NCBI GenBank assembly: GCA_030148165.1
Contig: JASBTZ010000008.1
Location: 62,001 to 126,000, forward strand
Source of the DNA: Bacteroidota bacterium
GTDB lineage: Bacteria > Bacteroidota > Bacteroidia > Flavobacteriales_D > Crocinitomicaceae
Direction: 5' to 3'
Length of the DNA: 64,000 nt
The notes under the pieces are model-generated. The model saw only the letters and a program-made list of their open reading frames with translations. It was not told the DNA's origin and did not search any database. The translations under genes were made by a program, and so were the position numbers. Of this stretch, positions 1 to 64,000 are shown one piece after another. The first letter of the stretch is position 1. Each line of letters opens with the position of its first letter.

Positions 1-305
1 TGCGCAGATTCTGGCCAATAGTGATATTGATAGTCATAGTGAACACTATATGTTCTAACATCAAATTCATAAGTATTAGAATTATCCCATTGTTGAAATA
101 CGTATACAGAATCTCTAATACCAGAGGTTTCTTCCTCATACACCCACCATGATCCTATTTTAAAGTCAAAGTACCGCTTGATGTCCTCAATTGGCTCACA
201 TACATCACCAGCTCCACAATCACAATTATCTTGAGTGGTTTTATCCTTTTTACAACTAAAAAGAATAGCAAGAACTATTATTACTATGAACCAGTGATTT
301 TTCAA
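1..305 (-). CDS. Partial lipoprotein of unknown function (cassette gene, cut by window edge)
   Basis: The 3' part lies outside the window. An open minus-strand frame starts with TTG at 305; an in-frame TAG lies just upstream, so no ATG start is possible. The first 18 residues form a short basic-hydrophobic signal ending in a lipobox-like LFSC, followed by a lysine-rich stretch and several cysteines (DNCDCGAGDVC), then an aromatic-rich domain. The product is probably an outer-membrane lipoprotein. No family was recognised. It is the last visible gene of the attC-like cassette array and begins about 60 nt after the end of the repeat at 364-538. Confidence 0.65.
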   Translation of the reverse strand, partial: MKNHWFIVIIVLAILFSCKKDKTTQDNCDCGAGDVCEPIEDIKRYFDFKIGSWWVYEEETSGIRDSVYVFQQWDNSNTYEFDVRTYSVHYDYQYHYWPESA

Positions 306-363
306 GCCCTATTTTTCTGATTTATTAAACGTGACACGCTCTGTGTACGTTGGTAATTATTGT

Positions 364-538
364 CTAGAACGTTTTGCAGCTACACCATCTCCGCGGTATT
401 TTCACCCTGAGCGCAGTCGACGGGTAAATGTTTTATGATTGTAAGATAATGATTTGTCAACACTCCTCCGGCATTATGAGCGACCACCTCGCTCGAGCTT
501 CAGTCTTCGCAAGCTTCGCTTGCTCTGGCGCTGTTAAA
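364..538 (-). repeat. attC-like repeat 1 of cassette array
   Basis: Read on the plus strand it starts with CTAGAACGTTTTGCAGCTAC and ends GGCGCTGTTAAAG. On the minus strand, the gene direction, it therefore begins CTTTAAC and ends GTTCTAG, roughly complementary cores. The interior carries GAGCGA...TCGCTC and GCAAGC-TTC-GCTTGC inverted repeats. It is close in sequence to the repeats at 1093-1268 and 3890-4060. It starts about 10 nt after the stop codon of the lipoprotein gene at 549-1079. The attC reading is an inference from geometry; the repetition itself is seen directly. Confidence 0.6.
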
Positions 539-548
539 GGTTTTTATT

Positions 549-1079
549 TTATGGTAAATAAGGTATTTCATTTTTGTCATTCTCATTTGTCTTAGACATC
601 AACTCAAATTGATCCTTAGTCAGAAAAACTGCATGTAAGTCATTGCCACCATATAGCAGATAGAACTGCTCATCTATATTTTTTTCTTTCAATATGTTGT
701 TGACAATTCTGAAAAAATTACAAGGTCCTGAATCCCAAAATTTCCCATTCGATAATTCTTCATTTGAATAGAGTTTAATTTTTTGTCCGTTGATTTTAAT
801 TTCGAAAGATTGCTCATAATCATCGGTAGTTTGAACATCTAATTTTAACTCTTTTTTGGTCAATTTTTGATTCAATTGAGGTAGAAAGAAATCAAAATTG
901 AATTCACATAATTCTTCAGCATCAATATAGGTTAAAACACCATCACTATAAAAGTCAAACTTACTATCTGCCGTAACCGAATTATTTTCATTAACCGTGT
1001 CGCTCTGTTTACTTATGTCGGATTTTTGCGAACAACTCACAACCATCAATGCACAAAGTATTATCAGGGGATGTCTCAT
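549..1079 (-). CDS. Hypothetical lipoprotein (cassette gene)
   Basis: 176 aa. The signal peptide ends in a lipobox (VVSC, Cys16) and is followed by a Ser/Asn/Asp-rich linker, so the mature protein is probably anchored in the outer membrane or periplasm. The rest is a small mixed alpha/beta domain with many Lys, Asp and Phe residues; no family was recognised. The ATG lies about 14 nt after the core of the repeat at 1093-1268, leaving no room for its own promoter, so it is probably read from upstream. The stop is followed within about 10 nt by repeat 1. Confidence 0.7.
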   Translation of the reverse strand: MRHPLIILCALMVVSCSQKSDISKQSDTVNENNSVTADSKFDFYSDGVLTYIDAEELCEFNFDFFLPQLNQKLTKKELKLDVQTTDDYEQSFEIKINGQKIKLYSNEELSNGKFWDSGPCNFFRIVNNILKEKNIDEQFYLLYGGNDLHAVFLTKDQFELMSKTNENDKNEIPYLP

Positions 1080-1092
1080 TTACTTTAATTAC

Positions 1093-1268
1093 CTATAACG
1101 TTTTGCAGCTACACTATCTCCGTGGTATTTTCACCCTGAGCGCAGTCGACGGGTAAATGTTTTGTGATTGTAAGATAATGATTTGTCAACACTCCTCTGG
1201 CATTACGAGCGACCACCTCGCTCGAGCCGTAGTCTTCAAAAGCTTCGCTTGCTCTGTTGCTGCTATAG
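1093..1268 (-). repeat. attC-like repeat 2 of cassette array
   Basis: The plus strand starts CTATAACGTTTTGCAGCTAC and ends GTTGCTGCTATAG. The outer hexamers CTATAA and (C)TATAG pair imperfectly. The interior is nearly identical to repeats 1 and 5, including the GAGCGACCACCTCGCTC hairpin and AAGCTTCGCTTGCTCT. It sits between the start of the gene at 549-1079 and the stop of the gene at 1276-1692, 7-14 nt from each. Confidence 0.65.
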
Positions 1269-1275
1269 GCATCAA

Positions 1276-1692
1276 TTATTCTGTTATGAGTTTTCTAAAA
1301 ATAAATTCATCAATGACCTTAACTGTGTCTATTTTGATTTGGTTTGTCTTGCCGCTTTTGGTTTGTCTTACAACAGTTTTATATTCTGAGGTCTGATCTA
1401 ATATTTTAATATCATGTGGATAGTCATAGCGATCAATTGGATTAAACGTCAAGAAAAAAATGGGCATAGAAATAATAATGCCCAGCACAATCCCAAACAA
1501 TCTAATATCTGGCACCTTGATAGTTGCTAGGCATATTATTGACATCACAATAGAAGAGTAATGAACAGACCAAAATAAATTGTAATAAATGGGAGCTATA
1601 AACTTCCATCCGTCACTGAACCAAATAAAAGCATACGTGAGCACAGTACTTATAATAGAAGTGAATAACAGAATTTTGTAGAAGACTTTCAC
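1276..1692 (-). CDS. Hypothetical small membrane protein (cassette gene)
   Basis: 138 aa. It has about three hydrophobic segments (residues 5-25, 37-57 and 63-83), then a hydrophilic C-terminal domain of about 50 residues rich in Lys, Thr and Asp (YDYPHDIKILDQ). It is probably an inner-membrane protein with an exposed tail. No family was recognised. It is the only member of the array without a lipobox. The start lies about 20 nt from the core at 1711 and the stop 7 nt from repeat 2, the same compact spacing as its neighbours. Confidence 0.65.
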   Translation of the reverse strand: MKVFYKILLFTSIISTVLTYAFIWFSDGWKFIAPIYYNLFWSVHYSSIVMSIICLATIKVPDIRLFGIVLGIIISMPIFFLTFNPIDRYDYPHDIKILDQTSEYKTVVRQTKSGKTNQIKIDTVKVIDEFIFRKLITE

Positions 1693-1710
1693 AGGGTTCT
1701 ATTTCAATTG

Positions 1711-1880
1711 CGTATAACGTTTTGCGGCTACGCAACGGTGCAGCTCGCAATTGAGTTGTTTTTTCTAAGATACGAAAAGCGATTTAGCTTTGAGAAGTCA
1801 AGCGTTAGCGCCAGCCAATTTGGGTGAGAAGGATTAATTCATCGTAGAACGAAGGCTACGAAGGGGTGTAGGTGATGCTA
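1711..1880 (-). repeat. attC-like repeat 3 of cassette array (second subtype)
   Basis: The plus strand starts CGTATAACGTTTTGCGGCTACG, with the same outer core as the other repeats. The interior differs: a stretch resembling repeat 6 (GTTGTTTTTTCTAAGATACG) and a 3' end GTGTAGGTGATGCTATACTC that parallels GCGTAGGTGCTGTTATAAGC in repeat 6. Conserved ends with a variable middle are what is expected of a recombination-site family. The stop of the gene at 1884-2510 lies 3 nt away. Confidence 0.55.
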
Positions 1881-1883
1881 TAC

Positions 1884-2510
1884 TCACTTTTCAATTTGTT
1901 TCAGGCATGTTTCAACAAAGGAGGCGTATTGAACACTGCGAGTATATAGTACATAAAGATCATCACCTTGAACACTTATATATAGAGGCATTGGATGATA
2001 TTTTTCCTTCCACCATAATTCAAGTTGTGCCATATCTTTTGGATTTGATGAGTCAATCTTCCAATGTTCGAAACCAAGATCTATACCTGGATAATCTCCT
2101 AGCGAGTCAATTTTAGTAAAATAATAGCCTTCACCATTTATCAGCGCACCACTCTTATTCATGGAATGCAAGCTTTTGTCTAATTGGTTGACAATTCCAT
2201 TTCTTCCATCCGAAAATGGTGTTTTTCTCAAATCTTGATACGCATATGCAGCTAGTTGCTTAAGTCTTATTGTGTCAATAATAAAGCTATTTGAATCTAA
2301 ATATTTTTTTAGTCTGGCTATTGGAGAATTCCAGTTTAGATCTTTTGCGTCACCCAAAGCCGTTGCACCCGAAGTACCATCCGATTCCAGATTTTCGAGA
2401 TAGACTTTTTTATCAGATATTTCCGGACGTGAATTTTCTCCGCACGAGCAGATAAAGCCCCCCGTTATTATAGCTATGCTATACGAAACTATATGGTGTG
2501 CTTTTATCAT
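1884..2510 (-). CDS. Hypothetical lipoprotein (cassette gene)
   Basis: 208 aa. The signal peptide contains a lipobox-like stretch FICSC (Cys21 or Cys23), then a hydrophilic linker. The body is predicted mixed helix/sheet with a Trp-rich segment near the C terminus (LGFEHWKID, LELWWKEKYHPMP). No family was recognised. The start is almost directly on the core of the repeat at 2513-2663, and the stop lies next to repeat 3, so the gene is probably promoterless. Confidence 0.7.
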   Translation of the reverse strand: MIKAHHIVSYSIAIITGGFICSCGENSRPEISDKKVYLENLESDGTSGATALGDAKDLNWNSPIARLKKYLDSNSFIIDTIRLKQLAAYAYQDLRKTPFSDGRNGIVNQLDKSLHSMNKSGALINGEGYYFTKIDSLGDYPGIDLGFEHWKIDSSNPKDMAQLELWWKEKYHPMPLYISVQGDDLYVLYTRSVQYASFVETCLKQIEK

Positions 2511-2512
2511 TG

Positions 2513-2663
2513 AGTATAACGTTTTGCGACTATGCTATCGACGCACGTCTTTAATTTGTTTGTGATTGTAAGATAGTGATTTGCCAACACTACTTCAGCT
2601 TGCCGAACCTCCCGTTCGAGCCGCAGTCTTCAAAAGCTTCGCTTGCTCTGTTGTTGTTAGTTA
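2513..2663 (-). repeat. attC-like repeat 4 of cassette array
   Basis: The plus strand starts GTATAACGTTTTGCGACTATG and ends GTTGTTGTTAGTTAC. The middle carries the TGTGATTGTAAGATAGTGATTT block shared with repeats 1, 2 and 5, but the following hairpin has changed (GAACCTCCCGTTC). The stop codon of the next gene (TTA on the plus strand at 2657-2659) lies inside the right-hand core, so gene and site overlap. Confidence 0.6.
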
Positions 2664-3298
2664 CGCAGTTCCTTTTCAAGTTCGATAAATCGTTCAATTC
2701 CCATACCTCTTTTTAGTTGTTCCTTGGTTACACGCTCACCGAATTGGAAATAACCATCTTTATCTCTGGCGACAGAGGTAAATCTGGAAGATGCTTTGAA
2801 TGTTTCAATATCTGCATCCAACTTGCCACTTCTGAAATGATATATTGAAGAATGGTGTCTAGCGAATTCATTATTCAACATCTCGAAATCGGATGTGTCC
2901 TCAGAAAATAAATAAAGGTTTCCTCCATCGCACCGTGTATAGTGGTTATAGATATTGTTTTTATCCACGTAAAAAGATGCACCGAGAGACCTGAATGTAT
3001 TTGTGTCAATTATTTTGTTCAAAGAGATCGAATCATATAGAATGGTAATAAACTTATTTGGACACATTTTGTCTTCACCCTCTAATTCGTCCTCTTTGAA
3101 TACGTAATCAGGTCTAGTAGGAAATCCAATTTCTCCATTCGCATCTATATATAATCCGCATTCAAGTATTTTCCAGCCAGATGGATTTTTCTGAGACTTC
3201 ACCTCTTTATTTTCATCATTTGCAGTGTTGTGCGATGGATTATTACACCCGAGTATAACAGCGCTTAATATAAATATGGTGAGTGTGCATTTTGTCAA
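2657..3298 (-). CDS. Hypothetical lipoprotein (cassette gene)
   Basis: 213 aa from a TTG start at 3298. That start puts a good lipoprotein signal at the N terminus (TLTIFILSAVILGC, Cys18) and lies about 14 nt after the degenerate core at 3313, the spacing seen in other members of the array. The frame stays open to an ATG at 3409 (250 aa), but that start would put 37 hydrophilic residues before the signal and lie within the repeat. The mature part is an Asn/Asp-rich linker, then a domain with CDGG and FEMLNNEFARHH. No family was recognised. The stop codon lies inside repeat 4. Confidence 0.65.
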   Translation of the reverse strand: MTKCTLTIFILSAVILGCNNPSHNTANDENKEVKSQKNPSGWKILECGLYIDANGEIGFPTRPDYVFKEDELEGEDKMCPNKFITILYDSISLNKIIDTNTFRSLGASFYVDKNNIYNHYTRCDGGNLYLFSEDTSDFEMLNNEFARHHSSIYHFRSGKLDADIETFKASSRFTSVARDKDGYFQFGERVTKEQLKRGMGIERFIELEKELRN

Positions 3299-3312
3299 CT
3301 TGTCTATTGCTA

Positions 3313-3440
3313 CTATCGGTTCGACGCTAGGAACCGTGCGGTTCTTAACTAAAATTTGAGTTTTGAAGATAGCGATATTTTTCCAACTAGAATTTATCAA
3401 ACGAAGCATAAGCCCAGCATCGTTTTTAGCGGCTGTTATG
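3313..3440 (-). repeat. Degenerate attC-like repeat of cassette array
   Basis: The plus-strand left end CTATCGGTTCGACGCTA resembles CTATAACGTTTTGCGGCTA of the other repeats with scattered changes. The right end TTAGCGGCTGTTATGTG matches the GCTGTTATA-type ends. The interior has a separate hairpin GAACCGTGCGGTTC. It lies between the lipoprotein genes at 2657-3298 and 3448-3876, where the array predicts a site. The match is weaker than for the other six. Confidence 0.4.
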
Positions 3441-3447
3441 TGTAACT

Positions 3448-3876
3448 TTATTCCAAATTATTATGTACGATTTCAAATTTCCAACTTTTCTTATTTATCG
3501 AATCCAAGAATTCTGTCTCAAGTGATAAAACATCACCGTTGACCACAGCATAATGATATTTAGTTTCGTGTTCGAGTGAATAACTAAGCACAATAGTATC
3601 AGAATCGTTGAGGCGATCCCAATTACCTGAATAATATGACCATCCGAATGCAGTATGGGTAAAAAGGTCAAATAATTTTTCCTTTCTTATTTTAAGATGT
3701 GTACCAGTTTGTGTTCCTTCATATCTTGCATAGAGTACGATTTCTTTTTTTCTCAAATCCGATGAATTTCTCTTTACAATCCTATCCTGTTTGGAAACCG
3801 GACCAAAAATAAAACAACCTTGAAGTACAAACATACTAATCAATAGAGTCGCAATAATGAATGGCTTTCGAGTCAT
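3448..3876 (-). CDS. Hypothetical lipoprotein (cassette gene)
   Basis: 142 aa. The N terminus is a classical lipoprotein signal (MTRKPFIIATLLISMFVLQGC, Cys21). The mature part is about 120 aa, rich in charged and aromatic residues (HTAFGWSYYSGNWDRLND), ending in alternating hydrophobic strands, and is probably a small beta-rich domain. No family was recognised. The ATG lies 14 nt from the core of repeat 5, and the stop is followed by the degenerate repeat. Confidence 0.7.
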   Translation of the reverse strand: MTRKPFIIATLLISMFVLQGCFIFGPVSKQDRIVKRNSSDLRKKEIVLYARYEGTQTGTHLKIRKEKLFDLFTHTAFGWSYYSGNWDRLNDSDTIVLSYSLEHETKYHYAVVNGDVLSLETEFLDSINKKSWKFEIVHNNLE

Positions 3877-3889
3877 AATTCTAATTACA

Positions 3890-4060
3890 CCTAAGGTTTT
3901 GCGGCTATACTATCGCTACACAGCTTGTCGCCGTAGGCGGATCTTTAAATGTTTTGTGATTGTAAGATAATGATTTGTCAACACTCCTCCGGCATTACGA
4001 GCGACAACCTCGCTCGAGCCGCAGTCTTCAAAAGCTTCGCTTGCTCTGTTGCTGTTAGTA
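3890..4060 (-). repeat. attC-like repeat 5 of cassette array
   Basis: The plus strand starts CCTAAGGTTTTGCGGCTATAC and ends CTCTGTTGCTGTTAGTA. The interior is almost identical to repeats 1 and 2 (the TGTGATTGTAAGATAATGATTT block, GAGCGACAACCTCGCTC and AAGCTTCGCTTGCTCT), with a local insertion CGCCGTAGGCG. The next gene's stop is 7 nt away on the right and the previous gene's start 14 nt away on the left. Confidence 0.65.
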
Positions 4061-4066
4061 AGTCGT

Positions 4067-4612
4067 TTATATTCCTTCAATACCTTCTCGAAAAGCGATA
4101 CTACTTGTTCCTCCCTGACCAATAAATAAAACACAGTTCACAATCTCTTCTTTAGGGATTTTTAATCTTTCAGCGTGCTTATTAATGAATTCGTCAGAAT
4201 ATAGGTGTTCATTAACAGCTTCGCTTATTTCTTCTCTACTTGTAAAAGGATAATGGTTGATTTCTAATTTCCAAACTGTACGTGAATTGTCCGTTAGGAA
4301 GTTTCTATATTGATTGATCCCCCATTCAAAAAATTGTTCCATGTATGAGTGGTAAGTGAAAAAGTCAATACTGTCCATACCGATGGGAATAACAAACCCT
4401 CTCATGCTGTTATAGAAATTGGAGTCCAAATACCCCATGGCTTTCAATTGAGTAATGGAATAAATAGTAGAGTCAGTTTTTACATGTAGTTCAACTACAA
4501 GGTCATCTATCTTAATACTATCTACAAAAACTTCAACCTTTATATCAAGTACCTCTTGGGCTTCAGATTGACATGATACAAAGAAGAGTATTCCAATCAA
4601 AAAATTTGTCAT
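4067..4612 (-). CDS. Hypothetical lipoprotein (cassette gene)
   Basis: 181 aa. A short signal peptide ends in a lipobox-like FVSC (Cys14) followed by QSEAQE, so it is either lipid-anchored or cut at AQA/AQE. The body alternates beta strands and helices (TSREEISEAVNEHLYSDEFINKH) and ends with a Gly-rich GQGGTSS segment. No family was recognised. It is the first clear protein-coding member of the array in the direction of transcription. The stop lies next to repeat 5, and the ATG lies about 28 nt from the core of the repeat at 4640. Confidence 0.7.
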   Translation of the reverse strand: MTNFLIGILFFVSCQSEAQEVLDIKVEVFVDSIKIDDLVVELHVKTDSTIYSITQLKAMGYLDSNFYNSMRGFVIPIGMDSIDFFTYHSYMEQFFEWGINQYRNFLTDNSRTVWKLEINHYPFTSREEISEAVNEHLYSDEFINKHAERLKIPKEEIVNCVLFIGQGGTSSIAFREGIEGI

Positions 4613-4639
4613 GTGTTTTCTTCGAGTTTGGGTTTCTAT

Positions 4640-4775
4640 GCTTATAACGTTTTGCGGCTACGCCGCGTAAGGCGTAAACACAATAATTGTTTTCTTAAAT
4701 ATAAGTTATCTGGTTGAGAATGAACTATTGTACAAAGTAAGATGTTCCTAATGAGGCGTAGGTGCTGTTATAAGC
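4640..4775 (-). repeat. attC-like repeat 6 of cassette array (perfect complementary cores)
   Basis: The plus strand starts GCTTATAACGTTTTGCGGCTACG and ends GTAGGTGCTGTTATAAGCAGC. The outer cores GCTTATAAC and GTTATAAGC are perfectly complementary over 9 bases. The left flank is the shared GTTTTGCGGCTACG, and the GTAAGGCGTAAACACAATAATTG interior is of the repeat 3 subtype. This is the best pair of terminal cores in the array. Confidence 0.65.
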
Positions 4776-4811
4776 AGCTTATTTCAACCACCGTACTATT
4801 CCCATATTGCC

Positions 4812-5092
4812 TTTACTTTTTTCAGGAGCTAAAAAAGTAAAACAAAAAGAGCCCTTGCGCTTGTATAACATTACCACCTGTTATGAGCCACGTTTCGCGA
4901 ATTCGAAGAACTCACTTCGTTCAAACTGCTCCGAATTCCAGGCTTCACTTAGGCTAACAGGTGCCGGTAATAACATACAAGGCGCCCTGTTTTACGCTAC
5001 ACTTAATATTAAGAGCAAGCTGCGAGAGCTTGCTCTTATATAAGTTAATAAAAAACAGCGTCTGTTTTTTACCGCTTAAGGCTCTTTTTAAA
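4812..5092. repeat. Compound inverted-repeat element in a gene-poor stretch
   Basis: Several nested or adjacent perfect or near-perfect stems are visible. TTTACTTTTTT (4812-4822) pairs with AAAAAAGTAAA (4831-4841). An outer pair is AAAAAGAGCC (4844-4853) with GGCTCTTTTT (5080-5089). Inside it are GCGCTTGTAT...ACCTGTTA (4857-4883) with TAACAGGT...ATACAAGGCGC (4955-4985), which itself encloses GAATTCG/CGAATTC, and AGAGCAAGCT with AGCTTGCTCT (about 5012-5036). The whole would fold into a branched structure. It could be a structured RNA, a MITE-like element or a non-coding cassette. Short ORFs through it have no sensible composition. Confidence 0.6.
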
Positions 5093-5181
5093 TCCTGGTA
5101 AGTAGTGGTGTATTTCGAAGGTGGTTGTCCGGTTTTGCCCTTCCGGAAGTGGTCAGTCATGTGGGCAAAACACTTCTAATT

Positions 5182-5190
5182 GCTTATAAC
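5182..5190 (-). other. Isolated core-like site at the right end of the cassette array
   Basis: GCTTATAAC is identical to the first nine bases of repeat 6 at 4640-4648, but it is not followed by GTTTTGCGGCTA. It closes a 415-nt interval (4776-5190) that would be the first cassette of the array, holding the compound palindrome and no convincing gene. An attI-like or relic boundary site is a possible reading; a chance match over nine AT-rich bases is also possible. Confidence 0.25.
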
Positions 5191-5210
5191 TAGTATATAT
5201 GCACTACAAA

Positions 5211-5249
5211 ATAGTACATAATGTCCTTTATTAGCATATTATGTACTAT
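5211..5249. repeat. Perfect 12-bp inverted repeat in the array/tRNA intergenic gap
   Basis: ATAGTACATAAT (5211-5222) and ATTATGTACTAT (5238-5249) are perfectly complementary around a 15-nt loop, with weaker pairing extending outward to TGCA on both sides. It lacks a U tract in either direction, so it is not a standard terminator. It lies between the end of the cassette array and tRNA-Arg. Apart from this, 5191-5464 holds nothing recognisable. Confidence 0.5.
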
Positions 5250-5464
5250 AAAATGCATCGTAATCGCTGAGCGTCAATAGTAGTCTGAATGTGTTTGATT
5301 AATCATTCTTTTCAATTCAGTGAACTGATCTAAACTGAATATATCCAAACATACTTTTTACTTTTTCACCCAATAATAGACTATCAAATAAGGCAGTAAA
5401 AATTGATGTATTGGGATAATAACTGGGATAACAAATCTGTATTCCAATTAATAAAGAAAAATTG

Positions 5465-5536
5465 TAGCCCCGCCAGGACTCGAACCTGGATCTAAAGTTT
5501 AGGAAACTTCTATTCTATCCCTTGAACTACGGGGCC
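5465..5536 (-). tRNA. tRNA-Arg (anticodon CCT)
   Basis: Read on the minus strand, a 72-nt cloverleaf folds cleanly: acceptor GGCCCCG with CGGGGCT, U8/A9, D stem GTTC/GAAT, anticodon stem GAAGT/ACTTT with loop TTCCTAA giving anticodon CCT, T stem CCAGG/CCTGG with loop TTCGAGT, and discriminator A. CCA is not encoded. It reads AGG codons. It lies between the accessory array and hemN; tRNA genes often mark the edges of variable DNA, but no integrase or direct repeat of its 3' end was seen. Confidence 0.93.
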
Positions 5537-5600
5537 AAATTTGCAGAAGTAAAATTAAATATTTACCTGTAAGCTTGAGTAAAGATAATGCTGCAGAAGT

Positions 5601-6962
5601 TTAAACGGTCTTAGAAAACATGTTTGTCCGATCGCTCTGGACTTTCAGATCCTGGTCGAAAGCCATGCAGCAATTCCGAACAAAAGGGATGCCTGTTTCG
5701 TTGATACGCACGGTATCACCATCTACCCCAACGAGGCCGTCATTAATCATATCTTCCAAATTGTCTTTGATCGACTGGTGGATGGACCTGAAGGGAGAAT
5801 CCGGATTGAACCTTGTTTCAAAATGACACATGAGATCCAAAATATACCCCCTGATTTCGAGATCGAGATCTGATAGGACATGGCCTCGGAAGATCGGGAG
5901 TTCCCCATTGTTCACCTTCTCCATATAGGATTCAACATGCTTGTCGTTTTGAGCAAAGGCAAACCAGCTGTCAGATATGGCTGACATACCTAATCCAAGC
6001 AGGAATGATGTCTTCTGGGTAGTATAGCCCATGAAATTTCGATGCAAGCTTTTGCCATGAAATGCAATGGCCAAATCATCATGTGGAAGTGCAAAGTGAT
6101 CCATGCCAATTTCTAAGTAACCAGCATCTTCCAGCATGCTTTTGGCAACTTCATAAAGTTCCCTTTTTTCAGCGTCTTTTGGCAGGTCGCTTTCGTCGAA
6201 TCCGCGCTGTCCCACCCCTTTGATCCACGGCACATGAGCGTAGCTATACAAGGCAATTCGATTAGGCATCAATTGAAGTGTTAGCTCAACGGTATTGATA
6301 ATATCGGAGCGTTTTTGTTTTGGTAATCCAAACACAAGGTCATGACTAATCGATCGGTATCCGAGTACTTTGGCCTGATCATGCACTTTCTTCACAGCCT
6401 CGAATGGTTGAATTCGATTAATGGCTTTTTGCACAACCGGACTATAATCCTGAACGCCGAGACTCAATCTTCTGAATCCAAATTCGAATAAAGAAGTCAG
6501 GTGTTCAGAAGAGGTGTTATTCGGATGTGCTTCAAAACTCAGTTCTACTTCCGTCGGGTCTACACTATACTGATCAAACAATCCTTTAAGCAATCGGATT
6601 AATTCCGACGGTTGAAAAAATGTTGGTGTTCCTCCACCGAAATGTAATTCTTTAATGTTTGGTTCGAAATCGAGACTTTCGCGATGAAGATTCCATTCCT
6701 TGATCAAGGTGTCAATGTACGGTATTTCTACACCATGGTTTTTTGTTATTCGCTTGTGACATCCACAAAATGTACATAGGCTTTCACAAAACGGCAGGTG
6801 AACGTATACACTGATATCAGTCGAACCAAATTGTGTCCAGTTTCGATTTATGGATTCGATCCATTCACTGCTTAGCAAAGGGTCGTTCTTCCAAAATGGT
6901 ACGGTCGGGTAAGACGTGTACCTTGGTCCGGGAACATTGTATTTTTTAATGAGCTTTTCCAC
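5601..6962 (-). CDS. hemN: Oxygen-independent coproporphyrinogen III oxidase (radical SAM)
   Basis: 453 aa, normal length for HemN. It converts coproporphyrinogen III to protoporphyrinogen IX in haem synthesis without oxygen, in the cytoplasm. The radical-SAM cluster motif CX3CX2C is present at Cys59, Cys63 and Cys66 (CESLCTFC), followed by the extra Cys68 typical of HemN, and the SAM-binding GGGTPTF stretch about 40 residues later. The N-terminal KYNVPGPRYTSYP signature is also typical. It is divergent from an Fnr-like regulator gene across a 109-nt gap that holds a small palindrome, which suggests regulation by oxygen. Confidence 0.95.
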   Translation of the reverse strand: MEKLIKKYNVPGPRYTSYPTVPFWKNDPLLSSEWIESINRNWTQFGSTDISVYVHLPFCESLCTFCGCHKRITKNHGVEIPYIDTLIKEWNLHRESLDFEPNIKELHFGGGTPTFFQPSELIRLLKGLFDQYSVDPTEVELSFEAHPNNTSSEHLTSLFEFGFRRLSLGVQDYSPVVQKAINRIQPFEAVKKVHDQAKVLGYRSISHDLVFGLPKQKRSDIINTVELTLQLMPNRIALYSYAHVPWIKGVGQRGFDESDLPKDAEKRELYEVAKSMLEDAGYLEIGMDHFALPHDDLAIAFHGKSLHRNFMGYTTQKTSFLLGLGMSAISDSWFAFAQNDKHVESYMEKVNNGELPIFRGHVLSDLDLEIRGYILDLMCHFETRFNPDSPFRSIHQSIKDNLEDMINDGLVGVDGDTVRINETGIPFVRNCCMAFDQDLKVQSDRTNMFSKTV

Positions 6963-7014
6963 CTAAGCCATTTCGTTTATGTACAAATCTAGCGTATGTT
7001 GTAAGGATAAAAAA

Positions 7015-7026
7015 TGACATACGTCA
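7015..7026. promoter_or_regulatory. Candidate Crp/Fnr-type operator between hemN and the Fnr-like gene
   Basis: TGACATACGTCA is a near-perfect dyad (TGAC-N4-GTCA) lying 46 nt before the regulator's ATG and about 50 nt from hemN. Crp/Fnr proteins bind dyads of similar half-site type (E. coli FNR: TTGAT-N4-ATCAA). The link to the adjacent regulator is inferred from position and symmetry only. Confidence 0.4.
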
Positions 7027-7071
7027 ATAACTCGTAGGAATTTTATAAATTTGTAATTATATTATTAGGGG

Positions 7072-7761
7072 ATGTTAGACAAATCATACAAACACGTAAC
7101 ATGTGAGAATTGTTTATCAAGAAAGAACTCGTTGTTCGGTTCTTTTTGCAACGAAGAAACAGAAGATCTAAATGATCATAAGACATGTTCGTATTACAAG
7201 AAAAATCAACCGTTATTTATTGAAGGCAACACTCCTCGCGGAGTATTTTGCATCAATGAAGGTAGAGTAAAGATTTTCGCTAGAGGAGAAGAGGGCAAAG
7301 AACAAATTATTCATATCTCAAATTCCGGTGAAATAGTAGGCTTTAGAGCCATGTTTAGTGGTGAACCATATAAAGTAGCTGCTGCAACGCTTGAGGAAAG
7401 CAATATTTGTTTTATTAGTAAAGAAGACTTTTTGAATCTTGTTGATTCAAATCCTACGCTTCGAAATGGAATTATGCGTGAGCTGTCAAAAGAATTGGCG
7501 GACAGAGCAACGTTTATTACAAACATGGCTCAGAAATCAGTTCGAGAACGCCTCGCATTCACTTTGTTAATGCTTGATGACATTTACAAAGATGACATGA
7601 TCAACCTATCGAGAGAGGACCTTGCTAATTTTGTTGGAACTGCTACAGAGACGCTTATTCGCCTGTTAAAGGATTTCAAAGAAGAAGACCTCGTACAAAC
7701 TCATGCGCGTAAGATTGAGATTCTTGATCGCGACGGTCTACTTAAAGTAGCTGGAGCGTAG
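7072..7761 (+). CDS. Crp/Fnr-family transcriptional regulator with N-terminal cysteines (Fnr-like)
   Basis: 229 aa. The N terminus has four cysteines (Cys11, Cys14, Cys26, Cys39) ahead of a cyclic-nucleotide-binding-like beta barrel (about residues 42-130), a long dimer helix, and a C-terminal winged helix-turn-helix (about 175-210; SREDLANFVGTATETLIRLL). Cysteine number and placement resemble the [4Fe-4S] oxygen sensors of the FNR group. The divergent hemN fits an anaerobic regulator. Its stop abuts the stop of paaC on the other strand with no gap, so no terminator separates the two convergent units. Confidence 0.85.
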   Translation: MLDKSYKHVTCENCLSRKNSLFGSFCNEETEDLNDHKTCSYYKKNQPLFIEGNTPRGVFCINEGRVKIFARGEEGKEQIIHISNSGEIVGFRAMFSGEPYKVAAATLEESNICFISKEDFLNLVDSNPTLRNGIMRELSKELADRATFITNMAQKSVRERLAFTLLMLDDIYKDDMINLSREDLANFVGTATETLIRLLKDFKEEDLVQTHARKIEILDRDGLLKVAGA

Positions 7762-8511
7762 TTACCAGATTGCATCAGGATATTTACTAGGGAGGTATTG
7801 CATTTCTGTCAATATCAATCCCATATATTCTGAGTGTATACCGTTTTTACCTCCAGGAAGCTGAAATTCATTATTTGGTTTTTTCAAATGAGCCAGATAA
7901 AGAACTTCGTTGACCTTAAGATTCCAATGAGATTGGACTTCTTTCAAGTCAATACTCACACCACTTTCTCGAAGATTGAGGTCTGCCTCAGACGCATTAA
8001 ATAATTCGCCCGTATACTTCCAAAGTTCATCGATTGCGTCCTGAGCACGACGATTTGATTCTTCAGTGCCATTGCCAAAACGCAGCATCCATTCAGCACT
8101 CCTTCGAATGTGATAGGTTGCTTCTTTTAATGCCTTTGTTGCTACCGCCGCTAGATACTTATCTCTGCTCTTGGATAACTCGGTATGAAAGTAATAGTTG
8201 AAAACATCAACGAAAAACTGTCTTACCATGATATATGCAAAGTCCTTATTGGGCTGTTCAACTAGAATCGTATTAAAATAATCTCTTTCCGAACGGCGGT
8301 AAGCCAAATCATCTCCGCTTTGTCCCTTGCCATTTAGTTTAGCAGCTTCATTGTACAATGATTCTGCCTGGCCAATAAGATCCAGAGCAATATTGGTACA
8401 CGCCAGGTCTTCTTCGAGAAATGGGCCCTTGCTTGAGTTTTCGCTTAGCCGATAACTAAGGATTAAAGCGTTATCAGCTATCTCGAGATAGTATTTTACT
8501 TTATCGTCCAT
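7762..8511 (-). CDS. paaC: Phenylacetyl-CoA 1,2-epoxidase structural subunit PaaC
   Basis: 249 aa, normal length. PaaC is the inactive ferritin-like partner of PaaA in the PaaABC epoxidase complex, which epoxidises the ring of phenylacetyl-CoA. The all-helical ferritin-like fold and family stretches (NALILSYRLSE, DLACTNIALDLIGQA, EATYHIRRSAEWMLRFGNGTEES) are visible. It lies 2 nt after paaB, so the genes are translationally coupled. It is the last paa gene here: no paaD or paaE follows, the next gene being a convergent regulator. Confidence 0.93.
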   Translation of the reverse strand: MDDKVKYYLEIADNALILSYRLSENSSKGPFLEEDLACTNIALDLIGQAESLYNEAAKLNGKGQSGDDLAYRRSERDYFNTILVEQPNKDFAYIMVRQFFVDVFNYYFHTELSKSRDKYLAAVATKALKEATYHIRRSAEWMLRFGNGTEESNRRAQDAIDELWKYTGELFNASEADLNLRESGVSIDLKEVQSHWNLKVNEVLYLAHLKKPNNEFQLPGGKNGIHSEYMGLILTEMQYLPSKYPDAIW

Positions 8512-8513
8512 AA

Positions 8514-8807
8514 CTACATTTGTTTCACGCCATCCGGGAGATCATAAAAAGTTGGATGTCTGTATACTTTATCGTGTGCTGGTGTAAAGAAAGAACTCGC
8601 CTCTGAAGCAGTTACAGCCACGATAGCGTCGCTTGGAACCACCCAAAGAGCTATTCCTTCGTTCCTTCTGGTGTATACGTCTCGTGCGTTTTCGATGGCC
8701 ATTTCTTTGTCGTATGCATGTATACTTCCTGCATGCTTGAACGGTTGGCCAGGCTTCGCCTGAATGAATACTTCCCAGAGCTTTCCTTGATTTTCAGTTG
8801 ATTGCAT
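8514..8807 (-). CDS. paaB: Phenylacetyl-CoA epoxidase subunit PaaB
   Basis: 97 aa, the usual size of this small bridging subunit of the PaaABC complex. Family features are the N-terminal LWEVFIQAKPGQPFKHAGS, NARDVYTRRNEG and the C-terminal KVYRHPTFYDLP stretches. It lies 4 nt after the GreA-C-terminal-like gene and 2 nt before paaC in a tight operon. Confidence 0.95.
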   Translation of the reverse strand: MQSTENQGKLWEVFIQAKPGQPFKHAGSIHAYDKEMAIENARDVYTRRNEGIALWVVPSDAIVAVTASEASSFFTPAHDKVYRHPTFYDLPDGVKQM

Positions 8808-8811
8808 AGCG

Positions 8812-9255
8812 TTAAATTATATTTTGTATCGTGTAATTATTTCCACAAAAGCTGAATTTGTCTCCTGCTTTTTTATTGGCCATTATTGGATAGATTGGTG
8901 ATTCCTGGGAAATTCCGACGACGTGAACTCCATCACAATCGAAAGGGATCGTCGAAAATCCAATAAAGAAGTTGAATTTGTCCGTTTCAACGAAGGCACC
9001 GCTTGTTACGGTTGATTTTGGACCAAAGTCGATCGTTTCCAGTTTTTCAAGATTGCGTTGTGCCTTGTTCAACTGCACTTTGATCATCTGCTCCATTTCG
9101 CCAAATTCATATTGACGAGCAGTATCTTCCGGATCAATGGTGTCACCTTCGTCGAGATCTACAAGGCTATGCTTGCTAACCTTGTTCTCTTCCAGCTCCT
9201 TAACAATATTCTGCTGGATTTCGACCAGTGTATTTTTTAATAACTCCTTATTCAT
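8812..9255 (-). CDS. GreA/GreB C-terminal-domain-like protein inside the paa operon
   Basis: 147 aa. The N-terminal 75 residues are predicted helical and charged, coiled-coil-like. The C-terminal part (about 80-147) resembles the FKBP-like C-terminal domain of GreA/GreB, with [21 protein letters not shown] matching the Gre signature VGxxSPIGxALLGKxxGD. The acidic tip expected of a transcript-cleavage factor is not obvious. Its ATG overlaps the paaA stop by 4 nt and its stop is 4 nt from paaB, so it is a firm member of the operon. A role in paa expression or in complex assembly is possible; nothing in the sequence decides. Confidence 0.7.
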
Positions 9256-10208
9256 TGGTTATTCGTTTTAATCTGATATGCATAGGCGCACTCTCGTACC
9301 CATTTCCCATTTTCATGAGCGTTTATATGATGATCCAATCGTTGCTTATTGCATGGTCCATCTCCTTTAACAACCCTCCAGAATTCATCCCAATCGATGT
9401 CACCATGCGCATACATGGGCTCACCCATCTGATCCTTGCCAACAACCTTCAGCTGATCGTCCGGAACTTTAAGACCGATTAGTTCAGCCTGAGGAACCGT
9501 TTTATTGATAAATTTTTCGCGCAAGCGATCATTTGATTCACGCTTGATTTTCCATTTCATGGCATTGCTTGTATGGGGCGAATCCGTATCATGCGGTCCA
9601 AACATCATGAGTGCAGGCCACCACCATCTATCGATAGCATCCTGTGCCATTCGTTGCTGATCTTTGGTTCCTTCCATCATTTTCCACATGATCTCGTATC
9701 CTTGTCTCTGATGAAATGATTCTTCTTTACAGATACGAATCATGGCTCTGGAATAAGGTCCATAAGATGTTCGTTGCAGCGATACCTGATTTGTAATGGC
9801 TGCTCCATCTACCAGCCAACCTATTGCTCCAATATCAGCCCAATTTAGTGTGGGGTAATTGAAAACACTCGAGTATTTTGCTTTGCCTTCGTGAAGCCAT
9901 TGTAAAAATTGATCTCTACTAACGCCAAGTGTTTCAGCTGCACTGTAGAGGTATAAACCATGACCACCTTCGTCCTGAATTTTCGCCAACAATATCTTTT
10001 TTGCGCGCAAGGAAGGAGCTCGGGTGATCCAGTTACCTTCCGGTTGCATACCAATCACTTCCGAGTGAGCATGTTGTGAAATTTGCCGAATCAAATGTTC
10101 GCGATATGCATCTGGCATCCAATCCCTTGGCTCAATTTTCACTTCAGCCTCGATCTTTTCTTCGAATTCTTTTAATAATTGCGCTTCGTCGATTGCTGCT
10201 TTTTTCAT
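9252..10208 (-). CDS. paaA: Phenylacetyl-CoA epoxidase catalytic subunit PaaA
   Basis: 318 aa, normal length. The di-iron catalytic subunit of the PaaABC(D)E multicomponent monooxygenase. Two carboxylate-histidine motifs typical of the ferritin-like di-iron centre are visible: E80-x-x-H83 in [14 protein letters not shown] and E163-x-x-H166 in [25 protein letters not shown] is also characteristic. It is first in the operon; the 180-nt gap to the divergent DUF983 gene probably holds the promoter and contains the small dyad GAAAT-GACA-ATTTC. Confidence 0.95.
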
Positions 10209-10388
10209 ACTAGTGATTTGTCAGTGAAACAATAGATCAAAAAAACAATAAATGCCAGCCTTACGAAATGACAATTTCAAGCTAAAAAACTGATAAAAGT
10301 CATGTTTTTGATAAATCCTTCAAAGTTTGCGACCTGAGTCACACTAAGATCGATCGATGCTACATATATTTGGATCAAAACGGATAGC

Positions 10389-10778
10389 ATGTTTGGGAAA
10401 GGATCAAGGCTTTACAGTATTTTCAAGATGAAGTGCCCTCGTTGCCATGAGGGAGCGTTTTTTATTTCCCGGCCTTATGACCTAAAACACGCGGGTGAAA
10501 TTCATCAAAATTGCCCTAAATGCGGGTTGAAATATTCTAGAGAACCGGGCTTTTACTATGGAGCAATGTACGTTTCTTACGCTTTGGGCGTGGCTTTGTT
10601 TGTAACATTATGGGTCCTGATCAACATGTTCTTCGATACGATAGGTACGGGTCTTCAAATTTCAATTATCATCGGGATATCATTAATTCTAACTCCTTAT
10701 ATTTATGCTCTGTCCAAGATTATTTGGGTGAATTTTTTCATTAAATATGATAACAAAAGAGCAAGAACAACTGATTAA
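10389..10778 (+). CDS. DUF983-family zinc-ribbon membrane protein
   Basis: 129 aa. It begins with a zinc-ribbon-like pair of CxxC motifs (MKCPRCHEGAFF and NCPKCGLKY, about residues 14-50), then two transmembrane helices (about 60-80 and 88-112). This is the architecture of DUF983 proteins, which have no settled function. A TATATTTG -7 box lies at 10365-10372. The last 32 nt overlap the start of the following Crp-family gene, in another frame, so expression is probably coupled. Confidence 0.8.
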   Translation: MFGKGSRLYSIFKMKCPRCHEGAFFISRPYDLKHAGEIHQNCPKCGLKYSREPGFYYGAMYVSYALGVALFVTLWVLINMFFDTIGTGLQISIIIGISLILTPYIYALSKIIWVNFFIKYDNKRARTTD

Positions 10779-11394
10779 CGAGCGAATAGGCTTCCTTTTC
10801 GATAAGGAGTTGTTGGATGAAATAATAGGAGTTGGCATGATTAAGTCTTTCGACGAAGATAGTGTCATCATGGATGTTGGTGAAAGCATCTTTTATATTC
10901 CCTTTGTGATAAGTGGTTCGCTTAAAGTTTCTCGAGAAAGTAAAGACGGGGAAGAATTATTGCTCTATTATATGGAGTCGGGTGATACATGTGCTATGAC
11001 GCTGCAGTGCTGCGTAACAAAAAGTAAAAGTCAAATACGGGTTACAACGCTGGACGAAACGACCCTTCTTATGATTCCAATGGAATACATGGAAAAATGG
11101 ATGGAAAAGTATCATTCATGGCGTCAATATATCCTGGATAGTTACCATTCGAGAATGATGGAATTGATGGATACCATTGATGCGATGGCTTTTATGAGGC
11201 TGGATGAAAGATTGCAGAAATATCTTGTTGATCAGGCTAAATTGAAGGGAAGTCTGGAAATTCACCACACCCATAAGCAAATAGCGGAAGATTTGCATTC
11301 TTCGAGAGTTGTTATTTCCCGACTTCTGAAGCAAATGGAGGTAAAAGGTCTAATCAAATTGCGGCGAAATAAAATAATCCTTTCTACCATCTAA
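10747..11394 (+). CDS. Crp/Fnr-family transcriptional regulator
   Basis: 215 aa. An N-terminal cNMP-binding-like barrel (about 25-115) contains ESGDTCAMTLQCC, then a dimer helix and a C-terminal HTH (about 170-200; THKQIAEDLHSSRVVISRLLKQM). Cysteines lie inside the barrel, not in an N-terminal cluster, so it is not of the four-cysteine type seen at 7072-7761. It overlaps the DUF983 gene by 32 nt. This is the second Crp/Fnr protein in the window; its ligand cannot be told from the sequence. Confidence 0.88.
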   Translation: MITKEQEQLINERIGFLFDKELLDEIIGVGMIKSFDEDSVIMDVGESIFYIPFVISGSLKVSRESKDGEELLLYYMESGDTCAMTLQCCVTKSKSQIRVTTLDETTLLMIPMEYMEKWMEKYHSWRQYILDSYHSRMMELMDTIDAMAFMRLDERLQKYLVDQAKLKGSLEIHHTHKQIAEDLHSSRVVISRLLKQMEVKGLIKLRRNKIILSTI

Positions 11395-11520
11395 GCACCA
11401 CGGATAGCTAGATTCAATTTGAACAATAGACGGGCATGGTTAATATTGGGCTGTTGTTTTAAAATTTGAATAAAAATTCCTTAACTTTACCTTCGTATTA
11501 AAAACTTTTAAATTCTTATT

Positions 11521-12339
11521 ATGAAAAAACTAATACTATCATTATCTGCGGTAGTTGCTTTGTCAACTTCTTATGCGCAGTTATTTACAGCTAGTGATGC
11601 TGCTGCATTTGGAACTTTTTCAGCTGCAGACCTAGACGGAGATTCTCTTACTTGGGGTATTTATGACCTTACAGGTGTTGGTACTCCATTTGATGCTCAG
11701 GCTGAATGTGCTATTTCATTCTCTTGGGATGCAAACCTTGGACCACTTACTCCAGACAACTTGTTGATCTCTCCTGCAATTGATTGTTCAGGACAGGCCT
11801 TAGTTAACCTGGCGTGGGCTTGTGGTAACCCTGAAACTACTGCTTCGGGATGGTACGAAGAGCACTATGCAGTTTACGTTGTTACTGATCCTGCTCCACT
11901 TATCGCAGGAACTTTCCCAACACCGGTGTTTGAAACAACACTGACAGGAGGTGAAACTATCTTCAACGAGTCTGTAGATATTTCTGTGCAAGCGGCTAAC
12001 CAGTCAACAGTATACCTTGTGTGGAGACATTACAACTGTACTGATGAAAACTGGATGTTCCTGGATGACATCAACGTAACCACTACTGGTGGACTTGACG
12101 AAGAAGTTACTATTGCTAAGGTTTTCCCTAACCCGGCAACAGATGAGCTAAAAGTTATGTCTAACGTAGAAGCTACTAGCGTTTCTATCATCTCGATGGA
12201 AGGAAAAGTTATGACAACTGTTGACATGAACGGATTCGGAACTACATTGAATGTTTCTGATCTTAACACTGGAGTTTACTTCTATGAGTTAACTACAGCT
12301 GACGGTCAAGTTGTTAGAGATACTTTCGTTAAGAAGTAA
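11521..12339 (+). CDS. Secreted T9SS protein with jelly-roll domain and sorting domain
   Basis: 272 aa. Signal peptide ending at SYAQ (about residue 19); a beta-rich region (about 20-190) resembling the choice-of-anchor J or cleaved-adhesin type (FSWDANLGPLTPDNLLISPAIDC); and a type A T9SS C-terminal sorting domain (about 200-272) with KVFPNPATDELKV and a GVYFYELTT...VVRDTFVKK end. It is exported across the outer membrane by the type IX system. It stands alone, with an AT-rich leader upstream and a strong terminator downstream. Codon use is regular, suggesting good expression. Confidence 0.85.
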   Translation: MKKLILSLSAVVALSTSYAQLFTASDAAAFGTFSAADLDGDSLTWGIYDLTGVGTPFDAQAECAISFSWDANLGPLTPDNLLISPAIDCSGQALVNLAWACGNPETTASGWYEEHYAVYVVTDPAPLIAGTFPTPVFETTLTGGETIFNESVDISVQAANQSTVYLVWRHYNCTDENWMFLDDINVTTTGGLDEEVTIAKVFPNPATDELKVMSNVEATSVSIISMEGKVMTTVDMNGFGTTLNVSDLNTGVYFYELTTADGQVVRDTFVKK

Positions 12340-12356
12340 GAAGATTACAACTTAAT

Positions 12357-12390
12357 AAAAAAAGGGTAGCCGATTGGCTACCCTTTTTTT
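12357..12390. terminator. Bidirectional intrinsic terminator
   Basis: GGGTAGCC (12364-12371) pairs with GGCTACCC (12376-12383) around the loop GATT. The stem is flanked by seven A on the left and seven T on the right, so it can end the T9SS gene on the plus strand and the aminotransferase gene on the minus strand. Confidence 0.92.
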
Positions 12391-12407
12391 ATTGGTAGAG
12401 AATTAGT

Positions 12408-13610
12408 TTATTCCGTTATTCTTCCCGGATAAACTTTCAATGCTTCTTCCAGGCATTTAATAGCTTTAATAAGGGATTCTTTGTTTAGTACGTATGCAAT
12501 ACGGGCTTCTTGCACTCCTTTACCCGGAGTAGCATAAAAACCACTTGCCGGAGCCATCATGACCGTTGCTCCTTCATAATCAAACTCTTCAAGCAGCCAT
12601 TGACAAAACTTTTCTGTGCTGTCAACTGGAAATTTTGCAACGCAATAAAAAGCACCTTTCGGCATTGGGCAAAACACCCCAGGAATCTGATTAAGCCCTT
12701 CAACCATGATATTCCTTCTTTCAACGTATTCTTCAACTACTTCATCAAAATAGGATTGCGGTGTATCCAGAGCTCCCTGTGAAGCGAACTGAGCTATAGT
12801 TGGCGGTGAGAGACGAGCCTGAGCAAATTTCAAAGCAGCACTCATTACTTCTTTATTTCTCGAAATTAATGCACCTATCCGAGCCCCACACATAGAGTAA
12901 CGCTTGGATACTGAATCAATCATGATTACGTTGTTTTCAACTCCTTCCAAATTCATTACAGAGTAGGGAACAGCACCGTCATAACAAAACTCTCGATAAA
13001 CTTCATCTGCAAAAAGATAGAGATCGTTTTCTTTAACGATGTCTCTTAGCCTTTCAAGTTCTTCTTTAGAATATAAATAACCAGTTGGATTTCCGGGATT
13101 ACATATGACGATTGCCTTTGTTTTGCTTGAAATTTTCTTTTCAATTTCTTCAATTGGAGGGAGAGCAAAGCCATCATCAATTGTTGCCGTTACCGGCACG
13201 ACAGTTAGCCCAGCCATAACAGCAAATCCGTTGTAATTGGCATAGAAAGGCTCCGGAATAATAATTTCATCTCCCGGATCACACGTAGACATAAAGCCAA
13301 ATATCAACGCTTCGGATCCTCCTGTTGTGACTATGATGTCTTCATTTGCAATGTTGATGTTATTTTTTCGATAATATGCAGCCAGCTTCTCTCTATATAT
13401 GGGGAATCCCGCAGAGTGGCTGTACTCAATGACTGTTAGATCTGCTACCCGAACTGCGGCTATAGCTTGTTCAGGAGTTTTTATATCTGGTTGACCAATA
13501 TTTAAGTGAAAAACAGTTTTCCCCTGCGCATATGCTTGTTCCGCAAATGGAACCAATTTACGAATAGGTGATTGAGGCATTTGAATAGCCTTGCTAGAGA
13601 TATTCGGCAT
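12408..13610 (-). CDS. Pyridoxal-phosphate class I/II aminotransferase
   Basis: 400 aa. Fold-type I aminotransferase of the aspartate/alanine aminotransferase group. Visible are GGSEALIFGF (cofactor phosphate contact), CNPGNPTG, ADEVYREF, the Schiff-base lysine in DSVSKRYSMCGARIG, and a C-terminal RIAY substrate-carboxylate arginine. Substrate specificity cannot be told; the SKRYSMCGARIG form is common in Bacteroidota proteins annotated as aspartate aminotransferases. It is single-gene and ends at the bidirectional terminator. Confidence 0.9.
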   Translation of the reverse strand: MPNISSKAIQMPQSPIRKLVPFAEQAYAQGKTVFHLNIGQPDIKTPEQAIAAVRVADLTVIEYSHSAGFPIYREKLAAYYRKNNINIANEDIIVTTGGSEALIFGFMSTCDPGDEIIIPEPFYANYNGFAVMAGLTVVPVTATIDDGFALPPIEEIEKKISSKTKAIVICNPGNPTGYLYSKEELERLRDIVKENDLYLFADEVYREFCYDGAVPYSVMNLEGVENNVIMIDSVSKRYSMCGARIGALISRNKEVMSAALKFAQARLSPPTIAQFASQGALDTPQSYFDEVVEEYVERRNIMVEGLNQIPGVFCPMPKGAFYCVAKFPVDSTEKFCQWLLEEFDYEGATVMMAPASGFYATPGKGVQEARIAYVLNKESLIKAIKCLEEALKVYPGRITE

Positions 13611-13689
13611 GATTTAAATTTTAAAGGATAAAAATAACAGATTCTTCTATTTCAATTGTCAGGCCCTGGTTAATTTGTTACTTTGTCTC

Positions 13690-14523
13690 ATGCGATATTT
13701 CCTGATCTGCATATTACTTCTCCTAATGGCCTGTAAAAATGAGCCGAAAGCTAAAGCTATTTCTGATGATGAAATGCTTCTCATAAAAGATGGAGATACT
13801 GACCAACAATTGAGGAATATGACAGATTCGATTCTGTTATTGTCCAATTTTGTGTCTATACAATCGATCGATACCACAATCATGATTGACCTGCGTTATG
13901 CAAGCGAAAACAACTTTATGGAGATGCGGCTATATGATACGTTGCAGACCGCATACCTTCAGAAAGAAGTAGCAGTTCGTTTATCGCTTGTACAGAAATA
14001 TCTGGATTCTATTCGACCAGGTTTTCGGCTGTTAGTATTTGACGGAGTAAGACCATTGAACGTGCAGCGAGAAATGTGGGAGGCTTTGGATACGGTGCCG
14101 ATCGCTCTTAGAGGAAAGTTTGTTTCAAATCCTTCTCTGGGGAGTGTTCATAATTTCGGTGCGGCTGTAGATTTAACCATAGTTGATTCATCAGGCACGG
14201 CTTTGGACATGGGGGCGGGATATGATGATTTTAGAGGCATTGCATTTCCTTCAAAAGAAAAGATCTATCTCGATTCTGGTTTGCTTTCCGTGCAGCAATA
14301 TCAAAACAGAGTATTGCTTCGTCGTGTAATGGCTAGCCAAAAATTCTATAATATTCCCAGTGAATGGTGGCATTTTAATGCCTACTCACGATACACAGCG
14401 GAACGAAAATATCCTATTCTATTAAGTGAAAGCGGTGATGTTGAATGGTCCAGTCGTGTTAAGAACTTTGTGCAATCACGGGATTCAATCCGTAAGGACA
14501 CGAGTGCAATCACTCCAGAATAA
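13690..14523 (+). CDS. D-alanyl-D-alanine dipeptidase (VanX/DdpX type, M15D) lipoprotein
   Basis: 277 aa from ATG 13690, preferred over the TTG at 13675 because it gives a clean lipoprotein signal (MRYFLICILLLLMAC, Cys15). The M15 zinc-peptidase motifs are present: GSVHNFGAAVDLT (SxHxxGxAxD) and EWWHF near the C terminus. It splits D-Ala-D-Ala, probably in peptidoglycan recycling; there are no vanH or vanA neighbours, so a glycopeptide-resistance role is not indicated. The lipid anchor places it in the cell envelope. The 3' end overlaps the convergent TonB-receptor gene by 14 nt. Confidence 0.88.
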   Translation: MRYFLICILLLLMACKNEPKAKAISDDEMLLIKDGDTDQQLRNMTDSILLLSNFVSIQSIDTTIMIDLRYASENNFMEMRLYDTLQTAYLQKEVAVRLSLVQKYLDSIRPGFRLLVFDGVRPLNVQREMWEALDTVPIALRGKFVSNPSLGSVHNFGAAVDLTIVDSSGTALDMGAGYDDFRGIAFPSKEKIYLDSGLLSVQQYQNRVLLRRVMASQKFYNIPSEWWHFNAYSRYTAERKYPILLSESGDVEWSSRVKNFVQSRDSIRKDTSAITPE

Positions 14524-16783
14524 AACGAACACCCAGGTATGCCCGAGCACCTTGATTCGGCGCATAAACATAACTTGGATCGAATGTCAATGCGTATGGA
14601 TTTTCACCTGTTTGAAGAACATTACCCTCACCATCGTATGAAACATTTTTATCAAACGGATCATGCGCACGTGCAATTAGAAAACTGGTTGATTTTGCCG
14701 GGGTCCAGTTTAAGAGGTTCTTAACCCCTCCGTAAAATTCCCACTTTGACAATCCTTTATAGCTAATCTGAATATTTTGAATACTCCACCAGGGTGAATA
14801 ATCAGAACGCGGATCCAATTCATTTAAGACCGGAAGGCGCATAGGACTATAAACGTTACCGGTATAATCCAGACTGATTTTATTCTTGAATTTATAGCTT
14901 ACAGACCAGGATCCTGAAAAATTCTCAGTGAGAATTTGAGGCGTCTTAATTCCGTTGTCAAAGCTAGCTACATCCATGAAGGTACATCCGGCGATGACAT
15001 CTAAGTTCTTAAATAAGTTTACCAATTGAAGATTTAAAGTAATCCCTTGATCAACAGCATAACTATCGATGTTATCGTAAATAATCAGGTCCGGGTCCGT
15101 ATCATAATCGGCGATAATTTTGTTGGTGAAGTAGGTGTAAAAGAACGTCAAATCCAGATTAATTAACTTCTCCTTTTTCGTTACACGACTAAAAGTATAG
15201 TTTAGGTTTGCATTGTAGGACTGTTCCGGCTTAATCCCATCAAGGATAATAACGTCTCTGGCACCTGTTAATGCTGCGTGATCTTCCGTATAAATATTCA
15301 CTACGCGATATCCTGTACCCGTATTTAAACGAATAGATGAATGGTGTTTGATATCTAATTTGTATCCGATTCGAGGAGTAAAGATGCTTCCATGGAGTGA
15401 GTTATGATCGTATCTCAAGCCACCTAGAAGCTTATTCTTCTTATTGATTGTGATTTCATCCTGAGCAAAAAAACCGGGTAGATTGGTTGTGACGGGAGCG
15501 TTTATTGGGATGGAATCACCCGATTCTGTCGCTGTGGTATTGTCATCATACTTCATATATCGGTAAGCAGAACCCAATAGCAGGTTGTGTTTGCCAACTT
15601 CTTTCTGCCAATGAAGCTGTCCAAAAGCAGTGAACTGATTAGCCATAAAAGCAACATCACCGTAATAGCTGTCCTGCACATGATTGTTTACTGAAGTAGA
15701 AAAGAAAATATCTTCTTTTAAGGGTAGCTGATACTTGCCGATCAATTCCCAGCGCTTTGTATATATACTTTCGCCGTAGATACTGTCGGTGCCTCGAAAT
15801 TGTTTGCTCCAGTTCGTTTCACCTCCCCAGCGATCCTCGTACAATACGCGTCCAGCTATTGAAAACACCCGGTAGTCTTTTCGGTCAAAGTTCCATTTTT
15901 GGAATATTGAATACCGCTCCTGTAATGTTACATCAGTAAATCTGTCGTCATTAACATCTTTGATGTAATCATAGTTAAATGCATTCAAGCCAGTCAGAAC
16001 ATGCGTTTTTTGCCCCAATTTATTTTTGATTGCCAAATCTACATTTGTTTCGAGCCATGATGAAGTTCTGACGTCAACTGCTATCCGCGGTGCTATGCCG
16101 GAATTCTTAGTGATAATGTTGATGATACCGCCAATTGCTTCGCTACCGTACAAAGTAGACGCAGGACCCTTAATTATTTCTACCCGCTCAATAATCGAAT
16201 TCGGAATTCCGAACAAGCCATAAACAGTAGAAAGACTACTTACAATAGGCATTCCATCAATAAGCACCATTGTGTAAGGACCTTCCAGACCGTTAATATG
16301 TATATCTCCCGTATTACAGATGTTACAGTTTAATTGTGGACGAACACCATTGACATTTTGAAGCGCGTCAAATATGGAAGAACTTGGATTCTTTTGAAGA
16401 AATTTTTCAGAGAGAACTTCTATGTTGACAACACTAGCCTTTTTAGTGACAGCACGAAGCGTTCCACTTACAACCACTTCATCAACTTCAAGTGGTGATA
16501 GGGAATTTAAATTAATCACCAATGCTTGGCGAAAGGGTAGTATGATCGTATCCTTATACAATTCATAGCCCTGAGCAAAAACTTCGATTTCGAAAGTACC
16601 CTCCTTATCGTGTTCAATTATAAATTTCCCATCGATATCACTCAGCGCATTTGAAACACCTTTAATCTTGATCTTTGCAAATGGAACAGCCTCGTTATCA
16701 GACATAACAGAGCCCTTCAGTGTTTCCTGAGCAGTCAAGTGGAAACCGAATAAAATAAAGGATATATGAATGAAATATTTCAT
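14510..16783 (-). CDS. TonB-dependent outer-membrane receptor (metal/siderophore type)
   Basis: 757 aa. Signal peptide; carboxypeptidase-regulatory-like domain (about 20-100, TLKGSVMSDNEAVPFAKIKI); plug domain (about 110-225) with IDGMPIVSS, RVEIIKGPASTLYGSEAIGGIINIITK; then a 22-strand barrel ending in VRFILE. The plug contains a Cys-rich NCNICNTGDIHINGLEG stretch that might bind metal. Divergent from a DtxR/MntR-type regulator with an operator between them, so uptake of iron, manganese or another metal chelate is likely; the substrate is not determined. Confidence 0.92.
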   Translation of the reverse strand: MKYFIHISFILFGFHLTAQETLKGSVMSDNEAVPFAKIKIKGVSNALSDIDGKFIIEHDKEGTFEIEVFAQGYELYKDTIILPFRQALVINLNSLSPLEVDEVVVSGTLRAVTKKASVVNIEVLSEKFLQKNPSSSIFDALQNVNGVRPQLNCNICNTGDIHINGLEGPYTMVLIDGMPIVSSLSTVYGLFGIPNSIIERVEIIKGPASTLYGSEAIGGIINIITKNSGIAPRIAVDVRTSSWLETNVDLAIKNKLGQKTHVLTGLNAFNYDYIKDVNDDRFTDVTLQERYSIFQKWNFDRKDYRVFSIAGRVLYEDRWGGETNWSKQFRGTDSIYGESIYTKRWELIGKYQLPLKEDIFFSTSVNNHVQDSYYGDVAFMANQFTAFGQLHWQKEVGKHNLLLGSAYRYMKYDDNTTATESGDSIPINAPVTTNLPGFFAQDEITINKKNKLLGGLRYDHNSLHGSIFTPRIGYKLDIKHHSSIRLNTGTGYRVVNIYTEDHAALTGARDVIILDGIKPEQSYNANLNYTFSRVTKKEKLINLDLTFFYTYFTNKIIADYDTDPDLIIYDNIDSYAVDQGITLNLQLVNLFKNLDVIAGCTFMDVASFDNGIKTPQILTENFSGSWSVSYKFKNKISLDYTGNVYSPMRLPVLNELDPRSDYSPWWSIQNIQISYKGLSKWEFYGGVKNLLNWTPAKSTSFLIARAHDPFDKNVSYDGEGNVLQTGENPYALTFDPSYVYAPNQGARAYLGVRFILE

Positions 16784-16805
16784 TTAAGTACAGCAAAACT
16801 AATAA

Positions 16806-16825
16806 AGTTAGGCTAGACTAACTAA
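16806..16825. promoter_or_regulatory. DtxR-type operator over divergent promoters
   Basis: AGTTAG-GCTAGA-CTAACT is a dyad, and TTAGGCTAGACTAACTAA (16808-16825) follows the known DtxR consensus TTAGGTTAGCCTAACCTAA with one deletion and two changes. It lies between a TAGTTTTG -7 box for the TonB receptor (minus strand, 16794-16801) and a TAACTTCG -7 box for the regulator (16845-16852), covering the -33 region of both, so a metal-loaded repressor could shut both genes. Confidence 0.8.
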
Positions 16826-16856
16826 TAAGTTAGCTTTTTTTTGATAACTTCGAGTC

Positions 16857-17549
16857 ATGTTGTCGTTCACAGAAGAGAATTACCTTAAAAGCATCATTCA
16901 GCTGACCATTTTTGATGACGATATCACGGAGGTCGGAGTGAATAAGCTTGCTGAAAATTTGGGAGTAAAGCCGGCCACGGTAAGTGACATGGTCCGTAAG
17001 CTTAAGGATAAAGGATTGGTGAATTATCAGCGGTACGGAAAAGTGTCGCTAACAAAGGAAGGCCAACTCAAAGGAATGCTGGTCGTTCGTCGACATCGAC
17101 TTTGGGAGACTTTTCTACAAGAAAAATTGGGTTTTAACTGGGATGAGGTGCACGAACTCGCAGAGGAATTGGAGCATATACATTCGAAGAAGCTGATTGA
17201 CCGGCTGGATAATTTTCTGGATAATCCGTCCTTCGATCCACATGGTGATGCCATTCCAAACGCACAGGGAGAGATAATCATACCGTATAGGAAGACCTTA
17301 TCGGAAGGTGAAGACGGCAAGTCCTATAAGATTGTCGCCGTAAAGGATAACAGTCCGGAATTCTTGAAATACGTTAATAGACTTAATCTGGCAATAGGAG
17401 ATAAGGTGAGTGTTGTATCCAAAGAATCTTTTGATCAATCTATGACTATTCATTTTAAGGATGAAAATAAAGTTGTTACACCAAAGTTTTCGGAGAACGT
17501 TTTCGTTGTTTGTTCTCACTGCAATAAAGCAAAGGAGTGCAAATGCTAA
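16857..17549 (+). CDS. DtxR/MntR-family metal-dependent transcriptional regulator
   Basis: 230 aa. N-terminal winged helix (about 1-65; VNKLAENLGVKPATVSDMVRKLKDKGLV), dimerisation and metal-binding domain (about 70-145; RRHRLWETFLQEKLGF, HELAEELEHIHSKKLIDRLD) with His and Glu ligand candidates, and a C-terminal FeoA/SH3-like domain (about 150-215). The last residues CSHCNKAKECKC form an extra Cys cluster. The ATG is only 4 nt after a TAACTTCG -7 box, so the transcript may be leaderless or nearly so. It probably represses itself and the TonB receptor when metal is plentiful. Confidence 0.88.
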   Translation: MLSFTEENYLKSIIQLTIFDDDITEVGVNKLAENLGVKPATVSDMVRKLKDKGLVNYQRYGKVSLTKEGQLKGMLVVRRHRLWETFLQEKLGFNWDEVHELAEELEHIHSKKLIDRLDNFLDNPSFDPHGDAIPNAQGEIIIPYRKTLSEGEDGKSYKIVAVKDNSPEFLKYVNRLNLAIGDKVSVVSKESFDQSMTIHFKDENKVVTPKFSENVFVVCSHCNKAKECKC

Positions 17550-17987
17550 TTAGCGCAATTTATCTTCGTTATACACTTTGATGAAATGATAGCCTCGTGG
17601 ATCAAAGCCTTCGCTTTCGAAAAATCCATGAGCAGCAGTATTGTGTCGGTAGGAATCCAGGGCCATCATGTTGCAATTTGCTTCACGTGCTTTTTTATCG
17701 AGGTATTGAAATATCTTGTTGGCGATTCCCTTTCTTCTGTGATTTTTTGAGACGACCACGTTATCGCATTCCAGATATTTCCCGCACCAAAGCTTCGAGC
17801 CGATCCAATAGGCTGTCAGTCCTATTATCTCACCATCTTCAATCATAACAACCTGACCATAATTGTTCGGAATCATCATATCCAGCTCATTCGTATAGTC
17901 TTCCATGCTTAAAGACGGGTAGAATTCATGCAACAAATCATAGGATTGCAGCATCTCTTCTTTGGTGGTGAATTCCTTTAGCTCCAT
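17550..17987 (-). CDS. GNAT-family N-acetyltransferase
   Basis: 145 aa. The acetyl-CoA-binding motif of the GNAT fold is visible as VVSKNHRRKGIANKIFQYLDKKA (Q/RxxGxG/A type, about residues 82-105), followed by ALDSYRHNTAAHGFFESEGF, the usual C-terminal strand-helix. The substrate is unknown. Its ATG overlaps the stop of the S9 peptidase gene by one base, so the two form an operon. Its own stop abuts the convergent DtxR-type gene. Confidence 0.88.
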   Translation of the reverse strand: MELKEFTTKEEMLQSYDLLHEFYPSLSMEDYTNELDMMIPNNYGQVVMIEDGEIIGLTAYWIGSKLWCGKYLECDNVVVSKNHRRKGIANKIFQYLDKKAREANCNMMALDSYRHNTAAHGFFESEGFDPRGYHFIKVYNEDKLR

Positions 17988-20329
17988 TAATCTTCCAGAA
18001 TTAATTCATTGTAAAACAGTTCATATATACGGCGATATTCATCCGCCCATGAGCTCGGCTTTTTAAACCCGTGTGCTTCAACTGGAAAGATTGCCAACTC
18101 CCAGTTTTCTTTTCCTGACTCTATAAACTTCTGGGATAATCGAACGACATCCTGAAACTGGACATTGTCGTCAACCATTCCATGTAACATGAGCAAACGA
18201 TCTTCCAGGTTATCTGAATAATAGATAGGTGAGCTTTTTCGATAAGCATCCGGATCAGTTCCCGGATAGTTAAGTATATTGCTGGTGTACTCGTGGTTGT
18301 AGTGAAACCAATCAGTTACAGAACGAAGTGCGGCCCCACATTTAAATTTACCCGGTTCTGTTAACAACGCCATCAGTGTAATAAATCCGCCGTATGAGCC
18401 TCCATAAATTCCTATGCGATCGGGATCGATGTTCATAGAATCGATAAGATACTGTCTGCCCAGAAGTTGATCTCTCAGATCAGCTCCACCCATGTGTCTA
18501 TAAATAGCGGTTCTGTGATCTCTGCCATATCCTTTGCTTGCTCGATAATCAATGTCAATCACCGTAATTCCGTTATCCCTTAAGAGATTGTGGAACATGT
18601 ATTCTCGAGAATAACTGCTCCAATACTTATGTGCGTTCTGAAGATAACCGGCTCCATGAACAAAAATCACAGCAGCGCCGTTCGGATGTTCCGGTTTGTA
18701 TAGTCGGGCGTAAATATTATTGCCCGTTTCATCAGGAAAAGTTATCACTTCCGGATTGTACCAGTCATATGAATTGAACTCTTTTGATTTTGAAGAGGTA
18801 ATTCTATTCCTATAGCTCTTCGATTCATTTTTCTGAACAAACAAATCCCACGGCTCGGACGGTAAGGATGATGCCAGGTAGGCAATGTGTTTTTTATCCG
18901 GTGAATAGACGATTCCTTTAACACTGGCAGAGGTAATCCACGGGTGATATGACTTTTTACGCACTTGATAGAGATTGTAGTAGCCAGGGTGATCCCTGTT
19001 TGCGAGAATATCTACCCAGCTTTTTTCGGCTCTTAGTACCTGATGAACCTCCCAGTTGCCACTGGTCATTTGTTTCTTTTTTTTCGAGTCAATATTTAAA
19101 TAATATAAGTGTGAATAACCGGTTTCTTCAGATTGAAAATAGAGCGTCTTGTTATCAGGTAGCCAGTCCAGCGTACCACTGACCATATTCCAGCTACTTA
19201 TTCCCGGTCCACCAATCCAAGCTTCGTCGTGTTGATGATCAAGTACTTCAATTTCACCGTTTGAGAGGTTTAGCGAAACAATCCAACGGTCTTTGTTGTC
19301 ATATGACCGAACGTCAAGTGCGTTATGTTTAGCATCTTCTGAATAGACCAATTCATGCATGATGATGTTACGATCGGAATCGTAAAACATGGAAGTATCG
19401 CCATACTCCTTTAAATACTGTGGTTTTGTACGAATATCGGGCAATACGCTAAAATCTGCATAATAGAGCGTGTCTTTTATCAAATCATAAATGCCCAGCC
19501 GATGATTCGGATCTTTATCAGAAACTTTCGAACGGGCTTTGGATGTGTAGGTGTGACCGTTCGATGCGATGTGATGTTCAACATGCGTATCTTCGTTTTT
19601 TGGATAATCATTCACGCGAAAGGTAAGGTAACGACCATCCGCTGAAATCTGAATATTGTTAACCGAGTTTTCCGAATAGTAGATTATAGGAATTTCATCA
19701 TCCGCAAATAGATCATGATTTTCTTGCCACTCTTTTTTCTCTTCAATATCGCGTAAGAAATTGAAATGTTCCAGTTCTTCCTTCTCCAGAGTATTGAGTT
19801 CTTTGTCTTTGGGTTCAGAACCATTTTTAAAATGAACAAGTTGGGTAATCGTGTTTTCCTCAGGATTAAACGCAAAGAGATCATTCGAAGCCTGAAAATA
19901 GAAAAGACGCTTTACCGGACTGTATTGAACGTTGCGAATTCGGTCCAGGGATTTTATAACGCGTTTAACTTGTTTACTTTCGAAATAATAGCAGAAGAGA
20001 TCGCCTCGAAGAGAATAAACTGCAAATTTTTCATTTTTATTCTCTGTAGCCAAGCCATTGTTCAAATAAAATTCCATGGTAACAGAATCTACTTTCTTGG
20101 TTTCGAGATCGTAGACGTATGTAGCGTTTTCTGGTTGATCATAAGGGTTCCAATCGAAAAGGATTTTCTTGCTGTCAATGGTCCAGCGAACATTGTCCGG
20201 CTGATGCCCTACAAAACTATTGCCGCGCATTATTTCACGCAGATCCAGCTTCGATTGATTTGGAACGGATTGGGCAAATGAAGTTTGCCATAACAATGTG
20301 AAAAGCGGAAGAACAGCAATCAGTTTCAT
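17987..20329 (-). CDS. Secreted S9-family (prolyl oligopeptidase/DPP IV-like) peptidase
   Basis: 780 aa from ATG 20329, which gives a clean signal peptide (MKLIAVLPLFTLLWQTSFAQ); the frame is open to 20410 but that would add 27 residues in front. N-terminal beta-propeller (about 30-530) with WD-like SPDKKHIAYLAS strands, then an alpha/beta-hydrolase domain (about 540-780) with HGAGYLQ, the nucleophile in GIYGGSYGGF and the catalytic HG near the C terminus (VEAHGF). It probably trims peptides in the periplasm. Coupled to the GNAT gene. Confidence 0.9.
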   Translation of the reverse strand: MKLIAVLPLFTLLWQTSFAQSVPNQSKLDLREIMRGNSFVGHQPDNVRWTIDSKKILFDWNPYDQPENATYVYDLETKKVDSVTMEFYLNNGLATENKNEKFAVYSLRGDLFCYYFESKQVKRVIKSLDRIRNVQYSPVKRLFYFQASNDLFAFNPEENTITQLVHFKNGSEPKDKELNTLEKEELEHFNFLRDIEEKKEWQENHDLFADDEIPIIYYSENSVNNIQISADGRYLTFRVNDYPKNEDTHVEHHIASNGHTYTSKARSKVSDKDPNHRLGIYDLIKDTLYYADFSVLPDIRTKPQYLKEYGDTSMFYDSDRNIIMHELVYSEDAKHNALDVRSYDNKDRWIVSLNLSNGEIEVLDHQHDEAWIGGPGISSWNMVSGTLDWLPDNKTLYFQSEETGYSHLYYLNIDSKKKKQMTSGNWEVHQVLRAEKSWVDILANRDHPGYYNLYQVRKKSYHPWITSASVKGIVYSPDKKHIAYLASSLPSEPWDLFVQKNESKSYRNRITSSKSKEFNSYDWYNPEVITFPDETGNNIYARLYKPEHPNGAAVIFVHGAGYLQNAHKYWSSYSREYMFHNLLRDNGITVIDIDYRASKGYGRDHRTAIYRHMGGADLRDQLLGRQYLIDSMNIDPDRIGIYGGSYGGFITLMALLTEPGKFKCGAALRSVTDWFHYNHEYTSNILNYPGTDPDAYRKSSPIYYSDNLEDRLLMLHGMVDDNVQFQDVVRLSQKFIESGKENWELAIFPVEAHGFKKPSSWADEYRRIYELFYNELILED

Positions 20330-20450
20330 ATGGATTCTATTAGAGAGTTTGAATATACGTAATATGAATTTTATGAAAAGACTATAATTTTGACGAAAGA
20401 CAAAGATCAAAAAACTCCTGATTTACTAGGAATTATATTGATTAATGTTC

Positions 20451-20508
20451 TATCTTTGCCGTCCCGTCTCGAGAAGGCGGATTATTATTAACAGGAGTTT
20501 CGAACTCC
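20451..20508 (+). promoter_or_regulatory. rpsP promoter -7 box and leader hairpin
   Basis: TATCTTTG (20451-20458) is an exact match to the Bacteroidota -7 consensus TAnnTTTG. No clear TTG -33 element was found at the usual distance. The 65-nt leader carries a perfect hairpin GGAGTT-TCG-AACTCC (20494-20508) ending 19 nt before the rpsP start. Ribosomal-protein leaders are often bound by their own product; that use here is inference. Confidence 0.6.
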
Positions 20509-20527
20509 AAATTATAAAAACAATCAT

Positions 20528-21133
20528 ATGGCAACTAAAATTAGATTGCAAAGACATGGTAAGAAAGGAAAGGCTTTCTACCACATCGTAGCTGCTGACA
20601 GCAGAGCGAAAAGAGACGGTAAATTCATTGAGAAATTAGGAATTTACAATCCAAACACAGACCCGGCAACAATTGATTTAAACTTTGACAAAGCACTTGA
20701 CTGGTTACAGGTTGGTGCAGAGATGACTGATACAGCGAGAGCTATTTTGTCATACAAAGGTGTGCTTTACAAAAACCACCTGATCAATGGTATCAAGAAA
20801 GGTGCATTGACAGAAGCGGATGTAGAGAAGAAATTTGAAGCCTGGTTGAAAGAGAAAGAAGAAAAGATTGCGAAGAAAGCAGATTCTCTTGGGAAGAATG
20901 CTGACAAAGCGAAAGCTGATCGTTTGAAAGCGGAAGCGGAGAAAGCGGAAGCAAGATTGAAAGCAATTGAAGCAAAAGCGGTTGAAGCTGAAGCACCTGC
21001 TGCTGAAGCAACGACAGAGGAAGCACCTGCTACTGAAGAGACAACAGAGGAAGCACCTGCTGCTGAAGAAACAACAGAGGAAGCACCTGCTGCCGAGGCT
21101 GAGGAATCGACTGAAGAAGAAGAGTCGAAATAA
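20528..21133 (+). CDS. rpsP: 30S ribosomal protein S16 with long acidic C-terminal extension
   Basis: 201 aa, against about 80-90 aa for the core family. The first 85 or so residues are a standard S16 ([39 protein letters not shown]). The rest is a Lys/Ala/Glu-rich predicted helix (about 95-150) followed by EEAPA-T/A-EE repeats to the end. At DNA level the tail has a 30-nt unit (GAAGCACCTGCT...) repeated about four times at 20990-21109. S16 extensions of this kind are known in Bacteroidota; the tail length would vary easily by slippage. It heads the rpsP-rimM-trmN6 operon. Confidence 0.97.
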
Positions 21134-21141
21134 GAAGCTGA

Positions 21142-21669
21142 ATGGATAAAGCAGATTGCTTTCATTTAGGATATGTAGCGAAACTTCACGGATTTAAAGG
21201 TGAGGTTTCGCTTTTTTTTGATGTAACCAATCCAGGGGATTACGCGAATCTGGATGCGCTTTTCATCGACATCAATGGCCACTTAACACCCTTTTTTATA
21301 GAATCGATCCGTTTAAAGAACAAAGGATTTGCCTCTGTCCGATTGGAAGGAGTCAATGATGAAGAAAGTGCAAGAAGACTGCTTCGCAAGGATATCTATC
21401 TTCCTGCACAGATATTGCCAGAACTAAGCGGTCTTAACTTCTATGATCATGAAGTGGTTGGGTTTAAAGTTTTAGATGAAAAGCATGGAGATATTGGCGT
21501 ATTGGGACAGGTTATTGATTTTAAGGTGAATCCGCTACTTCAAATCATCAAAGGCGAGAAAGAGATTCTTATTCCTTTACGCGAAGGAGTAGTTACAAAA
21601 GTAGATCGCGAAGCAAAAGAACTTCATATTACATCTCCGGAAGGATTGGTAGCGTTATATTTGGACTAA
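21142..21669 (+). CDS. rimM: 16S rRNA processing protein RimM
   Basis: 175 aa, normal length. Assists maturation of the 30S head and binds S19. N-terminal RimM domain (about 8-90; LGYVAKLHGFKGEVSLFFD) and C-terminal PRC-barrel (about 95-172; YDHEVVGFKVLDEK, EILIPLREGVVTKVDREAKELH). It lies 8 nt after rpsP, the common rpsP-rimM pairing; trmD, usually third in this operon, is instead at 52553-53233. Confidence 0.95.
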   Translation: MDKADCFHLGYVAKLHGFKGEVSLFFDVTNPGDYANLDALFIDINGHLTPFFIESIRLKNKGFASVRLEGVNDEESARRLLRKDIYLPAQILPELSGLNFYDHEVVGFKVLDEKHGDIGVLGQVIDFKVNPLLQIIKGEKEILIPLREGVVTKVDREAKELHITSPEGLVALYLD

Positions 21670-22373
21670 TGTCCGTTTTCCATTTTAAAGAATTCTCGAT
21701 AGAGCAGAGCAAGTCGGCTATGAAGGTCGGAACCGACGCTATGGTGCTTGGATCGCTGATAGAGACAGAAGGGCATTCCCGGGCATTGGATGTCGGAACA
21801 GGAACAGGAGTGTTGTCATTAATGCTCGCTCAGAAAAACCAGTTACTTTCTATCGATGCTGTTGAAAAGGATAAGCATAGCGTTGAAGAATGCCAAAAGA
21901 ATTTTATTAGTTCAAAATGGCGTGATCGTTTGACAGTTCATCACGCTGATCTTGCACAGTTTGTTAGCGATACTAAATTCGATCTTATTTTCTCCAATCC
22001 ACCATACTATGATTCTAAGATGATTGGAACAGATAGGAGGCAAGCTGACACCAAACATACTGATTCATTACCAATTCCTTTGTTCATATCCAGGGTCAGC
22101 GAGTTTCTTTCGGAAAATGGATCTCTGTGGATAATAATTCAATCCGAATTTGAGAACAAGTGGATTAACGAAGCTGAATATTGCGGACTGCACCTAACCA
22201 ATGAGATTAGGATCCGTGGTAAAGAAGGTGGCGAATTTATTCGAAAGGTACTTAGGTTTAACCGTCAACAGACTCCCTTTGATTCATCAAACTTAACTAT
22301 CAGGACGAATGTTGGTTCATATACTGAGGAATACAAAGAACTCACTAAGTCATTTCATGGAACAACATTATAG
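21669..22373 (+). CDS. trmN6: tRNA1(Val) (adenine37-N6)-methyltransferase TrmN6 (YfiC family)
   Basis: 234 aa. A SAM-dependent class I methyltransferase: VDVGTGTGVLSLMLAQ-type SAM-binding loop (written ALDVGTGTGVLSL, about residues 40-52) and the N6-adenine catalytic motif FSNPPYYDS (NPPY, about 110-118). The N-terminal FHFKEFSIEQSKSAMKVGTDAMVLGS is typical of the YfiC group. Its ATG overlaps the rimM stop, so translation is coupled. Known role: methylates A37 of tRNA-Val; substrate assigned by family. Confidence 0.88.
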   Translation: MSVFHFKEFSIEQSKSAMKVGTDAMVLGSLIETEGHSRALDVGTGTGVLSLMLAQKNQLLSIDAVEKDKHSVEECQKNFISSKWRDRLTVHHADLAQFVSDTKFDLIFSNPPYYDSKMIGTDRRQADTKHTDSLPIPLFISRVSEFLSENGSLWIIIQSEFENKWINEAEYCGLHLTNEIRIRGKEGGEFIRKVLRFNRQQTPFDSSNLTIRTNVGSYTEEYKELTKSFHGTTL

Positions 22374-22378
22374 GTCAC

Positions 22379-22786
22379 TTACTTCAAATTTTTCTTTTGA
22401 TTCATTAATCCCCAAACTATAGTGGCGGGAATTACTACTAGTGTAGGGAGGGTAGAGGCCAATGGTTTTGGTGTGCCCTTGAGATTGTGGATCAAATACG
22501 TCAATCCGATTGAAAGGATGGAAGGTACAATTACGGCAAAGATCAGTCCTTTTAATTTTGGTTGAACTTCCAAAGCGAACCGTTCGCACATCTTCATGAT
22601 TATTCCACCGAACAATAAGGTATAGGCGGCTTGTTTGAATGCTGCCGTGAATGAAAGACCAATAGGAATGCTATCTGAAAAATTTATAAAAAAGACCGTA
22701 ATGCCCATCACCAGTGCGCCTGCTATTGCCATCTTATAATCGATGTACCGACTACCATAGGTAAATAACCGTCTCAAGCCCTGCAT
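22379..22786 (-). CDS. Hypothetical integral membrane protein
   Basis: 135 aa. Four hydrophobic segments (about 18-36, 46-64, 82-102, 110-127) with a basic N terminus (MQGLRRLFTYGSRYIDYK) and a C-terminal NQKKNLK, so both ends are probably cytoplasmic. No family was recognised. It lies on the minus strand behind gldH with a 32-nt gap, so the two may be co-transcribed. Convergent with trmN6; stops are 5 nt apart. Confidence 0.7.
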   Translation of the reverse strand: MQGLRRLFTYGSRYIDYKMAIAGALVMGITVFFINFSDSIPIGLSFTAAFKQAAYTLLFGGIIMKMCERFALEVQPKLKGLIFAVIVPSILSIGLTYLIHNLKGTPKPLASTLPTLVVIPATIVWGLMNQKKNLK

Positions 22787-22818
22787 ATCGCTAAGCTAAT
22801 AAGATTCCTAAAGATGAT

Positions 22819-23298
22819 CTATTCCTTGATGGTTTTATCGATGATCACTCCAACTTCCATGACCATCACAAGAGGATCGTAAGGCATGTCATGTTCTACT
22901 TTGAAGGTGTATTTACCGGCTTCATTAAAAAGAACGCCTTCTTCTACCAGGTGTTCGCTATCCCAAATGTCATAGCCTGCTTCTCCCATGTAATTACCAT
23001 CTTCATCCCTAATCTGTAACTCATAGGTTTTGCTCAATTCATCACCGCTTGGATTAATATGGGTCACTTTGATTTTCACTACGTCGAACGGATAACCTGA
23101 GGCATAACGAAAAGCAAGACTGATGTCATAGGGTATCGAAACGTCTTCGATTTCAGCTTCAAAAGTTCGGATATCTTTTTTCAGCCATTCAACATCGGGC
23201 GATAAATCCTGGTGTTCTTCGTAGATCCGGTTTCCATCTGAACAAGAAGTCAGAAGTATTAAAGCGAGTACAACAAATAAGTAGTTTTTCATAGACAT
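22819..23298 (-). CDS. gldH: Gliding motility lipoprotein GldH
   Basis: 159 aa. Lipoprotein signal ends in LLTSC (Cys19). The mature domain has the GldH layout: short N-terminal EHQDL, SIPYDISLAFRYASGYPF, a strand-rich middle and C-terminal VMEVGVIID. GldH is required for gliding and chitin use in Flavobacterium johnsoniae and is conserved beside T9SS and gliding genes. An alternative start is the second ATG 6 nt downstream. Divergent from a T9SS cargo gene. Confidence 0.85.
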   Translation of the reverse strand: MSMKNYLFVVLALILLTSCSDGNRIYEEHQDLSPDVEWLKKDIRTFEAEIEDVSIPYDISLAFRYASGYPFDVVKIKVTHINPSGDELSKTYELQIRDEDGNYMGEAGYDIWDSEHLVEEGVLFNEAGKYTFKVEHDMPYDPLVMVMEVGVIIDKTIKE

Positions 23299-23337
23299 TT
23301 ATTAAAGGTAATGCAATTAGGCGCATAAAGAAACAAT

Positions 23338-23354
23338 TTGGCATGTAAATTGTT
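23338..23354 (+). promoter_or_regulatory. Candidate sigma-54-type -24/-12 promoter
   Basis: TTGGCATGTAAATTGTT matches the sigma-54 consensus TTGGCACG-N4-TTGCW at 14 of the 17 positions when N and W are counted, with GG and G(T) at the required 10-nt spacing; the -12 GC is GT here. It lies 43 nt upstream of the start of the T9SS gene. A better match precedes the T9SS gene at 55167. Confidence 0.35.
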
Positions 23355-23382
23355 AAGGGTGTGGCAACTAAAAAACTTAACT

Positions 23383-24063
23383 ATGAAAAACGTAATACTA
23401 ATATTTTGCCTGTTCTCAGGTTTCTCTTATTCACAAAACTGTTCACAGGTGGTTTATCCAAACATGCCGCCGAATAATAATCACATCTACACGAACATGA
23501 CCGTTACGGATTCCGCAGGAGGAAATTATTATGTCTGTTCGGGAGTGACTTTAACTATGACTTATTCGGCCGGTTGTAACTACCAGTTGGAAGACAACGC
23601 CACACTCATTATTCAGGACCACGAGGGAGACAATGTTGTAGCGAAAGGTAATTGTACGATAACTGACTATTCAACAACCATGATTGTAGTTAGTATGGAA
23701 TCGACAAGTACACTTTCAAAGCCTAATGACCCTTTTAATTATGTTGTTTTCAACTGTAATCCTACTGTTTTCGATTATTCAATGGTAGGAGGGAGTTCAC
23801 CTTGTTCCCTGGACGTTTCAGAAAATGAAATAAAAACAAAGCTATTGCCTCACCCTAATCCTGTTGAACGAGATGGTAGCATTACTATCAATGTATCTTC
23901 AGTGAAAGCTGAGATTTATAATACGTCAGGAAAATTACTTTCATCGTACAACACAACTGGAAAGGATCATATTGAGCTAACAGGCCTGGAAAGTGGCACG
24001 TACCTTTTGGTAGTTACTTTAAATGACGGAAATCGTATTAATTCGAAGATAGTCGTTAAGTAA
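23383..24063 (+). CDS. Secreted T9SS protein with C-terminal sorting domain
   Basis: 226 aa from ATG 23383, which gives a signal peptide (MKNVILIFCLFSGFSYSQ); an upstream TTG at 23338 would add 15 hydrophilic residues. The mature region (about 19-150) is Cys- and Thr-rich beta structure (YYVCSGVTLTMTYSAGCNYQLEDNATL), and the end is a T9SS type A sorting domain (LLPHPNPVERDGSITI...SKIVVK). Exported to the cell surface or medium; no enzyme motif seen. Single gene with its own terminator. Confidence 0.82.
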   Translation: MKNVILIFCLFSGFSYSQNCSQVVYPNMPPNNNHIYTNMTVTDSAGGNYYVCSGVTLTMTYSAGCNYQLEDNATLIIQDHEGDNVVAKGNCTITDYSTTMIVVSMESTSTLSKPNDPFNYVVFNCNPTVFDYSMVGGSSPCSLDVSENEIKTKLLPHPNPVERDGSITINVSSVKAEIYNTSGKLLSSYNTTGKDHIELTGLESGTYLLVVTLNDGNRINSKIVVK

Positions 24064-24083
24064 TTACGGTTTAATCACGTATA

Positions 24084-24110
24084 AAGGTCGGTCTTGTACC
24101 GGCCTTTTTT
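24084..24110 (+). terminator. Intrinsic terminator after the T9SS gene
   Basis: AAGGTCGGT (24084-24092) pairs with ACCGGCCTT (24098-24106) around CTTGT, with one T-G pair, and runs into six T at 24105-24110. The last two T are also the start of the stop codon (TTA on the plus strand, 24109-24111) of the convergent E1 gene. Confidence 0.88.
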
Positions 24111-26553
24111 AATATAGGGAAGGATAAGTTGTTGGATCAGCTTCATGCATAATGGCATATGCCTTTTCAACAATGTCTTCTATACTTGGCTTCGAGAAAT
24201 AGTCTCCATCTGATCCATATGCCGGACGGTGATCTTTGGAACTGAGTGTCTCAGGAGCCGAATCCAAGAAGTAATAACCGTTTTGTTCAACCATTATTTT
24301 GTCGAGCATATAACCGGTAGCCCCGCTACTAACGTCTTCATCAACTACAAGTAGTCGATTCGTTTTCTCCAATGAATCCACAATCACATGATCCACATCG
24401 AAAGGTATAAGCGTTTGGACATCCACCAATTCTGGAGATATTCCAAGTTCTGCCAATTGTTTAGCCGCTTCCACACATAGGTTGAAGGTGGAGCCATAAG
24501 ATACGATTGTCAAATCAGATCCTTCCTGAACAATTTCCGGAACACCTAAGGGTTCTTTGAATTCCCCAATATTTGTTGGAACTCGTTCTTTCGAACGGTA
24601 ACCATTTAATGGCTCTATCACGAGTGCAGGTTCCTCTGCAGCCATAAGGGTGTTATAAAAACCGGCAGCTTTTGTCATGTTTCTAGGAACACATACGTAC
24701 ATACCTCTGAGGGCATTTACAATCATTCCCATCGGTGAACCACTGTGCCAGATTCCTTCGAGGCGGTGCCCTCTGGTGCTAACAATTAGTGGAGCCTTCT
24801 GACCACCCTTCGTTCTGTACTGAACAGTTGAAAGATCGTCGGACATTACCTGAATAGCATAAAGTAAGTAATCCAGATATTGAATTTCAGCAATTGGACG
24901 AAGTCCACGCATAGCCATGCCGATTCCTTGTCCAACAATGGTGCACTCGCGAATCCCGGTATCACCAACCCTCAGTTCACCGTACTTTTCCTGCATGCCT
25001 TCCAGTGTTTGATTCACACCTCCGATGTTTCCGACATCTTCTCCGAAGACTAATGCCTGCGGGTATTTTTCTAATATTTTATCGTAGTTATCCCGAAGAA
25101 TAATTCGACCATCTGTCATTTCTTCTTCATCAGCGTATGTCGGAGCAACTGGCTCAACATTCATCGCAGAATCGTCATTCTCACTATAAAGTGAAGAACT
25201 GTATCGGTCGTGATTCTCTTCCAATTGCCTTTTAATCCAGGCTGACAAATTAGCTTTCGCATCTGAGTTATCATGTCTGGCTAGTCGAAGAGCTTTTCTG
25301 GCAGCACCCATAATGTCCTTTCGGATAGGGTCCATCGCTTTTTCCAGATCTTCAGCGATCTTTAAAATGAAGGTTTTGTTTTCGCTACCTTCTGCTGTAG
25401 CTTTGATATGGGAAAGGGCTTCAGAAAGATCACTCTTGATGTCTTCGAGGAATGCTTGCCACGCTTTGTTTTTATCATCGCGAACTTGCTTTTTCGCTTC
25501 TTTTTGAATAGCATCTAATTCTTCTTCCGTAGCTATCTGAAGTCCACCTGCATCGAAGTTGAGAATCCACTCTCTGAATTTATTGATACAATCAAATTCA
25601 GTTTCCCACTGTAAACGCTCTTCGTCCTTATATCGCTCATGTGAACCACTCGTAGAGTGCCCCTGTGGTTGATTAACTTCTTTGACGTGAACGATAACCG
25701 GTACGTGTTCTTCGCGTGCTAGCTTAACGGCTTTCTCATACGTTTCTACAAGGTGTGGATAATCCCAGCCTTTGGTTACAAATATTTCATAACCCTTCTT
25801 GTCCTTTGTGCGTTGCATTCCTGCAAGTGCTTCCGAGATACTTCCCTTTGTCGTCTGATATTCTCTTGGAACAGAAATTCCATAACCATCATCCCAGACA
25901 GACATCACCAAAGGAACCTGGAGCACACCGGCAGCGTTAATCGTTTCCCAAAAAGGCCCTTCGGAAGTTGAAGCATCCCCAATTGTTCCGAAAGCAACCT
26001 CATTACCGTTGTCGGTAAATAGTTCAGCCTTATCGTAATCCTTTATATTCGGATGGTTTCTGTAAACTTTTGAAGCCTGAGCTAGACCCAGTAATCTTGG
26101 CATTTGCCCTGCAGTAGGAGAAACGTCCGCCGAGCTGTTTTTTTGCTCCATCAAATTCTTCCATTCGCCATTTTCGTCTAAATTCCGCGTAGCGTAATGT
26201 CCACCCATCTGTCTTCCGGCAGACTGGGGTTCATGCTCAACATCTGTATGAGCATATAGACCGGCAAAGTACTGTTGTACATCTAAGAGGTCTAGCGCCA
26301 TCATGATGGTCTGATCACGGTAATATCCCGAGCGGAAATCACCATTTTGAAATTGTTTGGCTAACGCCAGCTGAGCTACTTCCTTTCCATCTCCAAAGAT
26401 TCCAAACTTCGCTTTTCCTGTCAACACCTCGCGACGACCAAGTAAAGACGCTTCTCTGGAAATATTGGCAAGACGAAAATCATTAAGAACTTCTGTTTTA
26501 AATGCTTCGAAATCCACATTTTCTTTTACTTCAGCTGCTGTTTCTTTTGCCAT
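24109..26553 (-). CDS. 2-oxoacid dehydrogenase E1, fused alpha and beta subunits
   Basis: 814 aa from ATG 26553. The first half is an E1-alpha (GKAKFGIFGDGKEVAQLAL; thiamine-diphosphate motif starting at GDASTSEGPFWE and ending at DDG, about 195-225); the second half (about 460-814) is an E1-beta (ALVFGEDVGNIGGVNQTLEG, GIGMAMRGLRPIAEIQYLDYL). Decarboxylates a branched-chain 2-oxoacid or pyruvate to feed an E2 lipoyl enzyme; none is nearby. In Bacteroidota such fused E1 proteins are usually called 2-oxoisovalerate dehydrogenase. Single gene; the linker (about 395-455) is charged and helical. Confidence 0.9.
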   Translation of the reverse strand: MAKETAAEVKENVDFEAFKTEVLNDFRLANISREASLLGRREVLTGKAKFGIFGDGKEVAQLALAKQFQNGDFRSGYYRDQTIMMALDLLDVQQYFAGLYAHTDVEHEPQSAGRQMGGHYATRNLDENGEWKNLMEQKNSSADVSPTAGQMPRLLGLAQASKVYRNHPNIKDYDKAELFTDNGNEVAFGTIGDASTSEGPFWETINAAGVLQVPLVMSVWDDGYGISVPREYQTTKGSISEALAGMQRTKDKKGYEIFVTKGWDYPHLVETYEKAVKLAREEHVPVIVHVKEVNQPQGHSTSGSHERYKDEERLQWETEFDCINKFREWILNFDAGGLQIATEEELDAIQKEAKKQVRDDKNKAWQAFLEDIKSDLSEALSHIKATAEGSENKTFILKIAEDLEKAMDPIRKDIMGAARKALRLARHDNSDAKANLSAWIKRQLEENHDRYSSSLYSENDDSAMNVEPVAPTYADEEEMTDGRIILRDNYDKILEKYPQALVFGEDVGNIGGVNQTLEGMQEKYGELRVGDTGIRECTIVGQGIGMAMRGLRPIAEIQYLDYLLYAIQVMSDDLSTVQYRTKGGQKAPLIVSTRGHRLEGIWHSGSPMGMIVNALRGMYVCVPRNMTKAAGFYNTLMAAEEPALVIEPLNGYRSKERVPTNIGEFKEPLGVPEIVQEGSDLTIVSYGSTFNLCVEAAKQLAELGISPELVDVQTLIPFDVDHVIVDSLEKTNRLLVVDEDVSSGATGYMLDKIMVEQNGYYFLDSAPETLSSKDHRPAYGSDGDYFSKPSIEDIVEKAYAIMHEADPTTYPSLY

Positions 26554-26657
26554 ATACACTACGATTTACGGAGTTGCAAAGATAGTGATTTTAAGCTAAA
26601 AGTAAAAGGTAAAATCGTCTGGAATAAACATTCAATTCGAATAGCTAATTTTACCAT

Positions 26658-26765
26658 ATGGGTTTTAAAGAAAGCTGGCAGAAATACTATCCATATTTTG
26701 TTGATGTTTGGCAATACATTGTCATAGTTTTAATAATGATTCTGGCCCTCATCTTTTTTTTATAA
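26658..26765 (+). CDS. Possible 35-aa single-span membrane protein
   Basis: ATG 26658 opens 35 codons ending TAA at 26765. The product has an aromatic, charged N-terminal half (MGFKESWQKYYPYFVDVWQ) and one long hydrophobic helix (YIVIVLIMILALIFFL), the layout of small membrane regulatory or accessory proteins. It lies in the 246-nt gap between the E1 fusion and the T9SS gene. No Shine-Dalgarno is visible, which is normal here. A chance ORF cannot be excluded. Confidence 0.4.
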   Translation: MGFKESWQKYYPYFVDVWQYIVIVLIMILALIFFL

Positions 26766-26805
26766 GTCCTGCGGATATTCGTATCTTGCATAAAATTAAA
26801 TACGT

Positions 26806-29142
26806 ATGAAAAGCCTATATCTGCTGGTAAGCATCTTATCGCTTAGCTTTCTTTCTTCGGCTCAACTCAATTTAGATTCAATAGGATATATCGACCTGAA
26901 TACAATGCATAGTCAGGGACTTAATGATATCTGGGGTTATGTAGACGAGTTTAACAATGAGTATGCAATTGTCGGAGGGACGAAAGGGACCAGTGTGGTT
27001 GATATCTCGAATCCGGCAAACCCGGTTGAAGTACATTGGGAACCCGGAATGACTTCCACATGGCGTGATATTAAAACCTGGGGCGATTATGCCTACGTTA
27101 CGACGGAAGCTGATAATGGTTTATTAATTATGGACTTGACTCCGTTACCCGGTGGACCGATAACGAATACAGCTTTGTATACTGGACCGGTTGGAAATTC
27201 CTGGGATTCTGCTCATAATATATATATTGATTCAGCGGGCTATGCCTATATCTTTGGATCAGATCGTGGCAATGGTGGCGTGATTATTCTCGATTTGAAT
27301 CCCGATCCAATGAATCCTGTGGAGGTAGGTGTTTTCGATGATTGGTATACACACGATGGATTCGCAGACAATGACACACTATATGCTGCACATATCAGCG
27401 ATGGGTTTATGAGTGTGATTGATGTAACGGATCGCAGCAATCCTATTCTACTGGGTACAGCGAATACACCGGGAAATTTTGCACATAACATCTGGACTAA
27501 AAATGGTCAGTATGCTTTTACAACGGATGAGATAAGCGGAGGTTATATCGGAGCATTTGATGTGTCTGATCCGTTGAATATCATGGAGATCGACCGAATT
27601 CAAAGCTCACCCGGAATGGGAGTGATTCCGCATAACACACATGTTTTAGGGAACCACATTATTACCAGTTATTACTCAGATGGAGTCGTTGTTCATGATG
27701 TTACTTATCCGTACAACTTGATTGAAGTAGGTAATTACGATACCTATCCTTCACAAACACCGGGTTATGAAGGTTGTTGGGGTGTTTTTCCATTCTTTCC
27801 TTCAGGTTTGATAGTTGCGGCTGATCGTACTGAAGGAATGTTTGTGTTGAACCCTACCTATGTACAGGCTGCCTATCTGGAAGGAATAACAACGGACGCA
27901 TCTACTACGAATCCACTGGATGGCGTTCAGATTACTATTGCCGGAGGTAATCAATCAGAACTATCCGATTTCAACGGATTTTATGCTACCGGAATGGTAA
28001 CTGCAGGAACTTACTCAGTAACTTATTCCAAAGTCGGATATTATCCCCAAACGATTTCTACTACGCTGACGAATGGTGTTATAACCGTTGAAGATGTGGC
28101 GTTAACACCGATTCCGCAATTTGGATTTAATGTGACTGTCCTTGAACAGGGAACGAACGATCCGATAGATGGCGCACAAATAACGCTGGTTGCTAGTTTA
28201 ATCACTCATACAGGAGTGACAAATGCCACGGGTCAGGAAAACTTCTTGCTTTATTACGAAGAACCTTATGATGTTTACATCGGAAAGTGGGGTTATATCA
28301 CTTATTGTACGAATATGATGATTGATAACGCTACCGGTACCATTACCGTGATTTTGGATACGGGCTATTACGATGATTACACCTTCGACTTTGGATGGAC
28401 CGTTAGTGGTGATGCGGTGACAGGAATTTGGGAAAGGGGAGAGCCATATGGAACTTCAAGTCTTTCTAACCCGGATGAGGATGTTACGGGTGACTGTGGG
28501 GATCAATGCTATGTGACCGGGAATGCGGCATCTTTGAATGCAGACCTAGACGATGTGGACGGAGGAACAACCACCTTGAAATCGCCTATGATGGATTTAT
28601 CAAACTACGTAGATCCATATTTGCACTATGATCGACAGTTTTATAATTTATACGGACCAATGCCACCACCAGATGACACCTTGAAAGTGTTTATTTCTAA
28701 TGGGATTCAAACCGTACTGATTGACACGGTTGGATACGATCCTGGATTACATTTTCAGTGGATCAATAAGAATTTGAGAATATTGGACTATATATCACTG
28801 ACATCTACGATGCAGGTTCGATTTGAAGTTTCAGATCTGGACCCTGCAATCAATATTACTGAAGCAGCGGTAGATTACTTCTATATAACAGAGGAAGGCC
28901 CGGTAGGTCTGGAAGAATTGGAGATGGAATTTGCGATGTATCCGAACCCGGCTTCACAACTTGTAACGATAACTGGATATGGTGATCAGCAGAATTATCG
29001 GTTGAAAAGTACGAATGGAAGTGTCGTATCAGAAGGATCATTACATGGTGAATCTATGGAACTTGATGTGTCAAAGCTTCACAACGGAATTTATTTCTTA
29101 TCGATTGGAACGCATACCGAAAAGCTTGTGATAACTAAATAG
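26806..29142 (+). CDS. Large secreted T9SS protein with LVIVD propeller (choice-of-anchor B)
   Basis: 778 aa. Signal peptide ending at SSAQ (about residue 19); LVIVD-type propeller (about 30-355) with repeated NPANPVEVH, DRSNPILLG and DPLNIMEIDR units as in choice-of-anchor B proteins; two carboxypeptidase-regulatory-like domains (about 360-515); a jelly-roll-like module (about 525-700; WERGEPYGTS, KSPMMDLSNYVDPYLHYD); and a T9SS sorting domain (about 705-778; MYPNPASQLVTI, KLVITK). Likely a surface protein or adhesin. A TATCTTGC -7 box lies about 20 nt before the ATG. Confidence 0.85.
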   Translation: MKSLYLLVSILSLSFLSSAQLNLDSIGYIDLNTMHSQGLNDIWGYVDEFNNEYAIVGGTKGTSVVDISNPANPVEVHWEPGMTSTWRDIKTWGDYAYVTTEADNGLLIMDLTPLPGGPITNTALYTGPVGNSWDSAHNIYIDSAGYAYIFGSDRGNGGVIILDLNPDPMNPVEVGVFDDWYTHDGFADNDTLYAAHISDGFMSVIDVTDRSNPILLGTANTPGNFAHNIWTKNGQYAFTTDEISGGYIGAFDVSDPLNIMEIDRIQSSPGMGVIPHNTHVLGNHIITSYYSDGVVVHDVTYPYNLIEVGNYDTYPSQTPGYEGCWGVFPFFPSGLIVAADRTEGMFVLNPTYVQAAYLEGITTDASTTNPLDGVQITIAGGNQSELSDFNGFYATGMVTAGTYSVTYSKVGYYPQTISTTLTNGVITVEDVALTPIPQFGFNVTVLEQGTNDPIDGAQITLVASLITHTGVTNATGQENFLLYYEEPYDVYIGKWGYITYCTNMMIDNATGTITVILDTGYYDDYTFDFGWTVSGDAVTGIWERGEPYGTSSLSNPDEDVTGDCGDQCYVTGNAASLNADLDDVDGGTTTLKSPMMDLSNYVDPYLHYDRQFYNLYGPMPPPDDTLKVFISNGIQTVLIDTVGYDPGLHFQWINKNLRILDYISLTSTMQVRFEVSDLDPAINITEAAVDYFYITEEGPVGLEELEMEFAMYPNPASQLVTITGYGDQQNYRLKSTNGSVVSEGSLHGESMELDVSKLHNGIYFLSIGTHTEKLVITK

Positions 29143-29199
29143 ACGAATTACCGTATAGGAAACATTAATAACTATTTTTGCTGCACGTAATCATTTGCC

Positions 29200-30159
29200 T
29201 TGAACAATAAGATCGATATATCAGTTGTGATTCCCCTACTGGACGAGGCTGAATCGTTGCCTGAACTTCATCAATGGATTAAGCGAGTTATGAATGAACA
29301 TGGCTATAGCTATGAAGTTCTATTCATAGATGATGGCAGCAAGGATGATTCATGGAAAGTGATAGAAAGTTTATCAGACCAGGATCCATCTGTTTCCGGA
29401 ATCAAATTTCAACGAAACTATGGTAAGTCTGCCGCGCTTCATATGGGATTCGAAGCATGCAAAGGGCAAGTTGTGATCACCATGGATGCGGACCTTCAGG
29501 ATTCGCCGGATGAAATACCGGAACTGTACCGAATGATTACGGAGGAGGATCTGGATATTGTATCGGGGTGGAAGAAGAAGCGCTATGATCCAATCTCTAA
29601 GACCATACCAACGAAACTTTATAATTGGGCGGCAAGAAGAATTACAGGCATTTACCTACACGATTTTAATTGTGGACTGAAGGCATATAAAAGTGCAGTT
29701 GTAAAGAGTATTGAACTCTATGGCGATATGCATCGTTATATACCCGCGATAGCGAAATACGCAGGGTTTACAAATATCGGAGAGAAGGTTGTTCAACACC
29801 AGGCACGAAAGTATGGGAAAACCAAATTCGGATTAAACCGATTCCTGAACGGACCTTTAGATCTTATGACTGTCGCTTTTCTAGGAAGATTTGGCAAGAA
29901 ACCGATGCATTTCTTCGGTGCGATAGGAATGTTGTTATTTATGATTGGTTTGGGCTTTGCGATTTATCTCGGCGTTGATAAACTATTTATAGATAAATCA
30001 GCCCGATTAATCTCTCAACGCACCGAATTTTACATTGCTCTTACTTCGATGATAATAGGCTCTCAGTTCTTCCTGGCAGGATTCCTGGCTGAAATGATAG
30101 GGAGGAATGCCGCACATAGAAATGTATATCTCGTTGAAAAGACCCTGAATGTCGATTAA
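29200..30159 (+). CDS. Family 2 glycosyltransferase, polyprenyl-phosphate sugar type (DPM1/GtrB-like)
   Basis: 319 aa from a TTG start at 29200; no ATG is available before the catalytic domain. GT-A domain (about 8-230) with SVVIPLLDEAESL, FIDDGSKDDSW, the nucleotide-sugar DxD in TMDADLQDSPDE and the QXXRXXRW-related stretch near KTKFGLNRF; then two transmembrane helices (about 242-265 and 275-300). It probably loads a sugar onto a lipid phosphate at the inner membrane. The stop overlaps the phosphatase gene by 11 nt. Confidence 0.9.
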   Translation: MNNKIDISVVIPLLDEAESLPELHQWIKRVMNEHGYSYEVLFIDDGSKDDSWKVIESLSDQDPSVSGIKFQRNYGKSAALHMGFEACKGQVVITMDADLQDSPDEIPELYRMITEEDLDIVSGWKKKRYDPISKTIPTKLYNWAARRITGIYLHDFNCGLKAYKSAVVKSIELYGDMHRYIPAIAKYAGFTNIGEKVVQHQARKYGKTKFGLNRFLNGPLDLMTVAFLGRFGKKPMHFFGAIGMLLFMIGLGFAIYLGVDKLFIDKSARLISQRTEFYIALTSMIIGSQFFLAGFLAEMIGRNAAHRNVYLVEKTLNVD

Positions 30160-30697
30160 AGATTGGCAAATAGATGATTCCTGGACGCTGTTCCTTGACA
30201 GGGACGGTGTGATTAACGAACGGGAATTCGGAGGCTACATCACAACAAAAGAAGATTTTAAGTTTATTCCCGGTGTTCTGGAAGCATTGAGTGACCTTGC
30301 TTCAGTTTTCAATCGATTAATTATTGTGACGAATCAACAAGGTATCGGAAAGGAGATCATGACCGAGCGTAACCTTTTAGCCATTCACGACTATATGATT
30401 AGCAAAATAGGCAAGGCCGGTGGTCGGATTGACGACGTGTTTTTTGCGAGTAATGTAAGAGGGGCTTCCGATGATATTCGAAAACCAAAACCGGACATGG
30501 CTATTTTGGCAAAAACTAAATATCCGGAGATTGATTTTAATAAATCGATTATGATAGGAGACACTGACAGCGATATTATCTTTGGAAAAGAAATTGGTAT
30601 GAAAACTGTATTGGTAAGGTCCGAGGAGCATATTACAGAAACACCGGATCTAATCGTGGACAGTTTGAGTGAATTTGTAAATAAACTGGAAAAATGA
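30149..30697 (+). CDS. HAD-family phosphatase, GmhB/histidinol-phosphatase-like
   Basis: 182 aa. HAD motifs are visible: FLDRDGVINE (motif I, about 15-24), VTNQQGIG (motif II), RKPKPDMA (motif III, Lys) and MIGDTDSDIIFGKEIG (motif IV). This is the D,D-heptose 1,7-bisphosphate or histidinol-phosphate phosphatase subgroup; the Cys/His zinc loop of classical GmhB is not seen. The neighbouring glycosyltransferases favour a role in nucleotide-sugar or surface-polysaccharide synthesis. It overlaps the genes on both sides by 11 and 4 nt. Confidence 0.82.
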   Translation: MSIKDWQIDDSWTLFLDRDGVINEREFGGYITTKEDFKFIPGVLEALSDLASVFNRLIIVTNQQGIGKEIMTERNLLAIHDYMISKIGKAGGRIDDVFFASNVRGASDDIRKPKPDMAILAKTKYPEIDFNKSIMIGDTDSDIIFGKEIGMKTVLVRSEEHITETPDLIVDSLSEFVNKLEK

Positions 30698-31449
30698 AGA
30701 ACATCTTATTTTTCATAGCATTGATTTTTGTTGGCCACAGTTTCGCACAGATAAATCAGGTTGATTCTCAAGGGCGTAAACAAGGTCAATGGGAAAAAGT
30801 ATATCCCGGCACGCGTGTATACCAGTATCGCGGGCAGTTTAAGGATGATAAACCGGTTGGTCGTTTCGTTTATTTTTACAAATCATCCAAGAAAAAAGCA
30901 GTTATTATTCATGCTGATGACGGTAGCCGATCGGAAGCATTTTACTATCACCCGAATGGGGTATTGATGAGTACAGGGATTTACAGAAATTATAAGAAAG
31001 ATAGTATTTGGCTAAATTTCGGTCCTTCCGGAAGGATAAGCAATGCTGAAACCTATAAAAATGATTCACTTGACGGAATGAAAGTGGTCTATTATGTTCC
31101 AGAAGAGTTGAGTGATAAATCGAGAATTCCACATGTAATCTACAACTACAAAAATGGAGCTTTGGATGGTGAAACAAAGGAATATCACCAAAATGGCAAT
31201 ATCAAACAAACGGGTCAGTACGCTAACAATAAAAAGGTCGGATTGTGGATCGAATATCATCCCAACGGTCGAAAGAGTGTGGAAAAAAGATACAAAGACG
31301 GTCTTAAACACGGTTGGTTTAAAGTCTATAATCCAACAGGAAAACTCACAAATACGCAATACTATTATTACGGAAAGTTATTAGAGGGGGAGGAATTGAA
31401 AGAAAAACTTCGGCAAATGAAAGAGTTAGGTATTAATCCTAATGGCTAA
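30694..31449 (+). CDS. Secreted MORN-like/YwqK-repeat protein
   Basis: 251 aa. Signal peptide (MKNILFFIALIFVGHSFAQ), then repeated YxxxGxxxGxWxxYxxNG units (NGALDGETKEYHQNGNIKQTG; NKKVGLWIEYHPNGRKSVE; DGLKHGWFKVYNPTGKLTN), about seven copies. Such proteins are often labelled YwqK-family antitoxin, but nothing here suggests a toxin; a periplasmic or surface repeat protein is more likely. Overlaps the phosphatase gene by 4 nt. Confidence 0.8.
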   Translation: MKNILFFIALIFVGHSFAQINQVDSQGRKQGQWEKVYPGTRVYQYRGQFKDDKPVGRFVYFYKSSKKKAVIIHADDGSRSEAFYYHPNGVLMSTGIYRNYKKDSIWLNFGPSGRISNAETYKNDSLDGMKVVYYVPEELSDKSRIPHVIYNYKNGALDGETKEYHQNGNIKQTGQYANNKKVGLWIEYHPNGRKSVEKRYKDGLKHGWFKVYNPTGKLTNTQYYYYGKLLEGEELKEKLRQMKELGINPNG

Positions 31450-31483
31450 CAACTTTTTTACCGTATCTTCGTTTTATAGATAA

Positions 31484-32164
31484 ATGAAGAAGTTTCACAG
31501 CTATATCATTCTACTACTGACGATGGGATTCATCGTATCCGCGTGTAAGAAAACACCTCCGCCTAACTTTCATCATGGCTATTTTGGAATGTTTGAAGGA
31601 AAATACGTCGTATATAACGTTATGGAAATCGAGCATGATCAACCCGTAGACAAGCACGACACGATCTATTATCAGTTAAAGACACGTTGGGGCGATACAA
31701 TAATCGACAATCAAGGACGAATTGCCAGAGAATTTCATCGTTTTAAGCGTAATACACCTGCTGATTCATGGGTTTTGACGGACGTATGGATGGGTGTCAT
31801 TGACGGCGTAAGAGGAGAATTGGTCGAAGAAAATGAACGAAAGGTGAAGCTGGTATTTGCTCCTACACTTAGTAAACAATGGGATGCTAACGCTTATAAT
31901 ATGTTGGGAGAACAGGATTGCTACTACAGAGATATTCATCAAGACACAACGATCAACGGTGTTCTTTTAGATTCTACGTTAGTTGTAGAGCAAGACGATT
32001 TTGTTTCATTGATTGACACGGTCCGTAAATACGAGGTCTATGCGAAAAACATCGGACTTGTCCATAAATACTCTAAAGACAATTTCTACCAATTCTCTAC
32101 CGGCAGCGAAGTATTTAAAGGATCAGAGGTATATTACACCTACGTATCCGATGGTTATGAATAG
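31484..32164 (+). CDS. Hypothetical lipoprotein
   Basis: 226 aa. Lipoprotein signal ends in IVSAC (Cys21) followed by KKTPPPNF. The body is beta-rich with regular strands (YVVYNVMEIEHD, YYQLKTRWGDTI, RKYEVYAKNIGLVHKYS), like many Bacteroidota outer-membrane lipoproteins. No family was recognised. A TATCTTCG -7 box lies at 31464-31471, so it may start its own transcript although the preceding gene ends only 34 nt away. Confidence 0.75.
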   Translation: MKKFHSYIILLLTMGFIVSACKKTPPPNFHHGYFGMFEGKYVVYNVMEIEHDQPVDKHDTIYYQLKTRWGDTIIDNQGRIAREFHRFKRNTPADSWVLTDVWMGVIDGVRGELVEENERKVKLVFAPTLSKQWDANAYNMLGEQDCYYRDIHQDTTINGVLLDSTLVVEQDDFVSLIDTVRKYEVYAKNIGLVHKYSKDNFYQFSTGSEVFKGSEVYYTYVSDGYE

Positions 32165-32210
32165 AAGCTGACAACTCCATAATTTATAAGATTGGTTAAC
32201 TTCGCAATTA

Positions 32211-33329
32211 ATGAAGATTGCACTTTTTTCAGCGTTTTACCCTTATCGAGGCGGAATAGCTCAGTTTAGCGCTATGTTATTTCGGGCATTGGAGAAAGAG
32301 CATCAGGTTCAGGCTTACACCTTCAAGCGCCAATATCCACAGTTTTTATTTCCAGGAAGCAGTCAATTTGTAGATGACACTGATTTGGCCGATCGCATTG
32401 ATGCGAAGAAAATTCTTGATACGGTGAATCCTATTTCTTACCGCACTGCAGCGAAAACCATTAATGAAGGTAATCCGGATATCTTCATCAGCCAGTATTG
32501 GATGACTTTTTTTGGTCCTTCGATTGGCAAGATGACCAAGTCGATTAAGAAAGATTGTAAGAAGATTGCCATTCTCCATAACGTTATTCCGCATGAGAAA
32601 CGATTTTTTGATCGCTCATCCAATAAGTACTTCCTGAAACAGAATGATGGTTTTGTTGTGATGAGCGATGCCGTACTGGAAGATTTGTTATTGTTAAAGC
32701 CCGATGCGAAGTATCTGAGAATTGACCATCCTGTTTACAATCAGTTTGGAGATAAAATGTTGAGGAATGATGCACTGGAAGAACTGGGCCTTAATACAGA
32801 GAACAAGTACCTGCTTTTCTTCGGCTTTATCAGAGATTACAAAGGACTTGATCTTTTGTTGCAATCCATGAATGACCTAACAGATGATGTTCATTTAATT
32901 ATTGCCGGAGAAGTTTACGGGGACTGGAAAAAGTATGAGGCACAGATTGATAACAAGAATTTAAAAGGAAGAGTTCATATATATACCAAGTACATTCCGG
33001 ACGAGGATGTACGATTGTATTTTTCGGCTGCGGATGTTTGTGTTCTTCCTTATAAAAGTGCAACCCAGAGTGGAATTACCGCAATTTCGCACCATTTTGA
33101 TCTTCCAATTATTGCAACTGATGTAGGTGGATTGAAAGAAGGGGTGGAAGATGGACAAAAAGGGATCATCGTTGATCAGCCGCATGCTCATTTGATCTCC
33201 AATGCGATCAAGCATTATTTCACCGGAAATCTGAAAGAAAGATTCAGCGAAAAGATCAAAGCTGATAAATCTGAAAACAATTGGGATAAGTTTGGTGAAA
33301 AGGTGGTCCGTTTCGCTGAAGAACTCTAA
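32211..33329 (+). CDS. Family 4 (GT-B) glycosyltransferase
   Basis: 372 aa. N-terminal half has SAFYPYRGGIAQFSAMLF (GGI acceptor loop); C-terminal half the GT4 donor site: FFGFIRDYKGLDLLLQS, HLIIAGEVYGDW, and VLPYKSATQSGITAISHHFDLPIIATDVGGLKEGV, matching the EX7E-type region. Sugar and acceptor are unknown; surface polysaccharide is likely given the nearby GT2 and phosphatase. TAACTTCG (32197-32204) lies 6 nt before the ATG, so the mRNA may be nearly leaderless. Confidence 0.92.
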   Translation: MKIALFSAFYPYRGGIAQFSAMLFRALEKEHQVQAYTFKRQYPQFLFPGSSQFVDDTDLADRIDAKKILDTVNPISYRTAAKTINEGNPDIFISQYWMTFFGPSIGKMTKSIKKDCKKIAILHNVIPHEKRFFDRSSNKYFLKQNDGFVVMSDAVLEDLLLLKPDAKYLRIDHPVYNQFGDKMLRNDALEELGLNTENKYLLFFGFIRDYKGLDLLLQSMNDLTDDVHLIIAGEVYGDWKKYEAQIDNKNLKGRVHIYTKYIPDEDVRLYFSAADVCVLPYKSATQSGITAISHHFDLPIIATDVGGLKEGVEDGQKGIIVDQPHAHLISNAIKHYFTGNLKERFSEKIKADKSENNWDKFGEKVVRFAEEL

Positions 33330-33362
33330 TTCTCAAAGACTTTGAAATAGCTAGCTTTTCTA

Positions 33363-33393
33363 TTGATTTTAATAAACGTAAAGTCTATATTTG
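33363..33393 (+). promoter_or_regulatory. secDF promoter (Bacteroidota type)
   Basis: TTG (33363-33365) followed after 20 nt by TATATTTG (33386-33393) matches the primary-sigma consensus of the phylum, TTG-N17-23-TAnnTTTG. It lies 34 nt before the secDF ATG. This is the clearest full promoter match noticed in the window. Confidence 0.7.
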
Positions 33394-33426
33394 CAGGCTC
33401 AATATTTACTTAACTATTTTACGAAA

Positions 33427-36495
<3,069 letters not shown>

Positions 36496-36517
36496 TCAAT
36501 TAGAGATACAAATATTG

Positions 36518-36542
36518 AAAGCCGCATCATGCGGCTTTTTTT
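36518..36542 (+). terminator. Intrinsic terminator after secDF
   Basis: AAAGCCGC (36518-36525) pairs with GCGGCTTT (36531-36538) around ATCAT, followed by a run of T to 36542. Confidence 0.92.
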
Positions 36543-36660
36543 ATGAACCAAACGATCGGCTTGGTTTTTGCGTCTTATTAATAAAGAAACTTGGTTATGA
36601 TTGTGTTTGTTGGAATTATTTTGGTTGTAGTTGTGAGTAACTGGGTATATCACTTTATGA

Positions 36661-38037
36661 TTAATCCATAAGATTGATTACTTCATGAGATTTGTTTTTG
36701 CGCAGGAACAGGTTTAATATTGTCCTCGCATCCCGATCGTCATTAATGATGTCTACATATTTACTCCACTGATCAACCGGTTTAGAGCGAAAATGGTAAG
36801 GAGCATATCCTATACCAGCAAGAATCCCATTTTCTATATAAATCAAGCTACGTTCATTTCGTTTACGGCCCTTATCAACCACATAAAAGGTAGCCTCATC
36901 CATGTTTAACTTATCGATTAAAACCTTGCATCTCCTATTATAGGAGGTAAATCCTTCTTCTTGTATACAAGCTCCGGAACAATTCTTCAGCGTATATTGA
37001 AAACACGCAGAACTTGTTTTGTATAAGTCGCAAAGTTTTGAACACAAGTTGTACTCTTCTACAAGACGCTCCATGTAATTGGTCCCCTCCTTTCTTGAAA
37101 TAAAGGTGGTCAGAGGTGTCAATGTTACTTTAGCCAATCGATCAATATAGAAACGTATATACCCGCCTTCATCGGTATAATAGAACAATCCAAAAGGAAA
37201 AGAACTCCTTCGTAAAGACTTATTATAAATCGGCTTGTGGTGTTTGATCAACAGTGATTCTTTTAATAAGGCGATTAATTCAGAACCCGTAAGTTCAAAT
37301 TCTATCCGAGCTATTTCCTTTTGCATCTGGATCGCTTTCTTCGTCGTTGAATTTCTCAGATGCTGATCAATTCGTTTACGGATATGGATGCTCTTGCCGA
37401 TGTATATGATCTGGTTAAATTCATTGTAGAATTTATAGACACCAGTCTTGTTCGGTATTTCTTCAAGAACATTGACATCCAGATTAGGATGAAGCTTTTT
37501 CGGGTTGAGTTCTTTCTGGATAAAAGTGGAAAGGTTATTTGGATCCTTCTCGAAGAGTAAAGTAAACAGTTTAGCGGTGGCAAAGGCATCGCCTCCTGCT
37601 CGATGTCGACCTTTTATCTCAATATCTAAGCTCCGTGAAAGCTTGCCAAGACTATATGATTCGTGTCCGGGTATAACGTAGCGTGATGCTCTAACGGTAC
37701 ATAAATGGGGTCTTCTGTAGTCGTAACCAAGATTTCGAAATTCATGCCGGATAATTCCATAGTCGAATCCAACATTATGCGCAACAAAAACACAGTCCTC
37801 CGTAAATTCGACAATCTCTTTGGCTATTTCGAAAAACCGGGGTGCGTCCTTGACCATGTGATCACTAATTCCGGTTAATTGAACAATGAAAGGTGGAATG
37901 GTAATTTCCGGGTTAACCAGTGAAACGAATTCGTCAATCACATCTTTCCCATCGTGCTTATAAATAGCGATTTCGGTGATCTTTGAGTCCTTTGGACTAC
38001 CACCTGTTGTTTCGATATCTACAATCGCGAAGTGCAT
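36661..38037 (-). CDS. Fused DnaQ-like 3'-5' exonuclease and UvrC-type GIY-YIG nuclease
   Basis: 458 aa from ATG 38037 (MHFAIVDIETTGG); a second ATG 6 nt upstream is possible. N-terminal DEDDh exonuclease (about 1-165): AIVDIETTGG, FVAHNVGFDYGII, HRAGGDAFATA. Then a GIY-YIG nuclease (about 195-280; TGVYKFYNEFNQIIYIGKSIHIRKRI), with a Cys-rich tail (CSKLCDLYKTSSACFQYTLKNCSGAC). The pairing resembles the Cho/UvrC plus polymerase-III epsilon fusions of other bacteria; a role in DNA repair is likely but not specified. Single gene. Confidence 0.85.
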   Translation of the reverse strand: MHFAIVDIETTGGSPKDSKITEIAIYKHDGKDVIDEFVSLVNPEITIPPFIVQLTGISDHMVKDAPRFFEIAKEIVEFTEDCVFVAHNVGFDYGIIRHEFRNLGYDYRRPHLCTVRASRYVIPGHESYSLGKLSRSLDIEIKGRHRAGGDAFATAKLFTLLFEKDPNNLSTFIQKELNPKKLHPNLDVNVLEEIPNKTGVYKFYNEFNQIIYIGKSIHIRKRIDQHLRNSTTKKAIQMQKEIARIEFELTGSELIALLKESLLIKHHKPIYNKSLRRSSFPFGLFYYTDEGGYIRFYIDRLAKVTLTPLTTFISRKEGTNYMERLVEEYNLCSKLCDLYKTSSACFQYTLKNCSGACIQEEGFTSYNRRCKVLIDKLNMDEATFYVVDKGRKRNERSLIYIENGILAGIGYAPYHFRSKPVDQWSKYVDIINDDRDARTILNLFLRKNKSHEVINLMD

Positions 38038-38197
38038 ATACAAATATAGGAAATGCTCAACGTATTTTATTTACGCTTCAGGAATGCACAGTACATAATC
38101 CTATTTGACCGCTCATCACGAATTACATACGATCAAAGGAAGAGTAATGAGTGCCGACCCGGAAACTTTTATCTTTAAAATATTAATTACCAACTGG

Positions 38198-38386
38198 ATG
38201 GATAAGCGAACACAATTTATTTACCGACTTATATTTGGATCAGTGATCATTGCTGGTGTGATTTTCCTTTCTTTCAGATATCTCATGAAGGGATCACCTG
38301 TTATTAAGGTCTTAGCTCTAGGACTGATCATTGCAACGGCATATCTTGTAGTCGATTATTTAATCCGAAAATCTAAAGAAAAATAA
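38198..38386 (+). CDS. Hypothetical small two-helix membrane protein
   Basis: 62 aa from ATG 38198. The frame is open upstream to 38105, but the internal ATG is preferred: a TATCTTTA -7 box at about 38170-38177 would start the transcript just before it, and it puts the two transmembrane helices (about 10-28 and 38-56) near the start. The end is RKSKEK. No family recognised. It lies 2 nt before the SPFH gene, so the two are an operon. Confidence 0.6.
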   Translation: MDKRTQFIYRLIFGSVIIAGVIFLSFRYLMKGSPVIKVLALGLIIATAYLVVDYLIRKSKEK

Positions 38387-38388
38387 TT

Positions 38389-39264
38389 ATGAACGACTTT
38401 AAACAACAAATGCCAAACTTCAATATTGATCCGAAAAAAATCGGAAGATATGTGCTGTACGGTGTAATCGGATTAGTCTTAGTAATCCTGTTCTTCATGT
38501 CATGGCAAAGTGTTGAACCAGGTGAGCAAGGATTCGTCTATCGTCCTTACGGCAGTGGGGTAGATTTTAAGGAAGATACTTTTGAAGAAGGTACCTATTT
38601 TATCGCACCTTGGAATGATCTGATAACGTATAGTGTTCGGCAAAACACGGCGAAGTATAACTCAACTGTTATGGATATCAATGGTACCAATATTGAAGTT
38701 GATATCGCGGTGCGATATGCAATTGCGAAAGGTAAAGTTGCTGAGCTTCACATGCAGCATGGACGGAACTTCATCGAATTTATCGATGATAAATCGAAAG
38801 GTGCAATCAAGGATGTTATTGGTCGATACACTTACGAGCAGGTATATAGCTCAAAGCGCGAAGCGCTTGAGGGTGAGATAGAAGATCTACTTCGTCCTGA
38901 CTTTCAGGAAAACTTCATCTCTCTTGCTTATGTTGAGATCGCTGATGTGAATTTGCCTGCAAACATCGCTCAACAGATAACCGAGAAAGAAACACAGAAG
39001 CAGAAGAACCTGACTGCAAAAGAAAAGCAAAAAGAACAGGAATATCTTGCAAACGCACGTATTGAAAAAGCAAGAGGAGATTCCTCTTTGGTAATTTCAG
39101 CTCGATTTAAAGCCGAGGCAATTCAGTTGGAGGCGGAGCAAATTTCAAGAAACCCACAATACATTGAATTGAAGAAATGGGAGAAATGGGATGGAATAGG
39201 TTCGCCTTATGGTGAGAGTAACGTATTCGGTGCAGGAGTATCCGTATTAAAAGGATATAAATAA
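38389..39264 (+). CDS. Prohibitin-like SPFH-domain protein
   Basis: 291 aa. One N-terminal transmembrane helix (about 20-38), then an SPFH/prohibitin domain (about 42-220; PGEQGFVYRPYGSG, FIAPWNDLITYSVRQNT, VDIAVRYAIAKGKVAELH), then a Lys/Glu/Gln-rich coiled coil (about 205-260; EKETQKQKNLTAKEKQKEQEYL). Family members form ring or scaffold assemblies in the membrane and often attend membrane proteases. Preceded by the small membrane gene in one operon. Confidence 0.88.
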   Translation: MNDFKQQMPNFNIDPKKIGRYVLYGVIGLVLVILFFMSWQSVEPGEQGFVYRPYGSGVDFKEDTFEEGTYFIAPWNDLITYSVRQNTAKYNSTVMDINGTNIEVDIAVRYAIAKGKVAELHMQHGRNFIEFIDDKSKGAIKDVIGRYTYEQVYSSKREALEGEIEDLLRPDFQENFISLAYVEIADVNLPANIAQQITEKETQKQKNLTAKEKQKEQEYLANARIEKARGDSSLVISARFKAEAIQLEAEQISRNPQYIELKKWEKWDGIGSPYGESNVFGAGVSVLKGYK

Positions 39265-39284
39265 GATATTACAAGAATAAAAAG

Positions 39285-39310
39285 AAAGGGAGGCGCGAGC
39301 CTCCCTTTTT
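39285..39310. terminator. Intrinsic terminator between SPFH gene and outer-membrane gene
   Basis: AAAGGGAGGC (39285-39294) pairs with GCCTCCCTTT (39299-39308) around GCGA, followed by T on the plus strand. A-rich sequence on its left (39279-39287) may let it serve the minus-strand gene too. Confidence 0.88.
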
Positions 39311-39313
39311 TAT

Positions 39314-40501
39314 TTAATTTTTCATCTGGTTCTTACTGTTGATTGGTTTCTTTTTGTTCATCACATTAAAACCTACGCTCATCCCCAGTAATCCACCTCC
39401 TTTTTGAGATGAGTAAAAGACGTTTACAGGAATATTTAACGCTCCGGCCTTAAAAGTTCTTCCCGCTCCAATCACGAAGGTTGTATTGAATTTCAAGACA
39501 CCTCTTGTATCTCCAAATTCCCGATTAAAATGGTAGCTTCGGTCAACGTCTTCAGGCTCCATATTGTAATAAGCAAATGTTGTATCATTAGTCATCTCGT
39601 TCCAATCTTTGGAACTGTAATAGTTGTTTTTATCACCGAGAAGACCTTTTGTGTCAAAAAATCCTGCGGATACTTTTTTAAGACCGAATGAAGGACCGAA
39701 AGCGAATTCCCATCCTGATTTACCAAATCGAAAACCGTTTAATAAAGACACAGAAGGCATAAACTGACCTTGCTCAAGTCCTCCTATATTAAAGATCCCT
39801 TCGATTAGCGCAGAAAAATTTTCAGTACCTACATATTGCCCTTCTATCTGATAACCGATCATACTGATACCGGGAAATATATTGAGCCCACCCTGTGATG
39901 TTGAACGTGTAGCGAATTCGTTGTAAGTCCCCGCCATGTAGGCAAATCCTACGCGTGGACCGGAGTTATTGATCTTCCCTACATTGTTTGATGTAATCAC
40001 TTCATTCTTAAAAGTAAGACGTTCGTTTAGTTCCTTTTCGACAGGAATTCCATGCATTTCCTTCAGTAGAATTTCAACCATGCGCTGCATCTCTGCTTCC
40101 TGGTTGTCAAACTCTTTCAATCCAGATTTATAAATCTTTTTGTTTGCAACATCCACGATTTTAATGTTGATGATAATTTTATTTGCGAATGCATCAAAAC
40201 TACCTGACACCGTGTAGTCAACATTGATTTTCTGACCGAGTTGTGCTAGGCACGAAGTACTAATACAGTTGTCGCGAAAATTAGTATCCTGATCATAGGC
40301 GTCGACCATATCGAACTCGTCGTACACGGTGTATTGTTCAAGTTTGATCAACTCGAGTCGGATTAGTTTTGCTGCTATCTCAGGAGTTGCGTACAAACCT
40401 GTAACATTTGGATTGGTAACAGCTATGCTTGATTTACTCTGTGCATTTCCTGCATAGTTAATACCTGCCATAATTGCGATTGTTAAAATGATTGTTTTCA
40501 T
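39314..40501 (-). CDS. Secreted CsgG/FlgO-like domain plus predicted outer-membrane beta-barrel protein
   Basis: 395 aa. Signal peptide (ending GNAQ, about 20). The N-terminal domain (about 25-150) resembles the periplasmic CsgG/TolB-like nucleating fold: AAKLIRLELIKLEQYTVYDEFD, LAQLGQKINVDYTVSGSFD, IIINIKIVDVANKKIYKSG. The C-terminal half is a beta-barrel-like region (about 175-395; GFRFGKSGWEFAFGPSFGL). A surface or outer-membrane protein of unknown function. Same strand, 34 nt after the next gene, so probably co-transcribed. Confidence 0.65.
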   Translation of the reverse strand: MKTIILTIAIMAGINYAGNAQSKSSIAVTNPNVTGLYATPEIAAKLIRLELIKLEQYTVYDEFDMVDAYDQDTNFRDNCISTSCLAQLGQKINVDYTVSGSFDAFANKIIINIKIVDVANKKIYKSGLKEFDNQEAEMQRMVEILLKEMHGIPVEKELNERLTFKNEVITSNNVGKINNSGPRVGFAYMAGTYNEFATRSTSQGGLNIFPGISMIGYQIEGQYVGTENFSALIEGIFNIGGLEQGQFMPSVSLLNGFRFGKSGWEFAFGPSFGLKKVSAGFFDTKGLLGDKNNYYSSKDWNEMTNDTTFAYYNMEPEDVDRSYHFNREFGDTRGVLKFNTTFVIGAGRTFKAGALNIPVNVFYSSQKGGGLLGMSVGFNVMNKKKPINSKNQMKN

Positions 40502-40535
40502 GATTTTTGTTTTTATGAGTTATTATTTATTTGAT

Positions 40536-41102
40536 TCAAGATCTTGATATGCCTATTATTATTAGGATTTGTCCGGCTATCCCACAAATAGTACCTGCAG
40601 CTGCTCTTCCCGCTCTTTTCTTTCGAATACCTCTGCGGAAAGCACGTTTCTCACTTATTGTTGCGTCGGGATTCTGCTCTTGAAATGAGCGTTCGTAGTG
40701 TTTAGTCCTGAGTGTAGGTGCCGTTGCTATGATAGCATTGATTGGAATAGAAAACACATTAAATATGAGGCCTGTTACAAATGATCCGGCAAAAGCTCCA
40801 GGTGCTTTAAATGAGGCGTTTGCTTCATCTTCGATTTGAATAAGACTCGCGTGACTATCGCTATCTATTATGGTTACTTCCTTTGTCGGAAGCGAAATAG
40901 ATTGATTCGGTTCAACAGATGTTTCGATTGTATCGATCACTGCTTTTTCGGTCGCCTTGTTGTTTTTTTCAGATTTTTCTTCCGTTCCCCAGGGGTTCTC
41001 CTGTTGTGAAGTAGTTACCCACGGGTTTTCCTGTGCTCGTACATTTGATGTTAGCAGTATAGTAACTGTGACGAGTAATGAGATTTGATATTTTCTGTAC
41101 AT
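40536..41102 (-). CDS. Hypothetical exported protein with glycine-rich hydrophobic segments
   Basis: 188 aa. N-terminal signal (ILLTSNVRAQ), two near-repeats of QENPWGT (about 25-45), a low-complexity Glu/Ser/Thr linker, then two hydrophobic helices (about 108-128 and 165-185) separated by a basic stretch (RAFRRGIRKKRAGRAA). No family recognised. Promoter-like TACTTTTG lies about 20-30 nt before the ATG. It probably forms an operon with the CsgG-like gene behind it. Confidence 0.6.
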   Translation of the reverse strand: MYRKYQISLLVTVTILLTSNVRAQENPWVTTSQQENPWGTEEKSEKNNKATEKAVIDTIETSVEPNQSISLPTKEVTIIDSDSHASLIQIEDEANASFKAPGAFAGSFVTGLIFNVFSIPINAIIATAPTLRTKHYERSFQEQNPDATISEKRAFRRGIRKKRAGRAAAGTICGIAGQILIIIGISRS

Positions 41103-41203
41103 AACTTTTGGTTTTTGTATAGTCCAAAAGTATGTGCATATAACGCATAAATATTACTGAATTAAGCGTCTAATAAAATTATAGTTGTGAAACACGCAAA
41201 TAT

Positions 41204-42220
41204 CTAAGCTTGATCTTCCAATTCGAGTTCAATGCGTTTACGGTAATGATTCACCATATTTTTTAATTGAAAAACAAATTTGTCTCTTTCCTTTTCATTG
41301 ATGACACTGATGGGGTTCGAGTTGCTCAATTGGCGTTCGATAATATTTTCGGTGTCCGCTAGGTAGTTCGGATCGCTGGTGTGCAAAGTAGACATCATAT
41401 TGTGTCCGATAAACAAGCCCTTGCTATCTTCTGATCGATAATATATGCTTGTACCAGGATTGACAGTGCCATTAAGAAATACTTCATACTCACATCCGTT
41501 GGCCGGTGGTTCAGTATAGGCGTTGTATTTTTTCCCTACCGTCATTTGTGCATTCAAATGATCAATGTAACGATCCATTAATTCTAGTAGATATAATGCG
41601 AAACTCGGATCTGCGAACTGGTGAGATATGAAGTTAGAATAGATTTCCCTTGCTAAACCTCTCAATAATTCCAGATCGTATATTTCTTTTGTCGGGATCT
41701 GATTGTAGTATTTGATAGCTTCTAGCCCTACTTCGAACGATTTTGCCGGAATCTTTTCGTACGCATATTGTATATCTTTATATGCTTCTAACTTAAGATA
41801 GGTCTTTGCCCAAAAGAATAATTTGAACCGAATTAAATGGGGAAAACTCAACATTTGAAGAAAGGGCATATTCGTTACGGTTATAATCATTTCGGGATTT
41901 CGCTTGGACTGAATTTGTTTAAGTGAATCCCTGATTTCCGTTAAATAGGTATGCATGCTGAAATCGTAAACTGCTAAGGGTTGATAGCTGAATATAGCCT
42001 GGTGTTTATTTACTCCGTAGACTGCGTCCATCGAAATGCGAAACTCACGACACAACTTTTCCAGTTCATTGATGGTTAAAAGTGTTTCTCCGCGATATCT
42101 TCTATAGACAGCGTCCTGGCTAATATTAAGAATGTCTCCAACGATATTACCCAGAGAGTCTTTGCCTTGTGATTGTCGTTTGATTTCTTCGAATATGAGT
42201 TTTTGGTAATCCGGTTTCAT
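41204..42220 (-). CDS. HTH-domain regulator of a Bacteroidota-type family
   Basis: 338 aa. N-terminal helix-turn-helix (about 20-70; GNIVGDILNISQDAVYRRYRGETLLTINELEKLCREF) similar in layout to XRE/BetR-type domains; the remaining 260 residues are mostly helical with no known domain recognised (YYNQIPTKEIYDLELLRGL, HLNAQMTVGKKYNAY). Likely a cytoplasmic transcription regulator. Its ATG overlaps the stop of the LMW-PTP-like gene by 4 nt, so the two proteins are made together. Confidence 0.75.
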   Translation of the reverse strand: MKPDYQKLIFEEIKRQSQGKDSLGNIVGDILNISQDAVYRRYRGETLLTINELEKLCREFRISMDAVYGVNKHQAIFSYQPLAVYDFSMHTYLTEIRDSLKQIQSKRNPEMIITVTNMPFLQMLSFPHLIRFKLFFWAKTYLKLEAYKDIQYAYEKIPAKSFEVGLEAIKYYNQIPTKEIYDLELLRGLAREIYSNFISHQFADPSFALYLLELMDRYIDHLNAQMTVGKKYNAYTEPPANGCEYEVFLNGTVNPGTSIYYRSEDSKGLFIGHNMMSTLHTSDPNYLADTENIIERQLSNSNPISVINEKERDKFVFQLKNMVNHYRKRIELELEDQA

Positions 42221-42555
42221 AATTCAAAGTATTTATTGCATTTGCGTTGAAGGATCTCGATCAATTCAATTGAATAGTACGTGTAGCTATCCGGAATGTC
42301 CAACACTATAAACTCTTTTCCATTTGAATCTAAATTCTGTTCGATCCATGCTTTATGATCATGCTCCATCACAAAGATTCGATCAGCCCAATCTAGTAGA
42401 TCCTGGGAAATAAAATTGGAGCCGTTGATTTCACATGCACCTTTGTCAATTCCTGCTGATCTGAAATCAAACAAATTAAATTGTTCGGAAAAGAAATCTT
42501 CTGCAGTTTTAGATCGATCGACATTAGCTTTACAGATGAATAGTGTGTTTTTCAT
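42217..42555 (-). CDS. Low-molecular-weight protein-tyrosine-phosphatase-family protein
   Basis: 112 aa, shorter than classical LMW-PTPs (about 150) but typical of the short subgroup. Catalytic P-loop C8-x5-R14 (CKANVDRS) and the general-acid region DIPDSYTY near the C terminus are present. Possibly dephosphorylates tyrosine or acts on arsenate- or nucleotide-type substrates. Its stop overlaps the regulator gene; terminator 42567-42592 lies upstream of it and ends the preceding gene. Confidence 0.8.
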   Translation of the reverse strand: MKNTLFICKANVDRSKTAEDFFSEQFNLFDFRSAGIDKGACEINGSNFISQDLLDWADRIFVMEHDHKAWIEQNLDSNGKEFIVLDIPDSYTYYSIELIEILQRKCNKYFEL

Positions 42556-42566
42556 TTCCCTAAAAT

Positions 42567-42592
42567 AAAAAAGGTACGCGAAAGCGTACCTT
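42567..42592 (-). terminator. Intrinsic terminator of the beta-barrel protein gene
   Basis: AAGGTACGC (42571-42579) pairs with GCGTACCTT (42584-42592) around GAAA. On the minus strand it is followed by a T run (A run 42567-42572 on the plus strand), so it ends the gene at 42618-43355. Confidence 0.9.
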
Positions 42593-42617
42593 AATTTATT
42601 AAGTTATTATGTCTGCA

Positions 42618-43355
42618 TTAATCTCCGAACCAAAATCTGAAGTTTACTCCAATTACACTATTATTAATTGTATTCCCATTGTCTTGATTGGTCGCCATGT
42701 TTGCTAAACCAAGCCTGTATGAAACACCGACCTCAAAATTTCCAAATCTCATTCCGGCTCCAGGATACACACCAAAATCAAAGGCTGTCACAATGTGTTC
42801 ATTATCGTCATTGCCAATTTCATCATTGTCTGTATCAGAGCTGGATGAGGTAGATGATGATTCGGTTCCGTTATCATCAGTTACCGTAGTTGATTCTGAT
42901 TCACCGATGGACTTACCACTAATGGCATAGCCCAAATAGGGTCCACCTTCAATGAATAATGTTGCATCGCCAAGCGCCAGGTTAATACGCAGTGCCAACG
43001 GCAGTTCAATATAGTTAAGAATCAATCTCGTATTTGTAGTGACTGTAGTTGTACTCGTGACACCAAAAATCGGCCCTATAGTATAACTATATGTATCTTC
43101 AAATTTGACTCCTTTCTGAGAGAAAAGCAATCCTGTTCTAAACGAAAATGCATCACTCATTTCATAATTGAGGGCAACTCCGGCATTTAATCCAATTAAG
43201 TAGGATTTATTTTCATCATAGTAAGGACCATTGTCAGATTCAAAATTCATACGCCCTAAATTCATACCTGCTTGCGCGCCAAACGATAACTGAGCCGAAG
43301 CGCTCGACGTAACAAGCAATCCCATCGTCATTAATGTAATAAGTCTTCTTTTCAT
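42618..43355 (-). CDS. Porin-family outer-membrane beta-barrel protein
   Basis: 245 aa. Signal peptide ending SSASA-Q (about 22). Eight-strand-like barrel pattern with alternating hydrophobic residues (SFGAQAGMNLGRM, FSFRTGLLFSQKGV, LNYIELPLALRINLAL, FEVGVSYRLGLANM) and the terminal aromatic FRFWFGD typical of outer-membrane barrels. One loop (about 160-185) is a Ser/Thr/Asp-rich low-complexity stretch. A general outer-membrane barrel protein of the Bacteroidota; no substrate known. Confidence 0.85.
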   Translation of the reverse strand: MKRRLITLMTMGLLVTSSASAQLSFGAQAGMNLGRMNFESDNGPYYDENKSYLIGLNAGVALNYEMSDAFSFRTGLLFSQKGVKFEDTYSYTIGPIFGVTSTTTVTTNTRLILNYIELPLALRINLALGDATLFIEGGPYLGYAISGKSIGESESTTVTDDNGTESSSTSSSSDTDNDEIGNDDNEHIVTAFDFGVYPGAGMRFGNFEVGVSYRLGLANMATNQDNGNTINNSVIGVNFRFWFGD

Positions 43356-43404
43356 TATTGTTGTTTTAAGTTTAGCTAAAGCTACGAAATAAACTGGTCG
43401 TAAT

Positions 43405-43438
43405 AAAAAAAAAGAGGAGCTCTTGTGGTCTCCTCTTT
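43405..43438 (-). terminator. Intrinsic terminator of the PspC-domain gene
   Basis: AAAGAGGAG (43411-43419) pairs with CTCCTCTTT (43430-43438) around a 10-nt loop. On the minus strand it runs into nine T (A at 43405-43413), ending the PspC gene at 43460-45001. Confidence 0.88.
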
Positions 43439-43459
43439 GTTGCTAAACTAACTTATGTA

Positions 43460-45001
43460 CTAATCCCAGTGTCGATATTTGCCGGATCGTTTCAGATAAC
43501 CATCTTCAATCGGATATCTTTCGTTGTAATCGTCGTGGTTATCATCGTCTCCACCAAGTTTGATTATCCTATCATCAACATGAACGGATCCGCCATTTGG
43601 AATCTCAATTACTACAGTTACTTGTTGAGCTCTGAGTTTGTCTTTGACAGGGTAGCGGTAGTAGGTGTCCAAAATCAATAGATTGCTATCCAGATTGATA
43701 TTGTGCTGTATATTTTCCGCTCTGTTCACACTCGATTTATGACTTCCACCTCGTGCTTCGAAAAGCTCGTGGATATGAAAGAGTGAATCTGCAGATTGAA
43801 TATATTTAAAACGAACGCCGTACTGCGTGATGTCCTTATCATCCATTTCAATCAATCCGAAATCATCTTGACTCTTTATTTTCATTCCCGTTTTACTAAT
43901 GGGTTCGTTTGTTTTGGCTCGTACAAATAACTCTGTGGTCTGGATGCTTCCAATTTCTTTTTCCACTTCGCCACCCGCTACAAAGTCTGTACCTGTTCGC
44001 ATGGCTATGTTCATGCATATAAAGAACCCAATAATGCCGGTAATGAACAATACCAAAAGGCTTAGTTTCGACCAGGTATTATTAATTCGCATGATGAGCA
44101 TGCTTCCCAGTGAGAAGAGGAAGAGGATGATACTAAATCCTGCCATTAACATACCTATCTTCAAAATGGTAAAATCTCCGCTATTTGCTAAAACAAGATC
44201 CCCAAGTTCAGGAAATGAAATCAATCCCTGCTCACTCTGAACCGGGATAAAATCAAATCCACCAATCATGAAGATGAGGAATGGGATTAATAACATTAGA
44301 CCGAAACCGATCAGTCCGATTCCAATAATTGAGGCAATCACCCGACCTACTCGCGATACACGTTTTGAGTATTGATCATCATTTCGAACTGCGCGAGAAA
44401 ATTTACGTCCTTTCTTCGTGATGTTCTCGGCAGCATTTTCCACCTCTTCGCGAACAGTCTCTACGGTAATTGGTCTTCCTTTCATTCTCAACTTGTCAAT
44501 GGTACTTTTCGCTTTAGGTATGATGATCCATAAAATGATATAGAGTGGAAGTCCGAATCCACCGAATAGGAAGATCAGAACGAATATTGCTCGTACAATC
44601 ACTACGTCCCAATGAAGGTAGTTCGCTATTCCGGCACATACACCCGCAAAAGTTGCATTTTCGGTATCTCTGAATAATCTTCTTTCGCTATGGTGTCCAT
44701 ACTGCTGGTATGTAGATGATCCCTGATCTTCTTCGTCTTGTTCAACGTATTCCTCCGGTTCACCGAGCATTGCAATGATTTCCTGGATATCGTTCATCTC
44801 GATAACACTTTTACTGTCATTTAATCTCTGTGAACAAAGTTCTGCGATACGCAATTCTATATCCTCCAGTATTTCATTACTGTCTTTCGCAGTGGATAAT
44901 ACTCGTTTTAATCGTTCGAGATAATCCTGCAAGAGTTCGTAGGCGTCTTCCTCGACGAGGAAATTTAAACCCTTAATATTTACTGAAACTGTCTTTTTCA
45001 T
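43460..45001 (-). CDS. PspC-domain membrane protein
   Basis: 513 aa. N-terminal helical region (about 1-80; KGLNFLVEEDAYELLQDYLERLKRVL) ahead of a PspC domain (about 105-165; RRLFRDTENATFAGVCAGIANYLHWDVVIVRAIFVLIF), three further transmembrane segments (about 210-240, 270-295 and 305-330) and a C-terminal beta-rich periplasmic-type domain. PspC-like proteins sense envelope stress; here paired with a PadR regulator gene that starts 3 nt upstream. Confidence 0.85.
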   Translation of the reverse strand: MKKTVSVNIKGLNFLVEEDAYELLQDYLERLKRVLSTAKDSNEILEDIELRIAELCSQRLNDSKSVIEMNDIQEIIAMLGEPEEYVEQDEEDQGSSTYQQYGHHSERRLFRDTENATFAGVCAGIANYLHWDVVIVRAIFVLIFLFGGFGLPLYIILWIIIPKAKSTIDKLRMKGRPITVETVREEVENAAENITKKGRKFSRAVRNDDQYSKRVSRVGRVIASIIGIGLIGFGLMLLIPFLIFMIGGFDFIPVQSEQGLISFPELGDLVLANSGDFTILKIGMLMAGFSIILFLFSLGSMLIMRINNTWSKLSLLVLFITGIIGFFICMNIAMRTGTDFVAGGEVEKEIGSIQTTELFVRAKTNEPISKTGMKIKSQDDFGLIEMDDKDITQYGVRFKYIQSADSLFHIHELFEARGGSHKSSVNRAENIQHNINLDSNLLILDTYYRYPVKDKLRAQQVTVVIEIPNGGSVHVDDRIIKLGGDDDNHDDYNERYPIEDGYLKRSGKYRHWD

Positions 45002-45003
45002 CG

Positions 45004-45339
45004 CTATTTGTTTTGTGTAATTTTGGTGACCGCCTGATTTAACTCTGACCAGGTGTCTTTAAGTTCATCTAAAAATGCTTTACCCATTTTGGTAAGCGTG
45101 TAATACTTGCGCGGTGGACCTGAAGGTGATTCTTCCCATCGATAACTAAGAAGCTCTGCATTTTTTAATCGTGTGAGTAGGGGGTACAAGGTTCCTTCCA
45201 CAACAATAAGTTTTGCATCCTTCAGGGTGTCAATGATCTCTGATGGATATGCTTCCTTCTTATCAAGAATGGATAGAATACAGAATTCCAGAATTCCTTT
45301 GCGCATCTGTGCCTGGGTGTTCTCTAATTTCATATTCAA
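45004..45339 (-). CDS. PadR-family transcriptional regulator
   Basis: 111 aa. Winged helix of the PadR type: KGILEFCILSILDKKEAYPSEIIDTLKDA, then the wing LLSYRWEESPSGPPRKYYTLTKMGKAFL. It overlaps the PspC operon: stop at 45004, PspC gene start at 45001. The pair PadR + PspC is common in Bacteroidota and probably autoregulated; the inducer is unknown. Confidence 0.92.
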   Translation of the reverse strand: MNMKLENTQAQMRKGILEFCILSILDKKEAYPSEIIDTLKDAKLIVVEGTLYPLLTRLKNAELLSYRWEESPSGPPRKYYTLTKMGKAFLDELKDTWSELNQAVTKITQNK

Positions 45340-45477
45340 TTCTTTTTGTCATTACAAAGATATATGTAAAAGATTGTATTATGCAATACATAGTACTATA
45401 AATTTATAAAAAAATAAATGAAAAGCTCTACATCCTTTTAAAGATAATGGGTACAACGAAATGTTAAATTTTTGAAA

Positions 45478-45993
45478 TTAGGTGGTTCGCTTGATGAAAT
45501 TGCGCCGTGCAATATGATAAGCAGTCGTTTTCCCTTCCAGGTTTAAATCAATTACTTCGAGAATTTCGCTTCGAAGTTCGGGGTATTTGTAGACATAATT
45601 GATCAGGTTGTAGATACTATACACGTGCAGTGCTACCTTGTTTGATGGGTCTTGAACGAAACCAATCAATAGATCGATCAGTTCACTCTCACGGTAATCG
45701 ATCAATTCTTGTTGGTACAAAATGTTAGTTAGGTTTCGAAGAACGCTTTGATTATCTGACAGAAACAAAGTATCAATAAACTGTTTCTGATATTTGCTCA
45801 GATCTGTTTTCTGTTTTTGAAGATGGGTTAGTGCGTATGAAGCGTATTCACTTAATGGATATTCCTCCTGGTTAATAACGATCTGCACTAGGTCGTCCAG
45901 TTTTCGTTGATCTTTTTTGAATGGACCGAGCAATTTTGAGCGATCCATTGCCCATCTGAAATTTTCTTTGAGGAATTTGCGAACTTCTTCCAC
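45478..45993 (-). CDS. Hypothetical all-helical (HEAT-repeat-like) protein
   Basis: 171 aa. Regular amphipathic helices of about 15-20 residues (DDLVQIVINQEEYPLSEYASYALTHLQKQ; LRNLTNILYQQELIDYRESELIDLLIGFV; YSIYNLINYVYKYPELRSEILEVI), the pattern of HEAT or armadillo repeats, with no signal peptide. Probably a cytoplasmic scaffold or binding protein; no family recognised. Lies alone between the PadR gene and the acidic protein. Confidence 0.7.
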   Translation of the reverse strand: MEEVRKFLKENFRWAMDRSKLLGPFKKDQRKLDDLVQIVINQEEYPLSEYASYALTHLQKQKTDLSKYQKQFIDTLFLSDNQSVLRNLTNILYQQELIDYRESELIDLLIGFVQDPSNKVALHVYSIYNLINYVYKYPELRSEILEVIDLNLEGKTTAYHIARRNFIKRTT

Positions 45994-46018
45994 TTGAGGA
46001 CTACAGCGACTTCAATTA

Positions 46019-46315
46019 TTACTCATCGCTTTCAAGGACATCGTCGTCCTCCATTACTTCTACATCATCCTCAATTCCATCAACATCGTCGTCGTCGTCA
46101 TCATCATTATCGTCGGATGTACTTAATTTGCTTGCTTTAATAGTTGATGCCGGAATCAAATAGATGTTCTCGTCGTCGTCGTAGATAACCCCTTCCTCAA
46201 TCTCTCCTTTGAATGGGAAAGATGCTTTTTCCAGATTACCTCCGAGATAGAGGTCATAGATCGCTTCTTGCTGATCGTCGTTAAATTTTTCGAATGACTT
46301 AATGACCTTATTCAT
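46019..46315 (-). CDS. Small very acidic protein
   Basis: 98 aa from ATG 46315; the frame stays open to 46414 but those residues are hydrophobic-aromatic and unlikely to be translated. The N-terminal half (MNKVIKSFEKFNDDQQEAIYDLYLGG) is a short helical domain followed by a beta region (GVIYDDDENIYLIPAS); the C-terminal third is a run of Asp/Glu (SDDNDDDDDDDVDGIEDD). Unknown function. 25 nt separate it from the HEAT-like gene, so they may be one unit. Confidence 0.65.
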   Translation of the reverse strand: MNKVIKSFEKFNDDQQEAIYDLYLGGNLEKASFPFKGEIEEGVIYDDDENIYLIPASTIKASKLSTSDDNDDDDDDDVDGIEDDVEVMEDDDVLESDE

Positions 46316-46400
46316 CGTATTTGGGTTGCGTAAATCTTGCTTTGTTCGATTAACTAAATTTATAGAAAAAAAGAATTGAAAGTAATAATAAGCAAAAAAT

Positions 46401-46422
46401 AAAAAAGCCTCCAAATCGAGGC
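46401..46422 (-). terminator. Intrinsic terminator of sucD
   Basis: GCCTC (46407-46411) pairs with GAGGC (46418-46422) around CAAATC; on the minus strand it runs into six T (A at 46401-46406). A modest stem, but directly behind sucD. Confidence 0.7.
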
Positions 46423-46444
46423 CTCTTCAAAATATCTAGTTTTT

Positions 46445-47323
46445 TTAAGCGGTAACACCTAAAACTTCTGCCATCTTAGCTCCAATCGCTGCAGGTGAAT
46501 CAACAACATGAATTCCACATTCGCGCATGATTCGTTTTTTAGCTTCAGCAGTATCATCAGCGCCGCCGACAATTGCGCCTGCGTGACCCATTGTTCTTCC
46601 TTTCGGTGCTGTCTCTCCGGCAATAAAACCAACAACAGGCTTTTTATTATTTTCTTTCACCCATCGTGCTGCGATTGCCTCGAGATTTCCTCCAATCTCC
46701 CCGATCATAACTATGCCCGAAGTTTCCGGATCATTCATTAAGAACTCAATTGCTTCTTTAGTCGTTGTTCCAATAATTGGGTCACCTCCGATTCCAATCG
46801 CTGTAGAAATTCCCAATCCCGCTTTCACTACTTGATCAGCTGCCTCATAGGTAAGTGTTCCTGACTTTGATACGATACCGATCTTTCCTGGTTCAAAAAC
46901 AAATCCAGGCATAATACCCACTTTTGCTTGTCCGGCTGAAATAACTCCAGGACAGTTCGGACCGATCAAGGTACAGTCGTAATCCTGAATGTACTCATCT
47001 GCCTTTACCATATCTTTGACAGGAATTCCCTCGGTAATGGCTACTATTACTTTAATTCCAGCATTGGCTGCCTCCATAATGGCGTCAGCAGCAAAAGCAG
47101 GAGGAACAAATATGATGGATACATCAGCCTCGGTTTCTTTAACCGCATCTTCTACTGTGTTAAATACGGGCCTGTCCAAATGCGTCTGGCCTCCCTTACC
47201 AGGAGTAACACCTCCAACCACGTTAGTTCCATACTCGATCATTTGACCTGCATGAAACGTTCCTTCACTTCCCGTGAAACCCTGAACAATTACTTTCGAA
47301 TCTTTATTAACTAATACAGCCAT
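46445..47323 (-). CDS. sucD: Succinyl-CoA ligase alpha subunit
   Basis: 292 aa, normal length. TCA-cycle enzyme joining succinyl-CoA to nucleotide phosphorylation, with SucC. CoA-binding Rossmann domain ([29 protein letters not shown]), the swivel domain [17 protein letters not shown] and the active-site region with histidine in [14 protein letters not shown]. sucC is not in the window. A single gene with terminator. Confidence 0.97.
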
Positions 47324-47423
47324 TTATGCGGTTTTAATTCTATCGTTATCTATTAAGCGTTTCAAAAATAAAAGATTGATTCGTTTTATCAACGCCACAC
47401 TCCAATTATTAATTAACAATCTG

Positions 47424-47873
47424 TCAAATGACTTCAACAATTTCTAAGCTGAATATAAGAATGGAGTTCGCCGGGATATCATCCAGTTCGCGATCTCCAT
47501 ATGCGAGTTGAGGAGGAGATATGATGTAGGCTTTTCCTCCCTCATTCAAATCGAGCATGATTTCTTTCCATGCAGCAATAAGATCTGACACTTGAAATTC
47601 TACAGGCTCCTCTGTTTTAGCATCGAAAACAGTTCCATCTAACAGCTTCCCTTCATAGGTGAACCTAACGATGTCTTTATACTTCACTTTTCGCCCTTCA
47701 CCTTCATCAATGATCTTATAGTACAAACCGGAATTGGAGCGTTCACAATCCAAACTATTCTTCTCAATATAAGCTTTGATTTCCTTGTCGAAGGCATCAA
47801 CCTGATCTTCTGAATAAGTCTTACACGAAACTACAATCAGCCCGATTACTATGCTTAGGTATAAAGGTTTCAT
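47424..47873 (-). CDS. FKBP-type peptidyl-prolyl isomerase lipoprotein
   Basis: 149 aa. Lipoprotein signal ending VVSC (Cys17), a short helix, then an FKBP domain (about 55-149; GEGRKVKYKDIVRFTYEGKLLDGTVFD, IPANSILIFSLEIVEVI). It catalyses or assists proline isomerisation of envelope proteins; the active-site aromatic set is partly changed (AWKEIMLDLNEGGKAYIISPPQLAYGDR). Its ATG overlaps the stop of the TraB/GumN gene by 4 nt. Confidence 0.88.
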   Translation of the reverse strand: MKPLYLSIVIGLIVVSCKTYSEDQVDAFDKEIKAYIEKNSLDCERSNSGLYYKIIDEGEGRKVKYKDIVRFTYEGKLLDGTVFDAKTEEPVEFQVSDLIAAWKEIMLDLNEGGKAYIISPPQLAYGDRELDDIPANSILIFSLEIVEVI

Positions 47874-48751
47874 ATTTCAACTGGTGTTACGGTATAGCCC
47901 TTTTTCTCTAATAATCTTATAATTCCAATGGGTCCACCTAGGTGTCCTGCGCCAACGGCTATAAATGCTCTATTGTCTTTGATAACGGCTTCGATCTTGG
48001 GAATCCATTTTTCATTTCGGTTATCCAGAAATGCTGCTTGTTTGTCAGCTATTGTTCCTCCCTCATCAAGTATGATCATATATAGCGAATCGATTTGTTG
48101 CCGGCTATAAACCTGCATCATTTCCTTTGTTAACTCCAGACTCTGATCATCTTTTCGAATGGTCTCCATGACAATTTCATTCATCTCTGAATCTTCCAGG
48201 TCATCAAAAAGTGCCATCTGTTCTCCTATCGTCTCAAGACCTAGTATTTCGATTTTGTTTTCATCTGCAAGCCGCTCAAAGCTGACTTCGTAAGACTCGG
48301 TCTTCCCCATAAAATGCATTTGTACAGCCATCTGAACCACAACAAAGGGTTTCATTTTAGAAAAGCTTGCATCAAATCCTTCTTTAGATAATCCCATTTC
48401 CGATTGAGCCCAGGTATATATGCTATCCATCTGAACATCGGAGAAGAAATCATTGAACTTCCCTTCTTTAAGCACCAAATACTCCATAGCTTCTTGTGGA
48501 TCAGGTAAACCTGCAAGTTCCATTATTAGTACATCTGACTTAGCAACAAGTTTTTCGAGCTTCTTTGGGAAAAGGAAATATTCTTTCTCAATCAGATGCA
48601 TGGTTCCGAACAAATAGGATTTCTCTATCCCATCACCTTTTACTTCCCACAATAAAGAGCTTTCCGTCATCGGATACGGGGTGCCTTCCTCTTGAGCATA
48701 ACAAAAAACCGTTACGAGATAAAATAAAGCAAAGAGCTTTAAGTGCGTCAT
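47870..48751 (-). CDS. TraB/GumN-family exported protein
   Basis: 293 aa. Signal peptide (ending CYAQ, about 20). TraB/GumN features: SYLFGTMHLI (the GTxH motif, about 45-55), a second conserved ELAGLPDP and the C-terminal VGAGHLGGPIGIIRLLEKKGYTV. Related to metalloprotease-like TIKI proteins; its role here is not known. Coupled to the FKBP gene by a 4-nt overlap and 1 nt after the methyltransferase gene. Confidence 0.88.
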   Translation of the reverse strand: MTHLKLFALFYLVTVFCYAQEEGTPYPMTESSLLWEVKGDGIEKSYLFGTMHLIEKEYFLFPKKLEKLVAKSDVLIMELAGLPDPQEAMEYLVLKEGKFNDFFSDVQMDSIYTWAQSEMGLSKEGFDASFSKMKPFVVVQMAVQMHFMGKTESYEVSFERLADENKIEILGLETIGEQMALFDDLEDSEMNEIVMETIRKDDQSLELTKEMMQVYSRQQIDSLYMIILDEGGTIADKQAAFLDNRNEKWIPKIEAVIKDNRAFIAVGAGHLGGPIGIIRLLEKKGYTVTPVEI

Positions 48752-48752
48752 T

Positions 48753-49451
48753 CTATTTGATTTTTAAACTTGCAAGATAATGACTTTCTTCCTCAAGGAG
48801 AAGCTCAAAGTCAAGTCCGTTCCTCGTGGCTACTTCCTTCATCGTAACGGAATCAATATAAAGCCAGTCGAACCAGTCAGAGACGTGATCTTTATAGATC
48901 ATTTGAAATCTGAAATTACCGTAATAACTGTTTGCGAGATCTGTCCAGATGCTGCCATCTTCATTTTCATATAGATATTTAATATTGGTTGAATCAAAGA
49001 TTAATTGTCCCCCAATATTGAGAAGGGATTTTGCTTTAATTAAAAATGAATCCAGCAATTCGAGTCTACCCGCAATTCCTATTCCGTTCATCATGAGTAA
49101 TATCGTGTCATATTTCCCCTGTACATTCATGAAACTGATGGAGTCCGCCTGAATGTTCTGCTTTCTAAGGTAATCGACCGCGCCTTCGCTCGTATCGATA
49201 CATTGAACGGAAGTTACCTTGTCCTTTAGATATTTGGCATGAATACCGGCTCCGGCTCCAACGTCCAGAATTTTACCGCTGCATTTTGACAAAGCCAGTT
49301 GCTCAATTGCCGGCATTTCTTCAAATGAACGGAAAAGATAGGATGAAGGAATGACGTCGTCATCACAGATTTCTGATTTTACAATGATGTCGTGATTTAC
49401 ACCAGTTTCGGCATATTCCTGAATAGCAGCACCTATTGGGTCGTTAGACAT
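48753..49451 (-). CDS. Class I SAM-dependent methyltransferase
   Basis: 232 aa. SAM-binding motif I ILDVGAGAGIHAKYL (about 62-76), motif II acidic residue in VQCIDTSEGAVDYL, and a post-motif strand LLMMNGIGIAGRL. Substrate unknown; small-molecule methyltransferase fold. In a tight run with the TraB/GumN, FKBP and pRiA4b-like genes (gaps of 1-2 nt), so it belongs to that operon. Confidence 0.85.
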   Translation of the reverse strand: MSNDPIGAAIQEYAETGVNHDIIVKSEICDDDVIPSSYLFRSFEEMPAIEQLALSKCSGKILDVGAGAGIHAKYLKDKVTSVQCIDTSEGAVDYLRKQNIQADSISFMNVQGKYDTILLMMNGIGIAGRLELLDSFLIKAKSLLNIGGQLIFDSTNIKYLYENEDGSIWTDLANSYYGNFRFQMIYKDHVSDWFDWLYIDSVTMKEVATRNGLDFELLLEEESHYLASLKIK

Positions 49452-49453
49452 GA

Positions 49454-49981
49454 TTAATAATCATATTCGTCATAGCCGTCTTCGAAATCATCAAAGCCAA
49501 ATTCGTCATCATCCTCTTGTTCTTCAGCATCAGATTCAAATTGTATGTCTTCATTCCCACTTCGGGATGATTCGTTAGGCGCTTCGCCTACGGCTAAAAC
49601 AAGTTTAGGTTGTTCAGGTGCTTCCTTTACCACCTCGATCAATTCGATCAGGAAGATCCACATTCGAATAAAGTCGTGAACAAGGATCATCTTTTGGTCG
49701 GGATATTCGATAAACTCACGGATAGTAGAGCTGTTCATAACTCCTGGCAGAATCTGTTCCGGATCTTCACCAAAGCTCATGTCGAAAAGACTTATTTCAT
49801 AACCCTTATCCCAATTGTTGTTGGACATATAAAATGAAGCCATCTGATCTTCAGTAAACTCAAATGAATCCAGGATTGCCTTATAAAACGTCTCAAAATT
49901 CTCTTCGTCGTTTATGACAATATCCCTGAAAACTTCATTTTCACTTGAATCCAGTAGTACTCTAAACTTTAATCCCGCCAT
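49454..49981 (-). CDS. pRiA4b ORF-3-like domain protein with acidic tail
   Basis: 175 aa. The N-terminal 140 residues match the pRiA4b ORF-3-like fold (KFRVLLDSSENEVFRDIVI, FYKAILDSFEFTEDQMASFYMSNNNWDKG, KMILVHDF). The last 35 residues are almost all Asp/Glu (EEQEDDDEFGFDDFEDGYDEYDY). Although first named from a plasmid, the domain is common on chromosomes; no other mobile-element gene is near. Function unknown. Confidence 0.85.
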   Translation of the reverse strand: MAGLKFRVLLDSSENEVFRDIVINDEENFETFYKAILDSFEFTEDQMASFYMSNNNWDKGYEISLFDMSFGEDPEQILPGVMNSSTIREFIEYPDQKMILVHDFIRMWIFLIELIEVVKEAPEQPKLVLAVGEAPNESSRSGNEDIQFESDAEEQEDDDEFGFDDFEDGYDEYDY

Positions 49982-50014
49982 GTGTTTCCCTGCCTGTTTG
50001 TTGTTACGAATGGA

Positions 50015-51433
50015 TTACTTTTTAGTTTCAATGCCCATTTCCTCAGCAATTTTCATCATGTATGCCATTGCCTCGGCCTTGTCATTTTGAATATCTCCTT
50101 CCAGAATTGCTTCCTTAATTCTATTCTTAATCGTCCCAATTGCCTCAGATGGGCCCAAATCAAATATTTCCATGATTTCCTTTCCATCAATAGGAGGCTG
50201 AAAATTTCTTACTCTGTCTTTTTCCTCAACTGCACGCAGCTTTTCCTTCACCAATTCAAAGTTCTTCTTGTACTTACGCACCTTATATTCATTCTTCGAA
50301 GTGATATCTGCATTGCAAAGGATCATCAAATCATCAATATCATCTCCCGCCTCAAATAACAGACGTCGTATTGCTGAATCCGTTACGGAACCCTTAACTA
50401 ATGCTATAGGTCTAAGGTGAAGACGAACCATTTTTTGGACGTACTTCATCTTTGAATCTAATGGCAGTTTTAGGCGTTTAAAGATTTTCGGAACCATACG
50501 TGCTCCGATTTCTTCGTGACCGTGGAATGTCCATCCCACTTCGGGGTCGAAACGCTTAGTCGGTGGTTTGGCAATATCATGCAATATTGCTGCCCATCTC
50601 AACCATAGATTATCCGTCGCTTTGGAAATGTTATCCAATACTTCCAGCGTATGATAAAAATTGTCTTTATGCGATTTGCCATTTTTTGTTTCAATTCCGT
50701 ATAGTTTGACCATTTCCGGAAAAAACTCATGCAATAGTTTCGTTGAGAACAGTAACTTGAATCCTCTCGAAGGTTGATCACACAAGATGATTTTATTGAC
50801 CTCGTCCATAATCCGCTCTCTTGAAATTATTGCAAGTCGATCTGCATTGTCAGCAATTGCTTCCAGACTTTTATGTTCGATCTTGAATCCTAGTTGTGTT
50901 GCAAAACGAATTGCCCGAAGCATTCTCAATGGATCATCGCTATACGTTTGAGCTGGTTCCAAAGGAGTTCTAATAATTCCTTTCTCCAAATCTGCTAATC
51001 CTTCAAAAGGATCGATCAATTCACCGAAGTTATCCTGATGAAGACTTAGAGCCATTGCATTTATCGTGAAATCCCGTCGCCTTTGATCATCAACCAACGT
51101 TCCGTCTTCAACAATGGGTTTTCTTGAATCACTCCGATAAGATTCTCTTCGGGCACCGACGAATTCAACATCAAGATCTTTATACATGAATTGAGCCGTC
51201 CCGAAATTCTTATATAAGGACACCTTTTTAACACGTAGTTTGTCTGCACATGCCTGGGCCAGGTCGAGTCCCGAGCCGACCACGACAATGTCTATATCTT
51301 TACTTGGCCGCTCTAATAAGAGATCACGTACATATCCGCCAATTACGTATGCTTCCAGATTTTGTTCAGTCACGATCTGAGACGCAACCTTGAATACAGG
51401 ATGATTGAGATGATCTTTCAGATTATTTGGCAT
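50015..51433 (-). CDS. cca: CCA tRNA nucleotidyltransferase with HD domain
   Basis: 472 aa. Class II nucleotidyltransferase head (about 20-160): VIGGYVRDLLLERPSKDIDIVVVG with the DxD catalytic pair and RRDFTINAMALSL; RNA-binding neck (RMLRAIRFATQLGF); HD hydrolase domain (about 250-400; RWAAILHDIAKPPTKRF, FHGHEEIGARM). Adds or repairs the 3' CCA, matching the tRNA here that lacks an encoded CCA. Divergent/convergent neighbours are unlinked. Confidence 0.95.
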   Translation of the reverse strand: MPNNLKDHLNHPVFKVASQIVTEQNLEAYVIGGYVRDLLLERPSKDIDIVVVGSGLDLAQACADKLRVKKVSLYKNFGTAQFMYKDLDVEFVGARRESYRSDSRKPIVEDGTLVDDQRRRDFTINAMALSLHQDNFGELIDPFEGLADLEKGIIRTPLEPAQTYSDDPLRMLRAIRFATQLGFKIEHKSLEAIADNADRLAIISRERIMDEVNKIILCDQPSRGFKLLFSTKLLHEFFPEMVKLYGIETKNGKSHKDNFYHTLEVLDNISKATDNLWLRWAAILHDIAKPPTKRFDPEVGWTFHGHEEIGARMVPKIFKRLKLPLDSKMKYVQKMVRLHLRPIALVKGSVTDSAIRRLLFEAGDDIDDLMILCNADITSKNEYKVRKYKKNFELVKEKLRAVEEKDRVRNFQPPIDGKEIMEIFDLGPSEAIGTIKNRIKEAILEGDIQNDKAEAMAYMMKIAEEMGIETKK

Positions 51434-51506
51434 CGCGACGGCAAAGATAATCTAAACAGTCCGCTTCTCATTATTTTCGAGCTGATATTTCTTTCTTTAA
51501 AGGAGA

Positions 51507-51974
51507 TTATTTCTCAAACGTATACAACATGCTGGTGCATTCTAAATATATGTGCTGAGGAATCCCTTTTTTGAGACTCACAGTGGATTGACAGGCAGAC
51601 ACATCATCACAACCGGCATAGTTGAAATCTAATACACCATCCGACATGGAATGAGGTAATTCGCAGCTATCATTTAAATAGTAGTTACCCACATATTCGT
51701 TATTAACGGTGTAGACTAGAATTCGATTAGTTGCTGTTTTATTTTGCCCCCAAATCCATCGATAGGTCATAATCTTGTATTGAATACCATCCTCAGCCAC
51801 GAAGGATCCCAAAAAGTGTAATTGGGTTTCATCTCCGCCATCAACAGTCCACTCGCCAAATGTATAGGTGTTTTCAGTATCTACGCTGTTGAGTACTTTG
51901 AGACGCATACTGTCCGTTTCTTGTGCAAAAGAATGAATGCTTATCAGGCATGCTAGATATAAAATGAACTTCAT
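51507..51974 (-). CDS. Hypothetical exported protein
   Basis: 155 aa from ATG 51974 (MKFILYLACLISIHSFAQ signal peptide); the frame is open to 52040, where it overlaps the Sua5 gene. The mature part is beta-rich with Trp, Tyr and Asn (TYRWIWGQNKTATNRILVYTVNNEYVGNYYL) and three cysteines near the end. No family recognised. It lies between cca and the Sua5/trmD pair on the same strand. Confidence 0.7.
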   Translation of the reverse strand: MKFILYLACLISIHSFAQETDSMRLKVLNSVDTENTYTFGEWTVDGGDETQLHFLGSFVAEDGIQYKIMTYRWIWGQNKTATNRILVYTVNNEYVGNYYLNDSCELPHSMSDGVLDFNYAGCDDVSACQSTVSLKKGIPQHIYLECTSMLYTFEK

Positions 51975-52011
51975 GGTAAGGTATTTAATATTTAAAAATA
52001 ACCAATATTTA

Positions 52012-52560
52012 CTACTTCCGAATAATCTGAACCTCACCATTCAGTCCGATCTTGATGATCTGTGATGCTTTGCTCATTTTTTCATCGAGGCGTTCTTCGA
52101 CTATAGCGTCGACTCCCTTTTTAATGGAATCGTCGATTTCGGAATACGATTGTGGAATGGGTTCATTTGAAATGTTGGCAGAAGTACTTACAATTGGTTT
52201 CCTTAATCCGCGGATCAATTTCAAACATATTGGATCTTTTGTAATGCGGATGCCAACGGATCCATCCTGAGCGAGCACACTTGTAGCAAGTCCCACTGCA
52301 TTCGGATAAATGATTGTCAATGGCTTTTCGGCGAAATCAACCAGATCATAACATACTTCATGGAAGTCAGGTATGTAACGCTCGAGCATAGAAAACCCAT
52401 CTACCAGTACAATAAAACTCTTGCCTTCCGTTCGCTTTTTTAGCTGACTGATCTTTTGACAAGCTTCTTCATTGCTTGCATCACAACCGAGTCCCCAAAT
52501 GGTATCAGAAGGGTAGAGGATCGTTCCCCCTTGTCGTAATACTTCAATTGCTTTATTCAT
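52012..52560 (-). CDS. L-threonylcarbamoyladenylate synthase (Sua5/YrdC type, TsaC)
   Basis: 182 aa. YrdC domain: [23 protein letters not shown] at the N terminus, [13 protein letters not shown] (KR..K substrate contacts), and [15 protein letters not shown] (SxN motif). Makes threonylcarbamoyl-AMP for the t6A modification at tRNA position 37. Its start overlaps the end of trmD by 8 nt, so two tRNA-37 modifying functions (t6A and m1G) are made together. Confidence 0.9.
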
Positions 52561-53233
52561 CTTTTAACAGATCGGGTCTACGTTCTTTGGTTCTTTTCAA
52601 AGCTTGATCTTCTCTCCATTTATCTATAGCCTGAAAATTACCACCTAGAAGTACTTCCGGAACTTTCCATCCATTGAATTCAGGAGGGCGCGTATAGACT
52701 GGTGGCGAAAGAAGATTGTCCTGAAAACTGTCCGTTAATGCCGAAGTCTCGTCGTTAAGTACACCGGGCAATAGTCGTACAACACTATCCACTAATACGG
52801 CTGCGCCAAGTTCTCCACCGGAAAGAACGTATGAGCCAATAGAGATCTCGCGCGTGATATAATGTTCACGAATTCTTTCGTCAACTCCCTTGTAATGACC
52901 ACAGAGGATCATGATATTTCCCTTTAGGCTGATCTCGTTGCAAACGGATTGTTCAAGCAACTCGCCGTCCGGAGTCATGTAGATAATCTCGTCGTATTCA
53001 CGCTCAGAATTAAGTTTGTCAATGACGGCAGCAATGGGTTCGATCGTCATGACCATACCGGCCCCACCTCCATACTGATAATCATCAACCTTATGATGTT
53101 TGTCCGTGGAATAATCTCGAATATTGTGAATGTGAATTTCTACCAGCTTTTTGTCCTGCGCACGCTGAAGAATCGAATCTGAAAACGGGCCCTCAAGCAG
53201 TTTGGGTAAGATGGTAAGTATATCAATTCGCAT
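52553..53233 (-). CDS. trmD: tRNA (guanine37-N1)-methyltransferase TrmD
   Basis: 226 aa, normal length. SPOUT (trefoil-knot) methyltransferase: [16 protein letters not shown] near the N terminus, [16 protein letters not shown] and [23 protein letters not shown] in the knot, and a C-terminal [15 protein letters not shown]. Adds m1G37 to block frameshifting. In many bacteria it is in the rpsP-rimM operon; here it is separate and overlaps the Sua5-type gene. Confidence 0.96.
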
Positions 53234-53277
53234 TAGGCAAAATTAAGTAAATTCGTTGAGCAACGAATAAACTGCAA

Positions 53278-54972
53278 ATGAGATCGATCCTTCTTTTTTT
53301 TCTACTTCTGAGTAGCTCAATCTGGGCTCAATATGACGGCAACACAACACCTACCTATCCGGAGCTGGTTAAGGCGTATGAAGAACTGGCTAATGAGCAC
53401 GATGAAATAGAATTGTATAATATGGGAGACTCCGATTATGGATTACCTATCTATTTGTGTGTAATCAATGGATCTCAGGATTCTACTAAGACGTTTGAAA
53501 AAGCCAGAAATAATACAACGATCCTCATTAATAACGCTATACATCCGGGTGAACCGGATGGCGTCAATGCCTGTCTGATTTGGATAAATAATTGGATCGA
53601 TGAAGGAAAGAAATTGAATGATTTACCTGTTTTAGCGATAATTCCAGCTTATAATGTCGGTGGTATGATGAATCGTTCTGGGACGAGTAGGGCTAATCAA
53701 AATGGTCCGGAAGAGTACGGTTTTAGAGGTAATGCTCAAAATCTGGATCTGAATCGCGATTTCATCAAGATGGATTCGAAGAATATGTTCACCTTCGCCA
53801 GGATCTATCACGCGCTGGACCCGGATGTTTTTTTAGATACGCATGTTTCGAACGGTGCCGATTATCAATATACCATGACATATATTGCATCCGTTAGGGA
53901 ACGAATGTCCCCTTCTATGGGTGCTCTGATGCATGATGATCTGATTCCCTATTTGAAAGATTTTTCATCAGAGCGTCATTTTGATCTAATACCTTATGTC
54001 AACCTGAAGAAAGATGTTCCGGATAGTGGTATTGTTGTCTTTAATGACCTTCCGAGATATGCGATGGGGTATGCGCAACTCATGAATGCCATCTCATTTA
54101 CTTCTGAAACGCATATGTTAAAACCCTTTCCGCAACGTGTCCAGTCGACGTTGGTTTTTATAGAAGGATTGATCGAGTGGACTTCGAAGAATCAGAAAGA
54201 GATTGAACTTGCCCGCAAAGCAGCTGATAAGTGGGAACGGAAAATGGCGCAATATTACTATGGATATAAAGATACAGAAGAACACGATTCGATTCAGTTC
54301 CATGGGTATGAGTTCGAATACCTGACAAGCCCAATCACGCAAAAGAAAAGACTAAAGTATCATCAGGATCGACCATATACGAAAATGGTCCCTTATTATA
54401 ATAGGTACGAACCTTCAACATCTGTTTCGATCCCCAAAAACTATATTGTGGGCGCGCAATGCGACAATGTCATCCGCAGGATGCAAGCGAATAATGTCGA
54501 CATGTATGTATTGCAGCATGATTCTGTTGCGACCGTGAGAAGATATCAGATTCATAGATATCAGAATGGAAACAACCCATATGAGGGACACTTTCTGCAT
54601 ACCAAGACTTATGTAGTCAGAGATACAGTGGAGGTATTGCTTAAGGCTGGAGATGTCATCATTCCAACTGATCAAAAGAATCGACGCTTTATCATTTCCG
54701 TGCTGGAGCCGGACACACCAGACTCTTATTTCAACTGGAACTTTTTTGATAACTACGTGCAGCAAAAGGAATACTTTTCCCCTTATGTGTTTGAGGACCG
54801 TGCGCTTCAATTGCTGGAGGCAGACCCACAATTAAAGGCTGAGCTGGAACAAAAGAAAAAAGAAGATTCCGAATTTGCAGATTCTTCCTGGGATCAATTA
54901 TACTTTATCTATAAGCGAAGTCCCTATTTCGAGCCGAGCTTTAATGTCTTGCCGGTTTATGGTGGTTTTTAG
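53278..54972 (+). CDS. Secreted M14-family zinc carboxypeptidase
   Basis: 564 aa. Signal peptide (ending SSIWAQ, about 18). M14 domain (about 25-320): zinc ligands in NAIHPGEPDG (HxxE), the third ligand in DTHVSNG, and NLDLNRDFIKMDSKNM. The C-terminal half (about 320-564) is a less conserved, charged domain ending in YKRSPYFEPSFNVLPVYGGF. Likely a periplasmic or surface carboxypeptidase acting on peptides; no T9SS sorting domain. Single gene. Confidence 0.88.
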   Translation: MRSILLFFLLLSSSIWAQYDGNTTPTYPELVKAYEELANEHDEIELYNMGDSDYGLPIYLCVINGSQDSTKTFEKARNNTTILINNAIHPGEPDGVNACLIWINNWIDEGKKLNDLPVLAIIPAYNVGGMMNRSGTSRANQNGPEEYGFRGNAQNLDLNRDFIKMDSKNMFTFARIYHALDPDVFLDTHVSNGADYQYTMTYIASVRERMSPSMGALMHDDLIPYLKDFSSERHFDLIPYVNLKKDVPDSGIVVFNDLPRYAMGYAQLMNAISFTSETHMLKPFPQRVQSTLVFIEGLIEWTSKNQKEIELARKAADKWERKMAQYYYGYKDTEEHDSIQFHGYEFEYLTSPITQKKRLKYHQDRPYTKMVPYYNRYEPSTSVSIPKNYIVGAQCDNVIRRMQANNVDMYVLQHDSVATVRRYQIHRYQNGNNPYEGHFLHTKTYVVRDTVEVLLKAGDVIIPTDQKNRRFIISVLEPDTPDSYFNWNFFDNYVQQKEYFSPYVFEDRALQLLEADPQLKAELEQKKKEDSEFADSSWDQLYFIYKRSPYFEPSFNVLPVYGGF

Positions 54973-55114
54973 TCCTTAATATCGATTTCGGCGTGCCAAA
55001 AACATCTGTTTTTAACTGATTCTTAACAATTAGCGATCCACGCTAAACCGTTTTTATTTTTCCGCTCTTGTAAAATGTTCATTTAGAATGTGGTTTTGTT
55101 CAAAGTGCTATTTC

Positions 55115-55131
55115 TTGGCACAGCTTTGGCA
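55115..55131 (+). promoter_or_regulatory. Sigma-54-type -24/-12 promoter before a T9SS gene
   Basis: TTGGCACAGCTTTGGCA follows TTGGCACG-N4-TTGCW closely: GG and GC are exactly 10 nt apart, the -24 element TTGGCAC is complete, and only the -12 T (TTGC to TGGC) and the G after CAC differ. It lies 36 nt upstream of the ATG at 55167, the usual distance. No TAnnTTTG box is evident close to it. Confidence 0.5.
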
Positions 55132-55166
55132 AAGTGGTAGTCAGAAAAACTTTAAACCATATAAAA

Positions 55167-56483
55167 ATGAAAAACCTATTAACTATCTTATTCGCAATCA
55201 GCGCTTTGCAAACAATGGCTGCTACTTACACAACCATGGCAAGCGGTAACTGGAACGACCCATCTATTTGGTCAACTGACGGAGGAATCACATCTTGTGG
55301 ATGTGTGCCATCTGTGCCAACAGCAGGAGATGACATCTTTGTTTATCACAATGTAACAATGACAACACACCTTGGGGTATCCGGAGGAAGTTATATTTAT
55401 GTTGATGCAGCTGGAAGTCTTTACGGACCAAGCTATAACTTAACCACTTGGGGAAGTTCAACTATTGACATTTACGGTCCTTGTACATTTCAGAAATTGA
55501 TCAACGGATTTTCATCCGGCCTGAACGGATCGACTGTTAACCTTTACTCTATTGTTGAAATCACAGGAAGAATTCAGCTATATGCAGGATTGACTACAGT
55601 TGATGGTGGACTGCTTTACTTACCTTCAGGTAACTTCGACAACTACGCAAATGGAAGTTTTATTACTGCTAATGGCGCTCAACTGGAGCTTTATGGAGGT
55701 AATATTTCAAATGATGGTCTGATTGATATTTGCTCTGATTGTTGCCTGGAAACAGTAGGTAACTGGACTAATACGGCAACAGGGCTTGTAGCAGGATCAG
55801 GTTCAGCTCAAACTACTGGAGGTAACATGAATAATGCAGGCGTGTTCTCAGCTTTAGTAACATGGTGTTCTGCTGGTTTCGATGCTGGTATGCCAGGTAC
55901 GGAAGATTGCACATCTGCTGGAACTACTTGTGGTTTGGTTACGCTTCCTGTAGAGATGGTATCATTTGATGCAGTGAACAGAGGAGAGTATAACGAGTTA
56001 AACTGGGAAACGGCTTCTGAGCAAGAAAGTGATTACTTCATGGTACAGCGTTCAACTGATGGATACAACTGGGTGGATGTTGAGAAGATCGATGCAGCTG
56101 GAACAACGCAAGAATATCGTTACTACCAGTTCAACGACTATGAAATTGCTGACTTGACATATTACAGATTAGAGCAAGTTGATATCAACGGGAGACGTCA
56201 TCTGTCTTATCCGATAAGCGTATCGCGAAGTGTGAAGGAAGAATCTTTACTTCTTTACCCGAACCCGGTAAGCGGAAGCTCTGTAAATGTTTCAGGTATT
56301 CAGGATGGTGGACAGATCAATGTCTACAATAACGCCGGAACAATCGTTACTTCCATCGAGGTTGCTAACATTTCACTGACTAAAGTAGAAATCGATCTTA
56401 GTCAGCTGATATCAGGAATGTATACAATTGAGCAAGTGTCTCTATACGGAGATGTTCGAAGAGCTAAACTAATCGTTCGATAA
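55167..56483 (+). CDS. Secreted T9SS protein with C-terminal sorting domain
   Basis: 438 aa from ATG 55167 (signal MKNLLTILFAISALQTMAA). The N-terminal half (about 20-245) has repeat-like beta-helix strands (SYIYVDAAGSLYGPSYNLTTWGSST; GRIQLYAGLTTVDGGLLYLPSG), like the G8/adhesin type, then LPVEMVSFDAVNRGEYNELNWETASEQESDYFMVQRS, a common module before a type A sorting domain (YPNPVSGSSVNVSG...RRAKLIVR). Exported by the type IX system. Preceded by a sigma-54-like promoter and followed by a strong terminator. Confidence 0.85.
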   Translation: MKNLLTILFAISALQTMAATYTTMASGNWNDPSIWSTDGGITSCGCVPSVPTAGDDIFVYHNVTMTTHLGVSGGSYIYVDAAGSLYGPSYNLTTWGSSTIDIYGPCTFQKLINGFSSGLNGSTVNLYSIVEITGRIQLYAGLTTVDGGLLYLPSGNFDNYANGSFITANGAQLELYGGNISNDGLIDICSDCCLETVGNWTNTATGLVAGSGSAQTTGGNMNNAGVFSALVTWCSAGFDAGMPGTEDCTSAGTTCGLVTLPVEMVSFDAVNRGEYNELNWETASEQESDYFMVQRSTDGYNWVDVEKIDAAGTTQEYRYYQFNDYEIADLTYYRLEQVDINGRRHLSYPISVSRSVKEESLLLYPNPVSGSSVNVSGIQDGGQINVYNNAGTIVTSIEVANISLTKVEIDLSQLISGMYTIEQVSLYGDVRRAKLIVR

Positions 56484-56515
56484 AATTAAAATACACATCA
56501 ACGATTTTAAGGGGA

Positions 56516-56543
56516 AAGGGAAGACGTGAGTCTTCCCTTTTGT
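56516..56543. terminator. Bidirectional intrinsic terminator
   Basis: AAAGGGAAGAC (56516-56526) pairs with GTCTTCCCTTT (56531-56541) around GTGA, followed by T. It lies between the T9SS gene and the convergent acyltransferase gene whose stop falls at 56543. Confidence 0.9.
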
Positions 56544-57652
56544 TATCTGAAATATTTCTTCAACTTCAGGAATTGTTTTTCAAATAATTGATAGCTGATA
56601 TAAGCCGTGATCCATGTCGAAGCTAAACTAGAAAAGAAGAATAGTATGAAATCCCATGGGCTATCTGTCCACCCTCTGATATCAAAAAAGATCGACCAAT
56701 AGTACAGGTAGATGCAATGAAACATATAAAATCCGTAGGAAATTTCACCGGACAGATAGAAGCCTCTAATCCTGTCAATTTTATAAAAAGAATGCTTCGA
56801 GTATACCTGTTCCATAATCATGAATCCGAAGAACAAACTGGGAATTATTCGATGAAAGACTTTCGCATATCCAATTAATATGTGTCCGTCGAAAAGGATC
56901 ATCGAAATACCTAATAGATAGCAAGCGATGATGATAGGTTTTTTCAGCTCCACAAAGTAGGATTGTATTTTATTCGAGAAAGCCAGCAATCCCATTAATC
57001 CTCCAAAGGCAACATCAGACATCACGGCGAATGTATGGAAATAAAGCGTCCTTGGTTCATCGTGTTTCAAACCATGGAAAACGATTGAGCCGAGAATTAT
57101 CAACGAGAAAAAGACGTAATAGAATCTTTTATCGCGAAAGCTAAAGATGCCAATAAGAACTCCCCAGGCTAAATAAAATTGTTCCTCTACGGAAACAGTC
57201 CAGGTAGCACTTAAGAAATTAATACTGTCGTTCATACCATGAATAAGCTCGTCAAAATTGGACAAGAAAAGAGCAAAGCGCCAAAACTCATGCACCGTTT
57301 CGATACCATAAGGCAGATGTGGAAACACAAAGAATCCGAATAAGACTATAAGGAAGTAAAGGGGCCATACACGCAGCGTCCTTCTCATCAAGTAACGTAA
57401 AAGATTGATCTTTCCTTTTACGTCATTTTCCCAAAGTAATAAGTAGGTTATAAGGAATCCACTCAAAGTAAAAAACAAGTTGATTCCAAGATGACCATTA
57501 ACAGTCAACTGACGCAATGTCTGGAATATCTCGCCGTCAAAAAAGTCTCCCCAAATCTCACGATGCAAGGTAAATGCGTGAAAAACAAATACAGCTAATG
57601 CGCCTATGAAGCGTAATCCCGTGAGGTTTTCAAAATGAGGGCGTTTAGATAT
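56543..57652 (-). CDS. Acyltransferase-3-family membrane protein with no usual start codon
   Basis: About 369 aa if read from ATA 57652. The TTG at 57568 starts after the family's conserved N terminus; the open frame continues upstream and reads LTGLRFIGALAVFVFHAF, the hallmark of acyltransferase 3, but no ATG, GTG or TTG occurs between that and the in-frame stop at 57677-57679. Around 10 transmembrane helices follow (NLFFTLSGFLITYLLL, TWTVSVEEQFYLAWGVLIG). It O-acetylates surface sugars or similar. Either a rare start (ATA, ATC) is used, or the start codon has been lost. Start uncertain. Confidence 0.75.
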   Translation of the reverse strand: MSKRPHFENLTGLRFIGALAVFVFHAFTLHREIWGDFFDGEIFQTLRQLTVNGHLGINLFFTLSGFLITYLLLWENDVKGKINLLRYLMRRTLRVWPLYFLIVLFGFFVFPHLPYGIETVHEFWRFALFLSNFDELIHGMNDSINFLSATWTVSVEEQFYLAWGVLIGIFSFRDKRFYYVFFSLIILGSIVFHGLKHDEPRTLYFHTFAVMSDVAFGGLMGLLAFSNKIQSYFVELKKPIIIACYLLGISMILFDGHILIGYAKVFHRIIPSLFFGFMIMEQVYSKHSFYKIDRIRGFYLSGEISYGFYMFHCIYLYYWSIFFDIRGWTDSPWDFILFFFSSLASTWITAYISYQLFEKQFLKLKKYFR

Positions 57653-57724
57653 TTTACCTGTTTTTTCGATTACGACTTAAGTCTTTCATTAATTTTGTCC
57701 CAAATTAAGGGAAAAAGCTCAAGT

Positions 57725-58936
57725 ATGACATACGATGTAGCAATAATTGGAGGTGGAATCGTTGGTGCAGCTACCTTTTATAAAATGCAAAAGGAGTTTC
57801 CACATCTCAAGATGATCCTGATCGAAAAAGAAGAGGGGTTAGCAGATCATCAGACCGGACATAATTCAGGAGTTATTCACTCCGGATTATATTATAAGCC
57901 AGGTTCATTAAAAGCTCAGAATTGTAAGAAAGGACGATTGGAACTGGTAGAGTTTGCAAAGGAGCATGGAATCGATCATGACGTATGTGGAAAGGTTGTC
58001 GTGGCTACTGAAGAAAAAGAGCTTCCTTATTTGGAGAAGATTTACCAGACTGGATTGGAAAATGAGATCGAAGGTCTAAGAAAAATTACCGGTGAGGAAG
58101 TAAAAGAATACGAGCCGCATGTCGAAGCCATAGCAGGATTGCTGGTCCCGTGTACTGGAATCATTGACTTCCGGGCTGCTACGAGAAAGATGGTGGAGCT
58201 CGCTCTGCAAACACAACCGGATAGCAAACTGGTTCTCGGAGAAGAAGTAATTGGTTTGGAAGATATTGAAGGAGGAACGCAGATTCGAACGCCAAAGAAT
58301 ACCTACGACGTAAAATATCATGTTGTCTGTGGAGGTTTACAAGCTGACCGCCTGGCACGTAAAGATGGAGTTAAGCTAAGGGAACATGTAGTGGGCTTTC
58401 GGGGTGATTACTACGAACTTACGGAACAAGGAAAACACAAGGTTAAGAATCTGATCTATCCTGTTCCTAATCCTGATTTCCCATTCCTGGGAGTTCATTT
58501 CACACGTATGACTGATGGTGAGATTGAATGTGGGCCAAATGCTGTATTCACGTTTAAGCGGGAAGGATATACTAAAACAGCATTTTCACTAAGGGATACC
58601 TGGGATGCATTGACCTACATAGGCACCTGGAGATTGTTCTTTAAAAACATGCGTTTCGGGATTAATGAGTATCGAAGAGCATTTTCTAAAAGGCTATTCT
58701 TAAAGACCCTTCAGCGAATGATCCCATCATTAACAATGGATGACATTCGTCCGGGAAGATCGGGCGTAAGAGCTTTACTTCTCAGTGTGGACGGTGATAC
58801 CAGAGATGACTTTAGAATCGAATACCACGATCATGCTATTCATGTACTAAATGCTCCATCACCCGCTGCAACGGCTGCCTTAGCTATTGGGGGTTACATT
58901 CTGGAAGAAGCGAAGAATCACTTCAAATTATCGTAG
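57725..58936 (+). CDS. lhgO: L-2-hydroxyglutarate oxidase (FAD-dependent)
   Basis: 403 aa from ATG 57725; the frame opens at 57635 but the nucleotide-binding motif starts right after this ATG: VAIIGGGIVGAATFYKM (GxGxxG). Other family features are EEGLADHQTGHNSGVIHSGLYY and the C-terminal RPGRSGVRALLLS and HVLNAPSPAATAALAIGGYI. Oxidises L-2-hydroxyglutarate to 2-oxoglutarate, feeding electrons to the quinone pool. Its last 9 nt overlap the convergent AI-2E gene. Confidence 0.93.
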   Translation: MTYDVAIIGGGIVGAATFYKMQKEFPHLKMILIEKEEGLADHQTGHNSGVIHSGLYYKPGSLKAQNCKKGRLELVEFAKEHGIDHDVCGKVVVATEEKELPYLEKIYQTGLENEIEGLRKITGEEVKEYEPHVEAIAGLLVPCTGIIDFRAATRKMVELALQTQPDSKLVLGEEVIGLEDIEGGTQIRTPKNTYDVKYHVVCGGLQADRLARKDGVKLREHVVGFRGDYYELTEQGKHKVKNLIYPVPNPDFPFLGVHFTRMTDGEIECGPNAVFTFKREGYTKTAFSLRDTWDALTYIGTWRLFFKNMRFGINEYRRAFSKRLFLKTLQRMIPSLTMDDIRPGRSGVRALLLSVDGDTRDDFRIEYHDHAIHVLNAPSPAATAALAIGGYILEEAKNHFKLS

Positions 58937-59968
58937 ATTTTTTACCCTTCCTTTCTCCGAAAGAAGAATCGCCAGTGGTCTGGTACCATCGAATTGTGCA
59001 AAGATGATAATGAGTGCTACAGTAATCGGCACACTCAAAAGCATTCCGGTAATACCCCAAATAGTACCCCAGATCGCTAGTGAAAGAATGGCAACGAGCG
59101 GACTGATGTTCAATGTATTTCCCATCAATCGAGGTTCAACCAGACTTCCGACCAAAGTGGCGATCGTTCCGATACCAATGAGTATAATGAAAAACGGAAG
59201 AAATTCGCCGAACTGAAGTAAGGAGAACAACGCCGGTAATACGGTACCTATAATCGGTCCCACAGAAGGAATAAAGTTCAACATGAAAATGAGGAATGCC
59301 CAGAATAGAGGAGAATCAACACCAACGGCGAGAAGAATGATATAACTCAATGAAGTGGTCAGTATTGCAATGATTGATTTCAAACTAATGTAGCTCGACA
59401 TCGCTTTATCCACCTTCTGCATAATGTTGAGGTAGTCATGGTACTGTTCCTCCTTGTTGAAAATAAGTCTGAACTTACGTTGAAACAGACTTTCTTCAAT
59501 AAAAAGGAAAATCACATAAAAAACGATCATGACCATGTGACCTAATATTTCTGAAAGTGAATTAAACAATGATTTCAAGTAGGATGTAAAATCAAAATCC
59601 GTCACAAATTGCGATACTTCTTCCTGTATGTCAATTTTGAAATATTCATTCACTTTAGCTGATATAACCTCTACATTGGAAACATAATCTTTGTACGAAA
59701 GTGATAGATTTTCGATGCTCTGCATGAGCACTTTAGCCGCCACTAGAATCAACCCGAATATCAGAAACGAAGCCAGAATTGATTTTATCCAGGTAGGGAT
59801 ATAAGTCCGGATAAATCCCACCTTGTCAATCAGGTTACGGGTTTTCTTAACCACAAACCAAATCAATAGGGCAAATACAAATGGAAGAAGGATAGATTGA
59901 CCAACATTCAGCAGCACTAATACCAAGGCTACTGTTATCATCCACGAAGCAGTTTTGTTTAAATTCAC
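58928..59968 (-). CDS. AI-2E-family transporter
   Basis: 346 aa. Around eight transmembrane helices (about 8-28, 31-48, 65-90, 150-172, 205-230, 235-255, 265-290, 300-335) with the family stretch NFIPSVGPIIGTVLPALFSLL. Members export small molecules; E. coli TqsA was linked to AI-2, but others act as Na+/H+ antiporters, so substrate is open. The gene is on the same strand as the hypothetical gene 34 nt upstream. Confidence 0.9.
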   Translation of the reverse strand: MNLNKTASWMITVALVLVLLNVGQSILLPFVFALLIWFVVKKTRNLIDKVGFIRTYIPTWIKSILASFLIFGLILVAAKVLMQSIENLSLSYKDYVSNVEVISAKVNEYFKIDIQEEVSQFVTDFDFTSYLKSLFNSLSEILGHMVMIVFYVIFLFIEESLFQRKFRLIFNKEEQYHDYLNIMQKVDKAMSSYISLKSIIAILTTSLSYIILLAVGVDSPLFWAFLIFMLNFIPSVGPIIGTVLPALFSLLQFGEFLPFFIILIGIGTIATLVGSLVEPRLMGNTLNISPLVAILSLAIWGTIWGITGMLLSVPITVALIIIFAQFDGTRPLAILLSEKGRVKNLR

Positions 59969-60002
59969 AGTAATTCAAAAATAAGAATTAAGTCGACATA
60001 AC

Positions 60003-60422
60003 TTACTTCAAACATTGAAAGGCATATTCTATGCGGAGGTGAGCACCCGAGTTTTTTTCTGTACTAATTTCTAGTTCAATCGTGTCAGCATACCAATCAT
60101 TCAAATATGCAAAATCGATCTCACCTTTTTTAATGATTGCCGTATTTCTTGGTAAGTGACCATCGCCGATAACAAAGCCCAGGTTTTCTTTCGAATGACC
60201 ATAGATCTCCAATTCGATTGCGAACACATTTCCTCGATCAGCCGGCTTAACAAATGTGAGGGTTGTGTCTTGAATTAGATCGAATTCAACAACTTCCAAC
60301 GAGTGATTCTGGTAAAACGGCTTTAAATATTTGTTGTAAGCCACGATTCCGGTTATCACAAGTAAGCACGTGATAATCAATGTAGTAATATGGTAATATC
60401 TTGGTCTGTTCGGTTTGGTCAT
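60003..60422 (-). CDS. Hypothetical membrane-anchored protein
   Basis: 139 aa. One N-terminal transmembrane helix (about 11-30; HITTLIITCLLVITGIVAYNKYL) followed by a beta-rich outer domain (FDLIQDTTLTFVKPADRGNVFAIELEIYGHSKENLGFVIGD; ELEISTEKNSGAHLRIEYAFQ), probably facing the periplasm. No family recognised. It lies between the AI-2E gene and the divergent SAM-riboswitch region. Confidence 0.65.
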   Translation of the reverse strand: MTKPNRPRYYHITTLIITCLLVITGIVAYNKYLKPFYQNHSLEVVEFDLIQDTTLTFVKPADRGNVFAIELEIYGHSKENLGFVIGDGHLPRNTAIIKKGEIDFAYLNDWYADTIELEISTEKNSGAHLRIEYAFQCLK

Positions 60423-60444
60423 GAAAATAAAGTTTCCAAAAAGC

Positions 60445-60476
60445 TTGGAGATTAAAAATCAAATTTAAAAGATTTG
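60445..60476 (+). promoter_or_regulatory. Candidate promoter of the met operon
   Basis: TTG (60445-60447) and AAGATTTG (60469-60476) stand 21 nt apart; the second differs from the TAnnTTTG -7 consensus at its first base. It lies about 35 nt before the start of the riboswitch, the right place for the transcript that carries it. Confidence 0.45.
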
Positions 60477-60510
60477 TAACGTCATTTCCACATCGGTGGA
60501 TCAAAATGAT

Positions 60511-60628
60511 TTATAAAGAAGAGGTGAGAGACAGGCTCTGTGACCCTCTGGCAACCAACTTTAAGTTCTTAATTGAATTGGAAAATCGGTGCCAAATCCT
60601 GATTCGTCAGAAGGCGAAGAATATAAAT
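60511..60628 (+). promoter_or_regulatory. SAM-I (S-box) riboswitch
   Basis: The conserved S-box blocks appear in order: AGAGGTGAGAGACAGGCTCTG (5' part of P2), CTCTGGCAACC (the P2/P3 return, 60545-60555), GGTGCCAAATCC (60588-60599) and a closing P1 stem in which TTATA (60511-60515) faces TATAA near 60622-60626. SAM-I riboswitches switch off methionine genes when S-adenosylmethionine is high; the downstream metX and hom fit. No strong terminator stem with a U tract follows directly. Confidence 0.85.
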
Positions 60629-60637
60629 TAATTGATT

Positions 60638-60754
60638 ATGGAAATTTTACATTCTTATCAGAACTTAACGGGATCCACCGGATCAAGAGACTTTTTTAAA
60701 GATTCAGCTTTAGAACATCGAATGTGTTCTTGTATGTGCTGTTGTCGCTGCTAG
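60638..60754 (+). CDS. Cys/Met-rich leader-peptide ORF between riboswitch and metX
   Basis: A 38-codon ORF (ATG 60638, TAG 60752-60754) whose last ten residues are MCSCMCCCRC: six Cys and two Met in ten codons. A shorter form starting at ATG 60722 would be just those ten residues. The final codons lie in a hairpin TGTCGC (60743-60748) with GCGACA (60762-60767), which a stalled ribosome would open; TTGC/GCAA (60758-60761/60770-60773) competes with it. This is the layout of an attenuator sensing Cys- or Met-charged tRNA, placed after a SAM riboswitch. Function is inferred. Confidence 0.7.
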   Translation: MEILHSYQNLTGSTGSRDFFKDSALEHRMCSCMCCCRC

Positions 60755-60829
60755 TCATTGCGCGACATAGCAATTTCCTGACCCTGTACTCCAGGGAATA
60801 CCCCTTTATATCATTTTTAAAAGCATACA

Positions 60830-61897
60830 ATGAATACATTCACACATACAAAACCATTTATACTAGAAAATCAGGAAGAGATTAGTGAGCTACACATTGC
60901 TTACCACACTTATGGTCAATTAAACGAAACTGGATCCAATGTAATCTGGGTTTGTCATGCACTAACTGCTAACAGCGATGTTTTAGATTGGTGGACTGGT
61001 CTCTTTGGTAAAGAAAAACTCTTTGATCCGGACGACTATTTTATCGTTTGCCCGAACATTTTAGGATCGTGTTATGGAACTACCGGTCCTGCAACTCCCT
61101 TGAAAAATCAACGTCCATTACTGACTAATTTCCCTCAGATTACGACACGTGACATGGCGGCAGCTCATAACCTGTTGAGAGAGCATCTTGGGATCGAACA
61201 AGTCAAAATTCTAATCGGCGCTTCGCTTGGGGGGCAACAAGCGTTGGAGTGGTCGATTCAGAAACCGTCTTTGTTTGATGAATTGATTCTCATAGCGACA
61301 AATGCCAGACATTCTGCTTACGGAATTGCATTCAATGAGAGTCAGCGTTTGGCATTACGATCAGATCCAACATACGGCAATGGAGATGTCGATGGCGTTA
61401 AGATTGGATTACAAGTGGCTCGATCCATCGCGATGTTAAGTTATCGTAGTTATGACGGATATGAAAAATCACAGACTGATTTTGACGAGCGAAAGGATGG
61501 ATTCAGTGCTTCCGGTTACCAACGGTATCAGGGATTAAAACTGGCTAATCGGTTTAATGCATATTCATACGAATGTTTGACTGTAGCTATGGATAGTCAT
61601 AATGTTGGGCGTGGCAGAACTTCTGTTCAAGATGCTCTGCAAAAGATTTCAGCCAGAACACTTTGCATTGGAATTAGAAGCGATCTTCTATTTCCGCCCA
61701 AAGAGCAATTAGAAATCGCATCTCATGTCGAGAACTCCTATTACATCGATATCGATTCAGATTATGGCCATGATGGATTTCTGATCGAATATGAAAAGCT
61801 ACATCTAATTATAGAAGACTTTATTAAAAATGATTTTCGCAAGCATCGTCCAACAACACTAAAGGCATTTGTAAGCGAAGAAGTAATTGCAAACTAG
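60830..61897 (+). CDS. metX: Homoserine O-acetyltransferase
   Basis: 355 aa. Alpha/beta hydrolase of the MetX family: NVIWVCHALTANSDVLDWW at the N terminus, the nucleophile in GASLGGQQALEWS (Ser about 130), PNILGSCYGTTGPAT, and the catalytic DYGHDGFLIE near the C terminus. Acetylates homoserine for direct sulfhydrylation to methionine. First structural gene after the SAM riboswitch and leader ORF; hom follows after 15 nt in the same operon. Confidence 0.94.
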   Translation: MNTFTHTKPFILENQEEISELHIAYHTYGQLNETGSNVIWVCHALTANSDVLDWWTGLFGKEKLFDPDDYFIVCPNILGSCYGTTGPATPLKNQRPLLTNFPQITTRDMAAAHNLLREHLGIEQVKILIGASLGGQQALEWSIQKPSLFDELILIATNARHSAYGIAFNESQRLALRSDPTYGNGDVDGVKIGLQVARSIAMLSYRSYDGYEKSQTDFDERKDGFSASGYQRYQGLKLANRFNAYSYECLTVAMDSHNVGRGRTSVQDALQKISARTLCIGIRSDLLFPPKEQLEIASHVENSYYIDIDSDYGHDGFLIEYEKLHLIIEDFIKNDFRKHRPTTLKAFVSEEVIAN

Positions 61898-61912
61898 AAA
61901 AACAAAATAAAA

Positions 61913-63154
61913 ATGAGTAAACAATTAAAAATTGGCCTGATCGGATTCGGATGTGTTGGATCGGGATTGTACGAGGTATTGAATAAATCTAACCTATTTG
62001 ATGCTGAAATCACCAGGATCGTGGTGAAGAATCCTAACAAGGAAAGAACCATTGGAAGAGAAAATTTCTCGTACGATGTCAACGTGATTCTTAATGATCC
62101 TGAGATCAACGTAGTAGTTGAATTGATCAATGATACGGAGGCAGCGTATCACATTGTCAAGGAAGCATTAAGCCGCGGTAAAAACGTGGTTTCTGCGAAT
62201 AAGAAATTAATCGCTGAAAATCTCGAAGAGTTGGTAGGTCTGGCAAAAAGAAATCAAACTTCTTTCTTGTACGAAGCGGCTGTAGGTGGATCAATTCCGA
62301 TTATCAGAAACCTGGAGGAGTATTATAACAACGATACGCTTAATTCCATTGAAGGGATCGTTAACGGAACAACAAACTACATTCTTTCAAGATCGAATCA
62401 AGGTGTCGATTATCAATCAGCTCTGACAGAAGCTCAGAATTTAGGTTTCGCTGAAATAGATCCGAGCTTGGATGTCGAAGGCTTTGATTCAAAATACAAA
62501 TTGGTATTGCTGTTGAAACATGCTTTCGGATTGAGTGTTGTTCCTGAGGAAGTAATCAATATTGGTATTAGTTCACTATCGAATAGTGCTATTGAATATG
62601 CGCAGGAGAAAGGATACAGAATTAAACTCATTTCCAGAGCAGAGAAAATAAGTAACAGGATAGTGGCATTCGTAGCTCCGCACTTTGTTGGACCTGATCA
62701 TTTTGCCTACAACATTAACAATGAATTTAACGCAGTTATTGTCGAGGCTTTATTCAGTGATAAACAGCTTTTTATAGGTAAAGGGGCCGGAAGTTACCCA
62801 ACGGCTAGTGCTGTCTTGTCGGATATCTCCGCATTGAAATATGACTACCAGTATGAGTACAAGAAAGAAAGTGATCAGTTAAATCTCATTCACGATAATG
62901 ATATATATGTCAACGTATTCGTGAGCAGTAACTCAATTTCTTTCATTGAGAAGTATGAACTGAAGGAGCAAAATGAAATTTATGTATCGCGAGACTCTGT
63001 CTTTAGAACAGGATGGATAAAGCTGCGCGATCTGGATCAAATTGGAAGAGATTTGAACACTTCTGTAATCATACTTCCGGGTAGCTTCAAATCAGAGAGT
63101 GAATTCAAGAGTAAAGGCGAAAAAACGCTTTTAATCGAAAATACCGGAACGTAA
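61913..63154 (+). CDS. hom: Homoserine dehydrogenase
   Basis: 413 aa. N-terminal NAD(P)-binding domain (KIGLIGFGCVGSGLYEVL, about 5-22), the catalytic domain VNGTTNYILSR and GFAEIDPSLDVEGFDSKYKL, and a C-terminal ACT-like regulatory region (about 320-395; DNDIYVNVFVSSNSI). Reduces aspartate semialdehyde to homoserine, the acceptor for MetX. Its stop overlaps the start of the YeeE-type gene, so transport and synthesis are one unit. Confidence 0.95.
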   Translation: MSKQLKIGLIGFGCVGSGLYEVLNKSNLFDAEITRIVVKNPNKERTIGRENFSYDVNVILNDPEINVVVELINDTEAAYHIVKEALSRGKNVVSANKKLIAENLEELVGLAKRNQTSFLYEAAVGGSIPIIRNLEEYYNNDTLNSIEGIVNGTTNYILSRSNQGVDYQSALTEAQNLGFAEIDPSLDVEGFDSKYKLVLLLKHAFGLSVVPEEVINIGISSLSNSAIEYAQEKGYRIKLISRAEKISNRIVAFVAPHFVGPDHFAYNINNEFNAVIVEALFSDKQLFIGKGAGSYPTASAVLSDISALKYDYQYEYKKESDQLNLIHDNDIYVNVFVSSNSISFIEKYELKEQNEIYVSRDSVFRTGWIKLRDLDQIGRDLNTSVIILPGSFKSESEFKSKGEKTLLIENTGT

Positions 63155-63615
63155 TGAACAACTATTTAGCATGGTATATAGCAGGTCCCTTGATCGGACT
63201 TATGGTTCCGATTTTACTTATAATCAGGTCAAAACAACTTGGGATATCATCGGGTCTGAGATGGCTGGGTTCGCTTCTGACCCCCGGTTTATCCTATTTT
63301 GATTATAACAGAAAGAAGGATTTCTGGCAGATCGAATTTACGATTGGGATCTTATTGGTTTCAGTACTCTTCGGAAGTCTGGGTTTGATACCTGAATTTA
63401 AGGGAGATAAAGAAATATTGATTGCAGAAAATGCACCTGTCTTTTTGGTAGGAGGAATATTAATAGGCTTCGGTTCTCGCATGGCTAATGGTTGTACAGC
63501 CGGACATTGTATCATGGGTACCTCGCAGTTTTCGACGGCTTCAATAATTGCAACGATATTCTTTTTCATTGGGGGATGGATCGCATCTAACTTTTTAACA
63601 AGCATAATTTTTTAA
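63154..63615 (+). CDS. YeeE/YedE-family sulfur-transport protein, first half
   Basis: 153 aa with four membrane segments (about 8-26, 60-78, 95-115, 130-150). The hallmark FGSRMANGCTAGHCIMG (GxR-x-GCTxGH) carries the conserved Cys of YeeE/YedE (PmpA-type) transporters of thiosulfate or other sulfur compounds. Followed after 1 nt by a second, matching half. Its start overlaps the hom stop. The association with a methionine operon supports a sulfur-supply role. Confidence 0.85.
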   Translation: MNNYLAWYIAGPLIGLMVPILLIIRSKQLGISSGLRWLGSLLTPGLSYFDYNRKKDFWQIEFTIGILLVSVLFGSLGLIPEFKGDKEILIAENAPVFLVGGILIGFGSRMANGCTAGHCIMGTSQFSTASIIATIFFFIGGWIASNFLTSIIF

Positions 63616-63616
63616 A

Positions 63617-64000
63617 ATGAAGACACTAATAACCATTGCTATGGGAATGATCTTTGGATCTATTATAATCGCCTCAGGTGCATTTTCCTGGTCGGTAATT
63701 AATGATATGTTTCATTTCAGATCGTTTCATATGTTCGGGCTTTTATTTTCCGCTATCGCAACGGCAGCCATTTCACTTATAGTCATTAAAAAGTGGAAAA
63801 TCAGAGACATTACGAAGCAGAAAATTGAAATAAAACCAAAACCCCTGGAATTGAAGAACAATGCGATCGGTGGATTGATCTTCGGTATCGGATGGGGAAT
63901 TACTGGTGCTTGTACTGCTCCGATATTTATAATTTTAGGTATTAAATGGTACATTGGTTTGAGTCTTTTGTCAGGAGCAATAATTGGCGTTGTGTTGTAT
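63617..64000 (+). CDS. YeeE/YedE-family (DUF6691-like) protein, second half, cut by window edge
   Basis: Partial: 128 codons to the end of the window, no stop. Membrane segments near residues 5-22, 40-58, 85-100 and 105-128, with the conserved GIGWGITGACTAPIF motif (GxGWGxTGACxGP type) that pairs with the first half. Two half-size YeeE genes in tandem are the usual arrangement for this transporter type. The rest of the gene, and any following sulfur gene, lies outside the window. Confidence 0.85.
   Translation, partial: MKTLITIAMGMIFGSIIIASGAFSWSVINDMFHFRSFHMFGLLFSAIATAAISLIVIKKWKIRDITKQKIEIKPKPLELKNNAIGGLIFGIGWGITGACTAPIFIILGIKWYIGLSLLSGAIIGVVLY

What the first reader, a model, noticed from the sequence alone, without database searches (positions are those of the whole stretch)
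60638..60829. Cys/Met-rich leader ORF downstream of a SAM-I riboswitch: possible two-layer attenuator
Between the SAM-I riboswitch and metX lies a 38-codon ORF ending in ten codons that encode M-C-S-C-M-C-C-C-R-C. Six cysteines in ten codons is far beyond chance in an AT-rich leader. Its 3' end is buried in the hairpin TGTCGC/GCGACA (60743-60767), with a competing TTGC/GCAA stem and a CCCTG/CAGGG stem (60782-60796) before metX. This suggests the operon is shut by SAM (riboswitch) and opened by ribosome stalling when charged tRNA-Cys or tRNA-Met is short. Cys-rich leader peptides are known in actinobacterial sulfur operons; I do not know of one joined to a SAM riboswitch in Bacteroidota.
Basis: partly seen in the sequence, partly recalled or inferred. 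Interest (0 to 1): 0.85.

Follow-up and report, generated by a model that had tools for sequence, protein, structure and literature searches.

The report
Cysteine-coded leader behind a SAM riboswitch
In many Bacteroidota the genes that fix sulfur into homocysteine are preceded by an RNA sensor for SAM and then, right where that sensor folds, by a tiny gene ending in a run of cysteine and methionine codons, which looks like a second, ribosome-based sensor for the same pathway's products.

Summary
A SAM-I aptamer (window 60508-60629) is followed 8 nt later by a 38-codon ORF (60638-60754) ending M-C-S-C-M-C-C-C-R-C. In the relatives examined, 97 of 124 variant-type SAM-I sites before metX/metY/hom have such an ORF (at least 3 Cys in the last 14 codons), against 0 of 50 metH sites and 0 of 47 canonical-aptamer metX/metY sites. 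At 74 of the 124 sites there is a tandem TGY run; all 74 are in frame with an ATG just after the aptamer. TGT and TGC are both used, Met is enriched too, and the tail is under purifying selection. The start codon sits a median 8 nt after stem P1, so SAM-stabilised P1 should block leader translation. Best reading: SAM gates translation of the leader, and ribosomes stalling at Cys/Met codons release the operon. The output step is unresolved: intrinsic terminators, start-codon masking and codon-region switching were tested and not supported as general features. Cys-run leaders without a riboswitch also precede cysH, hom and sulfite/nitrite-reductase genes. Ten library searches found no report of the combination. 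New variant of a known kind.

The parts
60469..60476 (+). possible -7 promoter element AAGATTTG (7 of 8 to TAnnTTTG)
   Evidence: consensus as quoted in PMC9723704 (passage); weak, and the sigma-70 type scan found nothing here
60488..60499 (+). small hairpin CCAC/GTGG ahead of the aptamer, seen by eye in several Flavobacteriales relatives
   Evidence: read by eye
60508..60629 (+). SAM-I riboswitch aptamer (RF00162), variant with GAGAGA/GGCTC arm
   Evidence: 68.9 bits, gathering 44.4
60508..60515 (+). P1 5' strand GATTTATA
60622..60629 (+). P1 3' strand TATAAATT, ending 8 nt before the leader ATG
   Evidence: median 8 nt in relatives
60638..60754 (+). Cys/Met leader ORF, 38 codons plus stop
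60722..60751 (+). codon run M-C-S-C-M-C-C-C-R-C
   Evidence: enrichment
60738..60771 (+). hairpin that overlaps the end of the Cys run and the stop codon (H1)
   Evidence: predicted fold only
60773..60799 (+). hairpin TTTCCTG...CAGGGAA (H2), no terminator-like U-tract behind it
60823..60829 (+). CATACAA before the metX ATG, predicted to pair with TTGTATG (60731-60737) of the codon run; not general in relatives
60830..61897 (+). metX-like homoserine O-acetyltransferase
   Evidence: (TIGR01392 333 bits, below its equivalog cut-off of 500)
61913..63154 (+). homoserine dehydrogenase (hom)
63154..63615 (+). Sulf_transp (PF04143) membrane protein, matches the C-terminal half of the profile
63617..64000 (+). 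second Sulf_transp (PF04143) frame, runs off the window; a MetZ/MetY-like gene lies at genome C18:126466-127608, about 470 nt past the window end
   Evidence: (L318)

Best explanation
The leader is a nested two-sensor attenuator. (1) The SAM-I aptamer's closing stem P1 overlaps the initiation region of a short ORF: with SAM bound, P1 forms and the leader is not translated; with SAM low, P1 (nearly all A-U) opens and ribosomes start the leader [anatomy shown, blocking inferred]. (2) The leader ends in a run of Cys and Met codons next to its stop. When charged tRNA-Cys or tRNA-Met is short, ribosomes stall there; otherwise they finish [codon run and its conservation shown, stalling inferred]. 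(3) A ribosome held at the end of the leader keeps the structured, pyrimidine-rich spacer from shutting the operon down, most likely by denying Rho its entry, as in tnaC (recalled); an untranslated leader (SAM high) or a completed one (Cys and Met ample) lets shut-off happen [inferred, least certain]. The operon (metX, hom, sulfur transporter; a metZ/metY-like gene behind) should make homocysteine, the source of methionine, SAM and, by CBS plus cystathionine gamma-lyase, of cysteine, so the leader would read all three end products.
For: 97 of 124 metX/metY/hom sites have the leader (83 of 99 type B, 14 of 25 unassigned aptamers), 0 of 50 metH and 0 of 47 type A metX/metY sites. 74 of 74 TGY runs are in frame with an ATG just after P1; the other two frames are open in 6 of 148. 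TGT 292 / TGC 235; Met 13.5% of the tail against 1.1% of the rest, a signal not selected for. pN/pS 0.32 in the tail, 0.60 in the body (11 independent pairs). P1-to-ATG gap mode 7, median 8 nt (96 sites), against median 50 nt at 47 metH sites. P1 strand GC 1.0 of 8 against 2.1 at metH sites. Spacer more stable than shuffles at 79 of 97 sites (p 3.6e-12) and pyrimidine-rich at +10 to +29 (66%). Rho present. Own genome: CBS-like, cystathionine gamma-lyase/synthase-like and MetZ-like genes, no CysE over cut-off. Among 37 genomes with this aptamer type, CysE-like genes occur in 6 of 29 with the leader and 6 of 8 without (Fisher p 0.008; 0.14 when collapsed to genera). Cys-run leaders with no Rfam riboswitch at hand precede cysH, hom and sulfite/nitrite-reductase genes. 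Precedent for a riboswitch-controlled translated leader: M. tuberculosis ppe2 (PMC11260477, section 20 read).
Against: No expression, ribosome-profiling or mutant data. 27 of 124 sites lack the run by the count used, among them lineages that keep the aptamer, and 6 of 18 sites read in the window's genus. No common output device found: intrinsic terminators near shuffle level, start-codon masking not general, switching with the codon region below shuffles. The pyrimidine tract is modest and was scored only against shuffles of itself. Indels in leaders are not clearly frame-preserving: 18 of 54 multiples of three against 18 of 99 in the spacer (weak alignments). The CysE correlation rests on few lineages and fades when collapsed to genera.
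Confidence: 0.6

Rival explanations
1. Classical transcription attenuator: hairpins around the Cys run and stop act as protector, antiterminator and intrinsic terminator, and the riboswitch acts separately.
For: Hairpins overlap the codon run in the window. In a Pedobacter-like set of 9 sequences, picked by me because their spacers looked alike, three hairpins, the first inside the Cys codons, are well kept: 94% of cells paired against 31-52% when slid, 9 double-change cells, 1 of 500 shuffles as high. By eye a few sites (L009) look like hairpin plus U-tract, though the script did not score L009.
Against: Terminator-like hairpins 21 of 97 against 15% in shuffles, none in the window; pairing switches between codon region and spacer are fewer than in shuffles, 5.4 against 6.7 nt.
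Confidence: 0.15
2. Translation attenuation: the Cys-codon RNA pairs with the metX/metY start and a stalled ribosome frees it.
For: In the window UUGUAUG of the run pairs with CAUACAA just before the metX ATG in the predicted fold (duplex -14.3 kcal/mol).
Against: Over 74 usable sites own pairings are no stronger than swapped ones (38 of 74, p 0.36), and start accessibility does not differ between stalled and finished states (p 0.46). The gap from leader stop to gene is 61/87/345 nt for metX and 95/122/217 for metY (10th, 50th, 90th percentile).
Confidence: 0.15
3. The ORF makes a working Cys-rich micropeptide (metal or redox binding) rather than serving as a codon sensor.
For: Peptide-level conservation.
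Against: Length varies (21-59 residues); the tail shows no fixed spacing by eye; Met replaces Cys in Sphingobacterium (MRMRMHMH); the run abuts the stop (58 of 97 end in Cys); linkage in cis to sulfur operons.
Confidence: 0.06
4. The UGY repeats are an RNA motif (protein site or structure), not codons.
For: The repeats fold with flanking RNA in one clade.
Against: 74 of 74 runs in frame with the ATG; ATG codons interspersed in frame; Met-only variants.
Confidence: 0.02

Closest known systems
Cys-run leader peptides upstream of cys operons (Mycobacterium, P. acnes) and cbs (B. longum); mycobacterial poly-Cys attenuators
   Same: Short ORF with Cys codons near the stop before sulfur genes, no conserved terminator hairpins, poly-pyrimidine motifs and a Rho guess (PMC1262725, section 6 read). 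Cysteine response by translation attenuation in M. smegmatis was seen only as a citation (Canestrari 2020) in PMC13236596 (passages); that paper itself is not held.
   Different: Other phylum; here the ORF starts at the P1 stem of a SAM-I riboswitch, and Met codons are mixed in.
uORFC-8-2, cysS leader of Rhodobacterales
   Same: uORF with conserved Cys codons inside a stem, proposed ribosome-mediated attenuator (PMC8632094, passages).
   Different: Two Cys codons, U-run terminator, upstream of cysS; no riboswitch mentioned in the passage.
M. tuberculosis ppe2 B12 riboswitch with uPPE2
   Same: A riboswitch whose first target is translation of a uORF on which the downstream gene depends (PMC11260477, abstract and section 20).
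   Different: B12 not SAM; uORF and gene overlap and translation proceeds mainly by termination-reinitiation; no starvation codons described.
SAM-I (S-box) riboswitch
   Same: Aptamer RF00162.
   Different: No room for an S-box terminator between aptamer and leader ORF (8 nt); P1 overlaps a leader ORF's initiation region.
Salmonella mgtA/mgtL and E. coli tnaC (recalled, no call)
   Same: mgtA leader: ion sensing joined to a codon-sensing leader peptide; tnaC: stalled ribosome blocks Rho near the stop.
   Different: Other ligands, codons and hosts; not compared by any search.

Membership tests
SAM-I riboswitch (RF00162) | match over the Rfam gathering score with sequence and structure | tested here: met
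   68.9 bits, gathering 44.4
SAM-I riboswitch (RF00162) | binds SAM and changes expression | not testable with these tools
   needs in-line probing and a reporter
Ribosome-mediated amino-acid attenuator | short leader ORF with codons of the pathway's product near its end, upstream of a biosynthetic operon | tested here: met
Ribosome-mediated amino-acid attenuator | conserved as a peptide in relatives | tested here: met
   97 of 124 sites; pN/pS 0.32 in tail
Ribosome-mediated amino-acid attenuator | alternative terminator/antiterminator with intrinsic terminator | tested here: not met
   21 of 97 against 15% of shuffles; no excess switching; none in window. Not filed as this sub-type
Rho-dependent (tnaC-like) leader control | Rho present and open pyrimidine-rich entry site after the leader | tested here: inconclusive
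   Rho met; pyrimidine 66% at +10 to +29, longest run 8.5 against 6.35 shuffled, higher at 66 of 97; but the spacer is structured
Translation attenuation by start-codon masking | codon region pairs with the gene's start | tested here: not met
   predicted in the window, not general over 74 sites
Actinobacterial Cys-run leaders | Cys run next to stop, before cys/cbs genes, in Actinobacteria | tested here: not met
   same anatomy, but other phylum and gene set; works like, not member of
Riboswitch-gated leader ORF (ppe2-like) | ligand-bound fold covers the uORF initiation region | tested here: inconclusive
   P1 3' strand ends a median 8 nt before the ATG; ligand effect not testable here

The most novel reading that the evidence does not exclude
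A three-input RNA gate on the homocysteine branch of Bacteroidota: SAM controls whether a leader ORF is translated at all, and the leader then measures charged tRNA-Cys and tRNA-Met, so one nested device reads all three end products and opens only when they are short. The Cys-run leader is a module also used alone before cysH, hom and sulfite/nitrite-reductase genes, and tends to be lost where serine-based cysteine synthesis (CysE) exists.
Probability: 0.45. Interest if true: 0.85.

Novelty: new variant of a known kind. Interest (0 to 1): 0.78.

Why it matters
Each half is known. What is new, as far as ten searches of the held library show, is their nesting: a metabolite riboswitch whose apparent output is the translation of a starvation-sensing leader. 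It would explain how these SAM-I aptamers act although only about 8 nt separate them from the next ORF, give a physiological reason (homocysteine as source of Met, SAM and Cys), and extend Cys-codon control to Bacteroidota sulfur operons. It is found in named strains of cultured genera (Pedobacter, Mucilaginibacter, Hymenobacter), so it can be tested.

Tried and rejected
Rejected or not supported: intrinsic-terminator attenuator as a general design; start-codon masking as a general design; RNA-motif reading of the UGY run; chance. The Mucilaginibacter-like set gave a weak consensus fold with an unfavourable covariation term. The indel-frame test was uninformative. No NCBIfam or Pfam family matches the window's leader peptide at E 1 or better. 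The genus-level collapse of the CysE correlation is not significant (p 0.14). CBS-like genes do not separate the groups: 32 of 37 genomes have a full-length match of 477 bits or more, and two more an interrupted one. Literature: one search found no paper; three, one of which (PMC8079986) was looked into by passages and is not on point, the other two seen only as listings; one, a ligand review (PMC9971707, passages). PMC2965389 was looked into by passages without a match.

Full report
What is there. The window holds a SAM-I aptamer at 60508-60629, then, 8 nt after its closing stem P1, a 38-codon ORF at 60638-60754 whose last ten codons are ATG TGT TCT TGT ATG TGC TGT TGT CGC TGC. Then comes a 75-nt spacer with two predicted hairpins and metX, hom and two Sulf_transp frames, the second running off the window. 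In the host genome a MetZ/MetY-like gene lies at C18:126466-127608, about 470 nt past the window end (L318). MetX and the MetZ-like protein score below the curated equivalog cut-offs, so their names are by best family only. The host's name is not given; its best metX relatives are Crocinitomicaceae and other Flavobacteriales or Bacteroidota MAGs at about 60% identity.

Relatives. I took 80 metX loci from genome contigs (572 relatives were found there, the best 80 kept), SAM-I sites of 60 relatives and of 247 genomes of the phylum (part of the sites fetched), and a sample chosen by aptamer letters alone in 295 genomes of the class. Sites were found by regular expressions for the aptamer core, and near-identical ones (95% over 250 nt) were dropped. 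Aptamers with GAGAGA...GGCTY are called type B, with GAGGGA...RRCCC type A, the rest unassigned; these labels are mine. Downstream genes were assigned by BLAST to up to 12 references per group; one reference each was checked: metY L059 is TIGR01326 (686 bits, cut-off 495), metH L001 is a fragment of TIGR02082. A leader is counted if an ATG ORF of 15-80 codons starting within 75 nt of the GGTGCC core has at least 3 Cys in its last 14 codons.

Counts. Type B or unassigned sites before metX, metY or hom: 97 of 124 (83 of 99 and 14 of 25; 72 metY, 24 metX, 1 hom). metH sites: 0 of 50. Type A metX/metY sites: 0 of 47. Other small groups: type B elsewhere 3 of 8, type A elsewhere 0 of 7, unassigned elsewhere 0 of 2. 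Dinucleotide shuffles: 0.9%. At least two of the 27 misses are second, probably false, regex sites in L030 and L055. The misses also include Met-rich tails (Sphingobacterium L062, L075: MRMRMHMH) and sites with no such tail (for example L189, L203, L251, L253, L259, L260, L273, L274). The own genome is a within-genome control: its metH riboswitch (L001) has no such ORF. In the aptamer-only sample, which contains the window's own site and a few loci already seen, 30 of 45 sites have the leader: 24 of the 31 with an assigned metX/metY, 5 of 8 not assigned by the script, 1 of 6 before other or unrecognised genes; 13 of 15 families. Three f55 sites have GGTGCCCC in place of GGTGCCAA and were left out of the 124; two of them have a Cys run. 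Within the window's genus 12 of 18 sites read have at least 3 Cys; three further fetched loci did not match the expression.

Is it coding? At the 124 sites, 74 have a tandem run of three or more TGY; all 74 are read in frame by an ATG that starts just after P1, while the other two frames are open in 6 of 148. TGT and TGC are used 292 to 235; Met, which was not selected for, makes up 13.5% of the tail and 1.1% of the rest. Over 11 independent pairs pN/pS is 0.32 in the last 12 codons and 0.60 in the body; of 70 aligned tail Cys positions 54 are identical, 8 are TGT/TGC exchanges and 8 change the residue. 58 of 97 leaders end in Cys directly before the stop. The indel test gave no clear support (18 of 54 multiples of three in leaders, 18 of 99 in spacers).

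The join. P1 is nearly all A-U (GATTTATA/TATAAATT in the window), and its 3' strand ends a mode of 7 and a median of 8 nt before the leader ATG: 66 of 96 measured sites lie at 6-9 nt; some outliers look like mis-found P1 strands. At 47 metH sites the gap to the start is 29-135, median 50. Ribosomes that start at this ATG must occupy P1's 3' strand, so a SAM-stabilised P1 should exclude them. This is inference from anatomy. Bacteroidota start translation mostly without Shine-Dalgarno pairing and favour A/U-rich, open upstream sequence (recalled, no call). A near precedent is the M. tuberculosis ppe2 riboswitch, whose first target is a translated uORF (PMC11260477, section 20 read).

The output. 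I looked for what a stalled ribosome changes and did not find a shared device. Terminator-like hairpins: 21 of 97, mononucleotide shuffles 15%. Pairing of the codon run with the gene start: predicted in the window (UUGUAUG with CAUACAA) but not beyond swapped controls over 74 sites. Competition of the codon region for spacer nucleotides: below shuffles (5.4 against 6.7 nt). The spacer itself is more stable than its shuffles at 79 of 97 sites. In one Pedobacter-like set of 9 sequences, picked by look, three hairpins are kept, with double changes in four pairs of the third and one of the second, none in the first; a Mucilaginibacter-like set of 9 gave little. Pyrimidines rise to 66% at +10 to +29 after the stop, with longer runs than in shuffles at 66 of 97. 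The Actinobacterial Cys-run leaders were described with the same gap: no conserved terminators, poly-pyrimidine motifs, Rho suspected, called a weak prediction by its authors (PMC1262725, section 6 read). I therefore rank Rho-dependent release first, with low confidence.

Why cysteine. The own genome has a CBS-like protein (490 bits, cut-off 510), a cystathionine gamma-synthase/lyase-like protein and no CysE over cut-off (best 36.7 bits, cut-off 210.65). Homocysteine made by this operon could then feed methionine, SAM and cysteine. In the class no genome passes the CysE cut-off, but a clear group scores 129-191 bits. With 120 bits as the line, drawn by me in the gap, CysE-like genes occur in 6 of 29 genomes with the leader and 6 of 8 with the aptamer type but no leader (p 0.008; with 80 bits 9 of 29 and 7 of 8, p 0.012; collapsed to genera 5 of 19 and 4 of 6, p 0.14). 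G061, with two Cys in a short candidate, was counted as without. This fits the idea but the lineages are few. CBS-like genes do not separate the groups.

A module. A pattern for Met plus four Cys codons shortly before a stop, searched in the same 295 genomes, matched 61 genomes; the reversed control pattern gave nine matches by my count of the table. Many matches are chance frames. Of the 30 loci given and 20 regions fetched, short ORFs that look like leaders precede a cysH gene (L327-L329), hom, in L332 with a nitrite/sulfite reductase behind (L330-L332), a nitrite/sulfite reductase (L341, also as L301) and a PhyH gene (L342, L343, also as L306, L307). Families were checked for one locus each: PF01507 and PRK02090 (L327), PF00742 (L330), PF03460 (L332), PF01077 (L341), PF05721 (L342). 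Rfam finds no riboswitch in these nine loci, while it does in L302 and L340, which my expression had missed. So the Cys-run leader seems separable from the riboswitch.

Literature. Ten searches of the held library gave no paper that joins a SAM riboswitch to a Cys leader. Leader-peptide attenuation before amino-acid operons has been suggested in Flavobacterium psychrophilum (PMC9723704, section 19 read), and short ORFs reminiscent of leader peptides in long 5' UTRs of Bacteroides thetaiotaomicron (PMC7366714, passages). Most subscription papers and all preprints are outside the library, so absence is not proof.

Verdict.

Noticed in passing
L327-L329 (pattern hits): 24-codon ORFs ending MCCCCCCC* before a cysH gene (start about 100 nt after the stop in L327) and an OsmC-like frame; no Rfam riboswitch in the loci.
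   Followed up: partly
L330-L332: ORFs of 34-35 codons (L330 MCCCCCMCMC, L331 MCCCCCMC, L332 MCCCCCCTY at the end) before hom; by eye, after the stop a strand GGTTTGATG (GTTTGATG in L331) can pair either back over the stop region or with a downstream CATCAAAC(C), which looks like a classical switch.
   Followed up: no
L342, L343: Met/Cys-run ORFs (MRMCCCCCC...) 55 nt before a PhyH-family gene; no obvious sulfur link.
   Followed up: no
L113, L122 (same contig as L016 by its length), L124, L126, L128: Within the window's genus the Cys run shrinks in some members (MCCCCMA, MCCMA, ACRMA, MRQMA) while the ORF stays: a natural series for testing the codons.
   Followed up: partly
L062, L075 (Sphingobacterium): The leader tail is MRMRMHMH with a single late Cys: perhaps a Met version of the sensor.
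   Followed up: no
L257, L258, L275, L276, L278 (family f20): Further type-B SAM-I sites in two genomes of family f20, none before a recognised metX/metY gene (L276 before a PAPS-reductase family gene); L278 has 4 Cys in a candidate tail, the others have no leader.
   Followed up: no
window 60488-60499 and the like places in relatives: A small CCAC/GTGG hairpin between the possible promoter and the aptamer recurs in Flavobacteriales relatives, by eye.
   Followed up: no
G130:C21:549405-550385, G224:C1:2778223-2779200: CBS-like matches interrupted by stop codons in two genomes of family f20 that also have CysE-like and shorter CysK-like matches.
   Followed up: no
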